NCBI GenBank assembly: GCA_947168065.1
Contig: CAMVKH010000001.1
Coordinates: forward strand, 248,001 to 312,000
DNA length: 64,000 bases
Direction of reading: 5' to 3'
DNA from: an uncultured Bacteroidales bacterium
GTDB lineage: Bacteria > Bacteroidota > Bacteroidia > Bacteroidales > UBA932
The translations under genes and the position numbers were made by a program. A model generated the notes under the pieces. The model searched no databases. It was not told the origin of the DNA and worked only from the letters and a program-made list of their open reading frames with translations. The first letter of the stretch is position 1, and each line of letters begins with the position of its first letter. Shown one piece after another: positions 1 to 64,000 of this stretch.

Positions 1-3000
1 TTCATTCAGCGCGCGCATCACGTGGCCGCCGTAGTAAGCCATCAGGATGCTCAGGCTCAAACCATTCCAAGTGAAACGGTTGTCGAGGCCGGCGATAACC
101 ACCGGTTCAGCCTGTCCGGAGTATTTCATGATGTCGACACTTCCGCTTTGGGCACTGTGCGTCTTGCGGTCGTTATCGGAGTACCAGAGGGTCTGGCCTT
201 TTTCGCCATCGGCCTCGCTGATGCCGGCGAACTGCCAGCTCCAGAGGGCACTGGTCGGATAACCCACGACATACGGATTGGAAATCAGTTCATAGGCCCG
301 GGTGGAAGCGTTCTCCACATTGGTGATCTTGTTCTTGTTGACGGCGAAGGTCAGAGTGCTGCTCCAACCGAAATCGCTGCGCCGGCGTTCACGGATCCAG
401 TCGCCCGTGAAGGTGAGTTCCACACCGTTGTTGACCATATCGGCCACGTTCATGAACATCGAGGTGAAACCGGTGGTCGGGTCGAGGGTCTTGTAGGAGA
501 AGAGGTCCTTGCCGACTTTGCGGTAGTAGTCGAGGGAACCGCGGAAACGGTTTTCAACGAACGAGAAATCGAGACCCACATTGGTCGTCAGCGTCCGCTC
601 CCACTTGAGGTTCGGGTTGGCCGGGCTCTGGATGGTACCGAACGGCTCGTTGGTATAGTAGTTCAGGCCCGTGCTGGTAGCCGTCATATAGCTGGTGGCA
701 CCCTGGTAGATGTTACCGGTGACACCGTAGCTGAAACGGAGCTTGAGTGCGTTGATCCAGTCGACCGGCTTGAGGAATTCCTCGTTGTTGATGTTCCAGG
801 CCACACCGGCCGACCAGAGCGGACGGCCGCGGAGTTTGACATTCAGGCCGTACACGTCAGCATAGTCCTTACGGAAGGAACCGAAGAGGTTGTACTTCTC
901 GTCATAGGTATAGGTAAAGTTTGCGTAACCGGAAGCGTAGCGGTGATGCTGTTCGACCACAGGGTCCATATTGCTGCGGATATACGGGTCGTAGGCGAAC
1001 TGAACGGCCGGGAAGCCACCGCCAAGTGCCATATAGTTGTTGCTATAACGCATCTGGCTGATGGTAGCGAAGTCGATGGTCGCCGTCGAAGCGTTCTGCA
1101 GCTGGTCGTCATAGCCCAGCATCAGGGCGCTGGTGCCGGAATAGAGCGTTTCGCGGAATTCCAGACCAGCCAGGGCCACGATTTCGTGCTTGCCGAAGGT
1201 GCCTGCATAGTTGAGCTGGCCACGGGCCGTCCAATAACGGCCGTCCACATTCTGGGCTGCACGGAAACCGCCGGATGCAGGAGTAAGGTGCGTCACGTTT
1301 CCGTAGGGATCGATCTCCGTATAGGCATTGTAGATCGTCTTGGCAGCCTGGCTTTCCTGGGTAGCGTACCAGTCGGCGGTGCGGTGGTCGGTCTCATAGA
1401 CGAACTGTGCGTTGGCGGTCAGGCCCTTGAAGATCTTAAAGAGCAGGTCGCCGTGATAACGCATATACTGGCGCTTGGTGTTGATCACATTGTTGTAGTA
1501 TTCGTCCACCAGGTTGATGCCGGTTTCCTTGAAGTAACCCCCTTCGGTATTGTCGCGGTACTGATTGCCGTTGAACCAGGTATAGAGCAGTTTGTCGGTT
1601 CCATCCGTATTGTAGAGGCTCTCATAGGCAGGCGCCATCCAAGGGCTGTCGAAACCGTTGTACGTATAGCCCTTCGCACGCTGGTTGCCGTAGATGCCGT
1701 TGACGGCCACCGTGGCGGTCAGCCACTTGGTGACGTCGTAGGAACCTTTGTAGCTGATCTGCATCTGCCGGTCGAAAGTATTGATGACGCCGGCGTTGTC
1801 GTTGCGCCAGTTCACGACGAAGTTGCTCTGGAAACGGTCGGAGCGGCTGCGCAGGGCCAGGTTGTACTGCTGCATCAGCTGACGGCGGTAGACCGCGTCG
1901 GCATACTGCTGGGCGAAATTGTTCTTCGCGAGCTGGTTGCAGAGCTGGTCGATCTCGCTCTGCGACCCCTGGCCGGTATACATCCGGTAGTAGGCATAGT
2001 CGATGGGGGAAACATAGCCCGAACCGGACAGCAGACTCTGCTCCATCGAACGGGCCGGATCGGTGACCTCGCCCTCGTTGTGGAAGTAATAGTAGTCGTA
2101 GTAGTTCTTCTCCAGTGCAATCTGCTGCTCGGCATTCATATAGAAGTTGTGCGCATAGTCCATGTCGGGCTTGGAGAAGACCGTGACGTTGGTGGAGAAG
2201 TCCACGTCGATCTTGCCTTTCTCGCGGGCGCTCTTGGTCGTGATGACGATGATACCGTTGGAAGCGCGGGCACCGTAGATAGCCGCGGCGGCCGCATCCT
2301 TCAGCACGTTGACGCTCTCGATGTCATAGGGGTTCAGGTCGTCGATGGAACCTTCCATCGGCAGACCGTCCACCACGAGCAGCGGGTTGGCCTCGGCGTA
2401 CATGGAGCTGACACCACGGATGGTGAGCTTGCCGCCGTAGGTCGAAAGACCGGCCACGCGGCCTTCAAGGTTCTGCATCAGGCTCGGTGTGTAACGCTCT
2501 TCGATGGTCTTGGAGTTGACCGTGGCGATGGCGCCCGTCACCTTCTTCTGCTGGATTTCCTGATAACCGGTCACCACCGCACCTTCGATGAACATGCGGC
2601 TGTAGGTCATCTGCACATCGAAATTGCTGCGGCCGTTGAGCGGCTCGGTAACCGTGTCCATGCCGAGGAAGGTCACCTCGATGGTACTGTTGCGCGGATT
2701 CTTGACAGCCAGCGTATAGTTGCCGTTGACATCGGTGATGGCGTAGGTTTTCTCTGTGACGTTCTGGACGGCGGCGCCGGCGACCGGCATGCCGTCCTGG
2801 TCGGTAATGCGGCCTTTGAGCACGATGGCGCCCCCGCGGCCGGCCTGGCCCTGCTGCTGGGCCGTCGTAGCGGCCGGTGAGAGGGCGATCTGACGATCGA
2901 GAATCTTGTAGTTGATGTTCAGCGGATGGAGCATTTGGTCGAGAACGGCGGTCAGGCCGGCATTCTGGACGTGGATGGTGACCGGTTTGTCGGCACCGAC

Positions 3001-3177
3001 CTGCTGGTCGTTGTAGACAAACGTGTAGTCCACCTGCTTCTGGATCTCATTCAGGACGGTCTTGAGCGGCGTCCTGTCGAAGTTCAGCGTGATGTTCTGT
3101 GCGGAAACTGTCTGGGCAGAGACCAGTACCAGCGCCAGCACGAGGAACATCCCTTTGAAGAAGTGTTTGACTGACAT
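1..3177 (-). CDS. SusC/RagA-family TonB-dependent outer-membrane receptor, C-terminus cut by window edge
   Basis: The frame stays open from the ATG at 3177 to base 1, giving 1059 codons with no stop, so only the end of the barrel is missing. A signal peptide covers about residues 1-27. It is followed by an STN (secretin/TonB short N-terminal) domain at about 28-100, a CarboxypepD_reg-like beta-sandwich at about 116-195 (LKGRITDQDG, DVNGNYTL) and a plug domain at about 205-310 with the SusC signature PLLVVDGLPMEG. The remainder is beta-barrel. The family imports glycans or peptides with a SusD lipoprotein and TonB energy. A SusD gene would be expected past the left edge and cannot be seen. The STN domain suggests trans-envelope control through an anti-sigma/ECF pair, none of which lies in this window. 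Confidence 0.95.
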   Translation of the reverse strand, partial: MSVKHFFKGMFLVLALVLVSAQTVSAQNITLNFDRTPLKTVLNEIQKQVDYTFVYNDQQVGADKPVTIHVQNAGLTAVLDQMLHPLNINYKILDRQIALSPAATTAQQQGQAGRGGAIVLKGRITDQDGMPVAGAAVQNVTEKTYAITDVNGNYTLAVKNPRNSTIEVTFLGMDTVTEPLNGRSNFDVQMTYSRMFIEGAVVTGYQEIQQKKVTGAIATVNSKTIEERYTPSLMQNLEGRVAGLSTYGGKLTIRGVSSMYAEANPLLVVDGLPMEGSIDDLNPYDIESVNVLKDAAAAAIYGARASNGIIVITTKSAREKGKIDVDFSTNVTVFSKPDMDYAHNFYMNAEQQIALEKNYYDYYYFHNEGEVTDPARSMEQSLLSGSGYVSPIDYAYYRMYTGQGSQSEIDQLCNQLAKNNFAQQYADAVYRRQLMQQYNLALRSRSDRFQSNFVVNWRNDNAGVINTFDRQMQISYKGSYDVTKWLTATVAVNGIYGNQRAKGYTYNGFDSPWMAPAYESLYNTDGTDKLLYTWFNGNQYRDNTEGGYFKETGINLVDEYYNNVINTKRQYMRYHGDLLFKIFKGLTANAQFVYETDHRTADWYATQESQAAKTIYNAYTEIDPYGNVTHLTPASGGFRAAQNVDGRYWTARGQLNYAGTFGKHEIVALAGLEFRETLYSGTSALMLGYDDQLQNASTATIDFATISQMRYSNNYMALGGGFPAVQFAYDPYIRSNMDPVVEQHHRYASGYANFTYTYDEKYNLFGSFRKDYADVYGLNVKLRGRPLWSAGVAWNINNEEFLKPVDWINALKLRFSYGVTGNIYQGATSYMTATSTGLNYYTNEPFGTIQSPANPNLKWERTLTTNVGLDFSFVENRFRGSLDYYRKVGKDLFSYKTLDPTTGFTSMFMNVADMVNNGVELTFTGDWIRERRRSDFGWSSTLTFAVNKNKITNVENASTRAYELISNPYVVGYPTSALWSWQFAGISEADGEKGQTLWYSDNDRKTHSAQSGSVDIMKYSGQAEPVVIAGLDNRFTWNGLSLSILMAYYGGHVMRALNE

Positions 3178-3243
3178 AGGTTGTAGTTTATTGAGATGAA
3201 TAGTTTTCTACCCAATACTACAGATTTCCTGCAGTCTCCCCTC

Positions 3244-3281
3244 AAAAAAAACGAGGCCGGCGCATCTCGCGCGGGCCCCGC
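3244..3281 (-). terminator. Rho-independent terminator of the tlpA/dsbD transcript
   Basis: Read on the minus strand, a GC-rich stem of about 12 bp (CGGGGCCCGCGC pairing with GCGCCGGCCTCG, one G-U pair and one C-C mismatch, loop GAGAT) is followed at once by eight T. It lies 28 bases after the TlpA-like stop codon and before the susC start, so it separates the two transcripts. Confidence 0.85.
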
Positions 3282-3308
3282 ATTCCCTAATAACCAAATA
3301 TTTTTTAA

Positions 3309-3788
3309 CTAATCCAAAACACTGTCCAGATAAGTGTAGAAGGCCGGATCTTCACCGAGGATGATCTTGGCGATGTTGCCCTTGGGGTCGACGACGATCT
3401 TCGTAGGGAAGCCCTTCACCTGATAGACCTGTACCAGATCGTTGTCAGCAGGGTTCAGCACGCTGATCCACGGAAGCTCATACTTCGCGGTAGCAGCTTT
3501 CCACTTTTCTTCCGTATCGCGGCAGGCGATGCCGACGAATTCGACTTTCCCTTTATGCTTGGCATAAGCCGTCTTCATATCGGGGAATCCCTTGATGCAC
3601 CATTTGCACCAGCTGCCCCAGAAATCGATCACTACGTATTTTCCCTGGAGCGAGGAAAGCGTGAAAGTCGTACCATCCACCTTCTTGGCGGAGAAATCGG
3701 GGGCCTTGGCACCTTCAGCGATGCCCTGGGCGCTGGTTGCCGTCGAAATGCCGGCAAGCAAGATACAGGAGAGGATAAACTTTTTCAT
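3309..3788 (-). CDS. TlpA-like periplasmic thioredoxin-fold protein
   Basis: A protein of 159 residues. The ATG at 3788 is preferred to an upstream in-frame ATG at 3809 because the signal peptide MKKFILSCILLAG begins there. After cleavage near TSAQG comes an AhpC/TSA-Redoxin-type fold with the active site WCKWC (about residues 64-68) and a cis-proline region GFPTKIV. The family reduces or isomerises disulfides outside the cytoplasm or supplies electrons to cytochrome c maturation. It lies 24 bases downstream of the DsbD-like gene on the same strand, so DsbD is the likely electron donor. Its exact substrate is not evident. Confidence 0.88.
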   Translation of the reverse strand: MKKFILSCILLAGISTATSAQGIAEGAKAPDFSAKKVDGTTFTLSSLQGKYVVIDFWGSWCKWCIKGFPDMKTAYAKHKGKVEFVGIACRDTEEKWKAATAKYELPWISVLNPADNDLVQVYQVKGFPTKIVVDPKGNIAKIILGEDPAFYTYLDSVLD

Positions 3789-3812
3789 AACGAGGGTTTT
3801 AGCTAACAAAAA

Positions 3813-5831
3813 CTATTCCAGTCCCTTTTCCAGGAAGGCCACATATTCATCCACGTCGAGGTTGTAGCTGCGGGCGGGCACCTTGTTCTTTTCCGTCACC
3901 GGATCGAGGATCACGTAATAAGGCTGGGCATTCACGTGGTAGCGTTTCATCATGAAGTAGGAGTTGATCTTGCCCAGGCTCTTGAGGACCTTACCGTCTT
4001 CGGTCGTAACCCAGTCCTTCTGGTCGAGCACTTTCTTGTCGTCGCCGTAGAGCGAGCAGACCACATAGTCGTTCTTCATCATCTTCAGGACGCGGGGATC
4101 GCTCCAGACGCGTGATTCCATCTCCCGGCAGTTCACGCAGCCGTGGCCCGTAAAGTCGAGCAGCATGGGCTTGCCGACCTTGGCGGCATAGGCGCGGGCT
4201 TCTTCATAGTCGAAGAAGGCGGGGATATCGTAAGGCATATGGAGGAAGTCGGCGTATTTGCGATGGGTCGGAATCCCATTCTCATCTTCCTGGGGCTGAC
4301 CGACCACATAAGTCGTACCTCCTCCTCCGTGCTGCGCCGGGTCAAGCACGAAATCCTGCGTAGTGATGGGCGGAAGATAGCCCGAGAGGGCCTTGAGCGG
4401 CGCACCCCACATACCCGGAATCATATAGACCACAAAAGAAAAGACCACGATGACCAGGATCAGGCGGAACACGCTCAGGTGCTGCACCGGCGAGTCGTAG
4501 GCGAAGCGGATCTTGCCCAGCAGATAGAGGCCGAGCAGGGTGAAGACCACGATCCAGATGGCCAGATAGACCTCGCGGTCGAGCAGGCCCCAGTGATAGG
4601 TCTGGTCGGCGACGCTCAGGAACTTGAAGCCGAGCGCTACCTCGACGAAGCCGAGCACCACTTTCACGCTGTTGAGCCAGCCGCCGCTCTTCGGGAGTTT
4701 GTCCAGGAGCGAGGGGGCGAAGGCCAGGAGCGTGAACGGGAGGGCGAAGGCGACCGAGAAGGCCAGCATCGTGATGATCGGCTCCCAGAACTGGCCCTGC
4801 GTGCTCTTGATGAGCACCGAGCCTACGATCGGGCCCGTGCAGGAGAACGAAACCAGCACGAGGGTCAGCGCCACGAAGAACACGCCGGCCAGGCCGCCCT
4901 TGTTGGACTTGGCGTCCGACTTGTTGAGCCAGGAACTCGGAAGGGTAATTTCGAAAGCGCCGAAGAACGATGCCGCGAAGATCATGAAAATCAGGAAGAA
5001 GATGATATTCGGGAGCCAGTGCGTAGCCAGCCAGTTGAAGATGTCGGCCGTCACGGCTTCGCCGCCGGCGAAGTACGTAATCAGGATGATGACGGCGATG
5101 GGGATGGTGTAAAGCGCGACGATCGAGAGACCGAAAATCGAGGCGAGCCATTTGCCGCGTCCTTTCTTCTTCTCTTCCCCTTCCACGGCCTGGTTCTGCT
5201 TCAGGAAGAAGCTCACCGTCATCGGGATCATCGGGAACACGCAGGGCGTCAGGAGCGCCACGAAGCCCCAGGCGATCGCCTCGAGGATCAGGCCCCAGAT
5301 GGACTTGCCTTCCCCGGGCGCGGTCGCATTCGGATCGACTTCAGGCTCAGCCGGTGCGAGGACAGGCAGGCCCTCTCCGCCCGGCAGGGTCACATTCACA
5401 GAAAAATCGTCCGGGGGGATGCAGTTCTCGTCGTTGCAGGCCTGCCATTCCACCGTCACGGGGACAGATACTTCATTGCCTTGCAGCAGTTCCACCTTCT
5501 GGCAGATGACCACCGGACTGCCGCACGTGCCGATCTCGATGCCGAACACATCGTCGAAGCCCTTGTGCACTTCCGAGGAAATGTACGGGTCGCCGATGAG
5601 TTTGACCTTGTCGCCGGCATCGACCGTGAAGATTGTGCCGTTGGGGCCGCTGGAGCCATAGTCGGTCAGGTCGTAGATGTGCCAGGCACCGGCAATCGTA
5701 CCGGTCGCGCGGATTTCATAGGTGTTGCCTTCCACCTGGACGGCTTCGGCCTTCCAGGAGACGGGCTGCATCTGTGCGAATGCAGGTACCGCCAGCAGCA
5801 GGGAAAGAAGCAGGAGTCTGAAATATCTCAT
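3813..5831 (-). CDS. dsbD: Thiol:disulfide interchange protein DsbD
   Basis: 672 residues, the usual three-part DsbD architecture. A signal peptide (MRYFRLLLLSLLLAVPAFAQ) is followed by the periplasmic DsbD-alpha domain (about 20-155) with the cysteine pair in QACNDENC. A CcdA-type membrane domain of about eight helices (about 180-470) has one cysteine in LTPCVFPMIPM and the other in SFSCTGPIVGS. The C-terminal thioredoxin domain carries the motif HGCVNC (about 565). The protein moves electrons from cytoplasmic thioredoxin across the inner membrane to periplasmic thiol proteins. The TlpA-like protein encoded directly downstream is a likely client. The gene follows the serine hydrolase after a 70-base gap that shows no clear promoter. 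Confidence 0.95.
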   Translation of the reverse strand: MRYFRLLLLSLLLAVPAFAQMQPVSWKAEAVQVEGNTYEIRATGTIAGAWHIYDLTDYGSSGPNGTIFTVDAGDKVKLIGDPYISSEVHKGFDDVFGIEIGTCGSPVVICQKVELLQGNEVSVPVTVEWQACNDENCIPPDDFSVNVTLPGGEGLPVLAPAEPEVDPNATAPGEGKSIWGLILEAIAWGFVALLTPCVFPMIPMTVSFFLKQNQAVEGEEKKKGRGKWLASIFGLSIVALYTIPIAVIILITYFAGGEAVTADIFNWLATHWLPNIIFFLIFMIFAASFFGAFEITLPSSWLNKSDAKSNKGGLAGVFFVALTLVLVSFSCTGPIVGSVLIKSTQGQFWEPIITMLAFSVAFALPFTLLAFAPSLLDKLPKSGGWLNSVKVVLGFVEVALGFKFLSVADQTYHWGLLDREVYLAIWIVVFTLLGLYLLGKIRFAYDSPVQHLSVFRLILVIVVFSFVVYMIPGMWGAPLKALSGYLPPITTQDFVLDPAQHGGGGTTYVVGQPQEDENGIPTHRKYADFLHMPYDIPAFFDYEEARAYAAKVGKPMLLDFTGHGCVNCREMESRVWSDPRVLKMMKNDYVVCSLYGDDKKVLDQKDWVTTEDGKVLKSLGKINSYFMMKRYHVNAQPYYVILDPVTEKNKVPARSYNLDVDEYVAFLEKGLE

Positions 5832-5901
5832 CTGTTATCGATTTGTTATTGTTTTCAGGGGATTCTGATAAATATACAAAGAATCCGGGCGTTCCCCTTT
5901 T

Positions 5902-7242
5902 TTATTTTTGCGGATTCCCGGTCTGGTCGATGATGTCGCGAAGGAGTCTGTCGAACTCGATTACGCGGTCGGGTTTCGGAGAGTAGCCCAGCACGACCAC
6001 TACCAGTTCCTTGGAGGGGATGATGAAAATCATCTGCCCGTCGTGCCCCTGGCAGGAATACATGTCTTCCGGCGCAGAAGGATAGGTCTTGCCGCGGTTC
6101 AGCCAGAAACAGGCCCCGTAACCGCCCTTGCTGTCGGAAGCCGGGGTGGTTGTGTATTCCACCCAATGCTCCGGAAGGAGCCGTTCTTCCCCGACACAAC
6201 CGTCGTGAAGGTACATATGACCCAGACGGGCGAAGTCACGCGCGGTGGCGTACAGATAGGACGAGCCAACCGGCGTTCCGCTCATATCAGGTTCGAAGCA
6301 GGGATTGTCGATACCCAGCGGATCGAAGAGACGCTCGTGGATATATTGAAGGAATTCCTCTTCCGAGGCGAATCGGCCGCGAAGATAGCGCATGATGATG
6401 TTGGTGCTGCCGCTCGAATAGTACCAGTGGGTGCCGGGCTTGGCCATCAGGGGCTTCGACAGGGCGAACAGGCCCATATCCTCCTCCCGGTGCAGCATGA
6501 GGTTCACGTCGGAACGGGTGCCGTAGTTTTCGTTCCATTCCAAGCCGCTCTGCATCTGCATCAGGTCGCTGAGCGTGATCGCGGCCCTGCCGTCACCCTG
6601 CCACTCGGGGATGTCCATCGGGGCATGGATATCCACCAGACCGTCGCCGGCCATGATACCCACCAGTGCATTGGTGAAACTCTTGCCCATGCTCCAGCTC
6701 AGGAGCCGGGTATCGGCGGTGATGCCCTCGCGATACCGCTCGGCCACAACGCCATCCTGATGGACGACGATGAAAGCGAAAGGAGTACCATTGTAGGCGT
6801 GGTCGTCGACCAATGCCTTGGCGATGGGCGCCAGCCGGGCCGTAAGCGCCGAATCGCCGGGAAGCAGCGTTTCAGGCCCGGGGATATTGACCACATCCGG
6901 ATACTTTTGCGCCTGCAGCCTGGCCAGGGCATTCTTCCCGCGGAGCAGCGTCACGCCATAGCCCTCGCGGTAAAGCGCCTGCGACTTGCTCCAGAGGAAA
7001 CGGCTTGTCACCGTATGGTTCTCAAAATCCACCTTGTTGCGGGTAAACTTGATGAAGGAGAAGTTCAGGTCGAGTGCCTCCACGTCGGCCGGTTCCCGGC
7101 CGGAGACGAAAACGTCGGATGCCAGGTTCTTGGCCGCGTAGCCCGTGATGATGGGCATCAGGCTGTTCAGATAGACACAGCCGCCCAGGATGGCGGCCAG
7201 CAGGACCGCCAATAAGATGCGAAGGATGGTTTTCTTTTTCAT
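5902..7242 (-). CDS. Serine hydrolase of the beta-lactamase/AmpC-EstB family
   Basis: 446 residues. The ATG at 7242 (MKKKTILRILLAVLL) is preferred to an in-frame TTG two codons earlier. An N-terminal membrane anchor or signal segment is followed by an unassigned region to about residue 130 and then a Beta-lactamase (PF00144) domain. The catalytic set is visible: SxxK in SWSMGKSFTNAL, YxN in YYSSGSTNII, and HDGQM in place of KTG. Such proteins act as D-alanyl-D-alanine carboxypeptidases, esterases or peptidases outside the cytoplasm, and beta-lactam resistance should not be assumed. It starts 13 bases after the PatB/MalY stop and is probably cotranscribed with it. Confidence 0.88.
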   Translation of the reverse strand: MKKKTILRILLAVLLAAILGGCVYLNSLMPIITGYAAKNLASDVFVSGREPADVEALDLNFSFIKFTRNKVDFENHTVTSRFLWSKSQALYREGYGVTLLRGKNALARLQAQKYPDVVNIPGPETLLPGDSALTARLAPIAKALVDDHAYNGTPFAFIVVHQDGVVAERYREGITADTRLLSWSMGKSFTNALVGIMAGDGLVDIHAPMDIPEWQGDGRAAITLSDLMQMQSGLEWNENYGTRSDVNLMLHREEDMGLFALSKPLMAKPGTHWYYSSGSTNIIMRYLRGRFASEEEFLQYIHERLFDPLGIDNPCFEPDMSGTPVGSSYLYATARDFARLGHMYLHDGCVGEERLLPEHWVEYTTTPASDSKGGYGACFWLNRGKTYPSAPEDMYSCQGHDGQMIFIIPSKELVVVVLGYSPKPDRVIEFDRLLRDIIDQTGNPQK

Positions 7243-7255
7243 AGTCAAGTCAAAA

Positions 7256-8476
7256 TCAGGCCCGCAGCAGCCGCTGCAGACCGGTTACGATGCGGTCCAG
7301 TCCTTCCTGCAGGCGGGCGGAAGGACAGGCCAGATTGATGCGGATGAAGCCGTCGGCGCCGTACATACTGCCGGCATTGATCCAGACCTGCTCACCCTGA
7401 AGCAATTCGGCTTCTATCTGCTCCGAGGGAAGCGGCAGGACCGAGGTATCGATCCAGGCCAGATAGGTTGCTTCCAGAGCGGCCACCGGGAACTCCGGCA
7501 GCGCACTTCGGAACTGAGCGCGGAGCGTCTCATAGTTGTGCCAGATGACTTCGTCCAGCGCCTCGAGCCAGCGGGCGCCTTCATCCGAGTACGCTGCCTC
7601 CGCCGCAACGGGGCCGAAAGGATTGACATCACATATTTCGTTGATATTGATGGCCTTGTCGATCTTCCCCTGCCAGTCGGGGCGGTCGGTGATGATGTTG
7701 GCGATCTGCAGGCCCGCTGTGTTGAAACTCTTGGAAGGAGAACAAAGCGTCACCGAACCGTGCAGGAAGGATTCGCCCAGCGCCGCGAACGGCACGTAGG
7801 CCGTTCCGGGCTGTACGATCTCGCAGTGGATTTCGTCGGAGACCACGACGACGCCGTGACGGAAGGCAATCTCGCCGGCACGGCGGAGTTCTTCCGCCCG
7901 CCAGCGGCGGCCGGCCGGGTTGTGCGGGTTGCACAGCAGCAGGATGCGGTTCGAGGGATCGGCACAGGCCGCTTCCAGTCCTTCATAATCCATCTCATAG
8001 GTAAAAGCGCCGTCAGGCAGATCGCGGCGAAGCAGCGGCGAAGCTACGATCCGGCATTCGTTGTTGCGGATGGAGGAGAAGAAACAATTATAGACGGGTG
8101 TCTGGACGATGACGCCCTCGCCGGGCCTGGCCAGCGCTTTGATGACGGCCGACAGCGCCGGCACCACGCCGGTCGTGTACTGAATCCAGTCGCGCTTCAG
8201 GGCAAGGCCGTGCCGCTGCCCGAACCAGCGGATGACTGCATCATAATAGGAATCGGGCACGCGCGTGTAGCCGAACACACCGTGCTCTACCCGGCGGCGC
8301 AGCGCGTCGAGGATACAGGGCGCAGCCTGGAAATCCATGTCCGCCACCCAGAGCGGGATGACGCGTTCGCGCTGCGCCGGCGTCAGAACCACACCTTCCG
8401 GGAGATCGGCGTCCCACTTGTAGCTGCCGCTGTCGCGCCGGTTGACGGGCGTTTCGAAGTCGAACCGGGCTTTCAT
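7256..8476 (-). CDS. patB: PatB/MalY-type PLP-dependent aminotransferase or cystathionine beta-lyase
   Basis: 406 residues. The true start is the ATG at 8476, which overlaps the stop of the upstream DUF3737 gene as ATGA. The open frame reaches further upstream but that part has no family similarity. Fold-type I features are present: SDEIHCEI with the cofactor-binding Asp, and SPSKSFNTAGL with the Schiff-base lysine. RINLACP near the C-terminus holds the carboxylate-binding Arg. The MalY/PatB branch usually cleaves cystathionine or cysteine C-S bonds; some members are aminotransferases. A beta-lyase role would complement the O-acetylhomoserine pathway about 8 kb away, but that is inference. 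Confidence 0.9.
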   Translation of the reverse strand: MKARFDFETPVNRRDSGSYKWDADLPEGVVLTPAQRERVIPLWVADMDFQAAPCILDALRRRVEHGVFGYTRVPDSYYDAVIRWFGQRHGLALKRDWIQYTTGVVPALSAVIKALARPGEGVIVQTPVYNCFFSSIRNNECRIVASPLLRRDLPDGAFTYEMDYEGLEAACADPSNRILLLCNPHNPAGRRWRAEELRRAGEIAFRHGVVVVSDEIHCEIVQPGTAYVPFAALGESFLHGSVTLCSPSKSFNTAGLQIANIITDRPDWQGKIDKAININEICDVNPFGPVAAEAAYSDEGARWLEALDEVIWHNYETLRAQFRSALPEFPVAALEATYLAWIDTSVLPLPSEQIEAELLQGEQVWINAGSMYGADGFIRINLACPSARLQEGLDRIVTGLQRLLRA

Positions 8477-9318
8477 TTGCGAACCTCGATCACGCAGTCT
8501 GCGGGCTGGCGGATATTCTCGTTGATCGTCACGCTGCCGATGCTGTCGGCCACGATATGACCGGACGTCGGATTCTTGATATTCTCCACGTGGCCCCGGA
8601 TGTCGGCCTGGACGGTCGAGTATTCGAACATGCGGTCGCAGGCGGCGTCGAACGTACAATTCTCCAAAACGAGGTCCTTCGCATAGCAAAGCAGCTGCTC
8701 GCCGCTCAATTTGCAGTTCACCAGCCGCACGTTCTTCGAATGCCAGGCAAGATATTCCCCGTCCAGCTCGGAATCGTAGATGGTCACGTTCTCACACTCC
8801 CAGAAAGAATCCTTGGTCGTAATCTTCGCATTGCGGACGACTACATTCTGGCAGTACTGGAACACGTACTTGGCGTCGCTCACCAGTCCGTCCACCTCGA
8901 TATTGCGCGAGAACATAAAGGGATACGTTCCGCCGTGCAGCTCCACGTCCTTGATTTTCAAACCGTCGACCTTCCAGAAGGTCTCGTCGGCATCGTTGAT
9001 CACCACGCGTTCGAGCCGGACGCCGCGCATCTCGCGGAAGAATTTGGGCCCGTCGATCGTGCAGTCGCGCATCTCCAGGTCGTTCGTATACCAGATGGCC
9101 GAGCGGGAACCCGGTGCAAAGTAGCAGTTCGTAATCAGGCAGCGGTCGACGTGCCACCAGGGGTATTTGCCGTAGAAGCGGCAGCCGTCGGCTTCGAGGT
9201 CGCTGCAATGTTTGATCCCCGATTCGCCGTCGACGATGGTGATGTTTTCCAGGCGGGCGCCGTGGACCTCGAACAGAGGCCGCTCGCCGCCGAATTCTTG
9301 ATTCTTAATCGTTTTCAT
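8473..9318 (-). CDS. DUF3737 family right-handed beta-helix protein
   Basis: 281 residues, full length for DUF3737. The sequence is a chain of short beta-helix turns in which aromatic, Cys and Asn residues recur, for example CLITNCYF, VRLVNCKLSG and LVLENCTF. The conserved segments YPWWHVDRC and EMRDCTIDGPKFFRE are characteristic of the family. There is no signal peptide, so it is probably cytoplasmic. No catalytic activity has been established for the family. Its start overlaps the MATE stop by 14 bases and its stop overlaps the PatB start, so the three proteins are translationally coupled. In other genomes DUF3737 is often next to PatB-like enzymes, which suggests a common, unknown pathway. 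Confidence 0.9.
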   Translation of the reverse strand: MKTIKNQEFGGERPLFEVHGARLENITIVDGESGIKHCSDLEADGCRFYGKYPWWHVDRCLITNCYFAPGSRSAIWYTNDLEMRDCTIDGPKFFREMRGVRLERVVINDADETFWKVDGLKIKDVELHGGTYPFMFSRNIEVDGLVSDAKYVFQYCQNVVVRNAKITTKDSFWECENVTIYDSELDGEYLAWHSKNVRLVNCKLSGEQLLCYAKDLVLENCTFDAACDRMFEYSTVQADIRGHVENIKNPTSGHIVADSIGSVTINENIRQPADCVIEVRK

Positions 9319-10756
9319 ATATTGAGTCTGTGTTGTTTACCAAATTGTGACCCATCCAGCGCTGTCCGCTGACCCGGATCAGGTAGAAGGCGCCGCGCAC
9401 GTTCAGCTCGATGCACATGGCAATCCAATAGCCTATCAGGCCCAGGCGCGGCGTAAGCACGAGCGCCAGGCCGATGCGGACAATCCAGACGCTGATCAGG
9501 TTCATCGCGGCCGGGACTTTCGTGTCGCCGGCGCCGACACAGGCGCCGTTGGCTACGATGGCCGTGGCATAGCCCGCCTCGGCGAAGGCTTCCAGGCGAA
9601 GGCAGCGGGCTCCCAGCGCCACGACGTCGGGATCGACGCTCAGCAGGCGCATGATGGGCTCTGCCAGGAAGAACATGGCGATGGCCAGCGCCACCATCAT
9701 CCCCACGCCCAGGGCCAGCGTCACTCTTGCGAAGCCCCGGGCCAAGTCCTTGCGCCTGGCTCCCAGGCTCTGCCCTACCAGCGTAGTGGCCGCGTCTCCC
9801 ATACCGTAGCCCGGCATATAGCAGAAACTTTCCGCGATGATGGCGAAAGAGTTGGCGGCGATGGAAACGGCACCCAGCGGTGCGACGATGAGCGTGCTCA
9901 TCACGTAGGCGCCCCGCATCACGAGGTTTTGCAGCCACATCGGGCCGGTAATGCCGAACGCCCTTCGCAGGCACTCGCGGGTAGGCCGGAATGACCCGCG
10001 CTCATGCGCGATCGCCAGATCTTTATTGCGGACCAGCAGGAAATACAGGATCAGACAGGCCATGACAGCTTCCGCCAGACCGGTTCCCAGCGCGGCTCCG
10101 CGCACACCCATCCCGGCGCCCGGCAGGGTCATCGATGAACCGAAGACCCGGACCTCGCGTGTCGGGAAAATCAGCAGGAAGTTGAAAATGACGTCGAGTA
10201 CGCACATCCCGATGTTCAGCAGGCTGGGCAGTTTCATCTCGCCGCTGCACTGCAGCATCGTACTGGCAAAGAAACCCAGCTGCATCATCGGCAGGAAGAG
10301 CGCATAGATCCTGAAATAGGCCGATCCGTCCGCCCGGATGGCCTCTTCGCCGCCCAGCCAGTGGGGCAACGGTCCGGAGATGCCGACGGCAATCAGGGAA
10401 AGGCAGACCGAGAACAGTGTGACGACACCCAGCCCCTGGCGGAGCACCTGCCGGGCTCCGGTCATGTCGCCGGCGCCGATGCGGTGGGCGACTTGCACGG
10501 AAAAGCCCTGGGCCAGTGCGATACAAAAACCGTTGCAGAGCCAGGTGCTCGTAGAGACCAGTCCGATCGAAGCCGAAGGGCCGGCTCCGAGACTGCCCAC
10601 CATCGAAGCGTCGATGAACTGCAACAAGACGGAAGCCAGTTGCGCAAGGATAGCCGGACCGCTGAGCAACAGCGTCAGACGGACACGCTGCTCGAGCGAC
10701 AGCGGCGCTCCGCAGCGAATGTCGTTCAGCAGGCTGTCCTTCGTGACCGGCATCAT
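9305..10756 (-). CDS. MATE-family multidrug/metabolite efflux transporter
   Basis: 483 residues with about 12 hydrophobic helices in two homologous halves. MATE features include GPAILAQLASVLLQFIDASMVG in the first helix and GYGMGDAATTLVGQSLGA in the second half, the latter matching the usual G-x-A-x-x-x-L-V-G-Q-x-x-G-A pattern. The protein exports cationic drugs or metabolites using a Na+ or H+ gradient. The first ATG shares its A with the TGA of the aldo/keto reductase (TGATG), and the gene runs into the DUF3737 gene with a 14-base overlap. The substrate cannot be read from sequence; the context suggests a product of the coupled reductase/PatB/DUF3737 set. Confidence 0.93.
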   Translation of the reverse strand: MMPVTKDSLLNDIRCGAPLSLEQRVRLTLLLSGPAILAQLASVLLQFIDASMVGSLGAGPSASIGLVSTSTWLCNGFCIALAQGFSVQVAHRIGAGDMTGARQVLRQGLGVVTLFSVCLSLIAVGISGPLPHWLGGEEAIRADGSAYFRIYALFLPMMQLGFFASTMLQCSGEMKLPSLLNIGMCVLDVIFNFLLIFPTREVRVFGSSMTLPGAGMGVRGAALGTGLAEAVMACLILYFLLVRNKDLAIAHERGSFRPTRECLRRAFGITGPMWLQNLVMRGAYVMSTLIVAPLGAVSIAANSFAIIAESFCYMPGYGMGDAATTLVGQSLGARRKDLARGFARVTLALGVGMMVALAIAMFFLAEPIMRLLSVDPDVVALGARCLRLEAFAEAGYATAIVANGACVGAGDTKVPAAMNLISVWIVRIGLALVLTPRLGLIGYWIAMCIELNVRGAFYLIRVSGQRWMGHNLVNNTDSIYEND

Positions 10757-11772
10757 CAGATATTATCGGGATGGATCATGATACAATCGATCTCCCGCAG
10801 TTCCTCGTCAGTGAAGCTGGTGTTTTCCGTCGCTTTGACCGTGTCCTGCAATTGAGCCACGGAACTTGCGCCGATGATGACGGAGGTTACCCTTTCATCA
10901 TGGAGCAGCCAGGCGAGCGCCATCTGGGCAAGGCTCTGCCCGCGTCGGCGGGCGATGGCGTCGAGGCCACGCAGCGAGGCGAGCATCTCTTCGGTCAGCA
11001 ACGAAGGTTTCAGCGAGGTTGTTCCTGCCGCCATCCTGGAGTCTTCGGGAATGCCGTTCAGGTAGCGGTTGGTGAGAAGACCCTGCTGCAGAGGGGAGAA
11101 CGAGATGAAGCCCGTTCCGTTTTCCCTGGCCTGGTCGATCAGCCCCGTCTGGTCGGGATTCCTGTCAACCAGATTGTACCGGTCTTGATACAGCAGACAG
11201 GGTACGTCGTGCGCTGCAAGATAGCGGTATGCTGCAGCGGCCTGTTGCGCCGGATAACGCGACAGTCCGACATACAATGCCTTGCCTTGCCGCACGATAT
11301 CGACCAGGGCCTGCATCGTCTCTTCCAGCGGCGTCTGCGGATCCCAACGGTGAGAATAGAAAATGTCGACGTAGTCGAGATTCATCCTTTTGAGACTCTG
11401 CTCGAGACTGGCCATCAGATATTTGCGGGACCCCCAGTTGCCATAGGGACCCGGCCACATATCCCAGCCGGCCTTCGTGCTGATGAAGAGCTCGTCACGA
11501 TAGGGACGCAGAGAGCCGGCCATCAGGCGGCCAAAGTTCTCTTCTGCCGTGCCATATTCCGGACCGTAGTTGTTGGCCAGGTCGAAATGGCAGATTCCCT
11601 TGTCAAAAGCGAAATGCGCCATCGCTTCCGCTTCGCAGAACGGCTTGCGGGAGCCGAAATTTTGCCATAGCCCGAGTGAGAGGGCGGGCAGGAGGACGCC
11701 GGAGCGGCCGCAGCGGCGGTACGGCATCTGCTGGTACCTGTCTTTTGCAGCGGAATAAACGGGATCGGTCAT
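10756..11772 (-). CDS. Aldo/keto reductase, YghZ/L-glyceraldehyde 3-phosphate reductase type
   Basis: 338 residues. The N-terminus (YRRCGRSGVLLPALSLGLWQNFG) matches the YghZ/AKR14 branch, whose best known member reduces L-glyceraldehyde 3-phosphate and methylglyoxal with NADPH. The catalytic tetrad of the TIM barrel is visible: Asp and Tyr in HFDLANNYGPEYGTAE, Lys in FISTKAG and His in FYSHRWDPQTPLEE. The NADP pocket lies near the C-terminus (VIIGASSVAQL). The gene starts 36 bases after asd on the same strand and appears to head a coupled run with the MATE gene. The physiological aldehyde substrate is not certain. Confidence 0.9.
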   Translation of the reverse strand: MTDPVYSAAKDRYQQMPYRRCGRSGVLLPALSLGLWQNFGSRKPFCEAEAMAHFAFDKGICHFDLANNYGPEYGTAEENFGRLMAGSLRPYRDELFISTKAGWDMWPGPYGNWGSRKYLMASLEQSLKRMNLDYVDIFYSHRWDPQTPLEETMQALVDIVRQGKALYVGLSRYPAQQAAAAYRYLAAHDVPCLLYQDRYNLVDRNPDQTGLIDQARENGTGFISFSPLQQGLLTNRYLNGIPEDSRMAAGTTSLKPSLLTEEMLASLRGLDAIARRRGQSLAQMALAWLLHDERVTSVIIGASSVAQLQDTVKATENTSFTDEELREIDCIMIHPDNI

Positions 11773-11808
11773 ACTGTCTGTTTAATCCGCTAAGATACAA
11801 AAAACAGA

Positions 11809-12807
11809 TTACAGCAGACCTTTCTGGAGCAGGATTTCAGCAATTTGTACAGCGTTCGTGGCCGCGCCCTTGCGCAGATTGTCGGACACGCACCACAGGT
11901 TCAGGCCACTGGGAACGGAAAAGTCGCGGCGGAGGCGGCCGACGAAGACTTCGTCGCGGCCCTCGGCGTAAATCGGCATCGGATAGAGGTTGTGGGCCGG
12001 GTCGTCCTGCACGACGACGCCAGGTGTGTTTTCCAGGATGCGGCGGACATCGGCCAGGTCGAACGGCTTTTCAAACTCGAGATTCACCGATTCGCTGTGA
12101 CCGCCACGGACCGGTACCCGTACAGTAGTGGCACTCACGCCGATGCGGTCATCGCGGAGGATCTTGTGCGTCTCGTTGACCATCTTCATCTCCTCTTTCG
12201 TGTAACCATTTTCGAGGAAACTGTCGATGTGCGGCAGGATGTTCCGGTCGATGGGATACGGATAGACGGCGGGGTATTCCCCCCAGGCCTTCCCTTCCCG
12301 CTCGGCCGCCATCTGGACCACAGCCTTCTGGCCCGTGCCGGTGATGCTCTGATAGGTCGAAACGACGATACGCCTGATGGTAAAGGCTTGATGCAGCGGT
12401 GCCAGCGGCAGCAGCATCTGGATGGTTGAACAGTTGGGATTGGCGATGATCCAGTCGTCGGCCGTCAGCACGTCGGCGTTGATCTCCGGAACCACGAGTT
12501 TCTTGTCCGGGTCCATCCGCCAGCAGGAGGAGTTGTCGACGACGCGGCAGCCGGCGGCGGCGAAGCGGGGCGCCAGCTCCCGCGAAACCGCGGCGCCGGC
12601 GGAGAAGATCGCCAGCGACGGCCGGCGGGCGATGGCTTCATCGGCACTGACGACGGTACAGGGTTCGCCACGGAAAACGACGGTCTTCCCGACCGACCGC
12701 TCCGAAGCGACTGGAATCAGTTCATCAACGGGAAATTGCCTCTCCTCGAGGACTTGGATCATTCGGGTTCCCACCAGTCCGGTGGCTCCCACTACAGCTA
12801 CTATCAT
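11809..12807 (-). CDS. asd: Aspartate-semialdehyde dehydrogenase
   Basis: 332 residues. An N-terminal Rossmann motif (VVGATGLVGTRM) binds NADP, and the catalytic Cys sits in NPNCSTIQM at about 130. The substrate-binding Arg/His segment RVPVRGGHSES lies near residue 235. The enzyme reduces aspartyl phosphate to aspartate semialdehyde, the step between the aspartokinase and homoserine dehydrogenase activities of ThrA, which is encoded just upstream on the same strand. The 268-base gap to thrA is filled by the palindromic and G/C-rich repeats described separately, so cotranscription with thrA is uncertain. Confidence 0.97.
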   Translation of the reverse strand: MIVAVVGATGLVGTRMIQVLEERQFPVDELIPVASERSVGKTVVFRGEPCTVVSADEAIARRPSLAIFSAGAAVSRELAPRFAAAGCRVVDNSSCWRMDPDKKLVVPEINADVLTADDWIIANPNCSTIQMLLPLAPLHQAFTIRRIVVSTYQSITGTGQKAVVQMAAEREGKAWGEYPAVYPYPIDRNILPHIDSFLENGYTKEEMKMVNETHKILRDDRIGVSATTVRVPVRGGHSESVNLEFEKPFDLADVRRILENTPGVVVQDDPAHNLYPMPIYAEGRDEVFVGRLRRDFSVPSGLNLWCVSDNLRKGAATNAVQIAEILLQKGLL

Positions 12808-12822
12808 AGGTCAATCATTCAT

Positions 12823-12860
12823 GCCCCGCCCCGCCCCGCCCTGCCCTGCCTTCCTCCCTC
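12823..12860. repeat. C-rich tract flanking the palindrome
   Basis: On the plus strand this is a run of CCCCG and CCCTG units passing into TTCCTCCCTC, between the asd start and the left palindrome arm. With the G-rich tract on the far side it makes the element roughly symmetrical: C-rich, arm, loop, arm, G-rich. On the asd transcript this stretch would be G-rich, just 5' of the asd start codon. Confidence 0.7.
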
Positions 12861-12977
12861 TTTCGCTGCAACGGACGCATTTGATAATCAGCGACTTCCG
12901 CAAGTTGATCCCCCTTCGCAGAGAGGGGATCAACTTGCATAAACGGCTGATTGACTGATGCGTACATTGCAGCGCAA
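12861..12977. repeat. Large imperfect inverted repeat (two 53-nt arms, 11-nt loop)
   Basis: The left arm, 12861-12913, pairs with the right arm, 12925-12977, without gaps over 53 positions. The inner 14 bp are perfect (GCAAGTTGATCCCC against GGGGATCAACTTGC) and most outer positions also match (for example CGCTGCAA, ACGCAT, AATCAGC). The loop is 12914-12924. There is no T-run, so it is not a simple terminator. The size and gapless alignment suggest a dispersed palindromic element or a long RNA hairpin between thrA and asd. Confidence 0.85.
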
Positions 12978-12981
12978 GGGG

Positions 12982-13032
12982 GCTGAGGCTGGGGTTGGGT
13001 CTGGGTTGGGTTGGGGTTGGGTTGGGGTTGGA
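12982..13032 (+). repeat. G-rich telomere-like tract (GGGTT/GGGGTT units)
   Basis: A run of alternating GGGTT and GGGGTT units on the plus strand, preceded by GGCTGAGGCTGG. It holds more than four G-tracts of at least three G, so it could form a G-quadruplex on the plus strand. The transcribed (minus) strand would carry the C-rich copy. A short-unit tandem of this kind is prone to slippage. Confidence 0.75.
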
Positions 13033-13075
13033 GGTTTTAATATCGATTGCAGTTCGTTTGGTAGAAGGGCGGCGG

Positions 13076-15466
13076 TCAGCATGACAGGATGTCGAGCAGA
13101 AGACCGGCGGCGGTTTGGCGGGGGCCGGCGCCGGCGCCGCGGATGACCAGCGGCGACGGGTAGTCGACCGTCGTGATGACGGCGCAGTTGTCGGTGCCCT
13201 CCAGTGTGAAGAGCGGACTGTCGGGATCGACAGCCTGCAAACCGACGGTAGCACACCAACGGGCAGCCCCACCGGCCTCCTCGGCCGAAGGGGTATCGTC
13301 AGGAATGACACGGCGGAGGGCGGCGACGTAACGGAGCCGCCGGCCGGAAGCGACGGCCTCGGCGTAGGCAACAGCCAGGGCTTCCTCTTCGGGAAACGGT
13401 TCCAGACGGACGTCGGTTTCTTCCAACGGAATGCCGGCCACGCGGGCCAGAATCAAGGTCTTGCGCAGAACGTCACGCCCGCCTAGGTCGACCGAAGGGT
13501 CAGGCTCGGTGTAGCCCTTCTGCCGGGCTTCTTCCACGAGGACCGCAAAATCACGGCCTTCATACTTGTCACACAGATAATTGAGCGTTCCCGAGAGAAC
13601 AGCTTCGACGCTGACCAGTTCATCGCCCGAAAGAACCATCCGTTCGAGGGACGAGAGGATGGGCAGTGCGGCCCCGACAGTCGTCTCATGCCGGAGAGCG
13701 ACCTGTTCGCGGACGGCTGCAGCCTTGAGCGCCGCGTAGCGGTCGAAGGAGCCGGCAAACGGGATCTTGTTGCAGGCCACCACATCATAGCCCGCCTTGA
13801 ACAACTGCGGATAACGAAGTCCCGTCTCTTCACTGGCCGTGCAGTCCACGAAGACAGAGCCTGACAGTGACAGGTCGGCCAAGGCGTTGAAGAACGATCC
13901 CGTCGAACCTTCGGCCAACGACGCGGGATTGATACCTGCCGTGTCGAGCAGATAGCGGCGGCTGTTGGCCAGGCCGCAGATCCGGACGTCCTTACCGGTC
14001 CGTTCGGCGATGGTATCGTGGTTTTCGAGCAGCATCTTCACCAGGGCCTTCCCTACCTTGCCATAGCCGGCGATGAACAGATTGACCGCTTCGAGCGGCG
14101 AGCGGTCGAAGAACTCGCCGTGGATGGCCCGGATGGCCTCGTCGGCCTTGTCGGAAGCGACGATGACCGAGATGTTCCGCTCGGAAGAGCCCTGTGCCGT
14201 GGCGCGGACGGGAATGCCGCGGCCGCCCAGTGCTGCGAGCATCCGCCCCGTCGCACCGCTGTGGCCCAGGATGTCGTCGCCCACCAGGCAGACGATCGAA
14301 TAACCGGTCTCCACCTTGAGCGGCTGGAGTTTGCCCAGCGAGATCTCGTAGGCGAAGCACTCGTCGGCCGCCCGTTTGGCAGCCGGCGCGTCGGCCTCCG
14401 CGATGGCGATACACATCGTATGGACCGAAGAGGCCTGCGTGATGAGGATGATGTTGATGCCTGCGCGGGTCAACGCGTCGAACAGACGCGAGGAGAAACC
14501 GGGGATACCGACCATACCGCTGCCTTCCAGCGAGATAAGGGCAATCTTGTCGGAATTGGCTATGCCCAGCAGCGCCTCCTCCCGCCGCGGCGGATTCTTC
14601 TCTACGAGCGTTCCGGGATCCTCCGGATCGAAAGTGTCCTTGACATAGATCGGAATACCTTCGTTGATGACCGGCTGGATGGTCGGCGGGAAGATGACCT
14701 TCGCGCCGAAATGCGACAGCTCCTGCGCCGCGCGATAGGAGATATTGCGAATGGTACGGGCCGACGGCACCGTCTTCGGATTGGACGTCATGATACCCGG
14801 CACGTCGGTCCATATTTCTACCAGTCTCGCATGCACGCCGACGGCAAAAAGCGAGGCTGTGTAGTCGGAGCCTCCGCGTCCGAGCGTCGTGACTCTCCCC
14901 TGCTGGTCGGAAGCGATAAAACCAGGAACGATGAAAAGCGAGGTATGCGGTTGGCTTTCCACCGCCGCGGCCACATCGGCATAAGTCCGGACGGTATCCA
15001 CTACCCCGCCGACGGTCGTAATCAGCTTCCGGGCATCGAGCCAGTTGCACGGAATGCCGAGCGAAGTGAACTTGGCGGCAAGGATCTTCGTCGAAAACAA
15101 TTCGCCGTAGCTCTGTACCGCATCCAGGCTCGTGGGGCTGAGTTCTCCCAGCAGGAAGACCCCGTGAAGGATGCCCCGGAGCGAATCGAAGAGACCGTCG
15201 ATAGTCTCCCGGACAGTGGCTTTCCGGTCGGCGGGCAGCAGTTGCTCGATCATTTCCAGATGCCGTCCATAAAGGCGGTCGAGTTCGGTCAGATAGCTTT
15301 CATCACGCTCGGAGGCCAGATGGCCCAGCCGGATTAACGCGTCGGTGCACCCACTGACAGCCGAACAGACCAGGATCGTACGGTCGCGTTCGATCGAAGT
15401 GCGGACAATCTCGATGATTCTTTGGGGAGAGGCGACGGACGAGCCGCCGAATTTCAAAACTTGCAT
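13076..15466 (-). CDS. thrA: Bifunctional aspartokinase / homoserine dehydrogenase
   Basis: 796 residues, the usual length for fused AK-HSD enzymes. The N-terminal kinase begins MQVLKFGGSSVASPQ with the conserved KFGGSS loop and continues through GRGGSDYTASL. Two ACT-type regulatory segments lie at about 310-460 (ISLEGSGMVGIPGFSSRLF, then ISVIVASDKADEAIRAIH). The homoserine dehydrogenase part starts near 465 with GYGKVGKALVKMLL and contains the core motifs LSGTLNYLCDKYEGRDF and GYTEPDPSVDLGGRDVLRK. The protein carries out the first and third steps of the aspartate family. It overlaps metX by 13 bases, tying homoserine supply to its acetylation. The ACT segments imply feedback control by threonine or another end product. 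Confidence 0.97.
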   Translation of the reverse strand: MQVLKFGGSSVASPQRIIEIVRTSIERDRTILVCSAVSGCTDALIRLGHLASERDESYLTELDRLYGRHLEMIEQLLPADRKATVRETIDGLFDSLRGILHGVFLLGELSPTSLDAVQSYGELFSTKILAAKFTSLGIPCNWLDARKLITTVGGVVDTVRTYADVAAAVESQPHTSLFIVPGFIASDQQGRVTTLGRGGSDYTASLFAVGVHARLVEIWTDVPGIMTSNPKTVPSARTIRNISYRAAQELSHFGAKVIFPPTIQPVINEGIPIYVKDTFDPEDPGTLVEKNPPRREEALLGIANSDKIALISLEGSGMVGIPGFSSRLFDALTRAGINIILITQASSVHTMCIAIAEADAPAAKRAADECFAYEISLGKLQPLKVETGYSIVCLVGDDILGHSGATGRMLAALGGRGIPVRATAQGSSERNISVIVASDKADEAIRAIHGEFFDRSPLEAVNLFIAGYGKVGKALVKMLLENHDTIAERTGKDVRICGLANSRRYLLDTAGINPASLAEGSTGSFFNALADLSLSGSVFVDCTASEETGLRYPQLFKAGYDVVACNKIPFAGSFDRYAALKAAAVREQVALRHETTVGAALPILSSLERMVLSGDELVSVEAVLSGTLNYLCDKYEGRDFAVLVEEARQKGYTEPDPSVDLGGRDVLRKTLILARVAGIPLEETDVRLEPFPEEEALAVAYAEAVASGRRLRYVAALRRVIPDDTPSAEEAGGAARWCATVGLQAVDPDSPLFTLEGTDNCAVITTVDYPSPLVIRGAGAGPRQTAAGLLLDILSC

Positions 15467-16455
15467 AAAAGATCTTCCAATTGCCCCGTCTCCAACAGGA
15501 AGCCGTCGTGTCCGAAAGACGAGGTTAAACGTTTATACACGGCTCCGTGAATGAACGGAGCCCAGCTTTCGATCTCCTGAGGCGGGAAAATCCCGTCGGT
15601 ATCGATCGAAGCAACGACGGTGGTGGCACGGATGCGGCCCAGCGCCGCGGCTACCCCGCCGCGGCCGCGACCCACATTGTGGCTGTCCACGGCATTGCAA
15701 AGATAATAATAAGAATATGCATCGAACCCGCGACGGACCAGCTTCTCGCCTTGATAACGTTCATAGGAAGCGGCCCGGGTCGCGAAAAGCGTATCGTCGT
15801 CCGGCTCGGCCTGCCTGAGACCGTAACCGATAAAACTCCGATAGGAAATCAGGGCCTGCGCACGGGCACAGCGCAAGCCGGCCTCTCCTCCCGACAGGCT
15901 GGCTGCTTCGCGGAACGACGGATCCGCTTCCAGGGCCATCCGCTGCGTTTCGATGCCGGCCGACAGATAGGGCGACACACGCGGCGAAGTTGCGATGAAC
16001 GCTGCCCGTTCAAACAGATCCGGCTCGGTGACCGCCCATTCCACAGCCTGAAAGCCGCCGATGGAACTGCCAACGAGCAAATCGACCCGCTCAATCTCAA
16101 GTTCGCGCCGGACCGCGGCCATCGCCGAGACCATATCGCGAACCGTAACAGCCGGGAAATCAAAGTAATACGGCCGACACGTGACAGGATTAACGGAAGC
16201 AGGACAAGAAGAGCCATACGGTGAAGCGAGCATATTGACACAGACGATGAAATCGCGCTCCGGATCGAAAAACAGGCCCGGCCCCACCATCTCGGGCCAC
16301 CAGTCCTCCGGATCGCTGTTGGCCGTCAGGGCGTGGCAGATCCAGATGACACGGCCACGCCGTACCGGTGAAGTATGGTACACGACCTTCACCCGGTCGA
16401 GCCGCCCTCCCGCTTCGAAAGCGAAGTCGTCGAGAAAGAGCTCGTGCCGGATCAT
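15454..16455 (-). CDS. metX: Homoserine O-acetyltransferase (MetX-type alpha/beta hydrolase)
   Basis: 333 residues with the MetX alpha/beta-hydrolase fold. The oxyanion/entry segment is WICHALTANSDPEDWW, the nucleophile elbow GSSIGGFQAVEWA, the acid IDTDGIFPPQE and the catalytic His GHDGFLLE. The family transfers an acetyl (occasionally succinyl) group from CoA to homoserine; which acyl group is used here is inferred from the paired MetY-type enzyme. Its ATG overlaps the metY stop as ATGA, and its 3' end overlaps thrA by 13 bases. It is slightly shorter than average but all catalytic residues are present. Confidence 0.94.
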   Translation of the reverse strand: MIRHELFLDDFAFEAGGRLDRVKVVYHTSPVRRGRVIWICHALTANSDPEDWWPEMVGPGLFFDPERDFIVCVNMLASPYGSSCPASVNPVTCRPYYFDFPAVTVRDMVSAMAAVRRELEIERVDLLVGSSIGGFQAVEWAVTEPDLFERAAFIATSPRVSPYLSAGIETQRMALEADPSFREAASLSGGEAGLRCARAQALISYRSFIGYGLRQAEPDDDTLFATRAASYERYQGEKLVRRGFDAYSYYYLCNAVDSHNVGRGRGGVAAALGRIRATTVVASIDTDGIFPPQEIESWAPFIHGAVYKRLTSSFGHDGFLLETGQLEDLLCKF

Positions 16456-17741
16456 CCGCGATGGGCAGCCTCCAGCGCCTGTTTCAGGTCCTCGATCAAG
16501 TCGTCGGCATCTTCCAGGCCGATGCTCAGCCGCATCAGGCCCGGGTCGATGCCCGCAGCCCGCAGCTGCGCATCGCTCAACTGCCGGTGCGTATGCGAAG
16601 CGGGATGCAGGATGCAGCTGTGGCAGTCGGCCACGTGGGTCTCGATCGTGACCAGCCGCAGGGCGTCCATAAAGCGGTTGTCAAAGTCCCGGCCTCCCTT
16701 AAGACCAAGGCAGAGCACGCCGCTGGTGCCATCGGGAAGATATTTCCGGGCCCTTTCGTAATCCTTGTCTCCCTTCAGGCCGGGATATTTCACCCAGGCC
16801 ACATCGGGGTGTTGTTCCAGGAACTGGGCCACGGCCAGCGCACTCGCGCAGTGGCGGGGCACCCGCAAATGCAGCGTCTGCAGGCCGAGATTCAGGTAGA
16901 AGGCGTTCTGCGGGCTCTGGATCGAACCCAGGTCCCGCATCAGGTGCGTGGTAGCCTTGGTAATGTAAGCAGCCTTGCCGAAGGCCTTCGTATAAACCAG
17001 CCCGTGGTATGACTCGTCGGGCGTGCAGAGGCCGGGGAATTTGTCGGCATGCGCCTCCCAATCAAAACGGCCGCTGTCAACCAGCGCACCGCCGACGGCT
17101 ACGCCGTGCCCGTCCATATACTTGGTCGTAGAGTGCGTCACGATATCGGCACCCCATTCGAACGGGCGGCAGTTGACCGGTGTGGGGAAGGTATTGTCGA
17201 CGATCAGAGGCACGCCGTGCGCATGGGCGATACGGGCGAATTTCTCGATGTCGAGCACCTCCACGCCGGGATTCGACAGCGTCTCGCCGAAGAGGAGCTT
17301 CGTCTCCGGCCGGAAGGCTGCCGCGATGGTTTCCTCCGGATCGTCGGGATTGACGAAAGTCACGCCGATGCCCAGCTTCTGAAGGGTGACTCCCAGCAGA
17401 TTGAAAGTGCCCCCATAGATATTGGTGGCACTGACGATATGGTCGCCGGCGCAGCAGATATTCAGGCAGGCGAACAGATTGGCCGCCTGACCCGAGGCGG
17501 TCAGCATCGCACCCACGCCGCCTTCCAGGTCGGCGATCTTGGCGGCTACGTGGTCGTTGGTCGGGTTCTGGAGCCGGGTATAGAAATACCCGCTCTCCTC
17601 CAGGTCGAACAGCCGGCCCATCTGGTCGGAAGTCTCATATTTGAAGGTCGTGCTCTGGATGATCGGAATCTGTCGGGGTTCCCCTTTGCCGGGCTTGTAG
17701 CCCGCCTGCACGCAACGCGTGCCGATGCCTTGCTTGCTCAT
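16452..17741 (-). CDS. metY: O-acetylhomoserine aminocarboxypropyltransferase (sulfhydrylase)
   Basis: 429 residues. The start at 17741 (MSKQGIGTRCVQAGYKPG) is chosen because the frame upstream has no family similarity and a -7 element lies just before it. It is a fold-type I PLP enzyme of the Cys/Met-metabolism family. TASGQAANLFA contacts the cofactor phosphate, VDNTFPTPVNCRPFEWGAD holds the PLP-binding Asp, and THSTTKYMDGHG holds the Schiff-base lysine. The family condenses O-acetylhomoserine with sulfide to homocysteine. It is the first gene of the coupled metY-metX-thrA set, divergent from an Lrp-type regulator. No SAM riboswitch can fit in the roughly 20-base leader. Confidence 0.95.
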   Translation of the reverse strand: MSKQGIGTRCVQAGYKPGKGEPRQIPIIQSTTFKYETSDQMGRLFDLEESGYFYTRLQNPTNDHVAAKIADLEGGVGAMLTASGQAANLFACLNICCAGDHIVSATNIYGGTFNLLGVTLQKLGIGVTFVNPDDPEETIAAAFRPETKLLFGETLSNPGVEVLDIEKFARIAHAHGVPLIVDNTFPTPVNCRPFEWGADIVTHSTTKYMDGHGVAVGGALVDSGRFDWEAHADKFPGLCTPDESYHGLVYTKAFGKAAYITKATTHLMRDLGSIQSPQNAFYLNLGLQTLHLRVPRHCASALAVAQFLEQHPDVAWVKYPGLKGDKDYERARKYLPDGTSGVLCLGLKGGRDFDNRFMDALRLVTIETHVADCHSCILHPASHTHRQLSDAQLRAAGIDPGLMRLSIGLEDADDLIEDLKQALEAAHRG

Positions 17742-17761
17742 TGTTCTCTCAGGTTTTGCTG

Positions 17762-17769
17762 CAAAGATA
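17762..17769 (-). promoter_or_regulatory. Bacteroidetes -7 element of the metY operon
   Basis: On the minus strand TATCTTTG matches the TAnnTTTG consensus and is 20 bases upstream of the metY ATG, which predicts a leader of about 15 bases. A good -33 TTTG is not obvious. Confidence 0.6.
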
Positions 17770-17820
17770 GAGGGAAGGAAAAAACCGCACAAGAGTCTGG
17801 AAAAATTTGGAAAATATTTC

Positions 17821-17828
17821 TATATTTG
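17821..17828 (+). promoter_or_regulatory. Bacteroidetes -7 element of the lrp-uvrA-like operon
   Basis: TATATTTG at 17821-17828 fits TAnnTTTG and lies 35 bases before the Lrp start. The AT-rich sequence between it and the divergent metY promoter (17770-17863) is the natural place for an Lrp operator; TTTGG/AAATATTT stretches there are candidates but no clear palindrome stands out. Confidence 0.6.
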
Positions 17829-17863
17829 CCATAAATATTGATTCAATTAGAAAATTATTCTAA

Positions 17864-18319
17864 ATGATTGATGAAACTGATATAAAAATTCTTCGCGCCT
17901 TGCAGGAGGATGCGCGGCAGACGACGAAGGAGCTGGCAGCGAAGGTCAACCTTTCGACGACGCCGGTGTTTGAACGGCTCAAGCGCCTGGAGCGTGAAGG
18001 CTACATCCGGCAGTACGTGGCCATCCTCGACGCCGAGAAACTCGACCTGGGCTTCGAGGTCTACTGCTCCGTCAAGCTGAAACAGATGTCACGCGACGTA
18101 GCCCGCGACTTCACCCGGATGATCCGCCAGATTCCCCAGGTGGCTGAATGTTACAACATCTCGGGCGAATACGACTACCTGCTGAAGATCCGCGCCCGCA
18201 ATATGAAGCAGTACAACGATTTCATTATCAACACGCTAGGTGCCCTCGACACCATCGGCAGCATCCAGTCGTCCTTCGTGATGAACGAGATCAAGCACAG
18301 TTACGGCCTCTGTCTATGA
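17864..18319 (+). CDS. Lrp/AsnC-family transcriptional regulator
   Basis: 151 residues. The N-terminal winged helix-turn-helix (about 1-60) has the family features DIKILRALQEDARQTTKELA and LSTTPVFERLKRLEREGYI. The C-terminal RAM domain (about 65-145) has ECYNISGEYDYLLKIRARNM and carries the effector pocket and oligomer contacts. Members sense amino acids and act on a few or many promoters. The gene is divergent from metY over a 122-base shared region, so control of the methionine operon is the simplest inference. Its stop overlaps the start of the UvrA-like gene (ATGA), so the two are translated together. Confidence 0.93.
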   Translation: MIDETDIKILRALQEDARQTTKELAAKVNLSTTPVFERLKRLEREGYIRQYVAILDAEKLDLGFEVYCSVKLKQMSRDVARDFTRMIRQIPQVAECYNISGEYDYLLKIRARNMKQYNDFIINTLGALDTIGSIQSSFVMNEIKHSYGLCL

Positions 18320-20583
18320 ACAGTTTCGACACCATCAGGATCCGCGGGGCGCGGGAGAACAACCTGCGCAATATCTCGCTCGACATACCGAAATACAAGA
18401 TCACCATTTTCACCGGCGTATCCGGCTCGGGGAAGAGTTCCCTGGTGATGGACACCATCGCGGCGAAGAGCCGCCGGGAACTCAATGACACCTTCCCCAC
18501 CTTCGTGCAGCAGTATCTCCCGAAATACGGACGCCCGAAGGTCGACTCCATCGAGGGCCTACCCATCGCCATCGTCATCGACCAGAAGAAGCCGGCGCAG
18601 AATTCCCGCTCTACCGTCGGCACATACACGGATATCTACGCGCTGCTGCGCCTGCTCTTTTCGCGCGTAGGCAAGCCTTTCGTGGGCTATTCCGACAGTT
18701 TCAGCTTCAACCATCCGCAAGGCAGCTGTCCGCGCTGCGCCGGCCTGGGCGAGATCCGGGAGCTCGACATCCACAAACTCGTGGATTTCGACAAGAGCCT
18801 CAACGACGAGGACACCATCCACTACATCGCCTTCGGCAAGGGCGGCTGGCGCTGGATCCGCTACGCGCACAGCGGCCTGTTCGACCTCGACAAGAAAATC
18901 AAGGACTATTCGCCCGAAGAACTGGACCTCTTCCTCAACAGCCCGCAGATCCGCCTCAAAAACCCGCCTTCGAACTGGCCCAAGACAGCCAAATACGAAG
19001 GCCTGATCCCGCGTATGTACCGCAGCATCATCAACTCCGAGGAAGGGCTGCTCCACGCCGCCGTGCTGAATCCGATGCTGACGATGGGCACCTGCCCCGA
19101 CTGCGGCGGCACGCGCCTCAATCCCAAAGTGCTGACCTGCCGCATCGAGGGCCTGAACATCGCGGAGGTCTGCGCCCTGTCGATCACCCGGCTCAACGCC
19201 TGGGTCGCCGGGCTCACCGACCCGCTGGCGGCCGACCTGAAGGCCGCCATCGGCGCGCGCCTGACGGCGCTGGAAGAGATCGGCCTCGGCTACCTGTCGC
19301 TCAACCGGCCGGTCGGCACGCTCTCCGGCGGCGAAGCGCAGCGCTGCAAGATTGCCAAGTACATCAACTCCTCGCTCTCCGACGTACTCTACATCCTCGA
19401 CGAGCCGAGCGTCGGCCTGCATCCGCGCGACATCGAACGGCTCAAGCGCTCGGTACGCCGGCTGCGCGACGCCGGCAATACGGTGCTGCTGGTGGAGCAC
19501 CATCCCGAGATGATCCGCATCGCCGACCATATCGTCGATCTGGGACCTGGTCCGGGCATCGACGGCGGACACATCTGCTTCGAAGGATCCTGGGATGAAC
19601 TGCTGCAGAGCGACACGGCGACGGGGCACCTCTTGGAAGAGCGGCTGCCCTTCAAAGCCGCTCCGCGACCGGGCACGGGTTCATTCCGCGTGGAAAATGC
19701 GACGCTCAACAACCTGCGCGGGCTGACGGTCGACTTCACTACGGGCGTCTTCGGCGTAGTGGCCGGCGTAGCCGGATCTGGCAAGAGTTCGCTGATGGAA
19801 TGTTTCCGTCAGCAGTATCCCGATCCCGGCAAAGTGGTCTATATCAGTCAGAAGAATATCGGTGTGAGCCTGCGCTCCACTCCTGGCACCTACATGGACG
19901 TAGCCGGAGACATCCGAAAGGCCTTCGCGCGTGCACACAAGATGAAAGAGGCCTACTTCACCTTCAACGGGGAAGGGGCCTGCCCCGTGTGCGGCGGCAA
20001 GGGCGTCATCGTATCGGAGATGGCCTTCATGGATGCCATCGAGACCACCTGCGAGGCCTGTGGCGGGCTGCGTTACCGTCCAGAAGCCCTGCAATACAAG
20101 CTTACGAGCCCTGTCACCGGCGAGACCCTCGACATCGCCCAGGCGATGGACCTGTCGGTCCGCCTGGCCTCCCGCTTCTTCGCCGGCACCCTCATAGAGC
20201 AGAAACTCCGCCCGCTGGTCGATGTGGGTTTACAATATCTCCACCTGAACCAGGCGCTCTCCACCCTTTCAGGCGGCGAACTGCAGCGGCTCAAGCTGGC
20301 CTCCCATCTGGGCGAGGAAGGCCGGATCTTTATCGTTGACGAACCCACCGACGGCCTGCACGTGAAGGACATCCGCCACATCATCCGCCTGTTCGACGCA
20401 TTGGTTGAACGAGGCAATACCGTCTATATGATCGAGCACAACCTCGACGTGATCCGCTCGGCCGACTTCCTGCTGGAACTCGGTCCCGGCGCCGGCGAGG
20501 AAGGCGGCGCCCTGCTCTACGCAGGCACCCCCGCCGGCCTGGCCGGCTGCCCCGCCTCCGTCACCGCCGCTTACCTCCAATAA
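18316..20583 (+). CDS. Short UvrA-like ABC ATPase lacking the UvrB-binding domain
   Basis: 755 residues, against about 940 for UvrA. Both nucleotide-binding domains look intact: Walker A GVSGSGKSSLV and GVAGSGKSSLM, signatures TLSGGEAQR and TLSGGELQR, Walker B LDEPSVGLHPRD and VDEPTDGLHVKD. Zinc-module cysteines are kept (CPRCAGLGE, CPDCGGTRL, CPVCGGKG, CEACGGLRY). Sequence runs directly from LLFSRVGKPF to FSFNHPQGSCPRC, so the UvrB-binding insert and its first zinc site, normally found between these points, are missing. Such UvrA paralogues probably bind DNA or ligand lesions without recruiting UvrB, and some relatives are linked to resistance to DNA-binding drugs. Start set at the ATG overlapping the lrp stop. 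Confidence 0.9.
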   Translation: MNSFDTIRIRGARENNLRNISLDIPKYKITIFTGVSGSGKSSLVMDTIAAKSRRELNDTFPTFVQQYLPKYGRPKVDSIEGLPIAIVIDQKKPAQNSRSTVGTYTDIYALLRLLFSRVGKPFVGYSDSFSFNHPQGSCPRCAGLGEIRELDIHKLVDFDKSLNDEDTIHYIAFGKGGWRWIRYAHSGLFDLDKKIKDYSPEELDLFLNSPQIRLKNPPSNWPKTAKYEGLIPRMYRSIINSEEGLLHAAVLNPMLTMGTCPDCGGTRLNPKVLTCRIEGLNIAEVCALSITRLNAWVAGLTDPLAADLKAAIGARLTALEEIGLGYLSLNRPVGTLSGGEAQRCKIAKYINSSLSDVLYILDEPSVGLHPRDIERLKRSVRRLRDAGNTVLLVEHHPEMIRIADHIVDLGPGPGIDGGHICFEGSWDELLQSDTATGHLLEERLPFKAAPRPGTGSFRVENATLNNLRGLTVDFTTGVFGVVAGVAGSGKSSLMECFRQQYPDPGKVVYISQKNIGVSLRSTPGTYMDVAGDIRKAFARAHKMKEAYFTFNGEGACPVCGGKGVIVSEMAFMDAIETTCEACGGLRYRPEALQYKLTSPVTGETLDIAQAMDLSVRLASRFFAGTLIEQKLRPLVDVGLQYLHLNQALSTLSGGELQRLKLASHLGEEGRIFIVDEPTDGLHVKDIRHIIRLFDALVERGNTVYMIEHNLDVIRSADFLLELGPGAGEEGGALLYAGTPAGLAGCPASVTAAYLQ

Positions 20584-20618
20584 CTTCCGGAAAAACAACG
20601 GGTAATCGATATTTTGCT

Positions 20619-20626
20619 TATATTTG
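20619..20626 (+). promoter_or_regulatory. -7 element upstream of the metallo-hydrolase lipoprotein
   Basis: TATATTTG, 28 bases before the ATG at 20654. It sits just after the UvrA-like stop (20583), suggesting a separate transcript. An in-frame TTG at 20624 overlaps this element, which argues against that codon as the start. Confidence 0.5.
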
Positions 20627-20653
20627 AACTTGTCATCAAATCCTCAGCGCCTT

Positions 20654-21430
20654 ATGAAATCCTTCGTGTACATGGCCGCCGCTGTGGCCGTCTCTGTCCT
20701 GATGCTGGGCTGCAAACCTGCCAGGAACGCCGTCCAACCCTCTTCCACCGTCTCTGAAGCAGGCTATGAAGTGGAACGTTTCGTCACCGACCATGGAAAG
20801 CCCGTGGACATCACGCTGATCAAACACGGAAGCCTGGCCGTCGACTTCGACGGCGTTTCCATCCAGATCGACCCTGTCACCAAACTCGGAAAGGAAACCG
20901 ACTATGCGACGGTTTTCCCCAAGGCCGACGTTATCCTCATCACCCATGAACACGGCGACCACCTCGATGCCGACGCCATCGCCGCCCTCACCAAAGAGGA
21001 TACACGGCTGCTGATGAACCAGCGCAGCCACGACCAGTACGGCAGTGGCGAGGTCATCGGCAACGGCCAGAAACTGCAGCTGGCCAAAGGCATCCGGCTG
21101 GAAGCCGTCCCCGCCTACAATACTACCGAAGGAAGAGAGAATTTCCATCCGAAAGGCAATGGAAACGGCTATGTGCTCACCCTTGACGGCCTGCGTATCT
21201 ACATTGCCGGCGACACGGAAGTCATTCCTGAAATGGCGGATATCAAAGACATCGACGTAGCCTTCCTGCCCGTGAACCAGCCTTACACGATGACCGTGGA
21301 CCAGTGCGTGGAAGCGGCGAAGCTCATCCAGCCGAAAGTCCTCATCCCCTATCATTTCAGCAACACCGACCTGTCCGCCCTTCCGGAAAGCCTTCCCGGC
21401 ATCGACGTCCGTCTCCGCCAGATGCAGTAG
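20654..21430 (+). CDS. Metallo-beta-lactamase-fold hydrolase, lipoprotein (UlaG/YtkL-like)
   Basis: 258 residues from the ATG at 20654. The N-terminus is a lipoprotein signal with lipobox VLMLGC, so the mature protein would be tethered in the envelope. The MBL metal motif is clear: THEHGDHLDADAI provides HxHxDH, AGDTEV supplies a further Asp and IPYHFSN a late His. The substrate segment PAYNTTEG resembles UlaG/YtkL-type MBL proteins, which hydrolyse lactone or phosphoester bonds, but the substrate cannot be deduced. It is convergent with the PLD gene, with six bases between the stops. Confidence 0.9.
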   Translation: MKSFVYMAAAVAVSVLMLGCKPARNAVQPSSTVSEAGYEVERFVTDHGKPVDITLIKHGSLAVDFDGVSIQIDPVTKLGKETDYATVFPKADVILITHEHGDHLDADAIAALTKEDTRLLMNQRSHDQYGSGEVIGNGQKLQLAKGIRLEAVPAYNTTEGRENFHPKGNGNGYVLTLDGLRIYIAGDTEVIPEMADIKDIDVAFLPVNQPYTMTVDQCVEAAKLIQPKVLIPYHFSNTDLSALPESLPGIDVRLRQMQ

Positions 21431-21436
21431 CATCCG

Positions 21437-22558
21437 CTACAATTGCTTCAACAGGATCCGCGGAAGGTGGTGTGAGACACGCTGGATGGGAGTCCAGCCG
21501 GAGATATCTTCGGGCGTTACTTCGTGGGAATCCTCCAGGATTTCCAGGAACGTGGTTTTCTGCCCGAGGGCGACAGCTTCATCCCGGATGCAGGCGGCTA
21601 TTTCGTAATCGATGAAGAAACTGCGGTTGTCCAGATTGACCGACCCGACCCAGCATTCGCGGTCATCGCTTACCACGACTTTGCTGTGGTTGAACCGGGG
21701 CAGGTATTCATACACGCGGACTCCTGCCTCCAGCAGCGCAGGAAAGAACGACTGATTGGCTGCCGTTGCCGTTATATGGTCCGTTTTCCTGGGAACCAGA
21801 AGCCGGACATCCACCCCACGCTCCACGGCCGACCGCATGGCATTCAGCAGCGTGTCAGGGGGAATGAAATAGGGCGTCTGGAAATAAGCGTAGTGTTCAG
21901 CGCGATCGAGCAATTCGACATACCGCTTCAGGAAGACCGGATAAAAGGGCCCTCCCGGGACCAGCTCGATCCGCTCGTCTTCCTGCCCGCCATAGAGGGC
22001 TGTCGGCTCGCCGGTACCATCCAGCCAATGCCAAGACTGATAGAAGATCTCTTCCAGCTTCCCTGCGGCAGGCCCTTCAAAACGAACGTGTGTATCCCGC
22101 CATTCCACATGATACGGGCGGGCAATGTTCATTCCGCCCACATAGCCGATGCGGCCGTCGATGACGGCAATCTTCCGGTGATCCCGGAAATTGATGTCGG
22201 GTAGAACCGTAAAAAGGAACTTGTCGTCGGCCGTAAAAAAGCGTATGTCGATGCCGGCGGCTTCCATCTCCTTGAAATAACGCTTCTGCATGAAGGCATT
22301 GATCACGTTTTCAATGATCAGTTTGACAGGGATTCCTTCCTGCGCCTTGCGCATCAGGACGTCGCGGATGAGACGGCCGGAAGAGTCGTCGGCAAACACA
22401 AAGTATTCCATGCAAATGGATGACCTGGCCTGCGCCAGGTCATCCATCAGCAATTCCCATTTCCGCTGGCCTGAAGTGATGACTTCCAACTCGGCAGCCG
22501 GCAGCACCAGGCTGTGGAAACAGAGAACAAGGACGAATCCTATGAAGGTCGCTCGCAC
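21437..22558 (-). CDS. Phospholipase D / cardiolipin synthase-like protein
   Basis: 373 residues with two HKD motifs, HRKIAVIDGRIGYVGG (first half) and HSKVVVSDDRECWVGSVN (second half), the hallmark of PLD enzymes. The segment AQARSSICMEYFVFADDSSG matches bacterial cardiolipin synthases. Unlike typical Cls (about 480 residues, two N-terminal helices), only one hydrophobic stretch precedes the catalytic part, and it resembles a signal peptide. It may therefore be a periplasmic or membrane-anchored phosphatidyltransferase or phospholipase rather than canonical Cls. It follows the ROK kinase by 20 bases. The coding region contains the perfect palindrome at 22416-22447. Confidence 0.88.
   Translation of the reverse strand: MRATFIGFVLVLCFHSLVLPAAELEVITSGQRKWELLMDDLAQARSSICMEYFVFADDSSGRLIRDVLMRKAQEGIPVKLIIENVINAFMQKRYFKEMEAAGIDIRFFTADDKFLFTVLPDINFRDHRKIAVIDGRIGYVGGMNIARPYHVEWRDTHVRFEGPAAGKLEEIFYQSWHWLDGTGEPTALYGGQEDERIELVPGGPFYPVFLKRYVELLDRAEHYAYFQTPYFIPPDTLLNAMRSAVERGVDVRLLVPRKTDHITATAANQSFFPALLEAGVRVYEYLPRFNHSKVVVSDDRECWVGSVNLDNRSFFIDYEIAACIRDEAVALGQKTTFLEILEDSHEVTPEDISGWTPIQRVSHHLPRILLKQL
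22416..22447. repeat. Perfect 14-bp inverted repeat inside the PLD gene
   Basis: ATGGATGACCTGGC and its exact complement are separated by four bases (CTGC). It encodes MDDLAQARSSI in the PLD gene, a conserved motif, so the palindrome coexists with constrained coding sequence. It could fold in the mRNA close to the 5' end of the gene. Confidence 0.8.
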
Positions 22559-22578
22559 CGGGACAGCGGCCTAAAGAC

Positions 22579-23547
22579 TTACCAGGCCAGGGCGCTGGCA
22601 CCGAGGATGGCGGCGTCGGAGTCCTTGAGCGAGGAATAGAGGACCTTGATGCGGCCCTTCCAGATCTGGAGCTGGTTCTCTTCCATGGCAGCGACCAGGT
22701 CGTCGTGGAAGTACTTCTTGGCTTTGGCCAGGCCACCGAACAGGACGATGGCCTCGGGTGCGCTGAACTTCACGAAGTCGGCCAGCGAACGGCCGAGGAT
22801 CTGGCCCGTGGTCTTGAAAATCTCGATGGCGGTCTCGTCGCCTTGCTCGGCGGCGTCGTACACGTCTTTCGAACTGATCTTCTCGGGATCGAGCTCACGC
22901 AGCTTGCTGGGGCGTTCCGGATGCATGAAGAGCAGTTTCTGGGTCGTCCGGCGGACGCCCATCGCGCTGCAGTACGTTTCCAGGCAGCCCTTGAGGCCGC
23001 AGTTGCACTGGCGGCCGTCCCGGATGGCGATCGTGTGGCCCAGCTCGCCGGCAAAGCCGTCGTGGCCGTAAACCACCTCGCCGTTGACCACGATGCCGCT
23101 GCCGACACCGGTGCCGAGGGTGATCATGATGAAGTTCTTCATGCCGCGTGCCACGCCATAGGCCATTTCGCCCATTGCCGCGGCATTCGCGTCGTTGGTG
23201 ACGGTCACCGGCAGGCCGGTGAAACTCTTGACCAGGGAAGCCAGGTCGACCACGGTCGGCTTGCCTTCGTTGTCATAGCTCCATTTGAGGTTGGGGGCGT
23301 ACTCCACCGTCCCTTTGTAATAGTTGCCGTTGGGGGCGCCGATGCCAATACCCTTGACCTTTCCGGCCTCGGCCGTATCGGTGATCAGGGTCTTGATGGC
23401 CTTGGTCAGCTCGTTGATGTAGTCGATGAGCTCATCCTGCAGCGAGGAGATGACGGTCTGGGCGATGATTTCGCCGTCCTTGTTGACAACGCCGAGCTTG
23501 GTGCTCTGACCGCCGACGTCGATGCCGATTACAAGTTCTTTTTCCAT
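22579..23547 (-). CDS. ROK-family sugar kinase (glucokinase-like)
   Basis: 322 residues. The N-terminal phosphate-binding motif is GIDVGGQSTKLGVVNKDGEI, the sugar-binding/catalytic region has TNDANAAAMGE, and a second ATP motif is TLGTGVGSGIV. The ROK zinc site (CNCGLKGCLETYCS) is present, with the preceding His in GELGHTI. The enzyme should phosphorylate glucose, N-acetylglucosamine, N-acetylmannosamine or a similar hexose in the cytoplasm. It is six bases downstream of an MFS sugar permease, giving a take-up-and-phosphorylate pair. The exact sugar is not resolved. Confidence 0.93.
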   Translation of the reverse strand: MEKELVIGIDVGGQSTKLGVVNKDGEIIAQTVISSLQDELIDYINELTKAIKTLITDTAEAGKVKGIGIGAPNGNYYKGTVEYAPNLKWSYDNEGKPTVVDLASLVKSFTGLPVTVTNDANAAAMGEMAYGVARGMKNFIMITLGTGVGSGIVVNGEVVYGHDGFAGELGHTIAIRDGRQCNCGLKGCLETYCSAMGVRRTTQKLLFMHPERPSKLRELDPEKISSKDVYDAAEQGDETAIEIFKTTGQILGRSLADFVKFSAPEAIVLFGGLAKAKKYFHDDLVAAMEENQLQIWKGRIKVLYSSLKDSDAAILGASALAW

Positions 23548-23553
23548 ACGCTG

Positions 23554-24828
23554 CTAGTCGACGGGGATGTCTTTGTTCACGTTCTTGGAGCCGGAGACGG
23601 CATAGTAGATCAGGTAGGCCAGGCAGGCAACCAGCAGCCAGTAGCTCTGGATGGAGCCCACCTTGTCGGCGATCGCGTTCTGGATGAACGGGATGATACC
23701 GCCGCCGCAGACCAGCGTCATGAAGATGCCGGACGCAGCTGCCGTGTATTTGCCGAGTCCTTCAGCCGAAAGGTTGAAGATCGCGCCCCACATGACGGAA
23801 GTGCAGAGACCGCAGATCGTCAGGAAGGCCAGGCTCCACGGAACGGTGTACTTGCCGAGGGTGATCGTGGCGCGCTCGGGAATGAACATCGCCAGCAGGA
23901 TGAAAAGGATGGCAGCCGAAGACGTGAAGAGCAACATCTTCTTGCTCGAAACCTTACCGCCGATCGAGCCGCCGATCAGACGACCGATCAGCATGCAGAA
24001 CCAGTAGGCGCCGATGAAGGTGCCGGCGATGGCCGGACCCACGTTGCTCAGGCCGGAGAAGTGGATATTGGCCGTATTCGGGATACCGACCTCGATGCCC
24101 ACGTAGAAGAAGATGGCAATGGCGCCCAGCACGAAGTGACGGAAGCTCAGCGGGCTGTGCTTGTCTTTCTTCGCAGTGCCGGCCAGACGTGCTGCCTTCT
24201 CCTCAGCGGTTTCCATGTGCGGTTCGGGAATCTTGGTCAGGAGGATCACCACGAAGGCGATGGCGAAGATCACCATGGCGATGATCATCACGGGAGCCGC
24301 CTTGGCGACCGTCGCATCCTGGATCGAACCACCCACGAGCCAGCCTACGAGGATCGGGGCGATCGTACCACCGATCGAGTTGCAGGAGCCGCCCCACTGG
24401 ATGAGCTGGTTGCCTTTGTTGCCGCCGCCGCCCAGGGTGTTCAGCATCGGGTTGACCACGATGTTGAGCATACACATCGAGAAGCCGGCCACGAAAGCGC
24501 CGAGCACATAGACGAAGAAGCTCTCGGCATAGCCGGAGAGGAACTGGATGCCGACGCCGATGAAGCCGATGATCACGGCAAGGAGCGCCGTGAACTTATA
24601 GCCTTTGCGGCGGAGGATCAGACCTGCGGGGATACCCATGCAGGCGTAGGCGATGAAGTTGGCCAGGGTGCCGAGCTGGCTGAGGGCCTTGCTGGCGCCA
24701 AACTGGTTGGTGACCACCACGCCCATCGAACCGGCCAGGTTCGTGACGAAGGCGATCATGAAGAAGAGGGCGAACATCACGATGATGGGCGCCGTGAAAT
24801 TCTGCTGTTTGGTTGCGGTATTAGTCAT
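23554..24828 (-). CDS. FucP/GluP-type MFS sugar:H+ symporter
   Basis: 424 residues, about 12 transmembrane helices. The order ALFFMIAFVTNLAGSMG, GIPAGLILRRKGYK, GFSMCMLNIVVNPMLNTLGG and GGSCNSIGGTIAPILVGWLVGG is typical of the FHS/FucP branch, which carries fucose, glucose, galactose or related sugars with protons. The central cytoplasmic loop (HMETAEEKAARLAGTAKKDK) is charged. It is directly followed by the ROK kinase, supporting sugar uptake; the transported sugar is unknown. Confidence 0.93.
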   Translation of the reverse strand: MTNTATKQQNFTAPIIVMFALFFMIAFVTNLAGSMGVVVTNQFGASKALSQLGTLANFIAYACMGIPAGLILRRKGYKFTALLAVIIGFIGVGIQFLSGYAESFFVYVLGAFVAGFSMCMLNIVVNPMLNTLGGGGNKGNQLIQWGGSCNSIGGTIAPILVGWLVGGSIQDATVAKAAPVMIIAMVIFAIAFVVILLTKIPEPHMETAEEKAARLAGTAKKDKHSPLSFRHFVLGAIAIFFYVGIEVGIPNTANIHFSGLSNVGPAIAGTFIGAYWFCMLIGRLIGGSIGGKVSSKKMLLFTSSAAILFILLAMFIPERATITLGKYTVPWSLAFLTICGLCTSVMWGAIFNLSAEGLGKYTAAASGIFMTLVCGGGIIPFIQNAIADKVGSIQSYWLLVACLAYLIYYAVSGSKNVNKDIPVD

Positions 24829-24846
24829 ATAGCCGGTTTTATGCGT

Positions 24847-25320
24847 TTAACGGGAACCACCGAGTACCTTGCCGAGAATGCCGCCGAGCAGGCCGCCGCC
24901 CGTCTTCTGGGCCTGGGTCTTGTTGCCGCCCTTGAGGGTAATCAGGATGTCCTGGAAGTCGACGTCGCCGTCGCCATCCTGGTCTTTCAGGATGCCGGAG
25001 AGGCTGCCCATGATGGTCGGGATCAGTGCCGTCAGCTTGCCGTTGAGCAGGCTGCCCAGGTTGAGTTTCTTCAGGATGTTGTTGCTGAAAATGTTGCCGG
25101 CCAGCGCCGTGATGGGGCTGGATGCAGCGGCGGTTTTACCCGTCAGCAGCGACTTGATGGCGTCGATTCCACCCGGTTTGGCAACCGTCTGGGTGAGGCT
25201 GCCGAAAATGGAGTCAGTTAATCCGTTGAGAACCGTGTTCTTGGACTGGGCCGGAATCTCGAGGCCGCTCGTCTTGGAAGAGACCGTCGAAGAAATGAGG
25301 TCGAGAAGGTTGATTGCCAT
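24847..25320 (-). CDS. Small DUF937-like protein with an EF-hand/dockerin-type calcium loop
   Basis: 157 residues without a signal peptide. Hydrophobic and Gly/Ser-rich helical segments (LLDLISSTVSS, IDAIKSLLTG, LIPTIMGSLSGIL) resemble the DUF937/YidB type. At residues 113-124 there is a perfect twelve-residue calcium loop, DQDGDGDVDFQD, with acidic side chains at loop positions 1, 3, 5, 9 and 12. A Gly-rich tail (GGGLLGGILGKVLGG) follows. The function is unknown. It is 18 bases upstream of the sugar transporter on the same strand and divergent from the ATP synthase operon. The loop could bind calcium or serve as an interaction motif; this is inference. Confidence 0.8.
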   Translation of the reverse strand: MAINLLDLISSTVSSKTSGLEIPAQSKNTVLNGLTDSIFGSLTQTVAKPGGIDAIKSLLTGKTAAASSPITALAGNIFSNNILKKLNLGSLLNGKLTALIPTIMGSLSGILKDQDGDGDVDFQDILITLKGGNKTQAQKTGGGLLGGILGKVLGGSR

Positions 25321-25405
25321 AATACTATTTGTTTTTTGGATTTGTTTTCAAACCAGGCTACTAAGTTAACAAAATTTTTTCCAAAAAAGATGCGATTGAA
25401 ACCAA

Positions 25406-28531
<3,126 letters not shown>

Positions 28532-28534
28532 TCC

Positions 28535-29044
28535 ATGTCACTGATCACACCCGACTTCGGACTCCTTTTCTGGATGACGCTGATCTTCGCCATCGTGTTC
28601 TTCATTCTGGCGAAGTTCGGTTTCCCGCTCATCACGGGAATGGTCAAGAAGCGCTCTGACAGCATCGAACAGTCGCTGCGCGAGGCGGAAGAGGCCCGGA
28701 GAACCCTGAAGGAGCTTGCCTCCGAGCAGAAGAAGCTCATCGAGGAAGCCCGCAAGGAACAGGCGCGCATCCTGAATGAGGCGGCCGCCGCCGGCGACAA
28801 GATCGTCCAGGAAGCACGCGACCAGGCCCGCGAGCAGACCACGGCGATGATCGAGAAGGCGCGCGAAGAGATCCGCATCGAACAGGAGACGGCCCGCCGC
28901 GAAATCACGAACGAGGTCACGAACCTCTCCATCGAGGTGGCGGAGAAACTCATCCGCGGGCACCTGAGCAGCGCGGAAAAGCAGAACGCGCTCATCGACA
29001 AACTGATCGAAGAGGCCCGCGCAGGCCGCACGACCGTCAATTAA
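28535..29044 (+). CDS. atpF: Fo ATP synthase subunit b
   Basis: 169 residues. One N-terminal helix (FGLLFWMTLIFAIVFFILAKFG) anchors the protein in the membrane. A long, highly charged coiled coil follows (about 40-165, rich in EEARR, KEQARI and EKAREEI repeats). It forms the peripheral stalk that holds alpha/beta against the rotor. Three bases separate it from atpE. Confidence 0.96.
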   Translation: MSLITPDFGLLFWMTLIFAIVFFILAKFGFPLITGMVKKRSDSIEQSLREAEEARRTLKELASEQKKLIEEARKEQARILNEAAAAGDKIVQEARDQAREQTTAMIEKAREEIRIEQETARREITNEVTNLSIEVAEKLIRGHLSSAEKQNALIDKLIEEARAGRTTVN

Positions 29045-29056
29045 TCCCAGGAACCT

Positions 29057-29552
29057 ATGGATGCCGGATTGATCGCCTCCCGCTACGCACAAGCGCTCCT
29101 TCTTTTCGCCAGCGAAACGAAGGAAGAGGGACGCGTGTACGAAGACGCCGCCGCCCTCAAGAAAGCGGTGCTCTCGAAAGACGACATGGCCGGATGTATC
29201 GAGCGGCTCTCCGAGCCGATGCAGCGTTTCCTGGCCCTGGTCATCCACAACAAGCGGGTGGAGTACCTGCCCGCCATCATGCACAACTACCGGGTCCTCT
29301 ACCGCAAGAAAAAGGGAATCACGCGCGCCTGGCTCACCACGGCCACCGAGAATCCCGCGCTTGCCGACAAACTCGCGCAGCTGATGAAACTGCAGGGGTT
29401 CACGGAAGTGGACTTCAAGACCGAAGTCAATCCCGACCTGATCGGCGGCTTCATCGTGCAGGTGGAAGACAAGCGCCTCGACGCATCCATCGCCGCGCAG
29501 CTGCGGGACATCCGCAAGGAATGGGAAGAGAAAAACAGAAATAATCGCAACA

Positions 29553-29560
<8 letters not shown>
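29057..29560 (+). CDS. atpH: F1 ATP synthase subunit delta
   Basis: 167 residues with the OSCP/delta pattern: N-terminal [14 protein letters not shown], central [27 protein letters not shown], and C-terminal [23 protein letters not shown]. It caps the alpha/beta head and attaches it to subunit b. The end overlaps atpA by eight bases. Confidence 0.96.
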
Positions 29561-31142
<1,582 letters not shown>

Positions 31143-31144
31143 CC

Positions 31145-32020
31145 ATGGCTTCGCTCAAGGAGACCAAGACCCGGATCGCCTCTGTCAAGAGCACGTTGCA
31201 GATCACCTCTGCGATGAAGATGGTCGCGGCCGCCAAGCTGCACCGCGCCCAGCAGGCCATCGGAAACATGGTGCCTTACCAGGAAAAGCTGAGCGGATTC
31301 CTGCTCGACCTGCTCGGCGGCAGCGGCGTACGCGCTTCGATCGAGTCGCCCCTGCTGCAGGACAGCGGCAGTCCGCGTGTGGCGGTAGTGGCATTCTCTT
31401 CCAACAGTTCGCTCTGCGGCGGCTTCAACGCCACGGCGGTCAAATCGCTGCTTGCGGAATTCGAACAACTGGAGGAAGAAGGTCTCAAACCTGCACAGAT
31501 CGATTTCTATCCGGTAGGCCGGAAAGTGGCCGAAGCCGGCCGCAAGGTGGGTTTCGCGCCCAAAGAGGACGCCTCGCACCTGCTCGACAAACCGGCCTAC
31601 GAACCGGCCGCCGAACTGGCTTCCAAACTGATGGAGCGTTTCGAGAAGGGAGAGGTCGGCCGCATCGTCCTGCTCTACAACCACTATAAATCGAACGCTT
31701 CCCAGCCGCCCGTCCGCGAGGTCTTCCTTCCCTTGAGCCTGCCTTCGGTTGAAGAACGCCCTGCGGAAGATGAGTTCATCGTGGAACCCGGCAAGAAGGA
31801 AGTGGTCGAGGCACTCCTTCCCAAAGTCCTGCTGCTCAAGATATATACGATCCTGATGGACAGCTACGCGGCCGAACAGGCCGCCCGCACCGTGGCCATG
31901 CAGCTGGCCAGCGACAACGCCGACGACCTGCTCGAACAACTCACCCTCGAGTACAACAAACGTCGCCAGCAGGCCATCACGAGCGAACTGCTCGACATCG
32001 TCGGCGGATCCCTCGCCTGA
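31145..32020 (+). CDS. atpG: F1 ATP synthase subunit gamma
   Basis: 291 residues, the rotor shaft. Conserved N- and C-terminal helices are seen: KETKTRIASVKSTLQITSAMKMVAAAKL at the start and ARTVAMQLASDNADDLLEQL with YNKRRQQAITSELLDIVGG at the end. The middle segment is longer and more divergent, as in other Bacteroidetes. It is the last gene of the ATP synthase operon. Confidence 0.98.
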   Translation: MASLKETKTRIASVKSTLQITSAMKMVAAAKLHRAQQAIGNMVPYQEKLSGFLLDLLGGSGVRASIESPLLQDSGSPRVAVVAFSSNSSLCGGFNATAVKSLLAEFEQLEEEGLKPAQIDFYPVGRKVAEAGRKVGFAPKEDASHLLDKPAYEPAAELASKLMERFEKGEVGRIVLLYNHYKSNASQPPVREVFLPLSLPSVEERPAEDEFIVEPGKKEVVEALLPKVLLLKIYTILMDSYAAEQAARTVAMQLASDNADDLLEQLTLEYNKRRQQAITSELLDIVGGSLA

Positions 32021-32030
32021 CGCCACCGTC

Positions 32031-32051
32031 ATTCCCGGCTTGACCGGGAAT
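32031..32051. repeat. Short palindrome ATTCCCGG-CTTGA-CCGGGAAT
   Basis: A perfect 8-bp stem with a five-base loop lies 10 bases after atpG and lacks a T-run. A similar unit with a different loop occurs at 60447-60461. It looks like a small dispersed palindrome rather than a classical terminator, though it could still protect the atp mRNA 3' end. Confidence 0.65.
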
Positions 32052-32081
32052 CTGTACAGCATGAACATAATTACTATAAAA

Positions 32082-33188
32082 ATGAAAAAAATATTCTTCT
32101 CACTCTTCGTCCTGGCCCTCGTCGCTTCCTGCGGCCAGGATACCGTCACCGTGAAAGGAAAGATCGCCGAAGATGCGACTTTCCCTGAGAACACGCTCGT
32201 CTATCTGATCGGCACCGACAACACGGTCCTCGACTCCACCGCCGTTGCCGGCGGCACCTTTACCCTCAAGGCTCCGGCCAATCCCGAAACCGCCTATGCC
32301 GTCGTCGCCAACTTCCGCGAACGTTCGCCGCGCGACCGCTCCTGGATCTGCCGTCTCATCCCTGAGAAAGGCAGCTGCAACCTGACTTTCGCTCCCGATA
32401 TGGAAGCTTGCAAAATCGAGGGTTCCGCCCTCAACGATGCCTTCAGCCAGTTCAACGAAAAGATAGGCGAACTCTCCGATGAATACCGTCAGAAAGCTTC
32501 CGCCCTGGCTGACGATGCCGAAGATGAAGCCGAAGCGCTCTACGAAGAGACGATGGGCAAGATGAAGGAACTGAGCCTCGACGCCATCCAGAAGAATCCG
32601 AACAACTACATCGCCCTCTCCGCCCTGATGAACGTCATCTACGACCTGCCGCTCGACGAGCTGAAGGGCATCCTCGGCAAATGCGGCAAGTTCGTGGCTG
32701 AGAACGAGTCCGTCAGCAGCATCATCGCCGGCAAGGAAGCCGAAAACGCCACGGATGAAGGCAAGCCGTTCGTAGATTTCGCCGGCAAGACCCCCGAGGG
32801 TGCCGACGTGAAACTCTCCGACTATGTCGGCAAGGGCAAATGGGTACTCACCGACTTCTGGGCTTCCTGGTGCGGCCCGTGCATGGCCGAGATTCCCAAC
32901 ATCAAGAAAGTGTACGAAGACTTCGAAGGCAAGGACTTCATGGTCCTGGGTGTCGCCGTCTGGGAAAACAACGGTGACAACACCGCCAGCGCCCAGCGTA
33001 TGGAAGAGAAAGGCATGAAGTGGACCCAGATCTTCATGGGCGACGACCACACCCCGACCGACCGTTACGGCATCCTCGGCATCCCGACGATGATCCTCTT
33101 CGCTCCGGACGGCACCATCTACAAGCGTGGTGAAGTGCTCCGCGGCGAATCGATGTACAAGACCGTTGCCGAAGCGCTGGGCAAATAA
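32082..33188 (+). CDS. DUF4369/TlpA-type disulfide oxidoreductase lipoprotein
   Basis: 368 residues from the ATG at 32082 (MKKIFFSLFVLALVASC), with lipobox LVASC; the frame upstream only covers the palindrome. The N-terminal half (about 20-210) is a DUF4369-like beta domain followed by charged helices. The C-terminal half is a TlpA-like thioredoxin domain with the active site WASWCGPC and cis-Pro region GIPTMILFAPDGTI. Such Bacteroidetes lipoproteins reduce disulfides of envelope or imported proteins, and electrons may come from DsbD. It follows the atp operon but probably has its own transcript. Confidence 0.9.
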   Translation: MKKIFFSLFVLALVASCGQDTVTVKGKIAEDATFPENTLVYLIGTDNTVLDSTAVAGGTFTLKAPANPETAYAVVANFRERSPRDRSWICRLIPEKGSCNLTFAPDMEACKIEGSALNDAFSQFNEKIGELSDEYRQKASALADDAEDEAEALYEETMGKMKELSLDAIQKNPNNYIALSALMNVIYDLPLDELKGILGKCGKFVAENESVSSIIAGKEAENATDEGKPFVDFAGKTPEGADVKLSDYVGKGKWVLTDFWASWCGPCMAEIPNIKKVYEDFEGKDFMVLGVAVWENNGDNTASAQRMEEKGMKWTQIFMGDDHTPTDRYGILGIPTMILFAPDGTIYKRGEVLRGESMYKTVAEALGK

Positions 33189-33196
33189 TCACCGCC

Positions 33197-34576
33197 ATGA
33201 AACGCTTTCTGATGGCTCTTACCTGCGCCCTGACGCTCGCCGGCTGCACGGACTACCGTGCCTGCTTCAACGAGGTGATCAAGGAGATCTCGAGTGACCG
33301 GTACAACGGCCGCAGCGTTTACGGCGACGGCGACGTGCATGCCGCCATGTATCTGATCGACCGCCTGTCCGAAATCGACGGCGTGGTGCCCTGCCCCGCT
33401 GCCGGAGAAGAGAACAACGTGGCCCGTCCCTATCTGAAGAGCGTGGTGGAACCCAGCGACGCAGGTCGTTGGAACGTAGTGGAGAACAAGGAAAAATATC
33501 TCCCCTGGCTCCAGCATTTCCAGTTCCCGATGAACGTGATGCGCGGTGCGATGTCCCTGTCGGTCGACGGCGTAGCATACGCACCCACCTTCGACTTCAC
33601 GGTCAAGGAATTCTCTCCCACATGCCACGGTTTCTTCAAGGTGACTTACCTCGACGAGGAGGCCTACCGCCGGGAAGGATTCATCGAGCACCTGAGCAGC
33701 GGTCTGTACCGCGACCAGTTCGTGGTCATCGACTGGAACCACTATCTGGAGACGCTCCAACCCGATCCTTTCGACAAATACAAGCCTTACCTGACCGAAT
33801 TGAAAGACATCGGCGGCATCATCCTCCGCCAGGAAGAGCAGTTCCCTTATTTCAAGGCTCGCTCGTACTACCAGACCCGGATGCCGGTCCTCTTTGTCAA
33901 CGGCTCCTTCCCTGACGACGCCCGCGAGATCGAACTGCACGTCGACGCCGAGATGCTCCCGATGCGCGACGCCCACAACGTCGTCGCCTATCTGCCGGGT
34001 ACCGATCCCAAGTGCGACACCTATTACACGATTTTCGGACACTATGACCACCTGGGCTATATGGGCTCCGAGTCGATGTTCCCGGGCGCGAACGACAACG
34101 CCTCCGGAGCAGCCATGGTCGTGACCCTGGCCAAGTATTTCAGCAAGAACCGGCCCCGCCACGGCATCCAGTTCATCCTGCTCGACGCGGAGGAGGAGAA
34201 TCTGCTGGGTTCGTTCTTCTACTGCGAGAATCCCCGCCTGCCGCTCGACAAGATCGAGTACATGATCGACCTCGACATGGTGGCCGATGACAGCGACCAT
34301 CTGTCCACGCAGATCACCCCGGGCGGCGAAGCCGGCCTGGAGCGTTTCCGCCAGATCAACGCCTCGTCCAAGTTCCCGCCCTTCGACTTCGTCATGGAGC
34401 CTATGAACGACGACAGCGACCACTTCTCCTTCGCGCAGAAAGGCGTGCCGGGCATCTATTTCGAAACGGAAGGATCGATCCTGCAATACTACCACACCCC
34501 GCGCGATTCGTATGAGAATACGCGGGATTCGAACTTCGACAGGCTCTTCTACCTGGTTACGAAATTCGTCGAGTAG
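33197..34576 (+). CDS. M28-family metallopeptidase, lipoprotein
   Basis: 459 residues with a lipobox (LTLAGC). The zinc ligands of the M28 aminopeptidase fold are visible: His in FGHYDHLGYMG, Asp in PGANDNASGAAM, the Glu pair in LLDAEEENLLGS, Asp in MIDLDMVADDSDH and the last His in SDHFSFAQKGVPGIYF. Proteins of this type release N-terminal amino acids or cyclise glutaminyl peptides in the envelope. It is eight bases after the TlpA-like lipoprotein and probably in one transcript with it. It is convergent with the phosphohexomutase gene. Confidence 0.9.
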   Translation: MKRFLMALTCALTLAGCTDYRACFNEVIKEISSDRYNGRSVYGDGDVHAAMYLIDRLSEIDGVVPCPAAGEENNVARPYLKSVVEPSDAGRWNVVENKEKYLPWLQHFQFPMNVMRGAMSLSVDGVAYAPTFDFTVKEFSPTCHGFFKVTYLDEEAYRREGFIEHLSSGLYRDQFVVIDWNHYLETLQPDPFDKYKPYLTELKDIGGIILRQEEQFPYFKARSYYQTRMPVLFVNGSFPDDAREIELHVDAEMLPMRDAHNVVAYLPGTDPKCDTYYTIFGHYDHLGYMGSESMFPGANDNASGAAMVVTLAKYFSKNRPRHGIQFILLDAEEENLLGSFFYCENPRLPLDKIEYMIDLDMVADDSDHLSTQITPGGEAGLERFRQINASSKFPPFDFVMEPMNDDSDHFSFAQKGVPGIYFETEGSILQYYHTPRDSYENTRDSNFDRLFYLVTKFVE

Positions 34577-34598
34577 GTTTCTGCTTTACGGCTGAGAA

Positions 34599-35951
34599 TC
34601 AGACGAACTCCCCGATGATGGCACGCGCTTCAGCGACCTTTTCATCGAGGAGTTCTTTTGTTGTGGCCTCGCACAGGAAGCGCAGGTACGGCTCGGTGTT
34701 GGAAGGGCGCACGTTGAACCACCAGTCGCGGAATTCGACACGGTAACCGTCGAAATCGTAGAAAGCCAGGCTCTCTTCCTCGGCCATGAAGCGGTCCTTC
34801 ACGGCATCCATCGCGCCTTTCTTGTCCTCGACGCGGAAATTGATCTCGCCGGAATTCTCGTAGTGGCGGATGCGGTCGATCATCTGGGAGAACAGGACGC
34901 CTTCCCGTTTGAGCCGGGCGACGATGTTCAGGACCAGGATGCCGGCCAGCAGGCCGCTGTCGCAATAGAAGAAGTCACGGAAATAGTAGTGGCCGGCCAC
35001 TTCGCCGCCCCACACGCCGCCGAGTTCCCTGAGGCGCGGGGCTGCGAAAGCACGCCCCACTTTCCACATGGCAATCTGGGAACCGAGGGGTTCGAGATAC
35101 TCCGCTACGGACTTCGAGCTGCGGATGTCCTGCAGCACGATGCCGTTCTGGCCTTTCTCCTTGATGAAGTATTCACCCAGCAGGGCGATGATCAGGTCGG
35201 GGGCCACGAAGCGGCCCGTTTCGTCGATGAACATCACGCGGTCGGCATCGCCGTCGTAGATGACACCCAGGTCGCAGTGTTTGGCGATGACCAGTTTCTG
35301 CAGGTCGACCACGTTCTCAGGCTGGAAAGGATTGGCCTCGTGGTTCGGGAAACTGCCGTCGAGGGTGTCGTAGAGATAGTCGGGCTGGTCGCCGAAGATC
35401 TGGTGGACGAAGATCGAAGCCATTCCGTTGGAGCAATCCATACCGATCTTCAGATTGGAGAAGTCCTGCTTGAAGGCATTGAGGAACGCCACGTACTCGT
35501 CGCGGACGTCGAAGTCGCGGACGGTGCCGCGCTCGGCTGCCAGCGGCGTAGGACGGTCTTCGAGAATCCAGCGCTCGATGGTTCCCAGGCCGGAGTCGTA
35601 GCCTACGGGGAGAGCCAGGGCGCGGGACACCTTCAAACCGTTGTCATCCTTAGGGTTGTGTGAAGCCGTGATCTGGATGGAGGCCTTGAAGCCGTGCTTC
35701 GCCGTGACGTAGTAGACGAAGGGCGTGGTGCTTAGGCCGAGGTCCCAGACTTCGGCGCCGGCGTCGAGCAGTCCGTTGAGGACGGCCTCGTGCAGGGCGG
35801 GCGACGAGAGCCGCATGTCGCGGCCCAGCAGCACGCGGTGCGTGTCGAGCAGTTCGGGCACGAAATAGCCCACTTTGTATGCGAGTTCGACCGTCAGGTC
35901 GGTTCCGAAGTGACCCCGGATGTCGTATGCGTGGAATGCCTTGAGTTTCAT
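34599..35951 (-). CDS. manB: Phosphomannomutase/phosphoglucomutase
   Basis: 450 residues, the alpha-D-phosphohexomutase family. The phosphoserine loop is ASHNPKDDNGLKVS, the metal loop DGDADRVMFID, the sugar-binding loop WGGEVAGHYYF and the phosphate-binding loop RPSNTEPYLRF. It interconverts hexose 1- and 6-phosphates, feeding GDP-mannose/fucose or glucan synthesis. The specificity between mannose and glucose is not determined by the motifs. It is seven bases downstream of def. Confidence 0.93.
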   Translation of the reverse strand: MKLKAFHAYDIRGHFGTDLTVELAYKVGYFVPELLDTHRVLLGRDMRLSSPALHEAVLNGLLDAGAEVWDLGLSTTPFVYYVTAKHGFKASIQITASHNPKDDNGLKVSRALALPVGYDSGLGTIERWILEDRPTPLAAERGTVRDFDVRDEYVAFLNAFKQDFSNLKIGMDCSNGMASIFVHQIFGDQPDYLYDTLDGSFPNHEANPFQPENVVDLQKLVIAKHCDLGVIYDGDADRVMFIDETGRFVAPDLIIALLGEYFIKEKGQNGIVLQDIRSSKSVAEYLEPLGSQIAMWKVGRAFAAPRLRELGGVWGGEVAGHYYFRDFFYCDSGLLAGILVLNIVARLKREGVLFSQMIDRIRHYENSGEINFRVEDKKGAMDAVKDRFMAEEESLAFYDFDGYRVEFRDWWFNVRPSNTEPYLRFLCEATTKELLDEKVAEARAIIGEFV

Positions 35952-35958
35952 GGCGGTT

Positions 35959-36519
35959 TTATTTTTTGTCTGTCTTTACGCGATAGCGGGTGCGGACGTT
36001 GCCTTTGGTGATGCCCATCAGTTTGCCCGAGAGCATCTTGCGCCGGATGGGAGAGGCGTGGTCCACGAAAAGGATACCGTCGAGATGGTCCATCTCGTGC
36101 TGGATCATCCGGGCGGCAAAGCCCTCGAAATCTTCCTCCACCTCTTCGAAGTCCGTGTTCAGATAATGCACGCGGATGCGGGCCGGGCGGGAGATTTCAG
36201 CATCGATGTTGGGAATGCTCAGGCAGCCTTCCTCGTAAGAAGAGGTCTCCTCGCTCTCGAAGGTGAAGCGGGGATTGACCATCTCGCGATGGAAGCCCTT
36301 GAGTTCGGGGAAGCGGTCGGTCAGGTCGTTTCCGTCGACCACCAGGATGCGCTTGGACACGCCCACTTGCGGGGCGGCCAGACCACAGCCGTCGGCGTGG
36401 TGCATGGTCTCGACCATGTCGCCGATGAGTTTGACGACGGCCTCGCGGTCGGAGAGGTCGTCTTCCTGCGCGACGGCGCGCAGGACTTGGGAGCCGTATA
36501 AATAGATGGGTAGTATCAT
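35959..36519 (-). CDS. def: Peptide deformylase
   Basis: 186 residues from the ATG at 36519, which overlaps the yqgF stop (ATGA); the longer open frame upstream is out-of-frame yqgF DNA. All three PDF motifs are present: GCGLAAPQVG, EEGCLSIP (metal Cys) and QHEMDHLDG (HExxH). The enzyme removes the formyl group from new polypeptides, using Fe2+ or a similar metal. Confidence 0.98.
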   Translation of the reverse strand: MILPIYLYGSQVLRAVAQEDDLSDREAVVKLIGDMVETMHHADGCGLAAPQVGVSKRILVVDGNDLTDRFPELKGFHREMVNPRFTFESEETSSYEEGCLSIPNIDAEISRPARIRVHYLNTDFEEVEEDFEGFAARMIQHEMDHLDGILFVDHASPIRRKMLSGKLMGITKGNVRTRYRVKTDKK

Positions 36520-36938
36520 GTCGCAGGTTTTTCTCGGTCCAGGTAGGTCTGCAGGATCAGCGCGGCGCTCACCTTGTCGACAGCCGCCTTGTCGCGGCGG
36601 TCCATCTTCTTCATGCCGCCGTCGATCATCGCCCGGTGCGCCAGCACGGAGGTGAAGCGCTCGTCTTCCAGGGTCACTGGGATGTCGGGGAAATGCTTTT
36701 TCAGCTGCTTGAGGAAGACATCCACGTCGGCGGCCGCCTCGGAAGGTACTCCGTTGAGATTCATCGGATAACCGACCACGAAGCGTTCGATGCGCTGCTC
36801 CTGGGCATACTTTTTCAGATAATCTATTATCTTTGCAGAATGAACCGTTTCCAGGGCGGAAGCAAAAATCCGGAGCGGATCGCTGACGGCGACCCCCACC
36901 CGTTTCCTTCCATAATCGATGCCCAGGATTCTGTCCAT
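36516..36938 (-). CDS. yqgF: YqgF/RuvX Holliday-junction resolvase-like protein
   Basis: 140 residues with the RNase H-like fold of YqgF. The first acidic motif is GIDYGRKRVGVAVSD, the mid-domain motif is VVGYPMNLNG, the second acidic site is EDERFTS and the last is KVSAALILQTYL. The family is linked to pre-16S rRNA processing and was proposed to resolve Holliday junctions. It is the first gene of the yqgF-def-manB set. Confidence 0.95.
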   Translation of the reverse strand: MDRILGIDYGRKRVGVAVSDPLRIFASALETVHSAKIIDYLKKYAQEQRIERFVVGYPMNLNGVPSEAAADVDVFLKQLKKHFPDIPVTLEDERFTSVLAHRAMIDGGMKKMDRRDKAAVDKVSAALILQTYLDREKPAT

Positions 36939-36942
36939 ATTG

Positions 36943-36950
36943 CAAAGTTA
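36943..36950 (-). promoter_or_regulatory. -7 element of yqgF-def-manB, almost abutting the start codon
   Basis: On the minus strand TAACTTTG ends only four bases before the yqgF ATG (36938). If transcription starts the usual five to seven bases downstream, the mRNA would have essentially no leader. Confidence 0.5.
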
Positions 36951-36959
36951 AGGAAAACT

Positions 36960-37739
36960 ATGGCAAAACAAGAAAGAAAGTTGGACGGGCACCGGCTCAT
37001 CTCCTTCGTGGCCTTCGGCCTGGTGGTGATGCTGCTGACCTACCTGCTCGTCGCCCATACATCCCTGCGCCGCACTATCCCGGGCTACCCTTCCCGCGAG
37101 ACGCAGCAGGCCGCCATCGAGAACTACCGCAAGGTTGACTCGCTCGAAAAGGTGATCGACCTCTGGGCCTTCCAGGTGGCCAACATCCAGCGGGTCGTTA
37201 CGGGCCGCGAGGCCCTGCCCCTGGATTCGATGCGCCTGGCCAAGTCCGGCACCGCCCTCGACGAGCAGGATCTGGCCGCTTACCGGGCCAGCGACTCGCT
37301 GCTCCGCATCCAGGTGGAGCAGATCGACGCAGAACAGCAGGTCCGTCCCGCCGAACGCATCGCGGCGCTCACCGGGCTGGGCTTCAAACGCCCGTTGAAA
37401 GGAACGCTCAAGGAGTCGTTCCAGCCCACAGGCAGCCATTCCTACGTTGAAATCAGCGCCCCCTCCGGGACCAGCGTGGCAGCCGTCCTCGACGGCCGCA
37501 TCGTCTCGGCCGACTGGAGCGAGCTCGAGGGCTGTACCGTCCGGATCCAGCATGACAACGACGTAACCGCCATCTACCGGCACGCCGGCAAGCTTCTCAA
37601 GAGCGTCGGCGAGCAGGTCAAGGCCGGCACCGCCGTCGCCACGGTCGGTGAGACCGGCGAACTTTCGCAAGCCCATATCCTGATCGAGCTCCGTTACAAG
37701 AACCAGCCCGTTGACCCCGCTCTCTATATCGAATTCTGA
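36960..37739 (+). CDS. M23-like (LytM-fold) protein with degenerate metal site
   Basis: 259 residues from the ATG at 36960. One N-terminal transmembrane helix (FVAFGLVVMLLTYLLVA) is followed by a helical linker (about 45-140) and a C-terminal Peptidase_M23/LytM domain (about 150-259; AVLDGRIVSADWSE, YRHAGKLLKSVGEQVKAG). The catalytic zinc ligands are not kept: the HxxxD position reads HSYVE and the terminal HxH reads HIL, although the His of the YRH motif remains. It may therefore be a non-enzymatic activator or scaffold of murein hydrolases, like EnvC or NlpD. It overlaps dxr by one base (TGATG), giving coupled expression with isoprenoid synthesis. Confidence 0.85.
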   Translation: MAKQERKLDGHRLISFVAFGLVVMLLTYLLVAHTSLRRTIPGYPSRETQQAAIENYRKVDSLEKVIDLWAFQVANIQRVVTGREALPLDSMRLAKSGTALDEQDLAAYRASDSLLRIQVEQIDAEQQVRPAERIAALTGLGFKRPLKGTLKESFQPTGSHSYVEISAPSGTSVAAVLDGRIVSADWSELEGCTVRIQHDNDVTAIYRHAGKLLKSVGEQVKAGTAVATVGETGELSQAHILIELRYKNQPVDPALYIEF

Positions 37740-38902
37740 TGGAACAGACCCCTCTCCGGCACATCGCCATTCTCGGCTCGACCGGCTCGATCGGCACCCA
37801 GGCCCTCGACGTGATCGACCGCCACCCCGACCTCTTCGAGGTGGACCTGCTTACCGCCAACAACAACAGCTGCCTGCTCATCGAACAGGCGCGCAAGTTC
37901 AACCCCAAGAGCGTGGTCATCTGCAACCCCGACCTTTACGACGAGGTTTCCGATGCCCTCGACCCGCTCGATATCAAGGTCTTCACCGGCATCGATTCCA
38001 TCTGCGACCTGCTGCACGACCCCGACACCGACATCGTGCTCACGGCCATGGTCGGATTCAGCGGGCTGAAGCCCACCATCGCCGCCCTCGAGGCCGGCAA
38101 AGCCATCGCCCTGGCCAACAAGGAGACCCTCGTGGCCGCCGGCGGGCTGATCATGCCCCTTGCCCGGCGGAAGGGGGCGCCTATCCTGCCCGTCGATTCG
38201 GAACACTCGGCCATCTTCCAGTGCCTGCAGGGCGAACACGCCCGCCTGGAAAAGATCCTGCTCACCGGCTCCGGCGGTCCCTTCCTCCGCAGCACGCGGG
38301 AGGAGATGGCTGCCGCCACACGCGAGCAGGCGCTCAACCATCCCCGCTGGAAGATGGGGGCCAAGGTCACCATCGATTCGGCCAGCCTGATGAACAAGGG
38401 CCTGGAACTGATCGAGGCCCGCTGGCTCTTCAACGTGGATCCCAGCGACATCGAGGTGGTGATCCATCCCCAGTCGATCATCCATTCGATGGTGCAGTTC
38501 TCCGACGGCTGCGTGATGGCCCAGCTCAGTCAGCCCGACATGCGCCTGCCGATCCAGTACGCCCTTTCCTACCCGAATCGCATCGATCTGAATACCACCA
38601 GGATAGATTTCCCCACCCTTGCCCGGCTGGATTTCGAAAAGCCCGACCTGGAACGTTTCCCCTGCCTGCGCCTGGCTTACGAAGCCCTCGAAAGGGGCGG
38701 CAATGCCACCTGTGCCATGAACGGCGCCAACGAAGTGGCCGTCGCGGCCTTCCTGGAAAGGAAAATCCGCTTTACGGACATTCCGGAACTCATCGCCAGG
38801 ACGACGGCGCGCTGCGACTTTGTGGCAGAACCCGACCTCGAACAGATTTATAGCACGGATTTTGAAGCGAAACGAATCGCATCCGAAATCGTAAACGGAT
38901 AA
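37739..38902 (+). CDS. dxr: 1-deoxy-D-xylulose 5-phosphate reductoisomerase
   Basis: 387 residues. The NADPH-binding loop is GSTGSIGTQALDVI and the metal/substrate residues are in PVDSEHSAIFQCL and TGSGGPF. SASLMNKGLELIEA and PQSIIHSMVQFSDG are characteristic of DXR. It makes 2-C-methyl-D-erythritol 4-phosphate, the committed step of the non-mevalonate isoprenoid pathway. It starts on the last base of the M23-like gene and is followed by rseP after ten bases. Confidence 0.98.
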   Translation: MEQTPLRHIAILGSTGSIGTQALDVIDRHPDLFEVDLLTANNNSCLLIEQARKFNPKSVVICNPDLYDEVSDALDPLDIKVFTGIDSICDLLHDPDTDIVLTAMVGFSGLKPTIAALEAGKAIALANKETLVAAGGLIMPLARRKGAPILPVDSEHSAIFQCLQGEHARLEKILLTGSGGPFLRSTREEMAAATREQALNHPRWKMGAKVTIDSASLMNKGLELIEARWLFNVDPSDIEVVIHPQSIIHSMVQFSDGCVMAQLSQPDMRLPIQYALSYPNRIDLNTTRIDFPTLARLDFEKPDLERFPCLRLAYEALERGGNATCAMNGANEVAVAAFLERKIRFTDIPELIARTTARCDFVAEPDLEQIYSTDFEAKRIASEIVNG

Positions 38903-38912
38903 TCCCTAACCG

Positions 38913-40295
38913 ATGGTTGTACTGCTCAAGATCATCCAGGTCATCCTGGCCCTCTCCCTACTCGTGCTCTTCCATGAGTTCGGGCACTACTCTTTTTCCA
39001 AACTCTTCAAGACCCGCGTCGAAAAGTTCTACCTGTTCTTCAATCCCCGTATCTCGCTGGTCAAATTCAAGCGATTCGACGGGAAGTGGCACTGCAAGTT
39101 CTTCTCGCCCAACGAAGATCCGGCCTGGGATGCGCATCCCGAAAACACGGAATACGGCATCGGCTGGCTGCCCTTCGGCGGCTATTGCAAGATTGCCGGC
39201 ATGATCGACGAGTCGATGGACACCGAGGCGATGAAGCTTCCGCCCCAGCCCTATGAGTTCCGCACCAAAAAAGCCTGGCAGCGTTTCTTCATCATGTTCG
39301 GCGGCGTGCTGTTCAACTTCATCCTGGCCATCATCCTCTACGCCGCGGTGCTGGGCACCTGGGGCGAGGAATACCTGCGTAACGAGGATGCCACCTACGG
39401 CATCGCCGTCAACGACCTCTCCTACGAAATCGGTTTCCGCGACGGCGACCGCATCCTGGCCTTCGACGGCGAACCCGTCGAGAACTTCGCCAACCTGCAG
39501 GTCGACCTGCTCCGTTCGCAGGCCCGCGAGGCGACCGTCCTGCGTGGAAGCGACACCCTTACGATCCCTATCGACCCGGTCTACCTGCCCGCCATGCTCA
39601 ACACCCCGGGTATGTTCGACCTGGCCTTCCCCTTCGTGGTGAAGGAAGTCTCCCCCGATTCCCCCAACGCCGGTTCCGGGCTGGCCTCGGGAGACGCCCT
39701 GGTCGGAATCGACGGGAAACCGATGTTCATCGTCCAGCAGATCCAGAAAGAGCTCCGGCAGCACCGGAACGCGCAGGTCACGGCCTCGGTCCGCCGCGAT
39801 GCGGATGCGTTCGAGCTTCCGCTCCAGGTCGATACCGCAGGCCACATCGGCGTCCTGCTCGACACCGATCCTTCCCGTTTCTTCAACGTAACGACCCGCG
39901 ACTACAACCTGCTCTCGGCCATCCCGGCCGGCGCACGCAAAACCTGGACCACCATCAAAGGCTACGTGCAGGAACTCGGACTGATCTTCTCGCCCAAGAC
40001 AAAGGCCTACAAGTCGGTAGGCAGTTTCATCGCCATCGGCCGCATCTTCCCCGACACCTGGGACTGGTACCGGTTCTGGACCCTGTGCGCCCTGCTCTCC
40101 ATCATGCTGGGCGTGATGAACCTGCTGCCGATTCCCGCCCTGGACGGCGGTCACATCCTTTTCCTCCTGTTTGAGATGCTGACAGGCCGGCGGCCTTCCG
40201 ACAAGTTCATGGAAGTCGCCCAGTGGATCGGCATGGCCCTGCTGCTGATGCTCATGGTCCTGGCCTTCGGCAACGACATCCGCAGCCTCTTCTGA
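38913..40295 (+). CDS. rseP: RseP-type site-2 membrane metalloprotease
   Basis: 460 residues. The zinc motif HEFGH is in the first helix (LLVLFHEFGHYSFSKL), and the third ligand is in LLPIPALDGGHILFLLFEM near the C-terminus. Two PDZ-like segments lie between (GFRDGDRILAFDGEPV and GLASGDALVGIDGKPM). Members cleave anti-sigma factors and leftover signal peptides inside the membrane. The neighbouring dxr is the usual partner in Bacteroidetes and many other bacteria. Confidence 0.96.
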   Translation: MVVLLKIIQVILALSLLVLFHEFGHYSFSKLFKTRVEKFYLFFNPRISLVKFKRFDGKWHCKFFSPNEDPAWDAHPENTEYGIGWLPFGGYCKIAGMIDESMDTEAMKLPPQPYEFRTKKAWQRFFIMFGGVLFNFILAIILYAAVLGTWGEEYLRNEDATYGIAVNDLSYEIGFRDGDRILAFDGEPVENFANLQVDLLRSQAREATVLRGSDTLTIPIDPVYLPAMLNTPGMFDLAFPFVVKEVSPDSPNAGSGLASGDALVGIDGKPMFIVQQIQKELRQHRNAQVTASVRRDADAFELPLQVDTAGHIGVLLDTDPSRFFNVTTRDYNLLSAIPAGARKTWTTIKGYVQELGLIFSPKTKAYKSVGSFIAIGRIFPDTWDWYRFWTLCALLSIMLGVMNLLPIPALDGGHILFLLFEMLTGRRPSDKFMEVAQWIGMALLLMLMVLAFGNDIRSLF

Positions 40296-40315
40296 CAATT
40301 TTGAAATCCAAAGAT

Positions 40316-41299
40316 ATGAAAACCAGATCCATCATCCTGACCCTCCTGCTGCCGGCCCTGCTGCTGGCAGCCTCCTGCACCCAGGAAAAGAAGTCGCAGA
40401 TCCTCCCCGCCATCAGCGGAAAGGCCGGTGAAGTGGAGATCGTCTCCTCCAAGGCCGTCTGGGAATCGGAAGCCGGCAATGCCGTGCGCACCGTCCTGCA
40501 GGCGGAGTATCCCTATACGCCCCAGAAGGAGAGCAAGTACCGTATCTATAACGTGCCGCCGGAGGGCTTCGTGAACGTGTTCCGGCTGCACCGCAACATC
40601 CTCTACCTGCATATCGCCGACACTTGTACCCAGAAACTGGCCATCAGCAAGAACGTCTGGGCCGAGCCGCAGACGATGATCACCGTCTACGCGCCCGATG
40701 AAGCGTCGGCGGCTGAGCTCATCCTCAAGCAGGACGCCAAGATCTGCGAGACCTTCGAAGACGCCGAGCGCGAACGGGTCATCTACAACGCCCGCAAGTT
40801 CGAGAACGCCTCGCTGGCCGACGCCGTCCGCTCGCAGTTCGGCGGCAGCCCCTTCTTCCCCTCGTCCTACACCATGAAGAAGCGGACCGACGACTTTGTC
40901 TGGATCTCCTACGAGACCACTTACACCACCCAGGGCATCTTCATCTACCGCTTCCCCTATAAGGGCGTGGAGCAGTTCACGGCCGAGGCCCTGGTGGCCA
41001 AGCGCAACGAAGTGATGAAGGAGAACGTGCCCGGCTCGCTCGACGGCAGCTATATGATCACCAACCCGGTCATCAAGCCCGGTTACTACCAGAAGAACTA
41101 CAAGGGACGCGATTTTACGGAGATCCGCTCGCTCTGGGAAACCCAGAACGACTATATGGGCGGCCCGTTCATCAGCGACGCCTTCCGCTCTTCGGACGGC
41201 AAGGATGTCATCGTCATCGAGGGTTTTGTCTATGCGCCCAAGTATGACAAACGGGATTATTTGCGTCAGGTTGAGGCACTCATCTACTCCTGGCATTAA
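40316..41299 (+). CDS. DUF4837 family lipoprotein
   Basis: 327 residues from the ATG at 40316, the start of a lipoprotein signal (LLLAASC). It matches the DUF4837 type by length and by conserved segments such as RNILYLHIAD, YTTQGIFIYRFPY and SLWETQNDYMGGPFISDAF. No enzymatic motif is seen. It is 20 bases downstream of rseP and probably in the same transcript. The function is unknown; association with envelope quality control is only suggested by the neighbour. Confidence 0.85.
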   Translation: MKTRSIILTLLLPALLLAASCTQEKKSQILPAISGKAGEVEIVSSKAVWESEAGNAVRTVLQAEYPYTPQKESKYRIYNVPPEGFVNVFRLHRNILYLHIADTCTQKLAISKNVWAEPQTMITVYAPDEASAAELILKQDAKICETFEDAERERVIYNARKFENASLADAVRSQFGGSPFFPSSYTMKKRTDDFVWISYETTYTTQGIFIYRFPYKGVEQFTAEALVAKRNEVMKENVPGSLDGSYMITNPVIKPGYYQKNYKGRDFTEIRSLWETQNDYMGGPFISDAFRSSDGKDVIVIEGFVYAPKYDKRDYLRQVEALIYSWH

Positions 41300-41305
41300 A
41301 AAAAA

Positions 41306-41336
41306 TTTGTAAACGGAAAAAGTTTTTCTATCTTTG
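41306..41336 (+). promoter_or_regulatory. Promoter of tRNA-Glu/rpsT (TTTG-N19-TATCTTTG)
   Basis: The -33 TTTG at 41306-41309 and the -7 TATCTTTG at 41329-41336 are 19 bases apart, a strong match. The tRNA begins about 30 bases downstream. Confidence 0.85.
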
Positions 41337-41365
41337 CGGTCCCATTCTGAAGAGTATGGGCCTTT

Positions 41366-41440
41366 GGCGGGTTCGTCTATCGGCTAGGACGAGAGATTTT
41401 CATTCTCTAAAGAGGAGTTCGACTCTCCTACCCGCTACCA
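41366..41440 (+). tRNA. tRNA-Glu (anticodon UUC)
   Basis: The cloverleaf folds well: acceptor GGCGGGT with ACCCGCT, anticodon stem AGAGA/TCTCT around the loop TTTTCAT (anticodon TTC), T arm with GTTCGAC, and encoded ACCA end. It ends 21 bases upstream of rpsT and lies between one promoter and the rpsT terminator. Confidence 0.96.
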
Positions 41441-41461
41441 AAAAATATAAAAAATAAAGTA

Positions 41462-41716
41462 ATGGCAAACCACGCATCAGCAGACAAGCGTTATCGCCAA
41501 AGCGAGAAACGCAGAGTGCATAATAAATACTATGCACGTACCACAAGAAACGCCATCAAGGCGATCCGCAACACTACAGACAAGGCAGCAGCCGAAGCCT
41601 CCATGCCGAAAGTATTCGCCATGATCGACAAGCTCGCCAAGATCAACGTCATCCACAAGAACAAGGCGGCCAACCTGAAGAGCGGCATCGCCGTTTATGT
41701 GAACAAGCTCGCATAA
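41462..41716 (+). CDS. rpsT: 30S ribosomal protein S20
   Basis: 84 residues, Lys/Arg-rich with Ala-rich helices: [18 protein letters not shown], then [12 protein letters not shown] and the end [20 protein letters not shown]. This is the usual S20 pattern. It binds 16S rRNA early in assembly. The upstream sequence (AAAAATATAAAAAATAAAGTA) has no GGAGG and relies on the A-rich site typical of Bacteroidetes. Confidence 0.98.
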
Positions 41717-41741
41717 ATTGCTTTTTTGCAGCCAGGAATTG

Positions 41742-41776
41742 AAAAAACTTTCCAACCTTTGTTGGAAAGTTTTTTT
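41742..41776 (+). terminator. Rho-independent terminator after rpsT
   Basis: ACTTTCCAAC and GTTGGAAAGT form a perfect 10-bp stem with loop CTTT, followed by seven T. Six A precede the stem, so it could also work on the other strand. It ends 13 bases before radC. Confidence 0.92.
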
Positions 41777-41789
41777 ATATCCTGACACC

Positions 41790-42473
41790 ATGAAAGCTAT
41801 GAGCATCAAAACTTGGAATGAGGAAGAGCGGCCGCGGGAGAAGCTGATGCAACAAGGGGCCGCCGCCCTGTCGAACACGGAACTGCTTGCCATCCTTATC
41901 GGATCGGGCACCCGGACCCAGACGGCCGTCGACCTGGCCCGGGAAATCGTCGCCGCCTGCGGCGGATCCCTGGCTTCGCTTTCGCAACAGGGCTGTGCGC
42001 GCCTGATGCAGGTCGACGGCGTCGGCCCGGCCAAGGCCGCTTCCGTCCTCGCCACTTTCGAACTGGCCCGCCGCCTTGCCGCAGAGATTCCCGAAGACGA
42101 ATTCACGATCCGCTGCTCCGAAACGGCAGCCCGGATGATGTCGCCGCTGCTGCGCGACCTGCCGCACGAAGAGTGCTGGGTCCTCTACCTCAACCGCGCA
42201 GGCCGCTACATCGGCAAGGAGAAAGTCAGCGTCGGCGGCCTGGGGTCCACCATCATCGACATCAAGATCATCGTCAAGAAAGCCGTGGAGCGGCTCGCCA
42301 GCGGCCTGATCCTGGTCCACAACCACCCTTCCGGCAACCCCCTTCCCGGCGAGCAGGACCGCGTCCAGACCGATGCCCTCCGCAAGGCCGCCGCCGTCTT
42401 CGACATCACCCTGGTGGACCACATCATCATCGGCAGGAAAAAATATTTCAGTTTTTCGGACGAGAATTACTAA
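41790..42473 (+). CDS. radC: RadC-family JAMM-domain protein
   Basis: 227 residues from the ATG at 41790; a second ATG at 41799 (MSIKTWNEEERPREK) is also possible. The helix-hairpin-helix part has LMQVDGVGPAKAASVLATFEL. The JAB/MPN metal motif is LILVHNHPSGNPLPGEQD. Despite its name the family has no proven role in DNA repair; a nuclease or deubiquitinase-like hydrolase role has been suggested. The radC promoter must lie in or near the rpsT terminator or transcription reads through. Confidence 0.95.
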   Translation: MKAMSIKTWNEEERPREKLMQQGAAALSNTELLAILIGSGTRTQTAVDLAREIVAACGGSLASLSQQGCARLMQVDGVGPAKAASVLATFELARRLAAEIPEDEFTIRCSETAARMMSPLLRDLPHEECWVLYLNRAGRYIGKEKVSVGGLGSTIIDIKIIVKKAVERLASGLILVHNHPSGNPLPGEQDRVQTDALRKAAAVFDITLVDHIIIGRKKYFSFSDENY

Positions 42474-42499
42474 CTTTAGGGTGTAAAAAAGCCTGACCT

Positions 42500-43153
42500 A
42501 TGAAAATCATTCCACTCGGAGAAACCGATTCTCTGCTGGGCCACTATCTCGCGCAGATCCGTGACCGCAGCGTCCAGAAAGACAGCCTGCGCTTCCGCAG
42601 GAACCTCGAACGCATCGGGGAAATCTTCGCCTACGAAATCAGCAAGACTCTCCGCTACGACGAAGTCGACGTTGAAACCCCGCTGGGTATCGCCACCGTC
42701 CACACCGTAGCCGACCCGCTGGTGCTGGCGACCATCCTCCGGGCTGGACTCCCTGTGCACCAGGGCCTTCTCAACTTCTTCGACGACGCCCAGAACGCCT
42801 TCGTGGCCGCCTACCGCAAGTACGGGAAAGGCAACGAATGCGACATGCTGATCGAATACCAGAGCTGCCCCCCGCTGGAAGGCAAGACCCTGATCATCGC
42901 CGACGCGATGCTCGCATCAGGCGCCTCGATGCTGATGACGTACCAGAGCCTGGTGGAAAAAGGCGAGCCGCTCCACACCCACATCGTGTGCCCCGTCGCC
43001 TCGCGCGACGGCGTGGAAAACCTCTCGAAAAACCTGCCACACAAGCGCGTCACCTTCTGGGTGGGTGCCATCGACGAAGAGCTGACCAACCACTCCTACA
43101 TCGTGCCCGGACTGGGCGATGCGGGCGACCTGGCTTTCGGCACGAAAGACTAG
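42500..43153 (+). CDS. upp: Uracil phosphoribosyltransferase
   Basis: 217 residues. The PRPP loop is LIIADAMLASGASM, the substrate segments are ILRAGLPVHQGLLNFF and the C-terminal uracil loop is YIVPGLGDAGDLAFGTKD. It converts uracil and PRPP to UMP in pyrimidine salvage. A weak promoter-like TAACTTTA lies 22 bases upstream. Confidence 0.96.
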   Translation: MKIIPLGETDSLLGHYLAQIRDRSVQKDSLRFRRNLERIGEIFAYEISKTLRYDEVDVETPLGIATVHTVADPLVLATILRAGLPVHQGLLNFFDDAQNAFVAAYRKYGKGNECDMLIEYQSCPPLEGKTLIIADAMLASGASMLMTYQSLVEKGEPLHTHIVCPVASRDGVENLSKNLPHKRVTFWVGAIDEELTNHSYIVPGLGDAGDLAFGTKD

Positions 43154-43187
43154 CGTTATTCCCGCGTTGTCCCTGTGCGGACGTTTC

Positions 43188-44252
43188 TCACTTCGTATTG
43201 GGCAGCATATAATCCGTCCTGCCGCCGATCCGCGGCGGTTTTCCCCAGGTGCCTTCATCCATCATTTTCCGGAAGCGGGAACCGAAGAGGGCGCCGTAAT
43301 GATTGATCAGACTCTCCTGCCGGTCGGGTCCTTCGATGAACAGGGAGCCGAAACTTTCCGTATTGACCACAAAAAGACTGACGAATCCGGGACGGACCAT
43401 CCCGTAGAGCGCCGCGCCGAAGAGATGGTACCAGGCACCGTAGTTGTCGCCCAGCTCCTTCGAATCGTGGCGGATATACGAGAGCTTCTGCTGCAGAAGG
43501 TCTCTTCCCCGCTCTTTCCGGTGGGGGTCTCCGGCCAGGACATTCTCACAGGTCAGGAACGTCAGATAGAGATTGCCTTGGTTGAGCACATAACTCTCTT
43601 CGAACAGATCGTGGATCCGGACGCTGTGGTCCGGATAACACAGGATCCGTTCCGTCAGCGCCTGTTCCTGCCCGGTAACGCAATAGCGTGACGTCCAGCC
43701 GAATGCCAGGCACAGGAGCAGCTTGCTCCGCAGGAACGACGGCATCGGGAAATCTTTCTGTCCGCAGATGCCGTAGCGCCAGAGCCGGTGCCAGAACCCG
43801 TAGTACAGATAGCGCTTCGCTTCGGGCGACCACTCGTGCTCTTCTCCCAGTGTCGGATAGATGTCGGGATAGTGCCGGAGCATAATCTCGCCGCACTGGT
43901 TCAGGAGACGCTCGTAATCGAACGGGAGGGTCTTGCCGATCTTGAAATCGACCCCCTCCTCCAACGGAAGTGAGCCACGGCCTATGCTGCCGAACAGTTT
44001 GGGGGGAATCGAATCGAGGCGGCGGAAAATATGGGCATCGGAACGGGCGTCGGTCAGCAGCAAGCCCTCCTGGTTGTAATGTTCGGATTCATAACTGTTT
44101 TCCAGCCATTTCCAGAACTCGCTCTTCGGCTTGCGGGTTCCGTCGTCGATCCGGACGAGACTCGCCTCGCCGTCATCGTGACAGACGATCTGGTAGGTCC
44201 CGCACGAAACAAGCATCCACGCGGACAGCACCCATACGGCCGCGCGTCTCAT
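43188..44252 (-). CDS. Lipoprotein of unknown function, coupled to miaB
   Basis: 354 residues. The signal ends in a lipobox (LSAWMLVSC), so the protein should be tethered in the envelope. No known family is recognised. Features: a Trp/Tyr/Phe-rich middle (YLYYGFWHRLWRYGICGQKDF), possible helical repeats (LYLTFLTCENVLAGDPHRKERGR in part) and a second aromatic stretch (DNYGAWYHLFGAALYGMV). There are several Cys but no metal-type spacing. It overlaps the miaB stop by ATGA, so it is translated with miaB, although miaB acts in the cytoplasm. Convergent with upp. Confidence 0.75.
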   Translation of the reverse strand: MRRAAVWVLSAWMLVSCGTYQIVCHDDGEASLVRIDDGTRKPKSEFWKWLENSYESEHYNQEGLLLTDARSDAHIFRRLDSIPPKLFGSIGRGSLPLEEGVDFKIGKTLPFDYERLLNQCGEIMLRHYPDIYPTLGEEHEWSPEAKRYLYYGFWHRLWRYGICGQKDFPMPSFLRSKLLLCLAFGWTSRYCVTGQEQALTERILCYPDHSVRIHDLFEESYVLNQGNLYLTFLTCENVLAGDPHRKERGRDLLQQKLSYIRHDSKELGDNYGAWYHLFGAALYGMVRPGFVSLFVVNTESFGSLFIEGPDRQESLINHYGALFGSRFRKMMDEGTWGKPPRIGGRTDYMLPNTK

Positions 44253-45577
44253 TCTACCACTTCACAACGCAGGGTGGCGGAGGTGCAAGAGAGCACCCGG
44301 ACGGTCACGTACTCGCCGGCCTTGTGTCCCCGCGCGGGGAAAACACAGGTGCGATTCTGGGACGTACGGCCCATCAGTTCCTCTTCGGAGCGCTTCGAAG
44401 GACCTTCGACCAGCACCTCATAGCACTGGCCGATGCAGCGGCTGTTGTTTTCGAGCGAGATCTCGTTCTGCAGCGCAATAATCTCACTGAGTCGCGCGGT
44501 CTTGACGGCCAGCGGCACGTCGTCGAGATAGTGGCGCGAAGCCTTCGTACCGGGACGCTCCGAGTACTGGAACATAAAGGCACTGTCGTAACGGACCTGG
44601 CGGAAAAGCGACATCGTCGCCTCGTGATCCTCGTCGGTTTCCCCGCTGAAACCGGCAATCACGTCGGTCGTAACCGAGCAGTCGGGAAGGATCTCGCGGA
44701 TGCGGGAGATGCGCTCCAGATAGTGCTCCCGGGTATATTTGCGGTTCATCCGCTCGAGCATCACGTTGCTGCCCGACTGGACGGGCAGGTGGATGTGCTT
44801 GCAGATGTTCGGGTAGCGCGCCATCACGTGGAGCACGGCGTCGCCCATATCCTTGGGGTGCGAGGTGGCAAAGCGGATCCGTACCTTCGGGTCGAGCAGA
44901 GCCACGCGCTCCAGCAAGCCTGCGAAATCCACGCGGACGGACGGGTCTTCCGGATTCTTCCAGCAGTAGGAATCCACGTTCTGGCCGAGCAGGCTGATCT
45001 CCTTGTAGCCGCCCTGGATCAAGGCAGCCGCTTCACGGACGATGCTCTCAGGGTCGCGGCTGCGCTCCGCTCCGCGGACAAAAGGCACGATGCAGTAGGA
45101 ACACACGTTGTTGCAGCCGCGCATGATGGAGATGAAGGCGCTTACGCCGCCCGCATCCATCCGGACCGGTGCGATGTCTCCGTACGTTTCCTCGTGCGAA
45201 AGGATCGTGTTGAGCTGCTTGCCGGAGGCCGTGACGGCTTCTACCAGACGGGGCAGGTCGCGATATGCGTCGGGGCCGGCCACCAGGTCGACAGCGGGAT
45301 TCTCCAGGAGTTTCTCCTTGAGACGCTGTGCCATGCAGCCCAGCACGCCTACCACCACGCCGCCACGCCGCTTCTTTTCCTGACGGAATACGTCGAGGCG
45401 TCCCAGCACGCGCTGCTCCGCATTGTCCCGCACGGAGCAGGTGTTGACCAGGATCAGGTCGGCCTGGTCCAGCGTGTCGCAACGAGCATAACCGGCCTTC
45501 TGCAGGATGGACAGGACCACTTCGCTGTCGTTCACATTCATCTGACAGCCGTAGGTTTCGATAAAGACTTTGTTCAT
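44249..45577 (-). CDS. miaB: tRNA-2-methylthio-N6-dimethylallyladenosine synthase
   Basis: 442 residues, a two-cluster radical SAM methylthiotransferase. The N-terminal UPF0004 domain has TYGCQMNVNDSE and the cluster Cys in NTCSVRDNAE and GCMAQRL. The radical SAM motif is RGCNNVCSYCIVPFVRG. The C-terminus holds a TRAM domain (GEYVTVRVLSC). IPVQSG- and RKYTREHYLERI-like segments mark MiaB rather than RimO. It adds the methylthio group at tRNA position 37. Confidence 0.97.
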   Translation of the reverse strand: MNKVFIETYGCQMNVNDSEVVLSILQKAGYARCDTLDQADLILVNTCSVRDNAEQRVLGRLDVFRQEKKRRGGVVVGVLGCMAQRLKEKLLENPAVDLVAGPDAYRDLPRLVEAVTASGKQLNTILSHEETYGDIAPVRMDAGGVSAFISIMRGCNNVCSYCIVPFVRGAERSRDPESIVREAAALIQGGYKEISLLGQNVDSYCWKNPEDPSVRVDFAGLLERVALLDPKVRIRFATSHPKDMGDAVLHVMARYPNICKHIHLPVQSGSNVMLERMNRKYTREHYLERISRIREILPDCSVTTDVIAGFSGETDEDHEATMSLFRQVRYDSAFMFQYSERPGTKASRHYLDDVPLAVKTARLSEIIALQNEISLENNSRCIGQCYEVLVEGPSKRSEEELMGRTSQNRTCVFPARGHKAGEYVTVRVLSCTSATLRCEVVE

Positions 45578-45600
45578 CGTTCGAAGCGCAAATTTCGTCG

Positions 45601-45608
45601 CAAAGATA
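45601..45608 (-). promoter_or_regulatory. -7 element of miaB
   Basis: TATCTTTG on the minus strand, 23 bases before the miaB ATG. It is back to back with the TATATTTG of the plus-strand lipoprotein. Confidence 0.6.
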
Positions 45609-45616
45609 AGTTTTAT

Positions 45617-45624
45617 TATATTTG
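45617..45624 (+). promoter_or_regulatory. -7 element upstream of the LEA-like lipoprotein
   Basis: TATATTTG, 28 bases before the ATG at 45652. A second weaker copy (GATATTTG) follows at 45628-45635. Confidence 0.55.
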
Positions 45625-45651
45625 TATGATATTTGCTGAAAAAGAAAAAGC

Positions 45652-46143
45652 ATGAAACGACTCCTCGTCCTATTCTCTGCAGTCCTGCTGCTGGCTGCCT
45701 GCCACAACGAGTCCCGCGACCCGGTGATCAAGGGCTACCGTCTCCAGCAGTTGAGCGGGCTGAGCCTGGGCATCGACGGCGTGACGGCCGACATGACCCT
45801 CGACCTCGACGTGGAGAACCCCTCTTCCGCACGCTATACCCTCGAAGCCCTTCAGGCCACGCTCTATCGCCTCAATGAAACGAGCCGCTTCGCCGAAGTG
45901 GCGATGAACGGGACCGCCGCCATCGAGCCCCGCAGCGTCGATACCGTGCATATCCCCCTCAACGTCCGGCTGCTCCGCCCGCTTGCCCTGCTGACCGGCG
46001 ATTTCGAAGGTTTCGACCTCTCGCAGTTCTGCGCCGACGTGGATCTGACCATCCGCAAGGGCGGACTGAAGAAACGCATCCAGAAAGAGCGCGTGCCCCT
46101 GTCCGCACTCGAAAAACTGCTCGCAACCCCTGAAAATCAGTAG
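45652..46143 (+). CDS. LEA type 2-like lipoprotein
   Basis: 163 residues with lipobox LLLAAC. The sequence after the anchor (ADMTLDLDVENPSSARYTLEALQATLYRLN, in parts) has the LEA_2/WHy pattern: a conserved N-P pair followed by alternating beta strands and a central segment of the IPLNVRLLRPLALL type. Such small envelope proteins are poorly understood. It is the first gene of a run with the SPOR-domain protein and rpoN, spaced by one base each. Confidence 0.75.
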   Translation: MKRLLVLFSAVLLLAACHNESRDPVIKGYRLQQLSGLSLGIDGVTADMTLDLDVENPSSARYTLEALQATLYRLNETSRFAEVAMNGTAAIEPRSVDTVHIPLNVRLLRPLALLTGDFEGFDLSQFCADVDLTIRKGGLKKRIQKERVPLSALEKLLATPENQ

Positions 46144-46144
46144 C

Positions 46145-46615
46145 ATGATGAAAACGACACGTCTCCTCATATTTCTGACCGCCCTGCTCCTTACGGCAGG
46201 CGCCCGCGCCCAATCTTCCGTCGACAGCACCCTGCTGGGCGTCGATGTCTTCTCGCTGATCAATGAGAAGGGCAGCGGCTCGGTCACGGTCAACCAGTCG
46301 ATCGAGATCCGCAACGCGCTCTCGCGTCACATCACCGCGAACAGCAGCGCCAAGATGCAGGGCTACCGCGTCCGCATCTTCTTCGACAGCGACCGCACCG
46401 CCCGCGCCAAGTCGGAGGCCATCGCGGCCGGCTTCTCGGAGCGCTATCCCGGCGTAAAAGTGTACCGTAAGCACGAAAGTCCTTACTTCAAAGTCACCGT
46501 CGGCGACTTCCGGACAAGGGCCGATGCCCAGCGCTTCGCCAGCAAGCTTTCCAACAGCGGCATCTACCCCTACGTGTTCGTGGTCAAGGAACAAATCAAC
46601 TATCCCGGCTTCTGA
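46145..46615 (+). CDS. Secreted SPOR-domain protein
   Basis: 156 residues with a signal peptide (LIFLTALLLTAGARAQ). The C-terminal 75 residues form a SPOR fold: YRVRIFFDSDRTARAK, then YPGVKVYRKHESPYFKVTVGDF and RTRADAQRFASKL. SPOR domains bind denuded peptidoglycan glycans, often at the division site. It follows the LEA-like gene after one base and precedes rpoN by one base. Confidence 0.88.
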   Translation: MMKTTRLLIFLTALLLTAGARAQSSVDSTLLGVDVFSLINEKGSGSVTVNQSIEIRNALSRHITANSSAKMQGYRVRIFFDSDRTARAKSEAIAAGFSERYPGVKVYRKHESPYFKVTVGDFRTRADAQRFASKLSNSGIYPYVFVVKEQINYPGF

Positions 46616-46616
46616 G

Positions 46617-48023
46617 ATGCTCAAGCAGACCCAACAACTCAAACAGACACAGAAGCTCTCACCGCTTCAGATCCAGACCATCAAGCTGATCGAGCTGCCC
46701 GCCCCCGAACTGGAGCAGCGGATCCAGAAGGAGCTGGAAGAGAACCCGGTGCTTGAGGAGGTCGCGGACGATTCGCCCGAAAGCCAGGAGAAGAAGAACG
46801 TCTCCCTGAGCGAGTACAGCGGAAGCGATCCCACCCCCTCCTACAAACTCTACGTAAACAACCAGGGCAAGGACCTCAAGCCCCAATACAATACCTTCTC
46901 CGTCCAGGAGAGTTTCCACCAGAACCTCGAAGCCCAGCTGGGTTACTGCAAACTCGACGACCGGCGCCGCCAGATCGCCTCATTCATCATCGGCATGATC
47001 GACGACGACGGCTATCTGCGCCGCGACCTGGAGTCGCTCACCGACGACATCTCCTTCCGCCTCGGCATCGAGACCGACGTGGAGGAAGTCGAAGACCTGC
47101 TCCACATGATCCAGGAATTCGACCCCGTGGGTGTGGGAGCCCGCGACCTCAGGGAATGCCTGCTCCTCCAGCTCGACGCCAAGAGGCAGACGCCCACCGT
47201 CCAGCTCGCTGCCAGGATCCTGCGCGACCATTTCGTCGAATTCACGAAGAAGCACTACAGCAAGATCACCAGCCGCCTGGGCATCACGGAAGACGAGCTC
47301 AAGGAAGCCATCGCCGAAATCGTGCGCCTCAACCCCCGTCCCGGCGGCCAGATCGACGACTCCTACACCGAGCAGGTGCAGCAGGTGGTCCCCGATTTCC
47401 TGGTCGAGCTCAAAGAGGGCGAACCGGTCATGTCGATGCCGCGTTTCTCCGTCCCCGAGCTGAAAGTCAACAAGAAATATGCGGACGTGCTGATGGAGGC
47501 CGCCAACAGCGCCACGCGCGAGAAGAAAGAGGCCGCCACCTTCGTCAAGCAGAAGCTCGACTCGGCCAAATGGTTCATCGAAGCCATCAAGCAGCGGCAC
47601 AACACGCTCCAGAACACGATGAACGCCATCATCGAGTACCAGCACGACTTCTTCATCGACGGCGACGAAACCCAGCTCAAACCGATGGTGCTGCGCAACA
47701 TCGCCGAGAAGACGGGCCTCGACATCTCGACCATCTCCCGTGTCGTCAACTGCAAGTACGTCCAGACCCATTTCGGCATCTATCCCCTGAAATACTTCTT
47801 CTCCGAAGGCCTGGTCACGAACGATGGCGAGGAGGTCTCCACCCGCGAGATCAAGACCATCCTGACCACCAGCATCGAAGAGGAAGACAAACGCAAGCCG
47901 CTCACCGACGAGGAGCTGGTGACCGTACTGAGCGAGAAGGGCTACAAGGTGGCCCGGCGTACCGTGGCCAAGTACCGCGAGCAGCTCAACATCCCCATCG
48001 CACGCCTGCGCAAGGAACTTTAA
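46617..48023 (+). CDS. rpoN: RNA polymerase sigma-54 factor
   Basis: 468 residues from the ATG at 46617; upstream in-frame sequence is SPOR-gene DNA. The N-terminal Gln-rich activator region (LKQTQQLKQTQKLSPLQI) is followed by an acidic linker and the core-binding domain. The -12 recognition helix-turn-helix has AEKTGLDISTISRVVNCKYV, and the RpoN box is ARRTVAKYREQLNIPIARLRK. It directs transcription from -24/-12 promoters with AAA+ activators. No such activator gene is in this window. Confidence 0.97.
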   Translation: MLKQTQQLKQTQKLSPLQIQTIKLIELPAPELEQRIQKELEENPVLEEVADDSPESQEKKNVSLSEYSGSDPTPSYKLYVNNQGKDLKPQYNTFSVQESFHQNLEAQLGYCKLDDRRRQIASFIIGMIDDDGYLRRDLESLTDDISFRLGIETDVEEVEDLLHMIQEFDPVGVGARDLRECLLLQLDAKRQTPTVQLAARILRDHFVEFTKKHYSKITSRLGITEDELKEAIAEIVRLNPRPGGQIDDSYTEQVQQVVPDFLVELKEGEPVMSMPRFSVPELKVNKKYADVLMEAANSATREKKEAATFVKQKLDSAKWFIEAIKQRHNTLQNTMNAIIEYQHDFFIDGDETQLKPMVLRNIAEKTGLDISTISRVVNCKYVQTHFGIYPLKYFFSEGLVTNDGEEVSTREIKTILTTSIEEEDKRKPLTDEELVTVLSEKGYKVARRTVAKYREQLNIPIARLRKEL

Positions 48024-48037
48024 GACATTATCCCGAT

Positions 48038-48445
48038 ATGACCAAAATGAAAACCACCTACCTGGGTTCGCTCCGGTGCGAAGCAGAGCACCTCGACTCA
48101 GGCAGCAAGATCCAGACCGTGGCCCCCAAGGACAACAACGGCGACGGCTCCCTCTTTTCTCCCACCGACCTTTTCGCCACCTCGCTGGGCTGCTGCATGC
48201 TGACCATCATCGGCATGACCGCCCGCACCTACGGCTTCTCCATCGACGGAACGACCATCACCACCGAAAAGGTGATGGCAGCCAATCCCCGGCGCGTAGC
48301 GGAACTGCACCTGGACATCCAGCTGCCCGAAGGCAGCCACTACTCCGACAAGGAGAAAAAGCTCATCGAGAACGCAGCGAAGACCTGTCCGGTGGCCAAC
48401 AGCCTGCATCCGGACATCAAGAAGGTCATCGAATTCCACTGGTAA
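48038..48445 (+). CDS. OsmC-family peroxidase-like protein
   Basis: 135 residues. The two reactive cysteines are in LGCCMLTIIGM and TCPVANSLHPD, and SPTDLFATSLG is the typical OsmC segment. Members reduce organic hydroperoxides. The ATG at 48038 or a second one three codons on could be used. Its last base directly meets the last base of convergent cysS. Confidence 0.92.
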   Translation: MTKMKTTYLGSLRCEAEHLDSGSKIQTVAPKDNNGDGSLFSPTDLFATSLGCCMLTIIGMTARTYGFSIDGTTITTEKVMAANPRRVAELHLDIQLPEGSHYSDKEKKLIENAAKTCPVANSLHPDIKKVIEFHW

Positions 48446-49921
48446 TCACTCGACCGTCCACTCGCAGCCGTCCTTGGTGTCCTTGATCTGGACGCCGAGG
48501 GCCTTGAGTTGGTCGCGGATGTGGTCGCTGGTGGCCCAGTCTTTGGCAGCCTTGGCCTTCGCGCGGACATCCACGATCATGCCGATCAGACCGTCGACCA
48601 GCTTCCCGGAAGCTGCGTCGGCGGTTTCTTCCTGCAGGCCCAGGACGTCGGTCAGGACATCGGAGAACAGCGATGCGAGCGTGTCGCGGTCGGCAGGATT
48701 GATCGCAAGCGACTTGTCCTTCACGCTGTTGACGATGCGCACGGCGTCGAAAAGCACGGACAGGGCGATGGGCGTATTGAGGTCGTCGCAAAGGGCCTCA
48801 TAGACGCGGTCGGTCAGGGTGGCCACTTCCTCGTTGGCAGGGGCTTTCGCATCGGTGGGAAGCGCTTTCACGTCCTTGGCGGCCTGCATCATCCGGCGGA
48901 GGCCCTTCTCGGCTGCCTGGAGCGCTTCATTGCTGAAATCCAGCGGGCTGCGGTAGTGGGCCTGGAGGATGAAGAAACGGACGGTCATCGGGCTGTAGGC
49001 CTGGTCGAGCACGTCGTTCTTCCCGGTGAACAGTTCCTCGAGCGTGATGAAGTTGCCCAGGGACTTGCCCATCTTCTGACCCTTGATGGTGATCATGTTG
49101 TTGTGCATCCAGTAGTGGACGCCGCCCTGGCCGCGGGAAGCCGTGTTCTGCGCCAGCTCGCACTCGTGATGCGGGAACATCAGGTCCATGCCGCCACCAT
49201 GGATATCGAACACCTCGCCGAGATACTTCTCGCTCATGGCCGAGCATTCCAGGTGCCAGCCCGGGAAGCCTTCGCTCCAGGGCGAGGGCCAGTGCATGAT
49301 ATGCTCGGGGGAAGCCTTTTTCCAGAGGGCGAAGTCGAGCGGCGAGCGCTTGTCGTCCTGGCCGTCGAGATTGCGGGTCCCTTCACGGGTATCTTCCAGG
49401 TTGCGGCCGGAGAGGATGCCGTAGTGGTGCTTTTCATCGTACTTGGCCACGTCGAAGTAGATGGAGCCGTTGCTCTCGTAGGCGTAGCCGGCATCGAGGA
49501 TCTTCTTCACCAGGGCGATCTGTTCGATGATGTGGCCGGAGGCACGCGGCTCGATGGAGGGCGGAAGGACGCCCAGCATCCGCATCGCCTCGTGGTAACG
49601 CAGCGTATAGGTCTGCACGACTTCCATGGGCTCGAGCTGCTCGAGACGCGCCTTCTTGGCGATCTTGTCCTCTCCCGTGTCGGCATCGTTCTCCAAGTGT
49701 CCCACATCCGTGATGTTGCGGACATAGCGGACCTTGTAGCCCAGCTTACGGAACAGGCGGAAGAGCACGTCGTAGGTGATGCCCGGACGGGCGTGGCCCA
49801 GATGGGCGTCGCCATAGACGGTCGGACCGCAGACATACATCCCCACCATTCCGGGATGCACGGGTTTGAAGAGTTCCTTGCGGTGTGTCAGCGTATTGTA
49901 GATATAGAAATCGCGCGCCAT
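48446..49921 (-). CDS. cysS: Cysteinyl-tRNA synthetase
   Basis: 491 residues, class I synthetase. The HIGH-type motif is [12 protein letters not shown] preceded by a zinc Cys (VCGPTV); KMGKSLGNF is the KMSKS motif; further zinc ligands lie in HLECSAMS and PHHECELAQ. The C-terminal DALR-like domain ends in [14 protein letters not shown]. It charges tRNA-Cys. It is convergent with the OsmC gene with zero spacing. Confidence 0.98.
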
Positions 49922-49952
49922 GTTTCAGTCGTTTTTCATTGAGGAGGCAAAT

Positions 49953-52001
49953 TTAAGCATTTTTTATCAATCCCAGCTTCCTGAGCAGCGCGTCCGGCTC
50001 GGGATCACGGCCGCGGAAATTGCGGTAGAGCACATCCGCGTCCACGCTGCCGCCTTTCGAGAGCAGCTCGCGGCGGAAACGCTCCGCCGCCTCGCGGCTG
50101 AAGATGCCTTTTTCCTTGAAGAAAGCAAAGGCATCAGCCTCCAGCACTTCAGCCCATTTGTAGGAATAATAGCCGGCCGCGTAACCACCCGAGAAGATGT
50201 GGTTGAACGAAGGCGAGAAGACGATGCCCGGGACCTGCGGCAGCACGGCCGTAGGGCGCAGCGTCTCCTGTTCAAAGGCGATGGGATCCTCCGCCGGCGC
50301 TCCTGTCACGCTATGCCAGGCCATGTCGGTGAGGCCGAACTGCAGCTGACGCACCTGCGCGTAGCCTGCCAGGAAGTTGCGGGCCGCCACGATCCGGTCG
50401 ATGTACTCCTGCGGAATCACTTCGCCGGTCTGCCAGTGACGGGCAAAAGTCTGCAGCCACTCCGGCTCGAGGGCCCAGTTCTCCATCAGCTGGGAGGGCA
50501 ATTCCACGAAATCGCGGACCACATTCGTGCCGGTCAGCGACTTGTAACGGCCCTCGGCCAGCATGCCGTGCAGGCCGTGGCCGAACTCGTGCAGCAGAGT
50601 GGTCACTTCACCGAAAGTCAGAAGGGACGGCGTCGAAGCGGTCGGTTTGGTGAAATTGGTCACGATCGAGACGAAAGGCCGCTGTTCCTCGCCGCCCCGG
50701 CAGGACAGTTCCCGGAAAGAAGTCATCCAGGCGCCGCCACGCTTGCTTTCGCGCGGGAAATAATCGAGATACAGCAGCGCCATCATCCGCCCGGATTCCG
50801 CCGTCACCTCGAATACCCGCACGTCGGGATGATAGACCGGCAGGTCGTCCCGCTGCTTGAACCGCAGACCGTAAAGGCGCCACGCCAAGTCGAAGACGGC
50901 CTCCTGCACGGCATCGAGCCGGAAATAGGGCTTGAGCAGCTCGTCATCCAGGTCGTAGCGCTCCTTCTGGTATTTCTCCGCCCAATAGCTGAAGTCCCAA
51001 GGCATCAACTCGCCTGTAAAGCCTTTCTCCCGGGCATAGTCCGCAATCTCAGCCACATCGTTGCGGGCCGCAGGCAGCGAGGGCTCCATCAGCCGTTCGA
51101 GGAAGGCCTCCACGGTCTGCTGCGTCTTCGCCATGCGCTCTTCCAGTGCGTAGGCTGCATAGGTAGGGTAGCCGAGCAGCTGCGCCTTCTCGGTGCGCAA
51201 GGCTACGATCTTGCGGATCAGGGCGGTATTGTCGTTTTCTCCGCCGATGCACTTGCTGTTGTAGGCACGCCACATCTTCTCGCGCAGGTCGCGGCGGGCG
51301 CTGAATTTCAGGAACGGACCGTAGCTGGGTTGATGGAGGGTGAAGGTCCAGCCTTCCTCCTTGAGGGTGGCAGCTTCCGAAGCCGCCAAGTCGCGGACGA
51401 AGCCGGGCAGGCCGTCCAGCTCGGATTCATCGGTCAGGTGCAACGTAAAGGCATTGGTGGCGGCCAGCACGTTCTGTCCGAACTTCAGCGTGGACAGGGA
51501 CAGTTCTTCCGAGATTTCAGCGAAGCGCTTCTTCCCTTCCGGCGGCAGGTTGGCGCCATGGCGGGCGAAGGATTTCCAGGTCTCTTGCAGCAACTTGGCC
51601 TGTTCGGTATCAAGCTTCAGGCTCGCGCGTTGCTCCCAGACCGCCTTCACACGGGCGAACAGCGCCTCGTTGAAAAGGATTGACATGCTGTGCTGGGTGA
51701 GCAGCGGCGAGACTTCCTCGGCGATGCTGTCCATCGTGTCGGAAGTGCAGGCTTCGGTCAGGTTGAAAAAGAGATTGCTTGTTCGGTCGAGGTCGGCGCC
51801 GGCGTCTTCCAGCGCCTCGATGGTATTGGCGAAAGTGGGCGTTTCGGGATTGCTGACGATGGCGTCGATGTCGGCTTTGGCCCGGTCGATGGCCTCTTTG
51901 AAGGCGGGGAGGTAGTCTGCTTCTTCGATCCGGTCGAAGACCGGTGCTCCGAAAGGAAGCGGGGATTCCGCCAGCAGCGGATTGGGACGGTTCTCTTTCA
52001 T
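49953..52001 (-). CDS. M3-family oligopeptidase (oligopeptidase A/Dcp-like), cytoplasmic
   Basis: 682 residues with no signal peptide. The zinc motif is LLHEFGHGLHGML, with the second Glu in FVELPSQLMENWALEP. The family cleaves short peptides in a deep tunnel; the cytoplasmic form degrades signal peptides and other oligopeptides. A secreted paralogue lies at 58314-60410. It is three bases downstream of the zinc-ribbon gene. Confidence 0.94.
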   Translation of the reverse strand: MKENRPNPLLAESPLPFGAPVFDRIEEADYLPAFKEAIDRAKADIDAIVSNPETPTFANTIEALEDAGADLDRTSNLFFNLTEACTSDTMDSIAEEVSPLLTQHSMSILFNEALFARVKAVWEQRASLKLDTEQAKLLQETWKSFARHGANLPPEGKKRFAEISEELSLSTLKFGQNVLAATNAFTLHLTDESELDGLPGFVRDLAASEAATLKEEGWTFTLHQPSYGPFLKFSARRDLREKMWRAYNSKCIGGENDNTALIRKIVALRTEKAQLLGYPTYAAYALEERMAKTQQTVEAFLERLMEPSLPAARNDVAEIADYAREKGFTGELMPWDFSYWAEKYQKERYDLDDELLKPYFRLDAVQEAVFDLAWRLYGLRFKQRDDLPVYHPDVRVFEVTAESGRMMALLYLDYFPRESKRGGAWMTSFRELSCRGGEEQRPFVSIVTNFTKPTASTPSLLTFGEVTTLLHEFGHGLHGMLAEGRYKSLTGTNVVRDFVELPSQLMENWALEPEWLQTFARHWQTGEVIPQEYIDRIVAARNFLAGYAQVRQLQFGLTDMAWHSVTGAPAEDPIAFEQETLRPTAVLPQVPGIVFSPSFNHIFSGGYAAGYYSYKWAEVLEADAFAFFKEKGIFSREAAERFRRELLSKGGSVDADVLYRNFRGRDPEPDALLRKLGLIKNA

Positions 52002-52004
52002 GGT

Positions 52005-52373
52005 TCAAAGATACGCATTATTTTGGCAGGCACTCTCGCGGATATGGACGATCCCTGTACGGGAGATGCGATAGGAGCAGTTGTAACACCAGTAGATGCG
52101 CCGTCCCGGGAACAGCAGGCGTGAAGCCGTGTAAATGTCAAAATTGAAGTTGCGAGCCGACAGATCCCCGGCCGGAACGTCCCTGCGGCCTTCCCGCAGT
52201 TGGGCTGACAGGATCTTCCAGTTGTTGGAAAGGATACGGTTGACAGCCCGCAGTTCTTTCTCGCGGGCACGGCGCCGGTCGTTATGATAGTCGGTCCGGC
52301 AGTCGTCATTGCAGAATTTCTTGTCCGACCGCCCCTTGAGCGGTTTCCCACAGCGCAAACATCGTCTTTCCAT
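52005..52373 (-). CDS. Small zinc-ribbon protein of unknown function
   Basis: 122 residues. The N-terminus has a treble-clef/zinc-ribbon, RRCLRCGKPLKGRSDKKFCNDDC, with ligands in the CxxC and CxxxC pairs. A basic helix (HNDRRRAREKELRAVNRIL) follows. A further Cys pair (WCYNC) near the C-terminus may form a second site. The function is unknown; nucleic-acid binding is plausible from charge and zinc. It heads a transcript with the M3 peptidase. Confidence 0.75.
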   Translation of the reverse strand: MERRCLRCGKPLKGRSDKKFCNDDCRTDYHNDRRRAREKELRAVNRILSNNWKILSAQLREGRRDVPAGDLSARNFNFDIYTASRLLFPGRRIYWCYNCSYRISRTGIVHIRESACQNNAYL

Positions 52374-52390
52374 CCGTCTTCGTTTTCCGA

Positions 52391-52398
52391 CAAAGATA
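52391..52398 (-). promoter_or_regulatory. -7 element of the zinc-ribbon/M3 peptidase transcript
   Basis: TATCTTTG on the minus strand, 17 bases before the ATG at 52373; a weak TTTG lies 15 bases further upstream. Confidence 0.55.
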
Positions 52399-52489
52399 AG
52401 GCCGGCCGGGGTGCAAATAAAAACTCGGAAGGAAGATTTATGGATTCTCGAAAAAACAGCGCGAAATCCAACTTTGGCCGCCGCTGCCC

Positions 52490-52552
52490 TACCCGTTTCC
52501 GCACTTCCGCTACCCGTTTCCGCACCTTTCGTTACCCGTATTTATCCGTGTA
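52490..52552. repeat. Degenerate 21-22-bp tandem repeat upstream of ssb
   Basis: Two near-identical units, TACCCGTTTCCGCACTTCCGC (52490-52510, split as 21 bases) and a 22-base copy at 52511-52532, are followed by decayed units beginning TACCCG at 52533 and TACTCG at 52563. The 264-base zinc-ribbon/ssb gap holds nothing else obvious. Confidence 0.65.
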
Positions 52553-52637
52553 TAAACGTTTCTACTCGTTTAGCCTATGGTTAGCGCCGCGTCGGAGTGC
52601 TTCCTTTGCACCACAAACAGTCAAACACAAAAGCACT

Positions 52638-52982
52638 ATGATTGAAACCGAATTTTTAAACAGAGTCGAACTCCGGGGCCGTGTGGGACACGACCCGAGA
52701 GTAACCAGTGTGGGCGATGCGAGCGTGGCGCGGTTCTCGGTTGCGACCAACGAAGCCTTCCGGGGCAAGAACGGAGAACTCCGCGAGGAAACGACCTGGC
52801 ACAACGTAACGGCCTGGGCCGGACGCAACATCATGGATTTCAAGAATATCCGCAAAGGCACCTTCGTCTCCCTGGTCGGCCGCCTCCGCAACACCCGTTT
52901 CACAGGCCAGGATGGCAACGAACGCAACGTCGTCGAAATAGTCGCCAGCCGCCTGGAACCCTTCACCCTCGCCACCACCTAA
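52638..52982 (+). CDS. ssb: Single-stranded DNA-binding protein
   Basis: 114 residues from the ATG at 52638; the longer open frame upstream is the tandem-repeat region. OB-fold features: NRVELRGRVGHDPRV, FSVATNE, ETTWHNVTAWAGRN and KGTFVSLVGRLRNTRF. The acidic C-terminal tail (DDxPF) that binds partner proteins is missing; the protein ends LEPFTLATT. It may be a second, short SSB rather than the main replication SSB. Confidence 0.92.
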   Translation: MIETEFLNRVELRGRVGHDPRVTSVGDASVARFSVATNEAFRGKNGELREETTWHNVTAWAGRNIMDFKNIRKGTFVSLVGRLRNTRFTGQDGNERNVVEIVASRLEPFTLATT

Positions 52983-52986
52983 GACA

Positions 52987-53015
52987 AGCGGGGCCTGATT
53001 AAATCAGACCCCGCT
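52987..53015 (+). terminator. Probable terminator between ssb and the M48 gene
   Basis: AGCGGGGCCTGA pairs with TCAGACCCCGCT (one G-U) around TTAAA, just after the ssb stop. The following ATTTATTGT is only moderately T-rich. Confidence 0.7.
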
Positions 53016-53060
53016 ATTTATTGTCAATTTGCAGAAATTTGCAGATAAGGCTCTCTCGCC

Positions 53061-53837
53061 CTACTTCCCGTAGGCGTCGGCGGCAGCTTTCATGCGGGCA
53101 GCGCGCTCTTCGGTGGCGGGATGGGAGGAGAAGGCGGTCTGGGTGCCGGTCGGGCGGTTGCCGTTCTCACCGTTGAGTTTCATCAGTTTGACCAGGGAGT
53201 TGTACATGCTGTAGGGGCTGTAGCCCTGGTCGATGGCGAACTGGAAGCCATTCTCGTCGGCTGCGAATTCCTGCTTCTGGGAATACTGGGCGTTGAGATA
53301 GGACTGGGCGATGTCGCCGAGCACGCTGGTGGAAAGCTGGCCTAGCACGCTGCCGGTCGAGCCGAGGGCCAGACGGGCCGCATAAGCCATGTAAGTCTTC
53401 TTCATCGCGTTTTTCGTGTCCTTGTGGCGGACGTGGCCGATCTCGTGGCCGATGACAGCCATCAGCTCGGCGTCGTTCATCACGTCCATCAGGCCGGAAT
53501 ATACCCGGATGGATCCGTCGCCGCTGGCAAAAGCATTAACCTCGTTGGTCTTGTAGACTTTCAGGTTGATGGGGATCCCGTCGATGCTTTTCACGTTGCC
53601 CATCAGTTTGCGGAGGCGCTGGTCATACGCACCACGGTCGACCTTGTTCACGGAATCCATGTAGGCGACCGACTGGGCGCTCAACTGCGCGATCTGTTCG
53701 TCGGAAATGGTCAGGGCCGTCATGGCGGTACCGGCGGCGGTGGCCAGCGACGCGGCGTCGAAACCGGTGCTGGACAGGATACCGCACGAAGTGAGCATCG
53801 TGAGGGCAGCGACAAAGGCAAGAAGGTGTTTTTTCAT
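53061..53837 (-). CDS. M48-family metalloprotease, lipoprotein
   Basis: 258 residues from the ATG at 53837 (MKKHLLAFVAALTMLTSC), a lipoprotein signal. The zinc motif is VIGHEIGHVRHKD, with the third ligand Glu in EFAADENGFQFA. It resembles the BepA/LoiP type of periplasmic M48 peptidases, which act in outer-membrane protein quality control. It follows the radical-SAM gene by 40 bases but has its own -7 element. Confidence 0.93.
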   Translation of the reverse strand: MKKHLLAFVAALTMLTSCGILSSTGFDAASLATAAGTAMTALTISDEQIAQLSAQSVAYMDSVNKVDRGAYDQRLRKLMGNVKSIDGIPINLKVYKTNEVNAFASGDGSIRVYSGLMDVMNDAELMAVIGHEIGHVRHKDTKNAMKKTYMAYAARLALGSTGSVLGQLSTSVLGDIAQSYLNAQYSQKQEFAADENGFQFAIDQGYSPYSMYNSLVKLMKLNGENGNRPTGTQTAFSSHPATEERAARMKAAADAYGK

Positions 53838-53858
53838 GGCTTGAAGGATAACAACCTT

Positions 53859-53866
53859 CAAATTTA
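53859..53866 (-). promoter_or_regulatory. -7 element of the M48 peptidase
   Basis: TAAATTTG on the minus strand, 21 bases before the ATG. This suggests a transcript separate from the upstream radical-SAM operon. Confidence 0.5.
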
Positions 53867-53877
53867 CAAAAAAAACT

Positions 53878-54951
53878 TTACAATGTCTTTGCGTAGTGAC
53901 AATTGATAACTTCGCTGCAGTCGCCGTGCCAGTTGTGCATTCCGTTTCCCTGGCAATCCCGCCAGACCGGGCAGCCAGCGCAGCGGCCTTTGCGGGTCCA
54001 TTCCCGGTGACGGAACGGCTCGAAGCGGTTTTGCCACACGTCCCACAGGTTGTCCCGATAGATGTTGCCTTGTGAAAAAACGTCCCGGTCGATGTTCGGG
54101 CAGCCGCAGATTCGCCCGTCGATCAGTACCGAGGCGATGGTTACGCCAGCCCGGCAGAAGAAGGGATTCTGGCGGACTTTCCGCTCATAGCGGCCCAGAT
54201 AGCCTTCACAACTGAAAGTCACGTTCATCGGGCGCGGCCCTTCCTTCACGGCACGGGCCGCCTCGCGACGCGCCTGGATGAAATCCATCAACTGTACGAA
54301 CTCCGCATCGGAAAGATGCATCTCGGGATCGTTCTTGGCCCGGCCGATGGGAATGATGGTGAAGATGCGCCACTGCTTGACGCCGAGCGACTGCAGCTTG
54401 TCGTGCAGCGCGTCAAGCTGGCCGATGCTGCGCTTATTGATGCAACTCACCACGTCGAAGTTGAGCCGGGGTTCCTTCGCTGCAATAGCGATAGCCCTCA
54501 GCGTGCGCTCATAAGCACCCGCGCGGCCACGCATCCAGTCGTGATCCTCTCCTATCCCGTCGAGGCTGATGGTCAGGGCGCCCATGCCTGCACCCATCAG
54601 TTTGCCGTGCATGGCTTGGTCGTAGAACCAGCCGTTCGATACCATGCTCCATCCTACGCCCCGCTGCCGAATGGCACGTCCCACCTCCGCAATGTCGGGC
54701 CGCAGCAGCGGCTCGCCGCCCGTAAGGACAACCGTGAACTCGGGCGGGCGTTCTTTCACCGGGATGGTATCGAACGCCCGCAGGAAGTCTTCGAGGGGCA
54801 TATCCACGTCCTGGCTCGCCGCCATACAGTCACTGCCGCAGTGGCGGCAGTGCAGGTTGCAACGCGTGGTACACTCCCAAAACAGATAGTTCAGTTCGTG
54901 GACCTTCACTTCGTTGGCCCGGAAAAGGCGGAACAGGGTATCGCGGAGCAT
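53878..54951 (-). CDS. Radical SAM/SPASM enzyme of the rSAM/lipoprotein type
   Basis: 357 residues. The [4Fe-4S] site is C31-x3-C35-x2-C38 (RCNLHCRHCGSD) and GGEPLLRPD follows as the SAM-binding GGE motif. The C-terminus is a SPASM-like domain with at least seven Cys (FFCRAG, GRICGCPNI, GRCAGCPVWRDC, GDCSEVINC). SPASM enzymes modify peptides or proteins. The fit with lipoprotein-associated radical SAM enzymes of Bacteroidales (TIGR04133-like) rests on recall of the family and on context: the gene starts at the base after the stop of a lipoprotein gene, and a second lipoprotein with the same leader lies upstream. No precise reaction is known. Confidence 0.88.
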   Translation of the reverse strand: MLRDTLFRLFRANEVKVHELNYLFWECTTRCNLHCRHCGSDCMAASQDVDMPLEDFLRAFDTIPVKERPPEFTVVLTGGEPLLRPDIAEVGRAIRQRGVGWSMVSNGWFYDQAMHGKLMGAGMGALTISLDGIGEDHDWMRGRAGAYERTLRAIAIAAKEPRLNFDVVSCINKRSIGQLDALHDKLQSLGVKQWRIFTIIPIGRAKNDPEMHLSDAEFVQLMDFIQARREAARAVKEGPRPMNVTFSCEGYLGRYERKVRQNPFFCRAGVTIASVLIDGRICGCPNIDRDVFSQGNIYRDNLWDVWQNRFEPFRHREWTRKGRCAGCPVWRDCQGNGMHNWHGDCSEVINCHYAKTL

Positions 54952-55323
54952 CTATTCGGCTTTGGAGAGTTTGATCTCGACAAGATGATGACTCAGGTCA
55001 GTCAGGACCGTATCTTTCACGAGATAATCCGTTCCGGCGGCTTCGATGCGGAATTGGGGGTTGGCCCCCTCCATAATGCCGAACCGGACGAATGCCTCGC
55101 CTTCGGCATTGGTTACGCCACAGGGAATCCAGTCGAGATTCTCAGCAGCCTGGACACGGGAACTGATGCCGACGCCTTCCAGCGGATCGCCCGTGCGGGC
55201 ATCTACCACTTTGAATGGAAGCGCATTGTCGTGAAGCCATTCCGGCGTGCCGTAGCAGGCCTGGAAAACAAAAAGGGCCGTCGTCAACGAGAGGCCCTTC
55301 AGCAGATTGTGGAGCCATTTCAT
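54952..55323 (-). CDS. Radical-SAM-associated lipoprotein, larger form
   Basis: 123 residues. The leader MKWLHNLLKGLSLTTALFVFQAC is a lipoprotein signal with Cys23, then YGTPEWLHDNALPFKV. The body looks like a carboxypeptidase-regulatory-type beta sandwich (DARTGDPLEGVGIS, VTNAEGEAFVRFG). The C-Y-G-T-P start after the lipid anchor and the beta body fit the lipoprotein partner (TIGR04134-like) of radical SAM enzymes. It ends one base before the radical-SAM start. It is a probable substrate of that enzyme; the modified residue is not known, but Cys68 (IPCGV) and the YGTP motif are candidates. Confidence 0.82.
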   Translation of the reverse strand: MKWLHNLLKGLSLTTALFVFQACYGTPEWLHDNALPFKVVDARTGDPLEGVGISSRVQAAENLDWIPCGVTNAEGEAFVRFGIMEGANPQFRIEAAGTDYLVKDTVLTDLSHHLVEIKLSKAE

Positions 55324-55343
55324 GTGATGTGTGTTTTAGCGTA

Positions 55344-55351
55344 CAAACATA
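55344..55351 (-). promoter_or_regulatory. Possible internal -7 element before the larger lipoprotein
   Basis: TATGTTTG on the minus strand, 20 bases before the ATG at 55323. It lies in the 55-base gap between the two lipoprotein genes and could give the larger lipoprotein and the enzyme a separate transcript. Confidence 0.45.
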
Positions 55352-55378
55352 AAATACACTCCGGAGCGAAATGTTGCG

Positions 55379-55585
55379 TCAGAGAGTGACATTTAATTCT
55401 GTCACTTCCGGTTCTTCCGCTTCAAGAACGGGAGTCTGGATTTCTTCGGCCTCGGTCAGGCTTGCTTCCTCGACCGGCTCTTCCCAGGCTTCCGGATAGC
55501 CCGGCGGCGTGCCGTAACAGGCCTGGAACACGAACAGGGCTGCGGTCAGCGAGAGGCCTTTCAGCAGTTTGTGGAGCCATTTCAT
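55379..55585 (-). CDS. Radical-SAM-associated small acidic lipoprotein
   Basis: 68 residues from the ATG at 55585. The leader matches the larger lipoprotein at nearly every position over 23 residues (MKWLHKLLKGLSLTAALFVFQAC) and is followed by YGTPPGYPEAW. The rest is short, low-complexity and acidic (EEPVEEASLTEAEEIQTP), without the beta body. An in-frame ATG eight codons earlier is rejected because it adds a charged segment before the signal. It could be a second modification substrate, a truncated paralogue or a carrier peptide. Confidence 0.75.
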   Translation of the reverse strand: MKWLHKLLKGLSLTAALFVFQACYGTPPGYPEAWEEPVEEASLTEAEEIQTPVLEAEEPEVTELNVTL

Positions 55586-55618
55586 AGCGCTGCGTTTTAT
55601 GGATTTCATCGCAAGTTA

Positions 55619-55626
55619 CAAAAATA
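55619..55626 (-). promoter_or_regulatory. -7 element of the lipoprotein/radical-SAM cassette
   Basis: TATTTTTG on the minus strand, 34 bases before the small lipoprotein start. A -33 candidate (TTTG at 55651-55654) lies 24 bases away, a little too far. Confidence 0.45.
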
Positions 55627-55641
55627 ATTCTCCAGATTCGC

Positions 55642-55649
55642 TATCTTTG
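55642..55649 (+). promoter_or_regulatory. -7 element of tcdA
   Basis: TATCTTTG, 20 bases before the tcdA ATG. Confidence 0.6.
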
Positions 55650-55668
55650 TCAAAGATTCTCCAAAAAG

Positions 55669-56439
55669 ATGTATTCTCCTGCAGAAGATCCGATTTACAG
55701 CCGCACGGGACTGCTCCTGGGTCCGGATGTCATGGAACGCCTCGGCCAGGTCCGCGTCATCATCTTCGGTGTGGGTGGCGTGGGCAGCTGGTGCGCCGAA
55801 GGGCTTGTCCGTAGCGGCATCACGCATCTGACTCTCGTCGACTCCGACTGCGTAAGCACAAGTAACATCAACCGTCAGCTGATGGCCACAACCCGTACCG
55901 TGGGACAGATCAAGGTCGAAGCGCTGAAAGCGCGGCTGCTGGAAATCAACCCGAACGCCGAAATCACGGCCATCCAGCGCGCCTACTCCGCGGAAACGGC
56001 TGCTTCGTTCGAATTGGAACGCTACGACTACATCCTCGACGCCATCGACTCCCTCAAAGAAAAATCCGACCTGATCCTGCGGGGCACCCGCACCCCGGCC
56101 GTGTTCTTCTCCTCGATGGGTGCTGCGCTCAAAGTCAACCCACAAGGCGTCCGGGTTGCCGAGTTCTGGAACGTGCGCGGCTGCCCGCTCGGTGCCGCTA
56201 TCCGCAAGAAATTCAAGCAGAACCACACCTATCCGGGGCACAAGTTCCGCTGCGTCTACGACGAAGAAGTCCTCCCCAACCGCGGCCAGGCCCTCGCCGC
56301 CGACGCCTCCAACAGCGAATGGGACGGCCGCAAAGCCCAGATTAACGGCACCACCGCCCACATCACCGCCCTCTTCGGCATGACCCTCGCCGGCCTGGTC
56401 ATCGAAGACCTCTACCAAAAGGCCCTTCAAAAAAATTAA
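55669..56439 (+). CDS. tcdA: tRNA threonylcarbamoyladenosine dehydratase
   Basis: 256 residues, ThiF/E1-like fold. The nucleotide-binding loop is GVGGVGSWCAEGLVRSG and the Mg/ATP residues are in LVDSDCVSTSNINRQL. The TcdA/CsdL-specific segment is NVRGCPLGAAIRKKF, containing the conserved Cys, and FRCVYDEE follows. The enzyme cyclises t6A at tRNA position 37. It is divergent from the lipoprotein cassette and lies just upstream of the tRNA-Gln/tRNA-Met cluster. Confidence 0.95.
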   Translation: MYSPAEDPIYSRTGLLLGPDVMERLGQVRVIIFGVGGVGSWCAEGLVRSGITHLTLVDSDCVSTSNINRQLMATTRTVGQIKVEALKARLLEINPNAEITAIQRAYSAETAASFELERYDYILDAIDSLKEKSDLILRGTRTPAVFFSSMGAALKVNPQGVRVAEFWNVRGCPLGAAIRKKFKQNHTYPGHKFRCVYDEEVLPNRGQALAADASNSEWDGRKAQINGTTAHITALFGMTLAGLVIEDLYQKALQKN

Positions 56440-56468
56440 AAAATTGTTGCAATCCCGAATACTTTTCC

Positions 56469-56476
56469 TACCTTTG
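56469..56476 (+). promoter_or_regulatory. -7 element of the tRNA-Gln/tRNA-Met cluster
   Basis: TACCTTTG fits TAnnTTTG; TTG at 56447-56449 is 19 bases upstream. The first repeat hairpin is about 45 bases downstream, so the repeats would be transcribed with the tRNAs. Confidence 0.6.
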
Positions 56477-56523
56477 CAGTCCCAAACCGCGAAACACCCG
56501 ACCGGCCCACCACCGATGAACCA

Positions 56524-56538
56524 AGCGGCATCAGCCGC
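56524..56538 (+). repeat. First GCGGCATCAGCCGC hairpin of the tRNA spacer family
   Basis: GCGGC-ATCA-GCCGC with the same CCGATGAACCAA in front as in the copy at 56782. It is an extra partial unit ahead of the full repeat. Confidence 0.75.
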
Positions 56539-56554
56539 AAACAGTTCAACCACC

Positions 56555-56657
56555 GGAGAACCAAGCGGCATCAGCCGCTAGCGGAGACCGGGCAGGGTTA
56601 GCCCTGCGGGATAGCAAGGTCGGAGCGAGGGGTCTGGGGCCTTGGCCCCAGTAACTT
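56555..56657 (+). repeat. Structured repeat A, directly 5' of tRNA-Gln
   Basis: About 103 bases, similar to repeat B at 56782-56883. Common blocks in order: AAGCGGCATCAGCCGCTAG hairpin, CGGAGACCG, a second GC stem (GGGTTAGCCC), GATAGCAAGGTCG, and a final stem TGGGGCC..GGCCCCAGTAACT ending two bases before the tRNA. Block order is the same in both copies while the loops vary, as expected for conserved RNA structure. Confidence 0.8.
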
Positions 56658-56659
56658 AT

Positions 56660-56730
56660 TGAGGTATGGTGTAATGGCAGCACAAGAGATTCTGGTCCTC
56701 TTAGTGGCGGTTCGAATCCGTCTACCTCAA
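56660..56730 (+). tRNA. tRNA-Gln (anticodon CUG)
   Basis: Acceptor TGAGGTA pairs with TACCTCA; the anticodon loop is TTCTGGT (anticodon CTG) in the stem AGAGA/CCTCT, and the T arm contains GTTCGAATC. The genome carries ACAA rather than ACCA after the acceptor, so CCA must be added or exchanged after transcription. Confidence 0.9.
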
Positions 56731-56744
56731 CAACCAGCGCTAAC

Positions 56745-56760
56745 CAGCGGCATCCGCCGC
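56745..56760 (+). repeat. Variant GCGGCATCCGCCGC hairpin after tRNA-Gln
   Basis: CAGCGGCATCCGCCGC differs from the family hairpin by one base in the loop. It lies 14 bases after the tRNA-Gln end, before repeat B. Confidence 0.65.
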
Positions 56761-56781
56761 AACTAGCAAATCGGCCAACTA

Positions 56782-56883
56782 CCGATGAACCAAGCGGCAT
56801 CAGCCGCTAGCGGAGACCGTGAGGGAGAGCCTGCGCGATAGCAGGTCGAAGCGGCAGGGTTTGGGGCGGAGCCCCAGTAACTA
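56782..56883 (+). repeat. Structured repeat B, directly 5' of tRNA-Met
   Basis: The second copy of the about 100-base element: CGATGAACCAAGCGGCATCA, GCCGCTAGCGGAGACCG, a variable stem (GAGCCTGCGCGATAGCAGG), and GGGGCGGAGCCCCAGTAACT. It ends one base before tRNA-Met, the same arrangement as repeat A and tRNA-Gln. Confidence 0.8.
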
Positions 56884-56884
56884 A

Positions 56885-56961
56885 GGCGGGATAGCTCAGC
56901 TGGTTAGAGCGCATGATTCATAATCATGAGGTCCCCAGTTCAATCCTGGGTCCCGCTACCA
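56885..56961 (+). tRNA. tRNA-Met (anticodon CAU)
   Basis: Acceptor GGCGGGA/TCCCGCT, D arm AGCTCAGCTGGTTAGAGC, anticodon loop TTCATAA (CAT) in stem CATGA/TCATG, and encoded CCA. The anticodon region is typical of elongator tRNA-Met in Bacteroidetes. A lysidine-modified tRNA-Ile (also CAT) is the alternative but is less likely. Confidence 0.93.
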
Positions 56962-56968
56962 GAAAAAG

Positions 56969-57001
56969 AGGCATCTACAAAAGTAGGTGCCTTATTTGTT
57001 T
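56969..57001 (+). terminator. Terminator after the tRNA cluster
   Basis: AGGCATCTAC pairs with GTAGGTGCCT (one G-U) around AAAA, then TATTTGTTTT. It overlaps the stop of the convergent gene at 56992. Confidence 0.8.
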
Positions 57002-57669
57002 TCTGGGTTCTGCTGTTCGTAGCGTTTGTTGGCGGTTTCGAAGTAGTACCTGAGGTCTTCGTTCTTCAAGATGGCGGTGCGGAAGCGTGAGAACCATTCT
57101 GCAAAGCTTTCCAGGGTTTCTCCTACGAAGAAATCTTCATCCAGTTCCCGTTCATAGGTGCCGCCGCCCGAATTGCTGGCGGCCCAGCCGGAACAGACGT
57201 CATCGTACCAACGATAAGGCTTCCCTTCCTGATTGAAGCGGATTTCAAGACGGGTGCTGGCATCGTGTTCTTCGTCCCTCGTCCACCCTACGAAAATATC
57301 CGCGTGACGGAACGCAAGGCCATTCTCCTTTGCGAAGCGCTCCCCATAGCTGTCGTACCAGCCTCTGATGAGAACGTTCTTTTTCTTCAGCAAGGCCTTC
57401 AGTTTTGATGTAACTGCAATGGACTGAAGGGTATAGGGAATCACGATGTACTTCAGGTTCGGGAACCCTTCCAAGAAGCCGGGGCCCACCTCGGTAATGC
57501 CTTTGGTGAATTCCACGCCTTCGTACTCATCCGTCCAGCCGCGCCCCTTGCCCTGATCGTATTTCACGTCCAGGTCTCCTTCACAGACCTTTCCTTGTCC
57601 GAGAACCTTCAAGGGATAGCCCCACGTATAGCTGTACTCGATGTCTTTGTTAAATAAGGAATAATTCAT
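56992..57669 (-). CDS. Protein of unknown function with a short LRR-like segment
   Basis: 225 residues without a signal peptide. The segment EFTKGITEVGPGFLEGFPNL..YIVIPYTLQSI (about 50-85) is similar to a BspA-type (LRR_5) leucine-rich repeat. The rest is Trp/Tyr-rich and charged (GYPLKVLGQG, RLEIRFNQEGKPYRWYDD, ELDEDFFVGETLESFAEWF). No catalytic motif is recognised. The gene ends within the tRNA terminator. Function unknown; the lipocalin-like gene is divergent from it. Confidence 0.7.
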   Translation of the reverse strand: MNYSLFNKDIEYSYTWGYPLKVLGQGKVCEGDLDVKYDQGKGRGWTDEYEGVEFTKGITEVGPGFLEGFPNLKYIVIPYTLQSIAVTSKLKALLKKKNVLIRGWYDSYGERFAKENGLAFRHADIFVGWTRDEEHDASTRLEIRFNQEGKPYRWYDDVCSGWAASNSGGGTYERELDEDFFVGETLESFAEWFSRFRTAILKNEDLRYYFETANKRYEQQNPENK

Positions 57670-57709
57670 AGCGGATCATTGTTTTTCTCAAAAATAGCAC
57701 AATTTTTGC

Positions 57710-57717
57710 TATCTTTG
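57710..57717 (+). promoter_or_regulatory. -7 element of the lipocalin-like lipoprotein
   Basis: TATCTTTG, 30 bases before the ATG at 57747, which is preceded by an A-rich ribosome-binding stretch (AAAAAACAGG). Confidence 0.6.
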
Positions 57718-57746
57718 CCGTTGCAGAACAACTAAAAAACAGGATT

Positions 57747-58244
57747 ATGAAAAGATTTATTTGTTCACTGATGCTCCTCGCGGGGCTTTCTGCCCTGGTT
57801 TGTTCCTGTGATATCCTGAACAACCAAAATGAAGAAGAACAGGCAGGTACCATCTACGGAACCTGGGTGCTTGACAAACTCACCATTGAAGCTTCAGCTT
57901 CCGTTATCGGCAATGGAAGCCAGAATACATCCGTCATCGACTTCACCAGCACGCCCGCCTACCTGGACATAGACGAGACTATGCTCGCTACGGCCCGGAT
58001 GGGATGGGATGTAGAGATCTGCACCATCTCCTACAATGCTGACAAGAAGACGATCCGCTTCAACGATGACCTTTCAGTCGGCGACGACGGCAAGGCCATG
58101 GTCCTGGTCGGTGTCTATGAGATTACTGAGCTGACGCCCAACACGCTGACGCTCCGCCAGCCGGACTTCAACATCGACATTCCGGGCATCTTCTCCTCGC
58201 ACCAGACCGCTATCTACGCCTTCCACCGGAAGACGAAGAACTAA
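57747..58244 (+). CDS. Lipocalin-like lipoprotein of unknown function
   Basis: 165 residues with lipobox ALVCSC. The mature N-terminus is acidic (NNQNEEEQ), then YGTWVLDKLTI, which resembles the G-x-W start of lipocalin-like domains. Alternating strands follow (KKTIRFNDDLSV, VYEITELTPNTLTL, TAIYAFHRK). Small lipoproteins of this type are common in Bacteroidales and mostly uncharacterised. It ends in a strong bidirectional terminator. Confidence 0.7.
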   Translation: MKRFICSLMLLAGLSALVCSCDILNNQNEEEQAGTIYGTWVLDKLTIEASASVIGNGSQNTSVIDFTSTPAYLDIDETMLATARMGWDVEICTISYNADKKTIRFNDDLSVGDDGKAMVLVGVYEITELTPNTLTLRQPDFNIDIPGIFSSHQTAIYAFHRKTKN

Positions 58245-58259
58245 CGGATGATGCCGTCC

Positions 58260-58297
58260 TAAAAAAGCCGCACCGGTTTTCGGTGCGGCTTTTTTTT
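58260..58297. terminator. Bidirectional Rho-independent terminator
   Basis: AGCCGCACCG and CGGTGCGGCT form a perfect 10-bp stem with loop GTTTT. It has six A on the left and eight T on the right, so it can end both the lipocalin-like transcript and the convergent M3 peptidase transcript. Confidence 0.95.
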
Positions 58298-58313
58298 CGT
58301 GGCACACAGAAGC

Positions 58314-60410
58314 CTATTTCAGACCCCTGTTCTCCAGCAGACCGTCCACCTTGGGCTGACGGCCGCGGAAGTTCTGGTACATCACCGTGCCCTTGTCGAT
58401 ACCGCCGGGGGTCAGGATGAACTTGCGGAAGCGCTCGGCAACGCCCTGGTTGAAGATGTTGCCCGTCTCCTTGAAGGCCTGGAAGGCATCGCAATCCAGC
58501 ACTTCTGCCCAGATGTAGCTGTAGTATCCGGCGCTGTAGCCACCGCCGATGGAGTGGCTGAAGTTCGTCACGCTGTAGCGCGGCAGGATCTGCTTGGGAA
58601 TGCCGCGGGCAGCGAGCTTCTCAGCCTGGAACTTCATCACATCCAGGTCCGCGGGGACCTCGGTCAGGACGTGGAGGTCCATATCTACATAAGAGGCGGC
58701 AAGGTATTCGACCGTGGCGAAGCCCTGGCCGTACTTGCCGCTGGCTTCGATCTTGTCGATGAGCTCCTGCGGAATCACTTCACCCGTCTTGTAGTGCTTT
58801 GCATAGACCTTCAGCACCTCGGGTTCGAAGGCCCAGTGCTCGTTGATCTGGGAAGGAAGCTCCACGAAGTCGCGCTCGGTGCCCGATACACCGCTGTAGT
58901 GGACGTTGCGGAAGAAGGAGTGAAGAGCGTGGCCGAACTCGTGGAACATGGTCTCTACGTTGTCGAGGGTCTGGAGCGCAGGCTTGTCACCGGACGGGAG
59001 GGTCATGTTGCAGACGTTGGTCACAATAGGCTGCACGCGCTGAGCGCCATCATAGGTCTGGCCACGGAAGCCACCGCACCAGGCGCCGGCGCCCTTGCCG
59101 TCACGCGGGAAGTAGTCGCTGTAGAAGATGGCGATCACATTGCCGTCGCGGTCGATCACGTCCCAGGATTTTGCGGTAGGCTCGTACTGGGGATAATCTT
59201 CGGTGCGCTCGTTGAACGACAGGCCGTAGAGTTTGTTCGCCACATAGAAGATACCCTGCTGGACCTGGTTGATTTCCAGATACTCAGACACGACCGCCTC
59301 GTCGATGTCGAACTTGGCTTTCTTGGCTTTGTCGAGGTAGTACATATAGTCCCAGGGCTGCGGTTCGCCCTTGATGCGGTCTTTCTTCATCATGGCCTTG
59401 ATGTCGGCGATCTCTTCGTTCGCCTTCTTGACGGCCGGCGCCCAGATCTGGTCGAGCAGGTCGTACACGTTGGCGGCGTTCTCAGCCATGCGGTCCTTCA
59501 GCGACATGGCTGCATAGTCGCTGTAACCCATCAGTTTGGCGCGTTCCAGGCGCAGCGCGATGATGCGGGCGGCTATGGCCTTGTTGTCGTACTGGTCGCC
59601 GTGGTTGCAGCGGTTGTTGTACATCTCATAAACCTGCTTGCGGAGGTTACGGTTCTTGCAGTACTGCAGCACGGGATTGCAGCTGGGGCGCTGCATGTTG
59701 AAAGCATATTTGCCCTTCTGGCCGATGCGCTCGGCAAGTGCAGCCGCGCGGTCTATATTGTCCTGGGAAAGGCCTTCGAGCTCCTTCACGGTGTTGACGA
59801 TCACGTAGGTGTTGTTGGTGTCGTGCATCAGGTTCTGGCTGAACTGCAGCTGGAGGGTCGAGAGCTCCATGTTGATCTTGGCGATCTTGGCCTGGGTGTC
59901 GGCATCGAGCAGGGCGCCGCCATTCACATAGCCGTCGTAGGTCTTCTGCAGCAGGCGTTTCTGCTCCTTGTTGAGATTGTATTTGTCCTGGTGGTCATAG
60001 ACATACTTGACCTTTTCGAACAGTTTCCGGTTCATCCGCATCTCATTGCTGTGGGCGGAAGTCAACGGGTTCATCTCACGGGCGAAGGCCTGGAGTTCCG
60101 GCGTGGAGCTGGCGCTGTTGAGCGAGCCCCAGACCGAACTGGTCTTGGACATCAGTTTGCCGCTCTTCTCGAGTGCCACGATCACGTTTTCGAAGCTGGG
60201 TTCCTCGGGATTGTCGACGATGGCCTGAATCTCCTTCTTGTGCTCTTCCATGCCCTTGAGCATGCCTTCGCGGAAGTTGTCGATGGTCAGGATTTCAAAC
60301 GGAGGAATCTCGTAGGGCGTCTTGTAGCGTTTCTGCAAGAGCGGGTTCTGCGCATCGGCCGGGCTCCAGACGAACAGGGCGAGCGCTGCAATAAGCATCA
60401 GTTTTTTCAT
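58314..60410 (-). CDS. M3-family peptidase, secreted
   Basis: 698 residues. Unlike the copy at 49953-52001 it has a signal peptide (MKKLMLIAALALFVWSPADAQ), so it should act outside the cytoplasm. The zinc site is TMFHEFGHALHSFF with the second Glu in FVELPSQINEHWAFEP. It is similar to the Dcp-type dipeptidyl carboxypeptidases. The two enzymes probably divide peptide processing between compartments. Confidence 0.94.
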   Translation of the reverse strand: MKKLMLIAALALFVWSPADAQNPLLQKRYKTPYEIPPFEILTIDNFREGMLKGMEEHKKEIQAIVDNPEEPSFENVIVALEKSGKLMSKTSSVWGSLNSASSTPELQAFAREMNPLTSAHSNEMRMNRKLFEKVKYVYDHQDKYNLNKEQKRLLQKTYDGYVNGGALLDADTQAKIAKINMELSTLQLQFSQNLMHDTNNTYVIVNTVKELEGLSQDNIDRAAALAERIGQKGKYAFNMQRPSCNPVLQYCKNRNLRKQVYEMYNNRCNHGDQYDNKAIAARIIALRLERAKLMGYSDYAAMSLKDRMAENAANVYDLLDQIWAPAVKKANEEIADIKAMMKKDRIKGEPQPWDYMYYLDKAKKAKFDIDEAVVSEYLEINQVQQGIFYVANKLYGLSFNERTEDYPQYEPTAKSWDVIDRDGNVIAIFYSDYFPRDGKGAGAWCGGFRGQTYDGAQRVQPIVTNVCNMTLPSGDKPALQTLDNVETMFHEFGHALHSFFRNVHYSGVSGTERDFVELPSQINEHWAFEPEVLKVYAKHYKTGEVIPQELIDKIEASGKYGQGFATVEYLAASYVDMDLHVLTEVPADLDVMKFQAEKLAARGIPKQILPRYSVTNFSHSIGGGYSAGYYSYIWAEVLDCDAFQAFKETGNIFNQGVAERFRKFILTPGGIDKGTVMYQNFRGRQPKVDGLLENRGLK

Positions 60411-60446
60411 ATGACAATCGTAAATAGGATGATGATTCTCTTCTTT

Positions 60447-60461
60447 CCCGGCGTAGCCGGG
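60447..60461. repeat. Short CCCGGC-GTA-GCCGGG palindrome
   Basis: It is like the palindrome at 32031 in stem sequence and in the following GATC/AATC, but with loop GTA. It lies in the 5' region of the secreted M3 gene. Confidence 0.55.
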
Positions 60462-60472
60462 GATCAGTCTTA

Positions 60473-60480
60473 CAAAGATA
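60473..60480 (-). promoter_or_regulatory. -7 element of the secreted M3 peptidase
   Basis: TATCTTTG on the minus strand, 62 bases before the ATG. The leader would include the CCCGGC palindrome. Confidence 0.55.
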
Positions 60481-60532
60481 GCAAGAAGAAACGGTTTTTC
60501 CGACAGGCCGAACAGTTTTGGCGGATTATTGC

Positions 60533-60540
60533 TACTTTTG
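60533..60540 (+). promoter_or_regulatory. -7 element of the yqeY transcript, close to the start
   Basis: TACTTTTG, only seven bases before the ATG at 60548, so the transcript may have almost no leader. Confidence 0.5.
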
Positions 60541-60547
60541 TGCTACT

Positions 60548-60997
60548 ATGACACTTGAACAACAGATCCAGGAAGACATCAAGGCCGCGATGAAGGCCCA
60601 CGATGCCGTAGCGATGGCCGCCGTGCGCGCTGTCAAGAACGAAATCCTCCTTTTCAAGACCGCCGAGGGCGGTTCGAAGGACGTCACCGACGCCGATGTG
60701 CTGAAGATGATCCAGAAGCTCATCAAGCAGCGCAAGGAGACCGCGCAGGTCTACGTCGACAACGGCCGTCAGGAGCTGGCCGACAACGAGCTGGCCGAAG
60801 CAGCCGTGATGGAGCGCTATCTGCCCAAACAGCTTTCGCAGGAAGAACTGGAAACAAAGGTCCGCGAGATCATCGCCGAAGTAGGCGCCACCTCCATCCG
60901 CGATATGGGCAAGGTGATGGGCGTCGCCTCCAAACGCCTGGCCGGCGTGGCCGACGGCCGCGCCATCTCCACCGCCGTCAAGGCGCTCCTGGCCTGA
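60548..60997 (+). CDS. yqeY: GatB/YqeY domain-containing protein
   Basis: 149 residues from the ATG at 60548 (MTLEQQIQEDIKAAMKAHDAVA). The YqeY domain is similar to the tail of GatB, with the conserved LPKQLSQEELE and DMGKVMGVASKRLAGVADGR segments. It may bind tRNA or act in transamidation; no reaction has been shown. It shares one base with the GH3 gene (TGATG). Confidence 0.93.
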   Translation: MTLEQQIQEDIKAAMKAHDAVAMAAVRAVKNEILLFKTAEGGSKDVTDADVLKMIQKLIKQRKETAQVYVDNGRQELADNELAEAAVMERYLPKQLSQEELETKVREIIAEVGATSIRDMGKVMGVASKRLAGVADGRAISTAVKALLA

Positions 60998-62268
60998 TGA
61001 AGCGGTCCCTTTTCATCGCCGGCTTGCTTGTGGCGCTGCTCACTGCCGGCTGCCGGGACAATTCCGCGGATCTGCGGCACCAGGCGCAGGTCGAAGCGCT
61101 GATGCAGCAGCTTTCCATCCGCGAGAAGGTCGCCCAGCTCATTGTCCTGACTATCAGTCGGGAGCCCAGCGATTCGACCCGTTCCCTGCAGGATTCACTC
61201 ATCCGGGATGAGGGTCTGGGCGGCGTCATCATCATGCGCGGTCCCGTCCGTCCGTTCATCGAACGCATGAACGAGTTGCAAGCCCTGTCGAAACTGCCGC
61301 TGCTGGTGGCTACCGACGCCGAGTGGGGCGCGGCCATGCGCTTCGCCGAGTATCTCCCCTACCCACGCCAGCGGATCCTGGGCCGGCTCGAAGGACGCAG
61401 TGGGCGGAAACTCATCTACAAGATGGGCCGCAATGTCGGCCGCGAACTCCGCGACCTCAACATATACGTCAACTATGCGCCGGTAGCCGACGCCTGCCCC
61501 GACCCGTACGACAAGTCCGACGGCCAGCGGTCCTTCGGCAGCGATCCCGAGATGGTTGGTGACTATGCCACCGCTTATATGAAGGGTATGCAGGACGAAG
61601 GCATCTACGCATGCGGTAAACACTATCCCGGCCACGGCGCCACCACGGTGGATTCCCACTACGAAATGCCGGTCGTCCTCTACGACCGCGCCCGGCTCGA
61701 CAGTGTAGAACTCGCTCCTTTTCAGCGGCTTATCGACGAAGGCGTTGCGATGATCATGGTAGCCCACATGAGTATTCCCGCCATCGACTCCACCGGTATT
61801 CCCATGTCGATTTCGGCTCCCTGTATGAAAGAACTGCTGCGGGAAGAACAGGGTTTCCGGGGTCTGGTGATCACCGACGCCGTCGGGATGCAGGGCGTGG
61901 CCGCCGGCCGTACGCCACTGGAGGTCAACACCGCCGTCTATCGCGCCGGCTCCGACATGATCCTGATGCCCGACGACATCAAGCTGACGATCGACGCCAT
62001 CGCCGACTCCGTCGCCTGCGGCATCTGGCCGGTGGAAGAACTCGATGCGAAAGTCCGCCGTGTCCTGACCCTCAAGGCCAACGCCGGCTTTTTCGACGAA
62101 GGCTACTCCCCCATCGTCCGCGACCTCGATCAGAAAATCGCCGACGCCCGCCAGCGTGACTCTCTGCTGCAGGTCCGTATCGACCGGGCCCTGTCCCGCT
62201 CTTCCAAGCCCTACATCGAGCCTGTCGGCGGCGACAAGACCCTGGTACTGGACAAGGCCGGGAAATAA
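60997..62268 (+). CDS. NagZ-type glycoside hydrolase family 3 lipoprotein
   Basis: 423 residues with a lipobox (LLTAGC). The GH3 barrel has REKVAQLIVLTI, the NagZ His/Asp loop KHYPGHGATTVDSHYEMP (general acid-base) and the nucleophile Asp in VITDAVGMQGV. Such enzymes remove N-acetylglucosamine from muropeptides or chitin-like glycans. E. coli NagZ is cytoplasmic, whereas this one is predicted to be envelope-tethered, as is common in Bacteroidetes. Confidence 0.93.
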   Translation: MKRSLFIAGLLVALLTAGCRDNSADLRHQAQVEALMQQLSIREKVAQLIVLTISREPSDSTRSLQDSLIRDEGLGGVIIMRGPVRPFIERMNELQALSKLPLLVATDAEWGAAMRFAEYLPYPRQRILGRLEGRSGRKLIYKMGRNVGRELRDLNIYVNYAPVADACPDPYDKSDGQRSFGSDPEMVGDYATAYMKGMQDEGIYACGKHYPGHGATTVDSHYEMPVVLYDRARLDSVELAPFQRLIDEGVAMIMVAHMSIPAIDSTGIPMSISAPCMKELLREEQGFRGLVITDAVGMQGVAAGRTPLEVNTAVYRAGSDMILMPDDIKLTIDAIADSVACGIWPVEELDAKVRRVLTLKANAGFFDEGYSPIVRDLDQKIADARQRDSLLQVRIDRALSRSSKPYIEPVGGDKTLVLDKAGK

Positions 62269-62318
62269 ACCGGTTTCGGAAAGAAAACCCTGACTGTAAC
62301 ACAGAGAGATACGAAGCA

Positions 62319-63593
62319 ATGAACATCCTGGTCATCGTCGGCAGTCCGAAAGGGAAGGACTCCATCACTTTGCACACCTGCCTCTATCTGGAAAAGCAGT
62401 TCCCGGAACTGCATTTTGACTATATCTATCCCGGGCAGCGTATCAAAGCGCTGGAAAAAGACTTCTCCCCAGCCCTGGATGCCATCCGGAAAGCGGACGT
62501 GCTGCTCTTCTGCTACCCCGTCTATACTTTCCTGGTCCCTTATCAACTACACCGGTTCATCGAGCTGATGAAAGCTTCCGATGAGGACTTTTCCGGAAAG
62601 ACAGCGACCCAGGTCACCACATCCAAGCATTTCTATGACATTACGGCGCATCGCTTCGTCCGGGACAACTGCGCCGACATGGGATTGTGTTTCCTGGACG
62701 GCCTTTCCGCAGATATGGACGATATCCTCAAAGACTCCGGCCGGAAGCAGGCCAGGGACTGGATGAACTTCGTCCGCTGGCAGATGGGCAACGGTGGATC
62801 GCCGGAGCGGTCGAACGACAGGAAGGCGGTCGTTGTCGCCGACCTGGAACCGGGTGATGCACGGCTGAAAGAAATGGTGGACCGGTTCGTGGCCGTATTC
62901 CCCTATCCGTGCGATGTCATCAATATCCGCGAATTCCCTTTTCAAGGCGGCTGCCTGAGCTGCTTCAGCTGCGCCGCCACGGGAAAGTGCGTCTACAAGG
63001 ACGGCTTCGACGATTTCCTCCGCAATACGATCCATAAGCACGACGCCATCATCTACGCATTCCGCATCCAGGACCACTCGATGGGTTCCCGCTTCAAACT
63101 GTACGACGACCGCCAGTTCTGCAACGGACACCGTACCGTGACGATGGGGACACCCTTCGGCTATCTGGTGGAAGGCGCCTATTCAAAAGAAGAGAATCTC
63201 CGGCTGCTCCTGGAAGCACGCGCCCAGGTGGGCGGCAATTTTCTGGCGGGAGTCGCCACCGATGAAGGAGACCTGGAGGCAGCCATCAACCAGCTCAGCG
63301 CCACGCTCGCCTATGCCATGGAGACCCGGTACACCCCGCCGCAGAACTTCCTCGGAGTGGGCGGCATGAAGATCTTCCGGGACCTCATCTATATGATGCG
63401 GGGCCTGATGCGGGCCGATCACCGTTTCTTCCAATCGCACGGCCAGTACGATTTCCCGCAGAAACAGTGGAAGACCTCCTGGAAGATGTATCTGGTAGGT
63501 TGGCTCATGCGTAACAAGAAACTCAAGGCCAAAGCCGGCAGCAAATTCACGGAAGGCATGGTAGGGCCGTACAGGAAAGCCATCGAGGAGTAA
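62319..63593 (+). CDS. Flavodoxin-like NAD(P)H oxidoreductase with two flavodoxin-like halves
   Basis: 424 residues, about twice the usual size of the family. The first half (about 1-140) starts with an FMN-binding loop, VIVGSPKGKDSITLH, followed by FCYPVYTFLVPYQL. The second half (about 165-330) begins again as a flavodoxin-like strand (AVVVADLEPGDARLKEMV) and has GCLSCFSCAATGKCVYKDGFDDF, the Cys pattern of iron-sulfur flavoproteins. The second FMN loop is degenerate. A basic C-terminal tail follows. The role may be redox control or Fe-S linked reduction; the substrate is unknown. No partner gene is adjacent. Confidence 0.85.
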   Translation: MNILVIVGSPKGKDSITLHTCLYLEKQFPELHFDYIYPGQRIKALEKDFSPALDAIRKADVLLFCYPVYTFLVPYQLHRFIELMKASDEDFSGKTATQVTTSKHFYDITAHRFVRDNCADMGLCFLDGLSADMDDILKDSGRKQARDWMNFVRWQMGNGGSPERSNDRKAVVVADLEPGDARLKEMVDRFVAVFPYPCDVINIREFPFQGGCLSCFSCAATGKCVYKDGFDDFLRNTIHKHDAIIYAFRIQDHSMGSRFKLYDDRQFCNGHRTVTMGTPFGYLVEGAYSKEENLRLLLEARAQVGGNFLAGVATDEGDLEAAINQLSATLAYAMETRYTPPQNFLGVGGMKIFRDLIYMMRGLMRADHRFFQSHGQYDFPQKQWKTSWKMYLVGWLMRNKKLKAKAGSKFTEGMVGPYRKAIEE

Positions 63594-63822
63594 TTCCTTC
63601 TTTCCGGGCAAATAATTCCCGACAAGCCACGGGAAACTGAACCCGATAATCGTTTGGAACAGCCTCCTTTGACTGACAGCCTTCTCTCACGATATCTCGT
63701 TCCTTCCGCGCCGTTTTTGGCTCGGTTGGGACGGGATCTGGCGCTATGAGGTCTCTGTATGGTTTTACCGTACCAGCCAAAAATCAGGTTGAGCGGTTTT
63801 GCATGGAAAGTATCCTCAGGTC
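63594..63822. other. Intergenic region without a recognised gene
   Basis: I see no credible gene on either strand. A 77-residue minus-strand open frame (63547-63780) overlaps the flavoprotein end and has no family features. No clear terminator follows the flavoprotein gene. Confidence 0.6.
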
Positions 63823-63853
63823 TTGACTTCGCCCGTGTTATGTATTATCTTTG
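63823..63853 (+). promoter_or_regulatory. Promoter of the right-edge gene (TTG-N20-TATCTTTG)
   Basis: TTG at 63823-63825 and TATCTTTG at 63846-63853 are 20 bases apart, a good Bacteroidetes promoter, 35 bases before the ATG at 63889. Confidence 0.7.
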
Positions 63854-63888
63854 TATCTGAGCAGCCACTAGCGGCGGCAGATTTGAAG

Positions 63889-64000
63889 ATGGAGATTTCC
63901 CAGGAACTGCTCAGGCAGATTGTATCCGATCTGGGGCTGGACGTCCCTTTCGCCAAAAACCAGAGAATCCAAATAAAGAATTGTTGGCATTTCAGCACGG
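63889..64000 (+). CDS. 5' end of a gene cut by the right edge
   Basis: The ATG at 63889 opens a frame of 37 codons (MEISQELLRQIVSDLGLDV, then PFAKNQRIQIKNCWHFST) with no stop. The N-terminus is reminiscent of Bacteroidales proteins with an IS200/Y1-type transposase-like domain, but 37 residues do not allow a firm call. The good promoter upstream supports it as a real gene. Confidence 0.55.
   Translation, partial: MEISQELLRQIVSDLGLDVPFAKNQRIQIKNCWHFST

Follow-up and report, generated by a model that had tools for sequence, protein, structure and literature searches.

A radical SAM/SPASM enzyme paired with lipoproteins in Bacteroidales: a proposed splicease for the Tyr-Gly of X-Y-G motifs

The window, i.e. 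the whole stretch of 64,000 nucleotides that was analysed, originates from contig CAMVKH010000001.1 (positions 248,001 to 312,000, forward strand) of an uncultured Bacteroidales bacterium (GCA_947168065.1). The host genome comprises 2.02 Mb in 17 contigs and is 76.86% complete. The window holds a cassette of two lipoprotein genes and one enzyme gene, which was annotated together with its flanks as follows:

53061..53837, minus strand: M48-family metalloprotease, predicted lipoprotein, 40 bases past the enzyme gene (Pfam Peptidase_M48, E 5.9e-26)
53878..54951, minus strand: TIGR04133 radical SAM/SPASM enzyme, proposed lipoprotein splicease, 357 aa (TIGR04133 and Pfam matches)
54952..55323, minus strand: lipoprotein 1, 123 aa, with putative signal peptide and FQA-C lipobox, CYGTP and a predicted beta sandwich (sequence, sub-threshold TIGR04134 match, AlphaFold2)
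55243..55257, minus strand: CYGTP of lipoprotein 1, residues 23–27, the predicted lipid Cys being the X of the proposed splice motif X-Y-G (sequence and alignment A4)
55379..55585, minus strand: lipoprotein 2, 68 aa, with a near-identical leader, CYGTP and a short acidic Pro-rich tail (sequence)
55505..55519, minus strand: CYGTP of lipoprotein 2, residues 23–27 (sequence)
55669..56439, divergent: ThiF/MoeB-like gene on the other flank of the cassette

On the minus strand, lipoprotein 2 is followed by a 55-base gap, lipoprotein 1 and the enzyme. An earlier sequence-only reading had described an enzyme gene beginning directly after a lipoprotein stop codon and a second lipoprotein gene 55 bases upstream, and this layout was confirmed: the TAG of lipoprotein 1 abuts the ATG of the enzyme, the stop codon of lipoprotein 2 ends at 55379 and lipoprotein 1 begins at 55323. 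For lipoprotein 2, the start matching the common leader is the ATG at 55585, with a second in-frame ATG at 55609. A Bacteroidota-type promoter pattern matched twice in the window (25406 and 41306), with no match at the cassette. The M48 gene was considered as a cassette member and rejected, being kept only near enzymes of the window's type as defined below (12 of 106 loci); the ThiF-like gene was found near 11 of 106 loci. Both genes flank the cassette in close relatives, and some of the loci counted are one contig under two names (at least 2 of the 12 M48 loci).

The enzyme was compared with NCBIfam and passed the curated cut-off of TIGR04133 (453.1 bits, cut-off 425, E 5.3e-136), the match spanning residues 5–355 of the protein and positions 8–348 of 350 in the model. 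Membership in the rSAM/lipoprotein family, which the sequence-only reading had named, is thereby borne out, and so is the statement that the pair TIGR04133/TIGR04134 is catalogued without a reaction (hypoth_equivalog). Pfam assigned Radical_SAM (E 5.7e-18) and SPASM (E 4.5e-7) domains; the CxxxCxxC motif pointed out earlier reads CNLHCRHC, and the Cys-rich C-terminus is present as well. An AlphaFold2 model (pLDDT 93.6, pTM 0.91, numbering without the first Met) resembles full SPASM enzymes as far as a predicted structure tells: among solved folds, anSMEcpe gave TM 0.70–0.72 by query length and SuiB 0.67–0.69, BlsE came first by E-value, and PqqE and SkfB were also among the nearest. No added domain fit for an RRE was seen in the 356 modelled residues, judged from secondary structure. 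A search of solved structures by sequence returned 9 matches, cytosylglucuronate decarboxylase being the best, and no splicease.

TIGR04133 was detected in 71 of 295 genomes searched from the order Bacteroidales. Of the three TIGR04133 genes in the host genome, one is of a higher-scoring type and two belong to the window type, which was set at 384–480 bits on TIGR04133, a split drawn after the scores were seen. Bacteroidales bacterium UBA3290 has the closest named record for the enzyme, with 99% identity over 344 residues; most of the remaining close named records are rumen or herbivore MAGs. Plasmid sequences recorded for Parabacteroides distasonis and Treponema saccharophilum also encode the family, and the P. 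distasonis gene pair includes a CEYGSP lipoprotein. On plasmid pTS1 of T. saccharophilum (L143, NZ_AP025289.1), the TIGR04133 enzyme is accompanied by a CYGMP lipoprotein near an Mpi-type invertase gene, and this spirochaete cassette looks like a transfer from Bacteroidales.

For the lipoproteins, the assignment to the catalogued pair did not hold by score, as it did for the enzyme: TIGR04134 gave 14.5 bits for lipoprotein 1 (E 0.027, cut-off 39.8, not reached) and no match for lipoprotein 2, for which NCBIfam and Pfam gave no match at all. The leader reported as common to both proteins differs at 2 of 27 residues through CYGTP, and both read FVFQA-C after a hydrophobic stretch, a putative lipobox. 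Lipoprotein 1 was modelled with AlphaFold2 (pLDDT 89.1) as a small transthyretin/CnaB-like beta sandwich, for which Foldseek gave CnaB2, SusC NTE and transthyretin-like domains as best hits (TM at most 0.57 among the matches listed); no enzymatic role would follow from this predicted fold. The beta domain is absent from lipoprotein 2, and short-tailed proteins with the same leader recur in relatives. Lipoproteins beside window-type enzymes share a near-constant leader up to FQA-CYG, followed by either a short acidic tail or the beta domain, and YG stands directly after the Cys in all 134 ORFs with a window-type leader (duplicates included). In alignment A4, made of 43 full-length window-type lipoproteins whose rows were chosen for having CYG, pairwise identity was 0.57 before the Cys and 0.27 after CYG. 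Ordinary signal peptides diverge faster than the proteins they carry. Because this leader is instead better conserved than the mature part, a second reader of it appears likely, and the enzyme would be the natural candidate.

The conserved adjacency expected in relatives was found: of 80 named loci, 72 have a CYG lipoprotein no more than 1.6 kb from the enzyme. Together with the match above a curated cut-off, this speaks against a chance arrangement. As to the other eight, the lipoprotein is cut by the contig end in L250, L189 and L243 start at the enzyme, and L191, L199, L211, L235 and L237 have no CYG lipoprotein within 1.6 kb. Co-occurrence, a check proposed in the sequence-only reading, was assessed in 61 genomes using a leader profile of 29 positions built from 12 leaders (strong match: E at most 2.3e-8). 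Strong matches were obtained in 26 genomes and the window-type enzyme was present in 26, with an overlap of 25; the leader thus occurs in 25 of 26 genomes with the window-type enzyme versus 1 of 35 others (Fisher p 7e-15, ignoring kinship). In the enzyme-only genome (G028) a contig end falls inside the leader (L042). In the leader-only genome (G057), the CYGTP lipoprotein stands directly before a truncated TIGR04133 enzyme of which just the C-terminal part is left (L183, G057:C80), and this was read as a cassette in decay. Left out of the count are two weak profile matches (E 0.006 and 0.009), of which the one in G032 is a CYGVP lipoprotein.

TIGR04134 itself was found above its cut-off in 19 of 148 genomes of the order, every one of which also has the enzyme; where an intact enzyme match is absent, none of 27 genomes had it. 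TIGR04134-like proteins encoded away from the enzyme were compared at 11 loci (L295 and L297 were excluded as unrelated long proteins; other such matches, G157:C146, G157:C81 and G172:C2 among them, lie outside the set). On contigs without the enzyme, such proteins have XYG in 6 of 6 enzyme-bearing genomes examined (L279, L280, L282, L283, L284, L288); those of two enzyme-less genomes (L268, L289) have no XYG. Against this pattern, the host genome encodes a TIGR04134 member above the cut-off with no YG and no adjacent enzyme (L005/L139, C1:219133-219531).

For the motif test, 135 distinct enzyme ORFs were collected from relatives and the order, with four duplicate loci skipped. An immediate-upstream ORF was present for 120 of them, giving 76 non-redundant sequences, which were compared with 200 shuffles; the longest upstream ORF was taken automatically, and in L085, L016, L032, L068 and others it is not the lipoprotein. 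Of the 76 ORFs, 68 contain YG, against a shuffled mean of 28.6 and a maximum of 38, and 58 contain YGxP, against a mean of 1.3 and a maximum of 5; YG was the most enriched of all 400 dipeptides. In the 65 YGxP sites, Y is preceded by C (19), E (14), M (10), K (9), V (5), A (4), L (3) or N (1), and YG is followed by residues that include T (26), V (13), S (8), P (2) and G (1); another count of the position after YG gave 2 G and 2 P among 73, and YGGP is present in L094 and L098. Pro varies too, with CYGTL, CYGTD, CYGVD, MYGVR and AYGTF observed. Since lipid Cys, T and P all vary, Y-G is the constant element. The C-Y-G-T-P motif, one of two recognition sites suggested in the sequence-only reading, was therefore rejected as an indivisible unit; the shared core is X-Y-G, usually X-Y-G-x-P.

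The place of the motif varies among unrelated carrier proteins: it may adjoin the lipid Cys, be set off from it by a spacer, lie at the C-terminus or form repeats. Lipoproteins beside the higher-scoring enzyme type have a spacer between the lipid Cys and MYGTP, AYGVP, EYGVP or similar. Two or three copies occur in a coiled-coil lipoprotein (L023, L076), both ends of one protein carry the motif in L024 and L026, and L107 has a C-terminal series of KYGVP, KYGVP and KYGIP. A repeat protein in L106, approximately 1.2–1.4 kb from the enzyme start, has three tandem units with IYGPPPGFDDDYREIDDVEC or VYGPP, and in L085, L095, L284 and L288 AQYGAP follows an SPI-like signal. Exceptions were L015, which reads DYPIGDSSP where its kin have YG, L137 with CYAPAP, and L018, whose enzyme-adjacent ORF has no YG while another lipoprotein downstream has CMYGSP. 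No YG-bearing lipoprotein was found beside the enzyme in L016, L029, L083, L089, L103 and L111.

On TIGR04103, the window enzyme scored 128.8 bits (E 2e-37), far under the cut-off of 725. This model ranks second among its NCBIfam matches, and fifth and sixth for two other TIGR04133 members; in the P. distasonis and Treponema members it is outscored by TIGR04053. Rank alone was dropped as evidence of kinship because it varies from second to sixth between members, and a tree was used for this reason. In a 40-row tree, a branch with support 100/98 separates 28 rows (17 TIGR04133 enzymes and 11 others) from 12 outside rows (MftC, NirJ, TIGR04053, TIGR04347, AhbD-like), and a tree of 31 rows gave the same split 99/97 support. 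The 40-row tree is unrooted, includes few outside families (PqqE, anSME and sactisynthases are absent) and has a long TIGR04133 stem; on this sampling, TIGR04133 groups with the nif11_3/GDL-type and similar XYG-associated enzymes. Columns kept by TIGR04133 and these relatives and not by outside rows include HCGS after the cluster motif, W194 and E256, W194 being also found in 2 of 8 outside rows.

An XYG-bearing neighbour was found for 8 of the 11 non-TIGR04133 enzymes on the TIGR04133 side of the branch. XYG neighbours read RPYGPA in Azospirillum B510, MLYGGA and KPYGVA in A. oryzae, QPYGAG in Aureibacter, VLYGVG and MPYGVA in L302, and LYGTP in L304. On a Nostoc plasmid, a TIGR04103 enzyme (853 bits, cut-off 725) and a 71-aa ORF accompany a Nif11 precursor that ends in GSIALYGLPPELF; the precursor end LYGLPPELF contains LYGLP, a motif of the YGxP form. 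In L306 (G185:C3), the gene downstream of a related radical SAM enzyme encodes a protein of 214 aa in which KYGYP recurs six times (KYGYPCDQ and similar), likely a multi-site substrate. On an Agathobacter rectalis plasmid (L144, NZ_CP143948.1), an unannotated small ORF ending MYGTGVRM lies just before a radical SAM gene, with an MFS transporter gene next, possibly a spliceotide-type peptide cluster. The rows of Tropicibacter, L303 and L307 (3 of 11) had no counted XYG neighbour. The nif11_3/GDL-like enzyme of the Tropicibacter oceani plasmid (L149, NZ_CP124618.1) is located between phosphotransferase and trypsin-like peptidase genes; the upstream phosphotransferase ORF has FYGLPP near its start and was left out of the XYG count.

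From the enzyme family, the conserved pairing, the XYG motif, the better-conserved leader and the kinship with XYG-associated enzymes, all of them sequence evidence, we consider it somewhat probable that TIGR04133 enzymes are spliceases which act on lipoprotein precursors at the Tyr-Gly of X-Y-G, with the signal peptide as leader. The cytoplasmic enzyme would dock on the conserved lipoprotein signal peptide and abstract hydrogen at or near the Tyr of X-Y-G, tyramine would leave and X would gain a keto-amide. Sec export, lipidation and membrane anchoring would come after; a cytoplasmic step before export is suggested because the reduced cytoplasm is where radical SAM enzymes can work. We infer tyramine excision, this timing and leader recognition alike. 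In the window type, X being the putative lipobox Cys, the mature protein would begin with a diacylglyceryl-Cys homologue that bears a keto-amide. More tentatively, with the chances put slightly below even, XYG may be a portable tag that gives one to several keto-amides to many Bacteroidales lipoproteins and some SPI-type exports, the Sec signal peptide taking the part of a RiPP leader. The use of such a product is speculative; by analogy, an anchored inhibitor or covalent trap of proteases would be a fair guess, because spliceotide products have been described as protease inhibitors (PMC11117315, PMC10373908).

Against a splicease count the missed TIGR04103 cut-off, the lack of an adjoining PlpY-like gene, partners that have no YG, enzymes for which no partner was found, the YG-less TIGR04134 member of the host genome, DUF1843 paralogues with MYM or MYA, and the TIGR04053 scores above TIGR04103 in the P. 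distasonis and Treponema members; the unrooted tree, with its few outside families and long TIGR04133 stem, weighs on the same side. The first two points would also suit an enzyme that alters the Tyr or Gly of X-Y-G in some other way and keeps the tyramine (a mycofactocin-like Tyr decarboxylation-type change, hydroxylation or a Calpha change). Such a modification fits the same YG evidence, and MftC-type maturases, whose model the window enzyme matches with 98.5 bits, act on Tyr too; it is nevertheless considered unlikely, as the MftC rows lie across the 100/98 branch and the nearest enzymes on the same side have XYG neighbours resembling published splicease substrates. Radical SAM/SPASM enzymes make three-residue cyclophane rings, and a triceptide-type ring joining Tyr to the residue that follows Gly (Y-G-x) was the first idea, dropped once Gly and Pro appeared after Y-G. 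Most residues at that position do have a beta carbon (T, V and S at the 65 sites, in the numbers given above), but Gly has none, Y before G-x-P is never exchanged for W or H in the 76 ORFs (F takes its place in 5, counted at any position), and no cyclophane synthase family is among the best 25 of 73 NCBIfam matches, so that a ring of this kind is judged quite improbable.

Marginally less credible again is that the lipoproteins are partners for another reaction and not substrates, CYGTP being a sorting or folding motif only. The window-type motif adjoins the signal peptide, whereby one conserved block could serve export alone, and modification of the lipoproteins is itself deduced from their sequences. 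However, the motif is also found at a distance from the lipid Cys, in C-terminal and repeated copies and behind SPI-like signals (AQYG), and the TIGR04134-like proteins of enzyme-less genomes have no YG.

If the splicease reading is true, this gut and rumen Bacteroidales cassette would be a protein-splicing system for membrane-anchored proteins, and noncanonical backbone splicing would extend from peptide natural products to a regular modification of lipoproteins at the surface or in the periplasm. It would explain signal peptides that are better conserved than their exported proteins and would provide new spliceases that may need no PlpY. For a family catalogued without a reaction, it also offers an inexpensive and well-defined test, a single mass shift at a single motif. 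The sequence-only reading, modification of the lipoproteins before export, is supported by these comparisons; what goes beyond it is the X-Y-G motif common to the partner proteins and the tyramine-excision reading for TIGR04133, as it had named no reaction. In the open-access literature, no paper naming TIGR04133 or TIGR04134 was found, with one mention of IPR026482 only, and passages from a few of the splicease papers listed tie none of them to lipoproteins. The splicease assignment of TIGR04133 may already stand in Scott et al. 2022, the title of which covers peptides and proteins.

Compared with known systems, MftC (mycofactocin) and the NirJ/AhbD-type enzymes share the fold and domain make-up and give moderate profile scores, but lie on the opposite side of the 100/98 branch and have other substrates. 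The GDL/DUF1843 systems (TIGR03913, rad_SAM_trio) are on the same side of the tree, with an enzyme 48% identical to the Nostoc nif11_3 enzyme, and several DUF1843 proteins have PYG or LYG near the N-terminus; unlike the window lipoproteins, these are small, cytosolic-looking proteins with no signal peptide, and YG is absent in some paralogues, which have MYM or MYA in its place. With TIGR04133/TIGR04134 (rSAM_w_lipo/lipo_with_rSAM), the cassette shares an enzyme that is a member by score, the order of lipoprotein then enzyme and the Bacteroidales setting. It differs in that the enzyme belongs to the lower-scoring group (453 bits, the other group at ~550–600), that the lipoproteins of this group place YG right after the lipid Cys, and that both window lipoproteins are below the TIGR04134 cut-off, one of them having no beta domain.

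The window enzyme was not filed in the family of PlpX, which we take to be a TIGR04103 member, because it falls short of the TIGR04103 cut-off; an X-Y-G substrate candidate does lie nearby (CYGTP twice). Among the ORFs of at least 60 aa beside the enzyme, of which the lipoproteins, the M48 gene and the ThiF-like gene are plausible, none looks like a PlpY/RRE partner gene, judged from the ORF list. PlpX is described as a SPASM enzyme of IPR026482 whose neighbours are a truncated RRE protein and precursors of Nif11 or nitrile-hydratase type (PMC11002830), and PlpXY excises tyramine at XYG, with MYG and LYG as natural sites; working splice tags include LYGLPI forms, and most tag placements tried in FtsZ failed (PMC10533398). 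PlpXY of Pleurocapsa and the nif11_3 (TIGR04103) systems resemble the window cassette in having a radical SAM/SPASM enzyme beside X-Y-G genes and in lying on the same side of the tree, and both the Nostoc precursor motif LYGLP and the published tag LYGLPI fit the YGxP form. Whereas those systems have Nif11 or nitrile-hydratase-like leaders, a peptide product and a need for PlpY, the window cassette would have a lipoprotein signal peptide as leader and an anchored protein as substrate.
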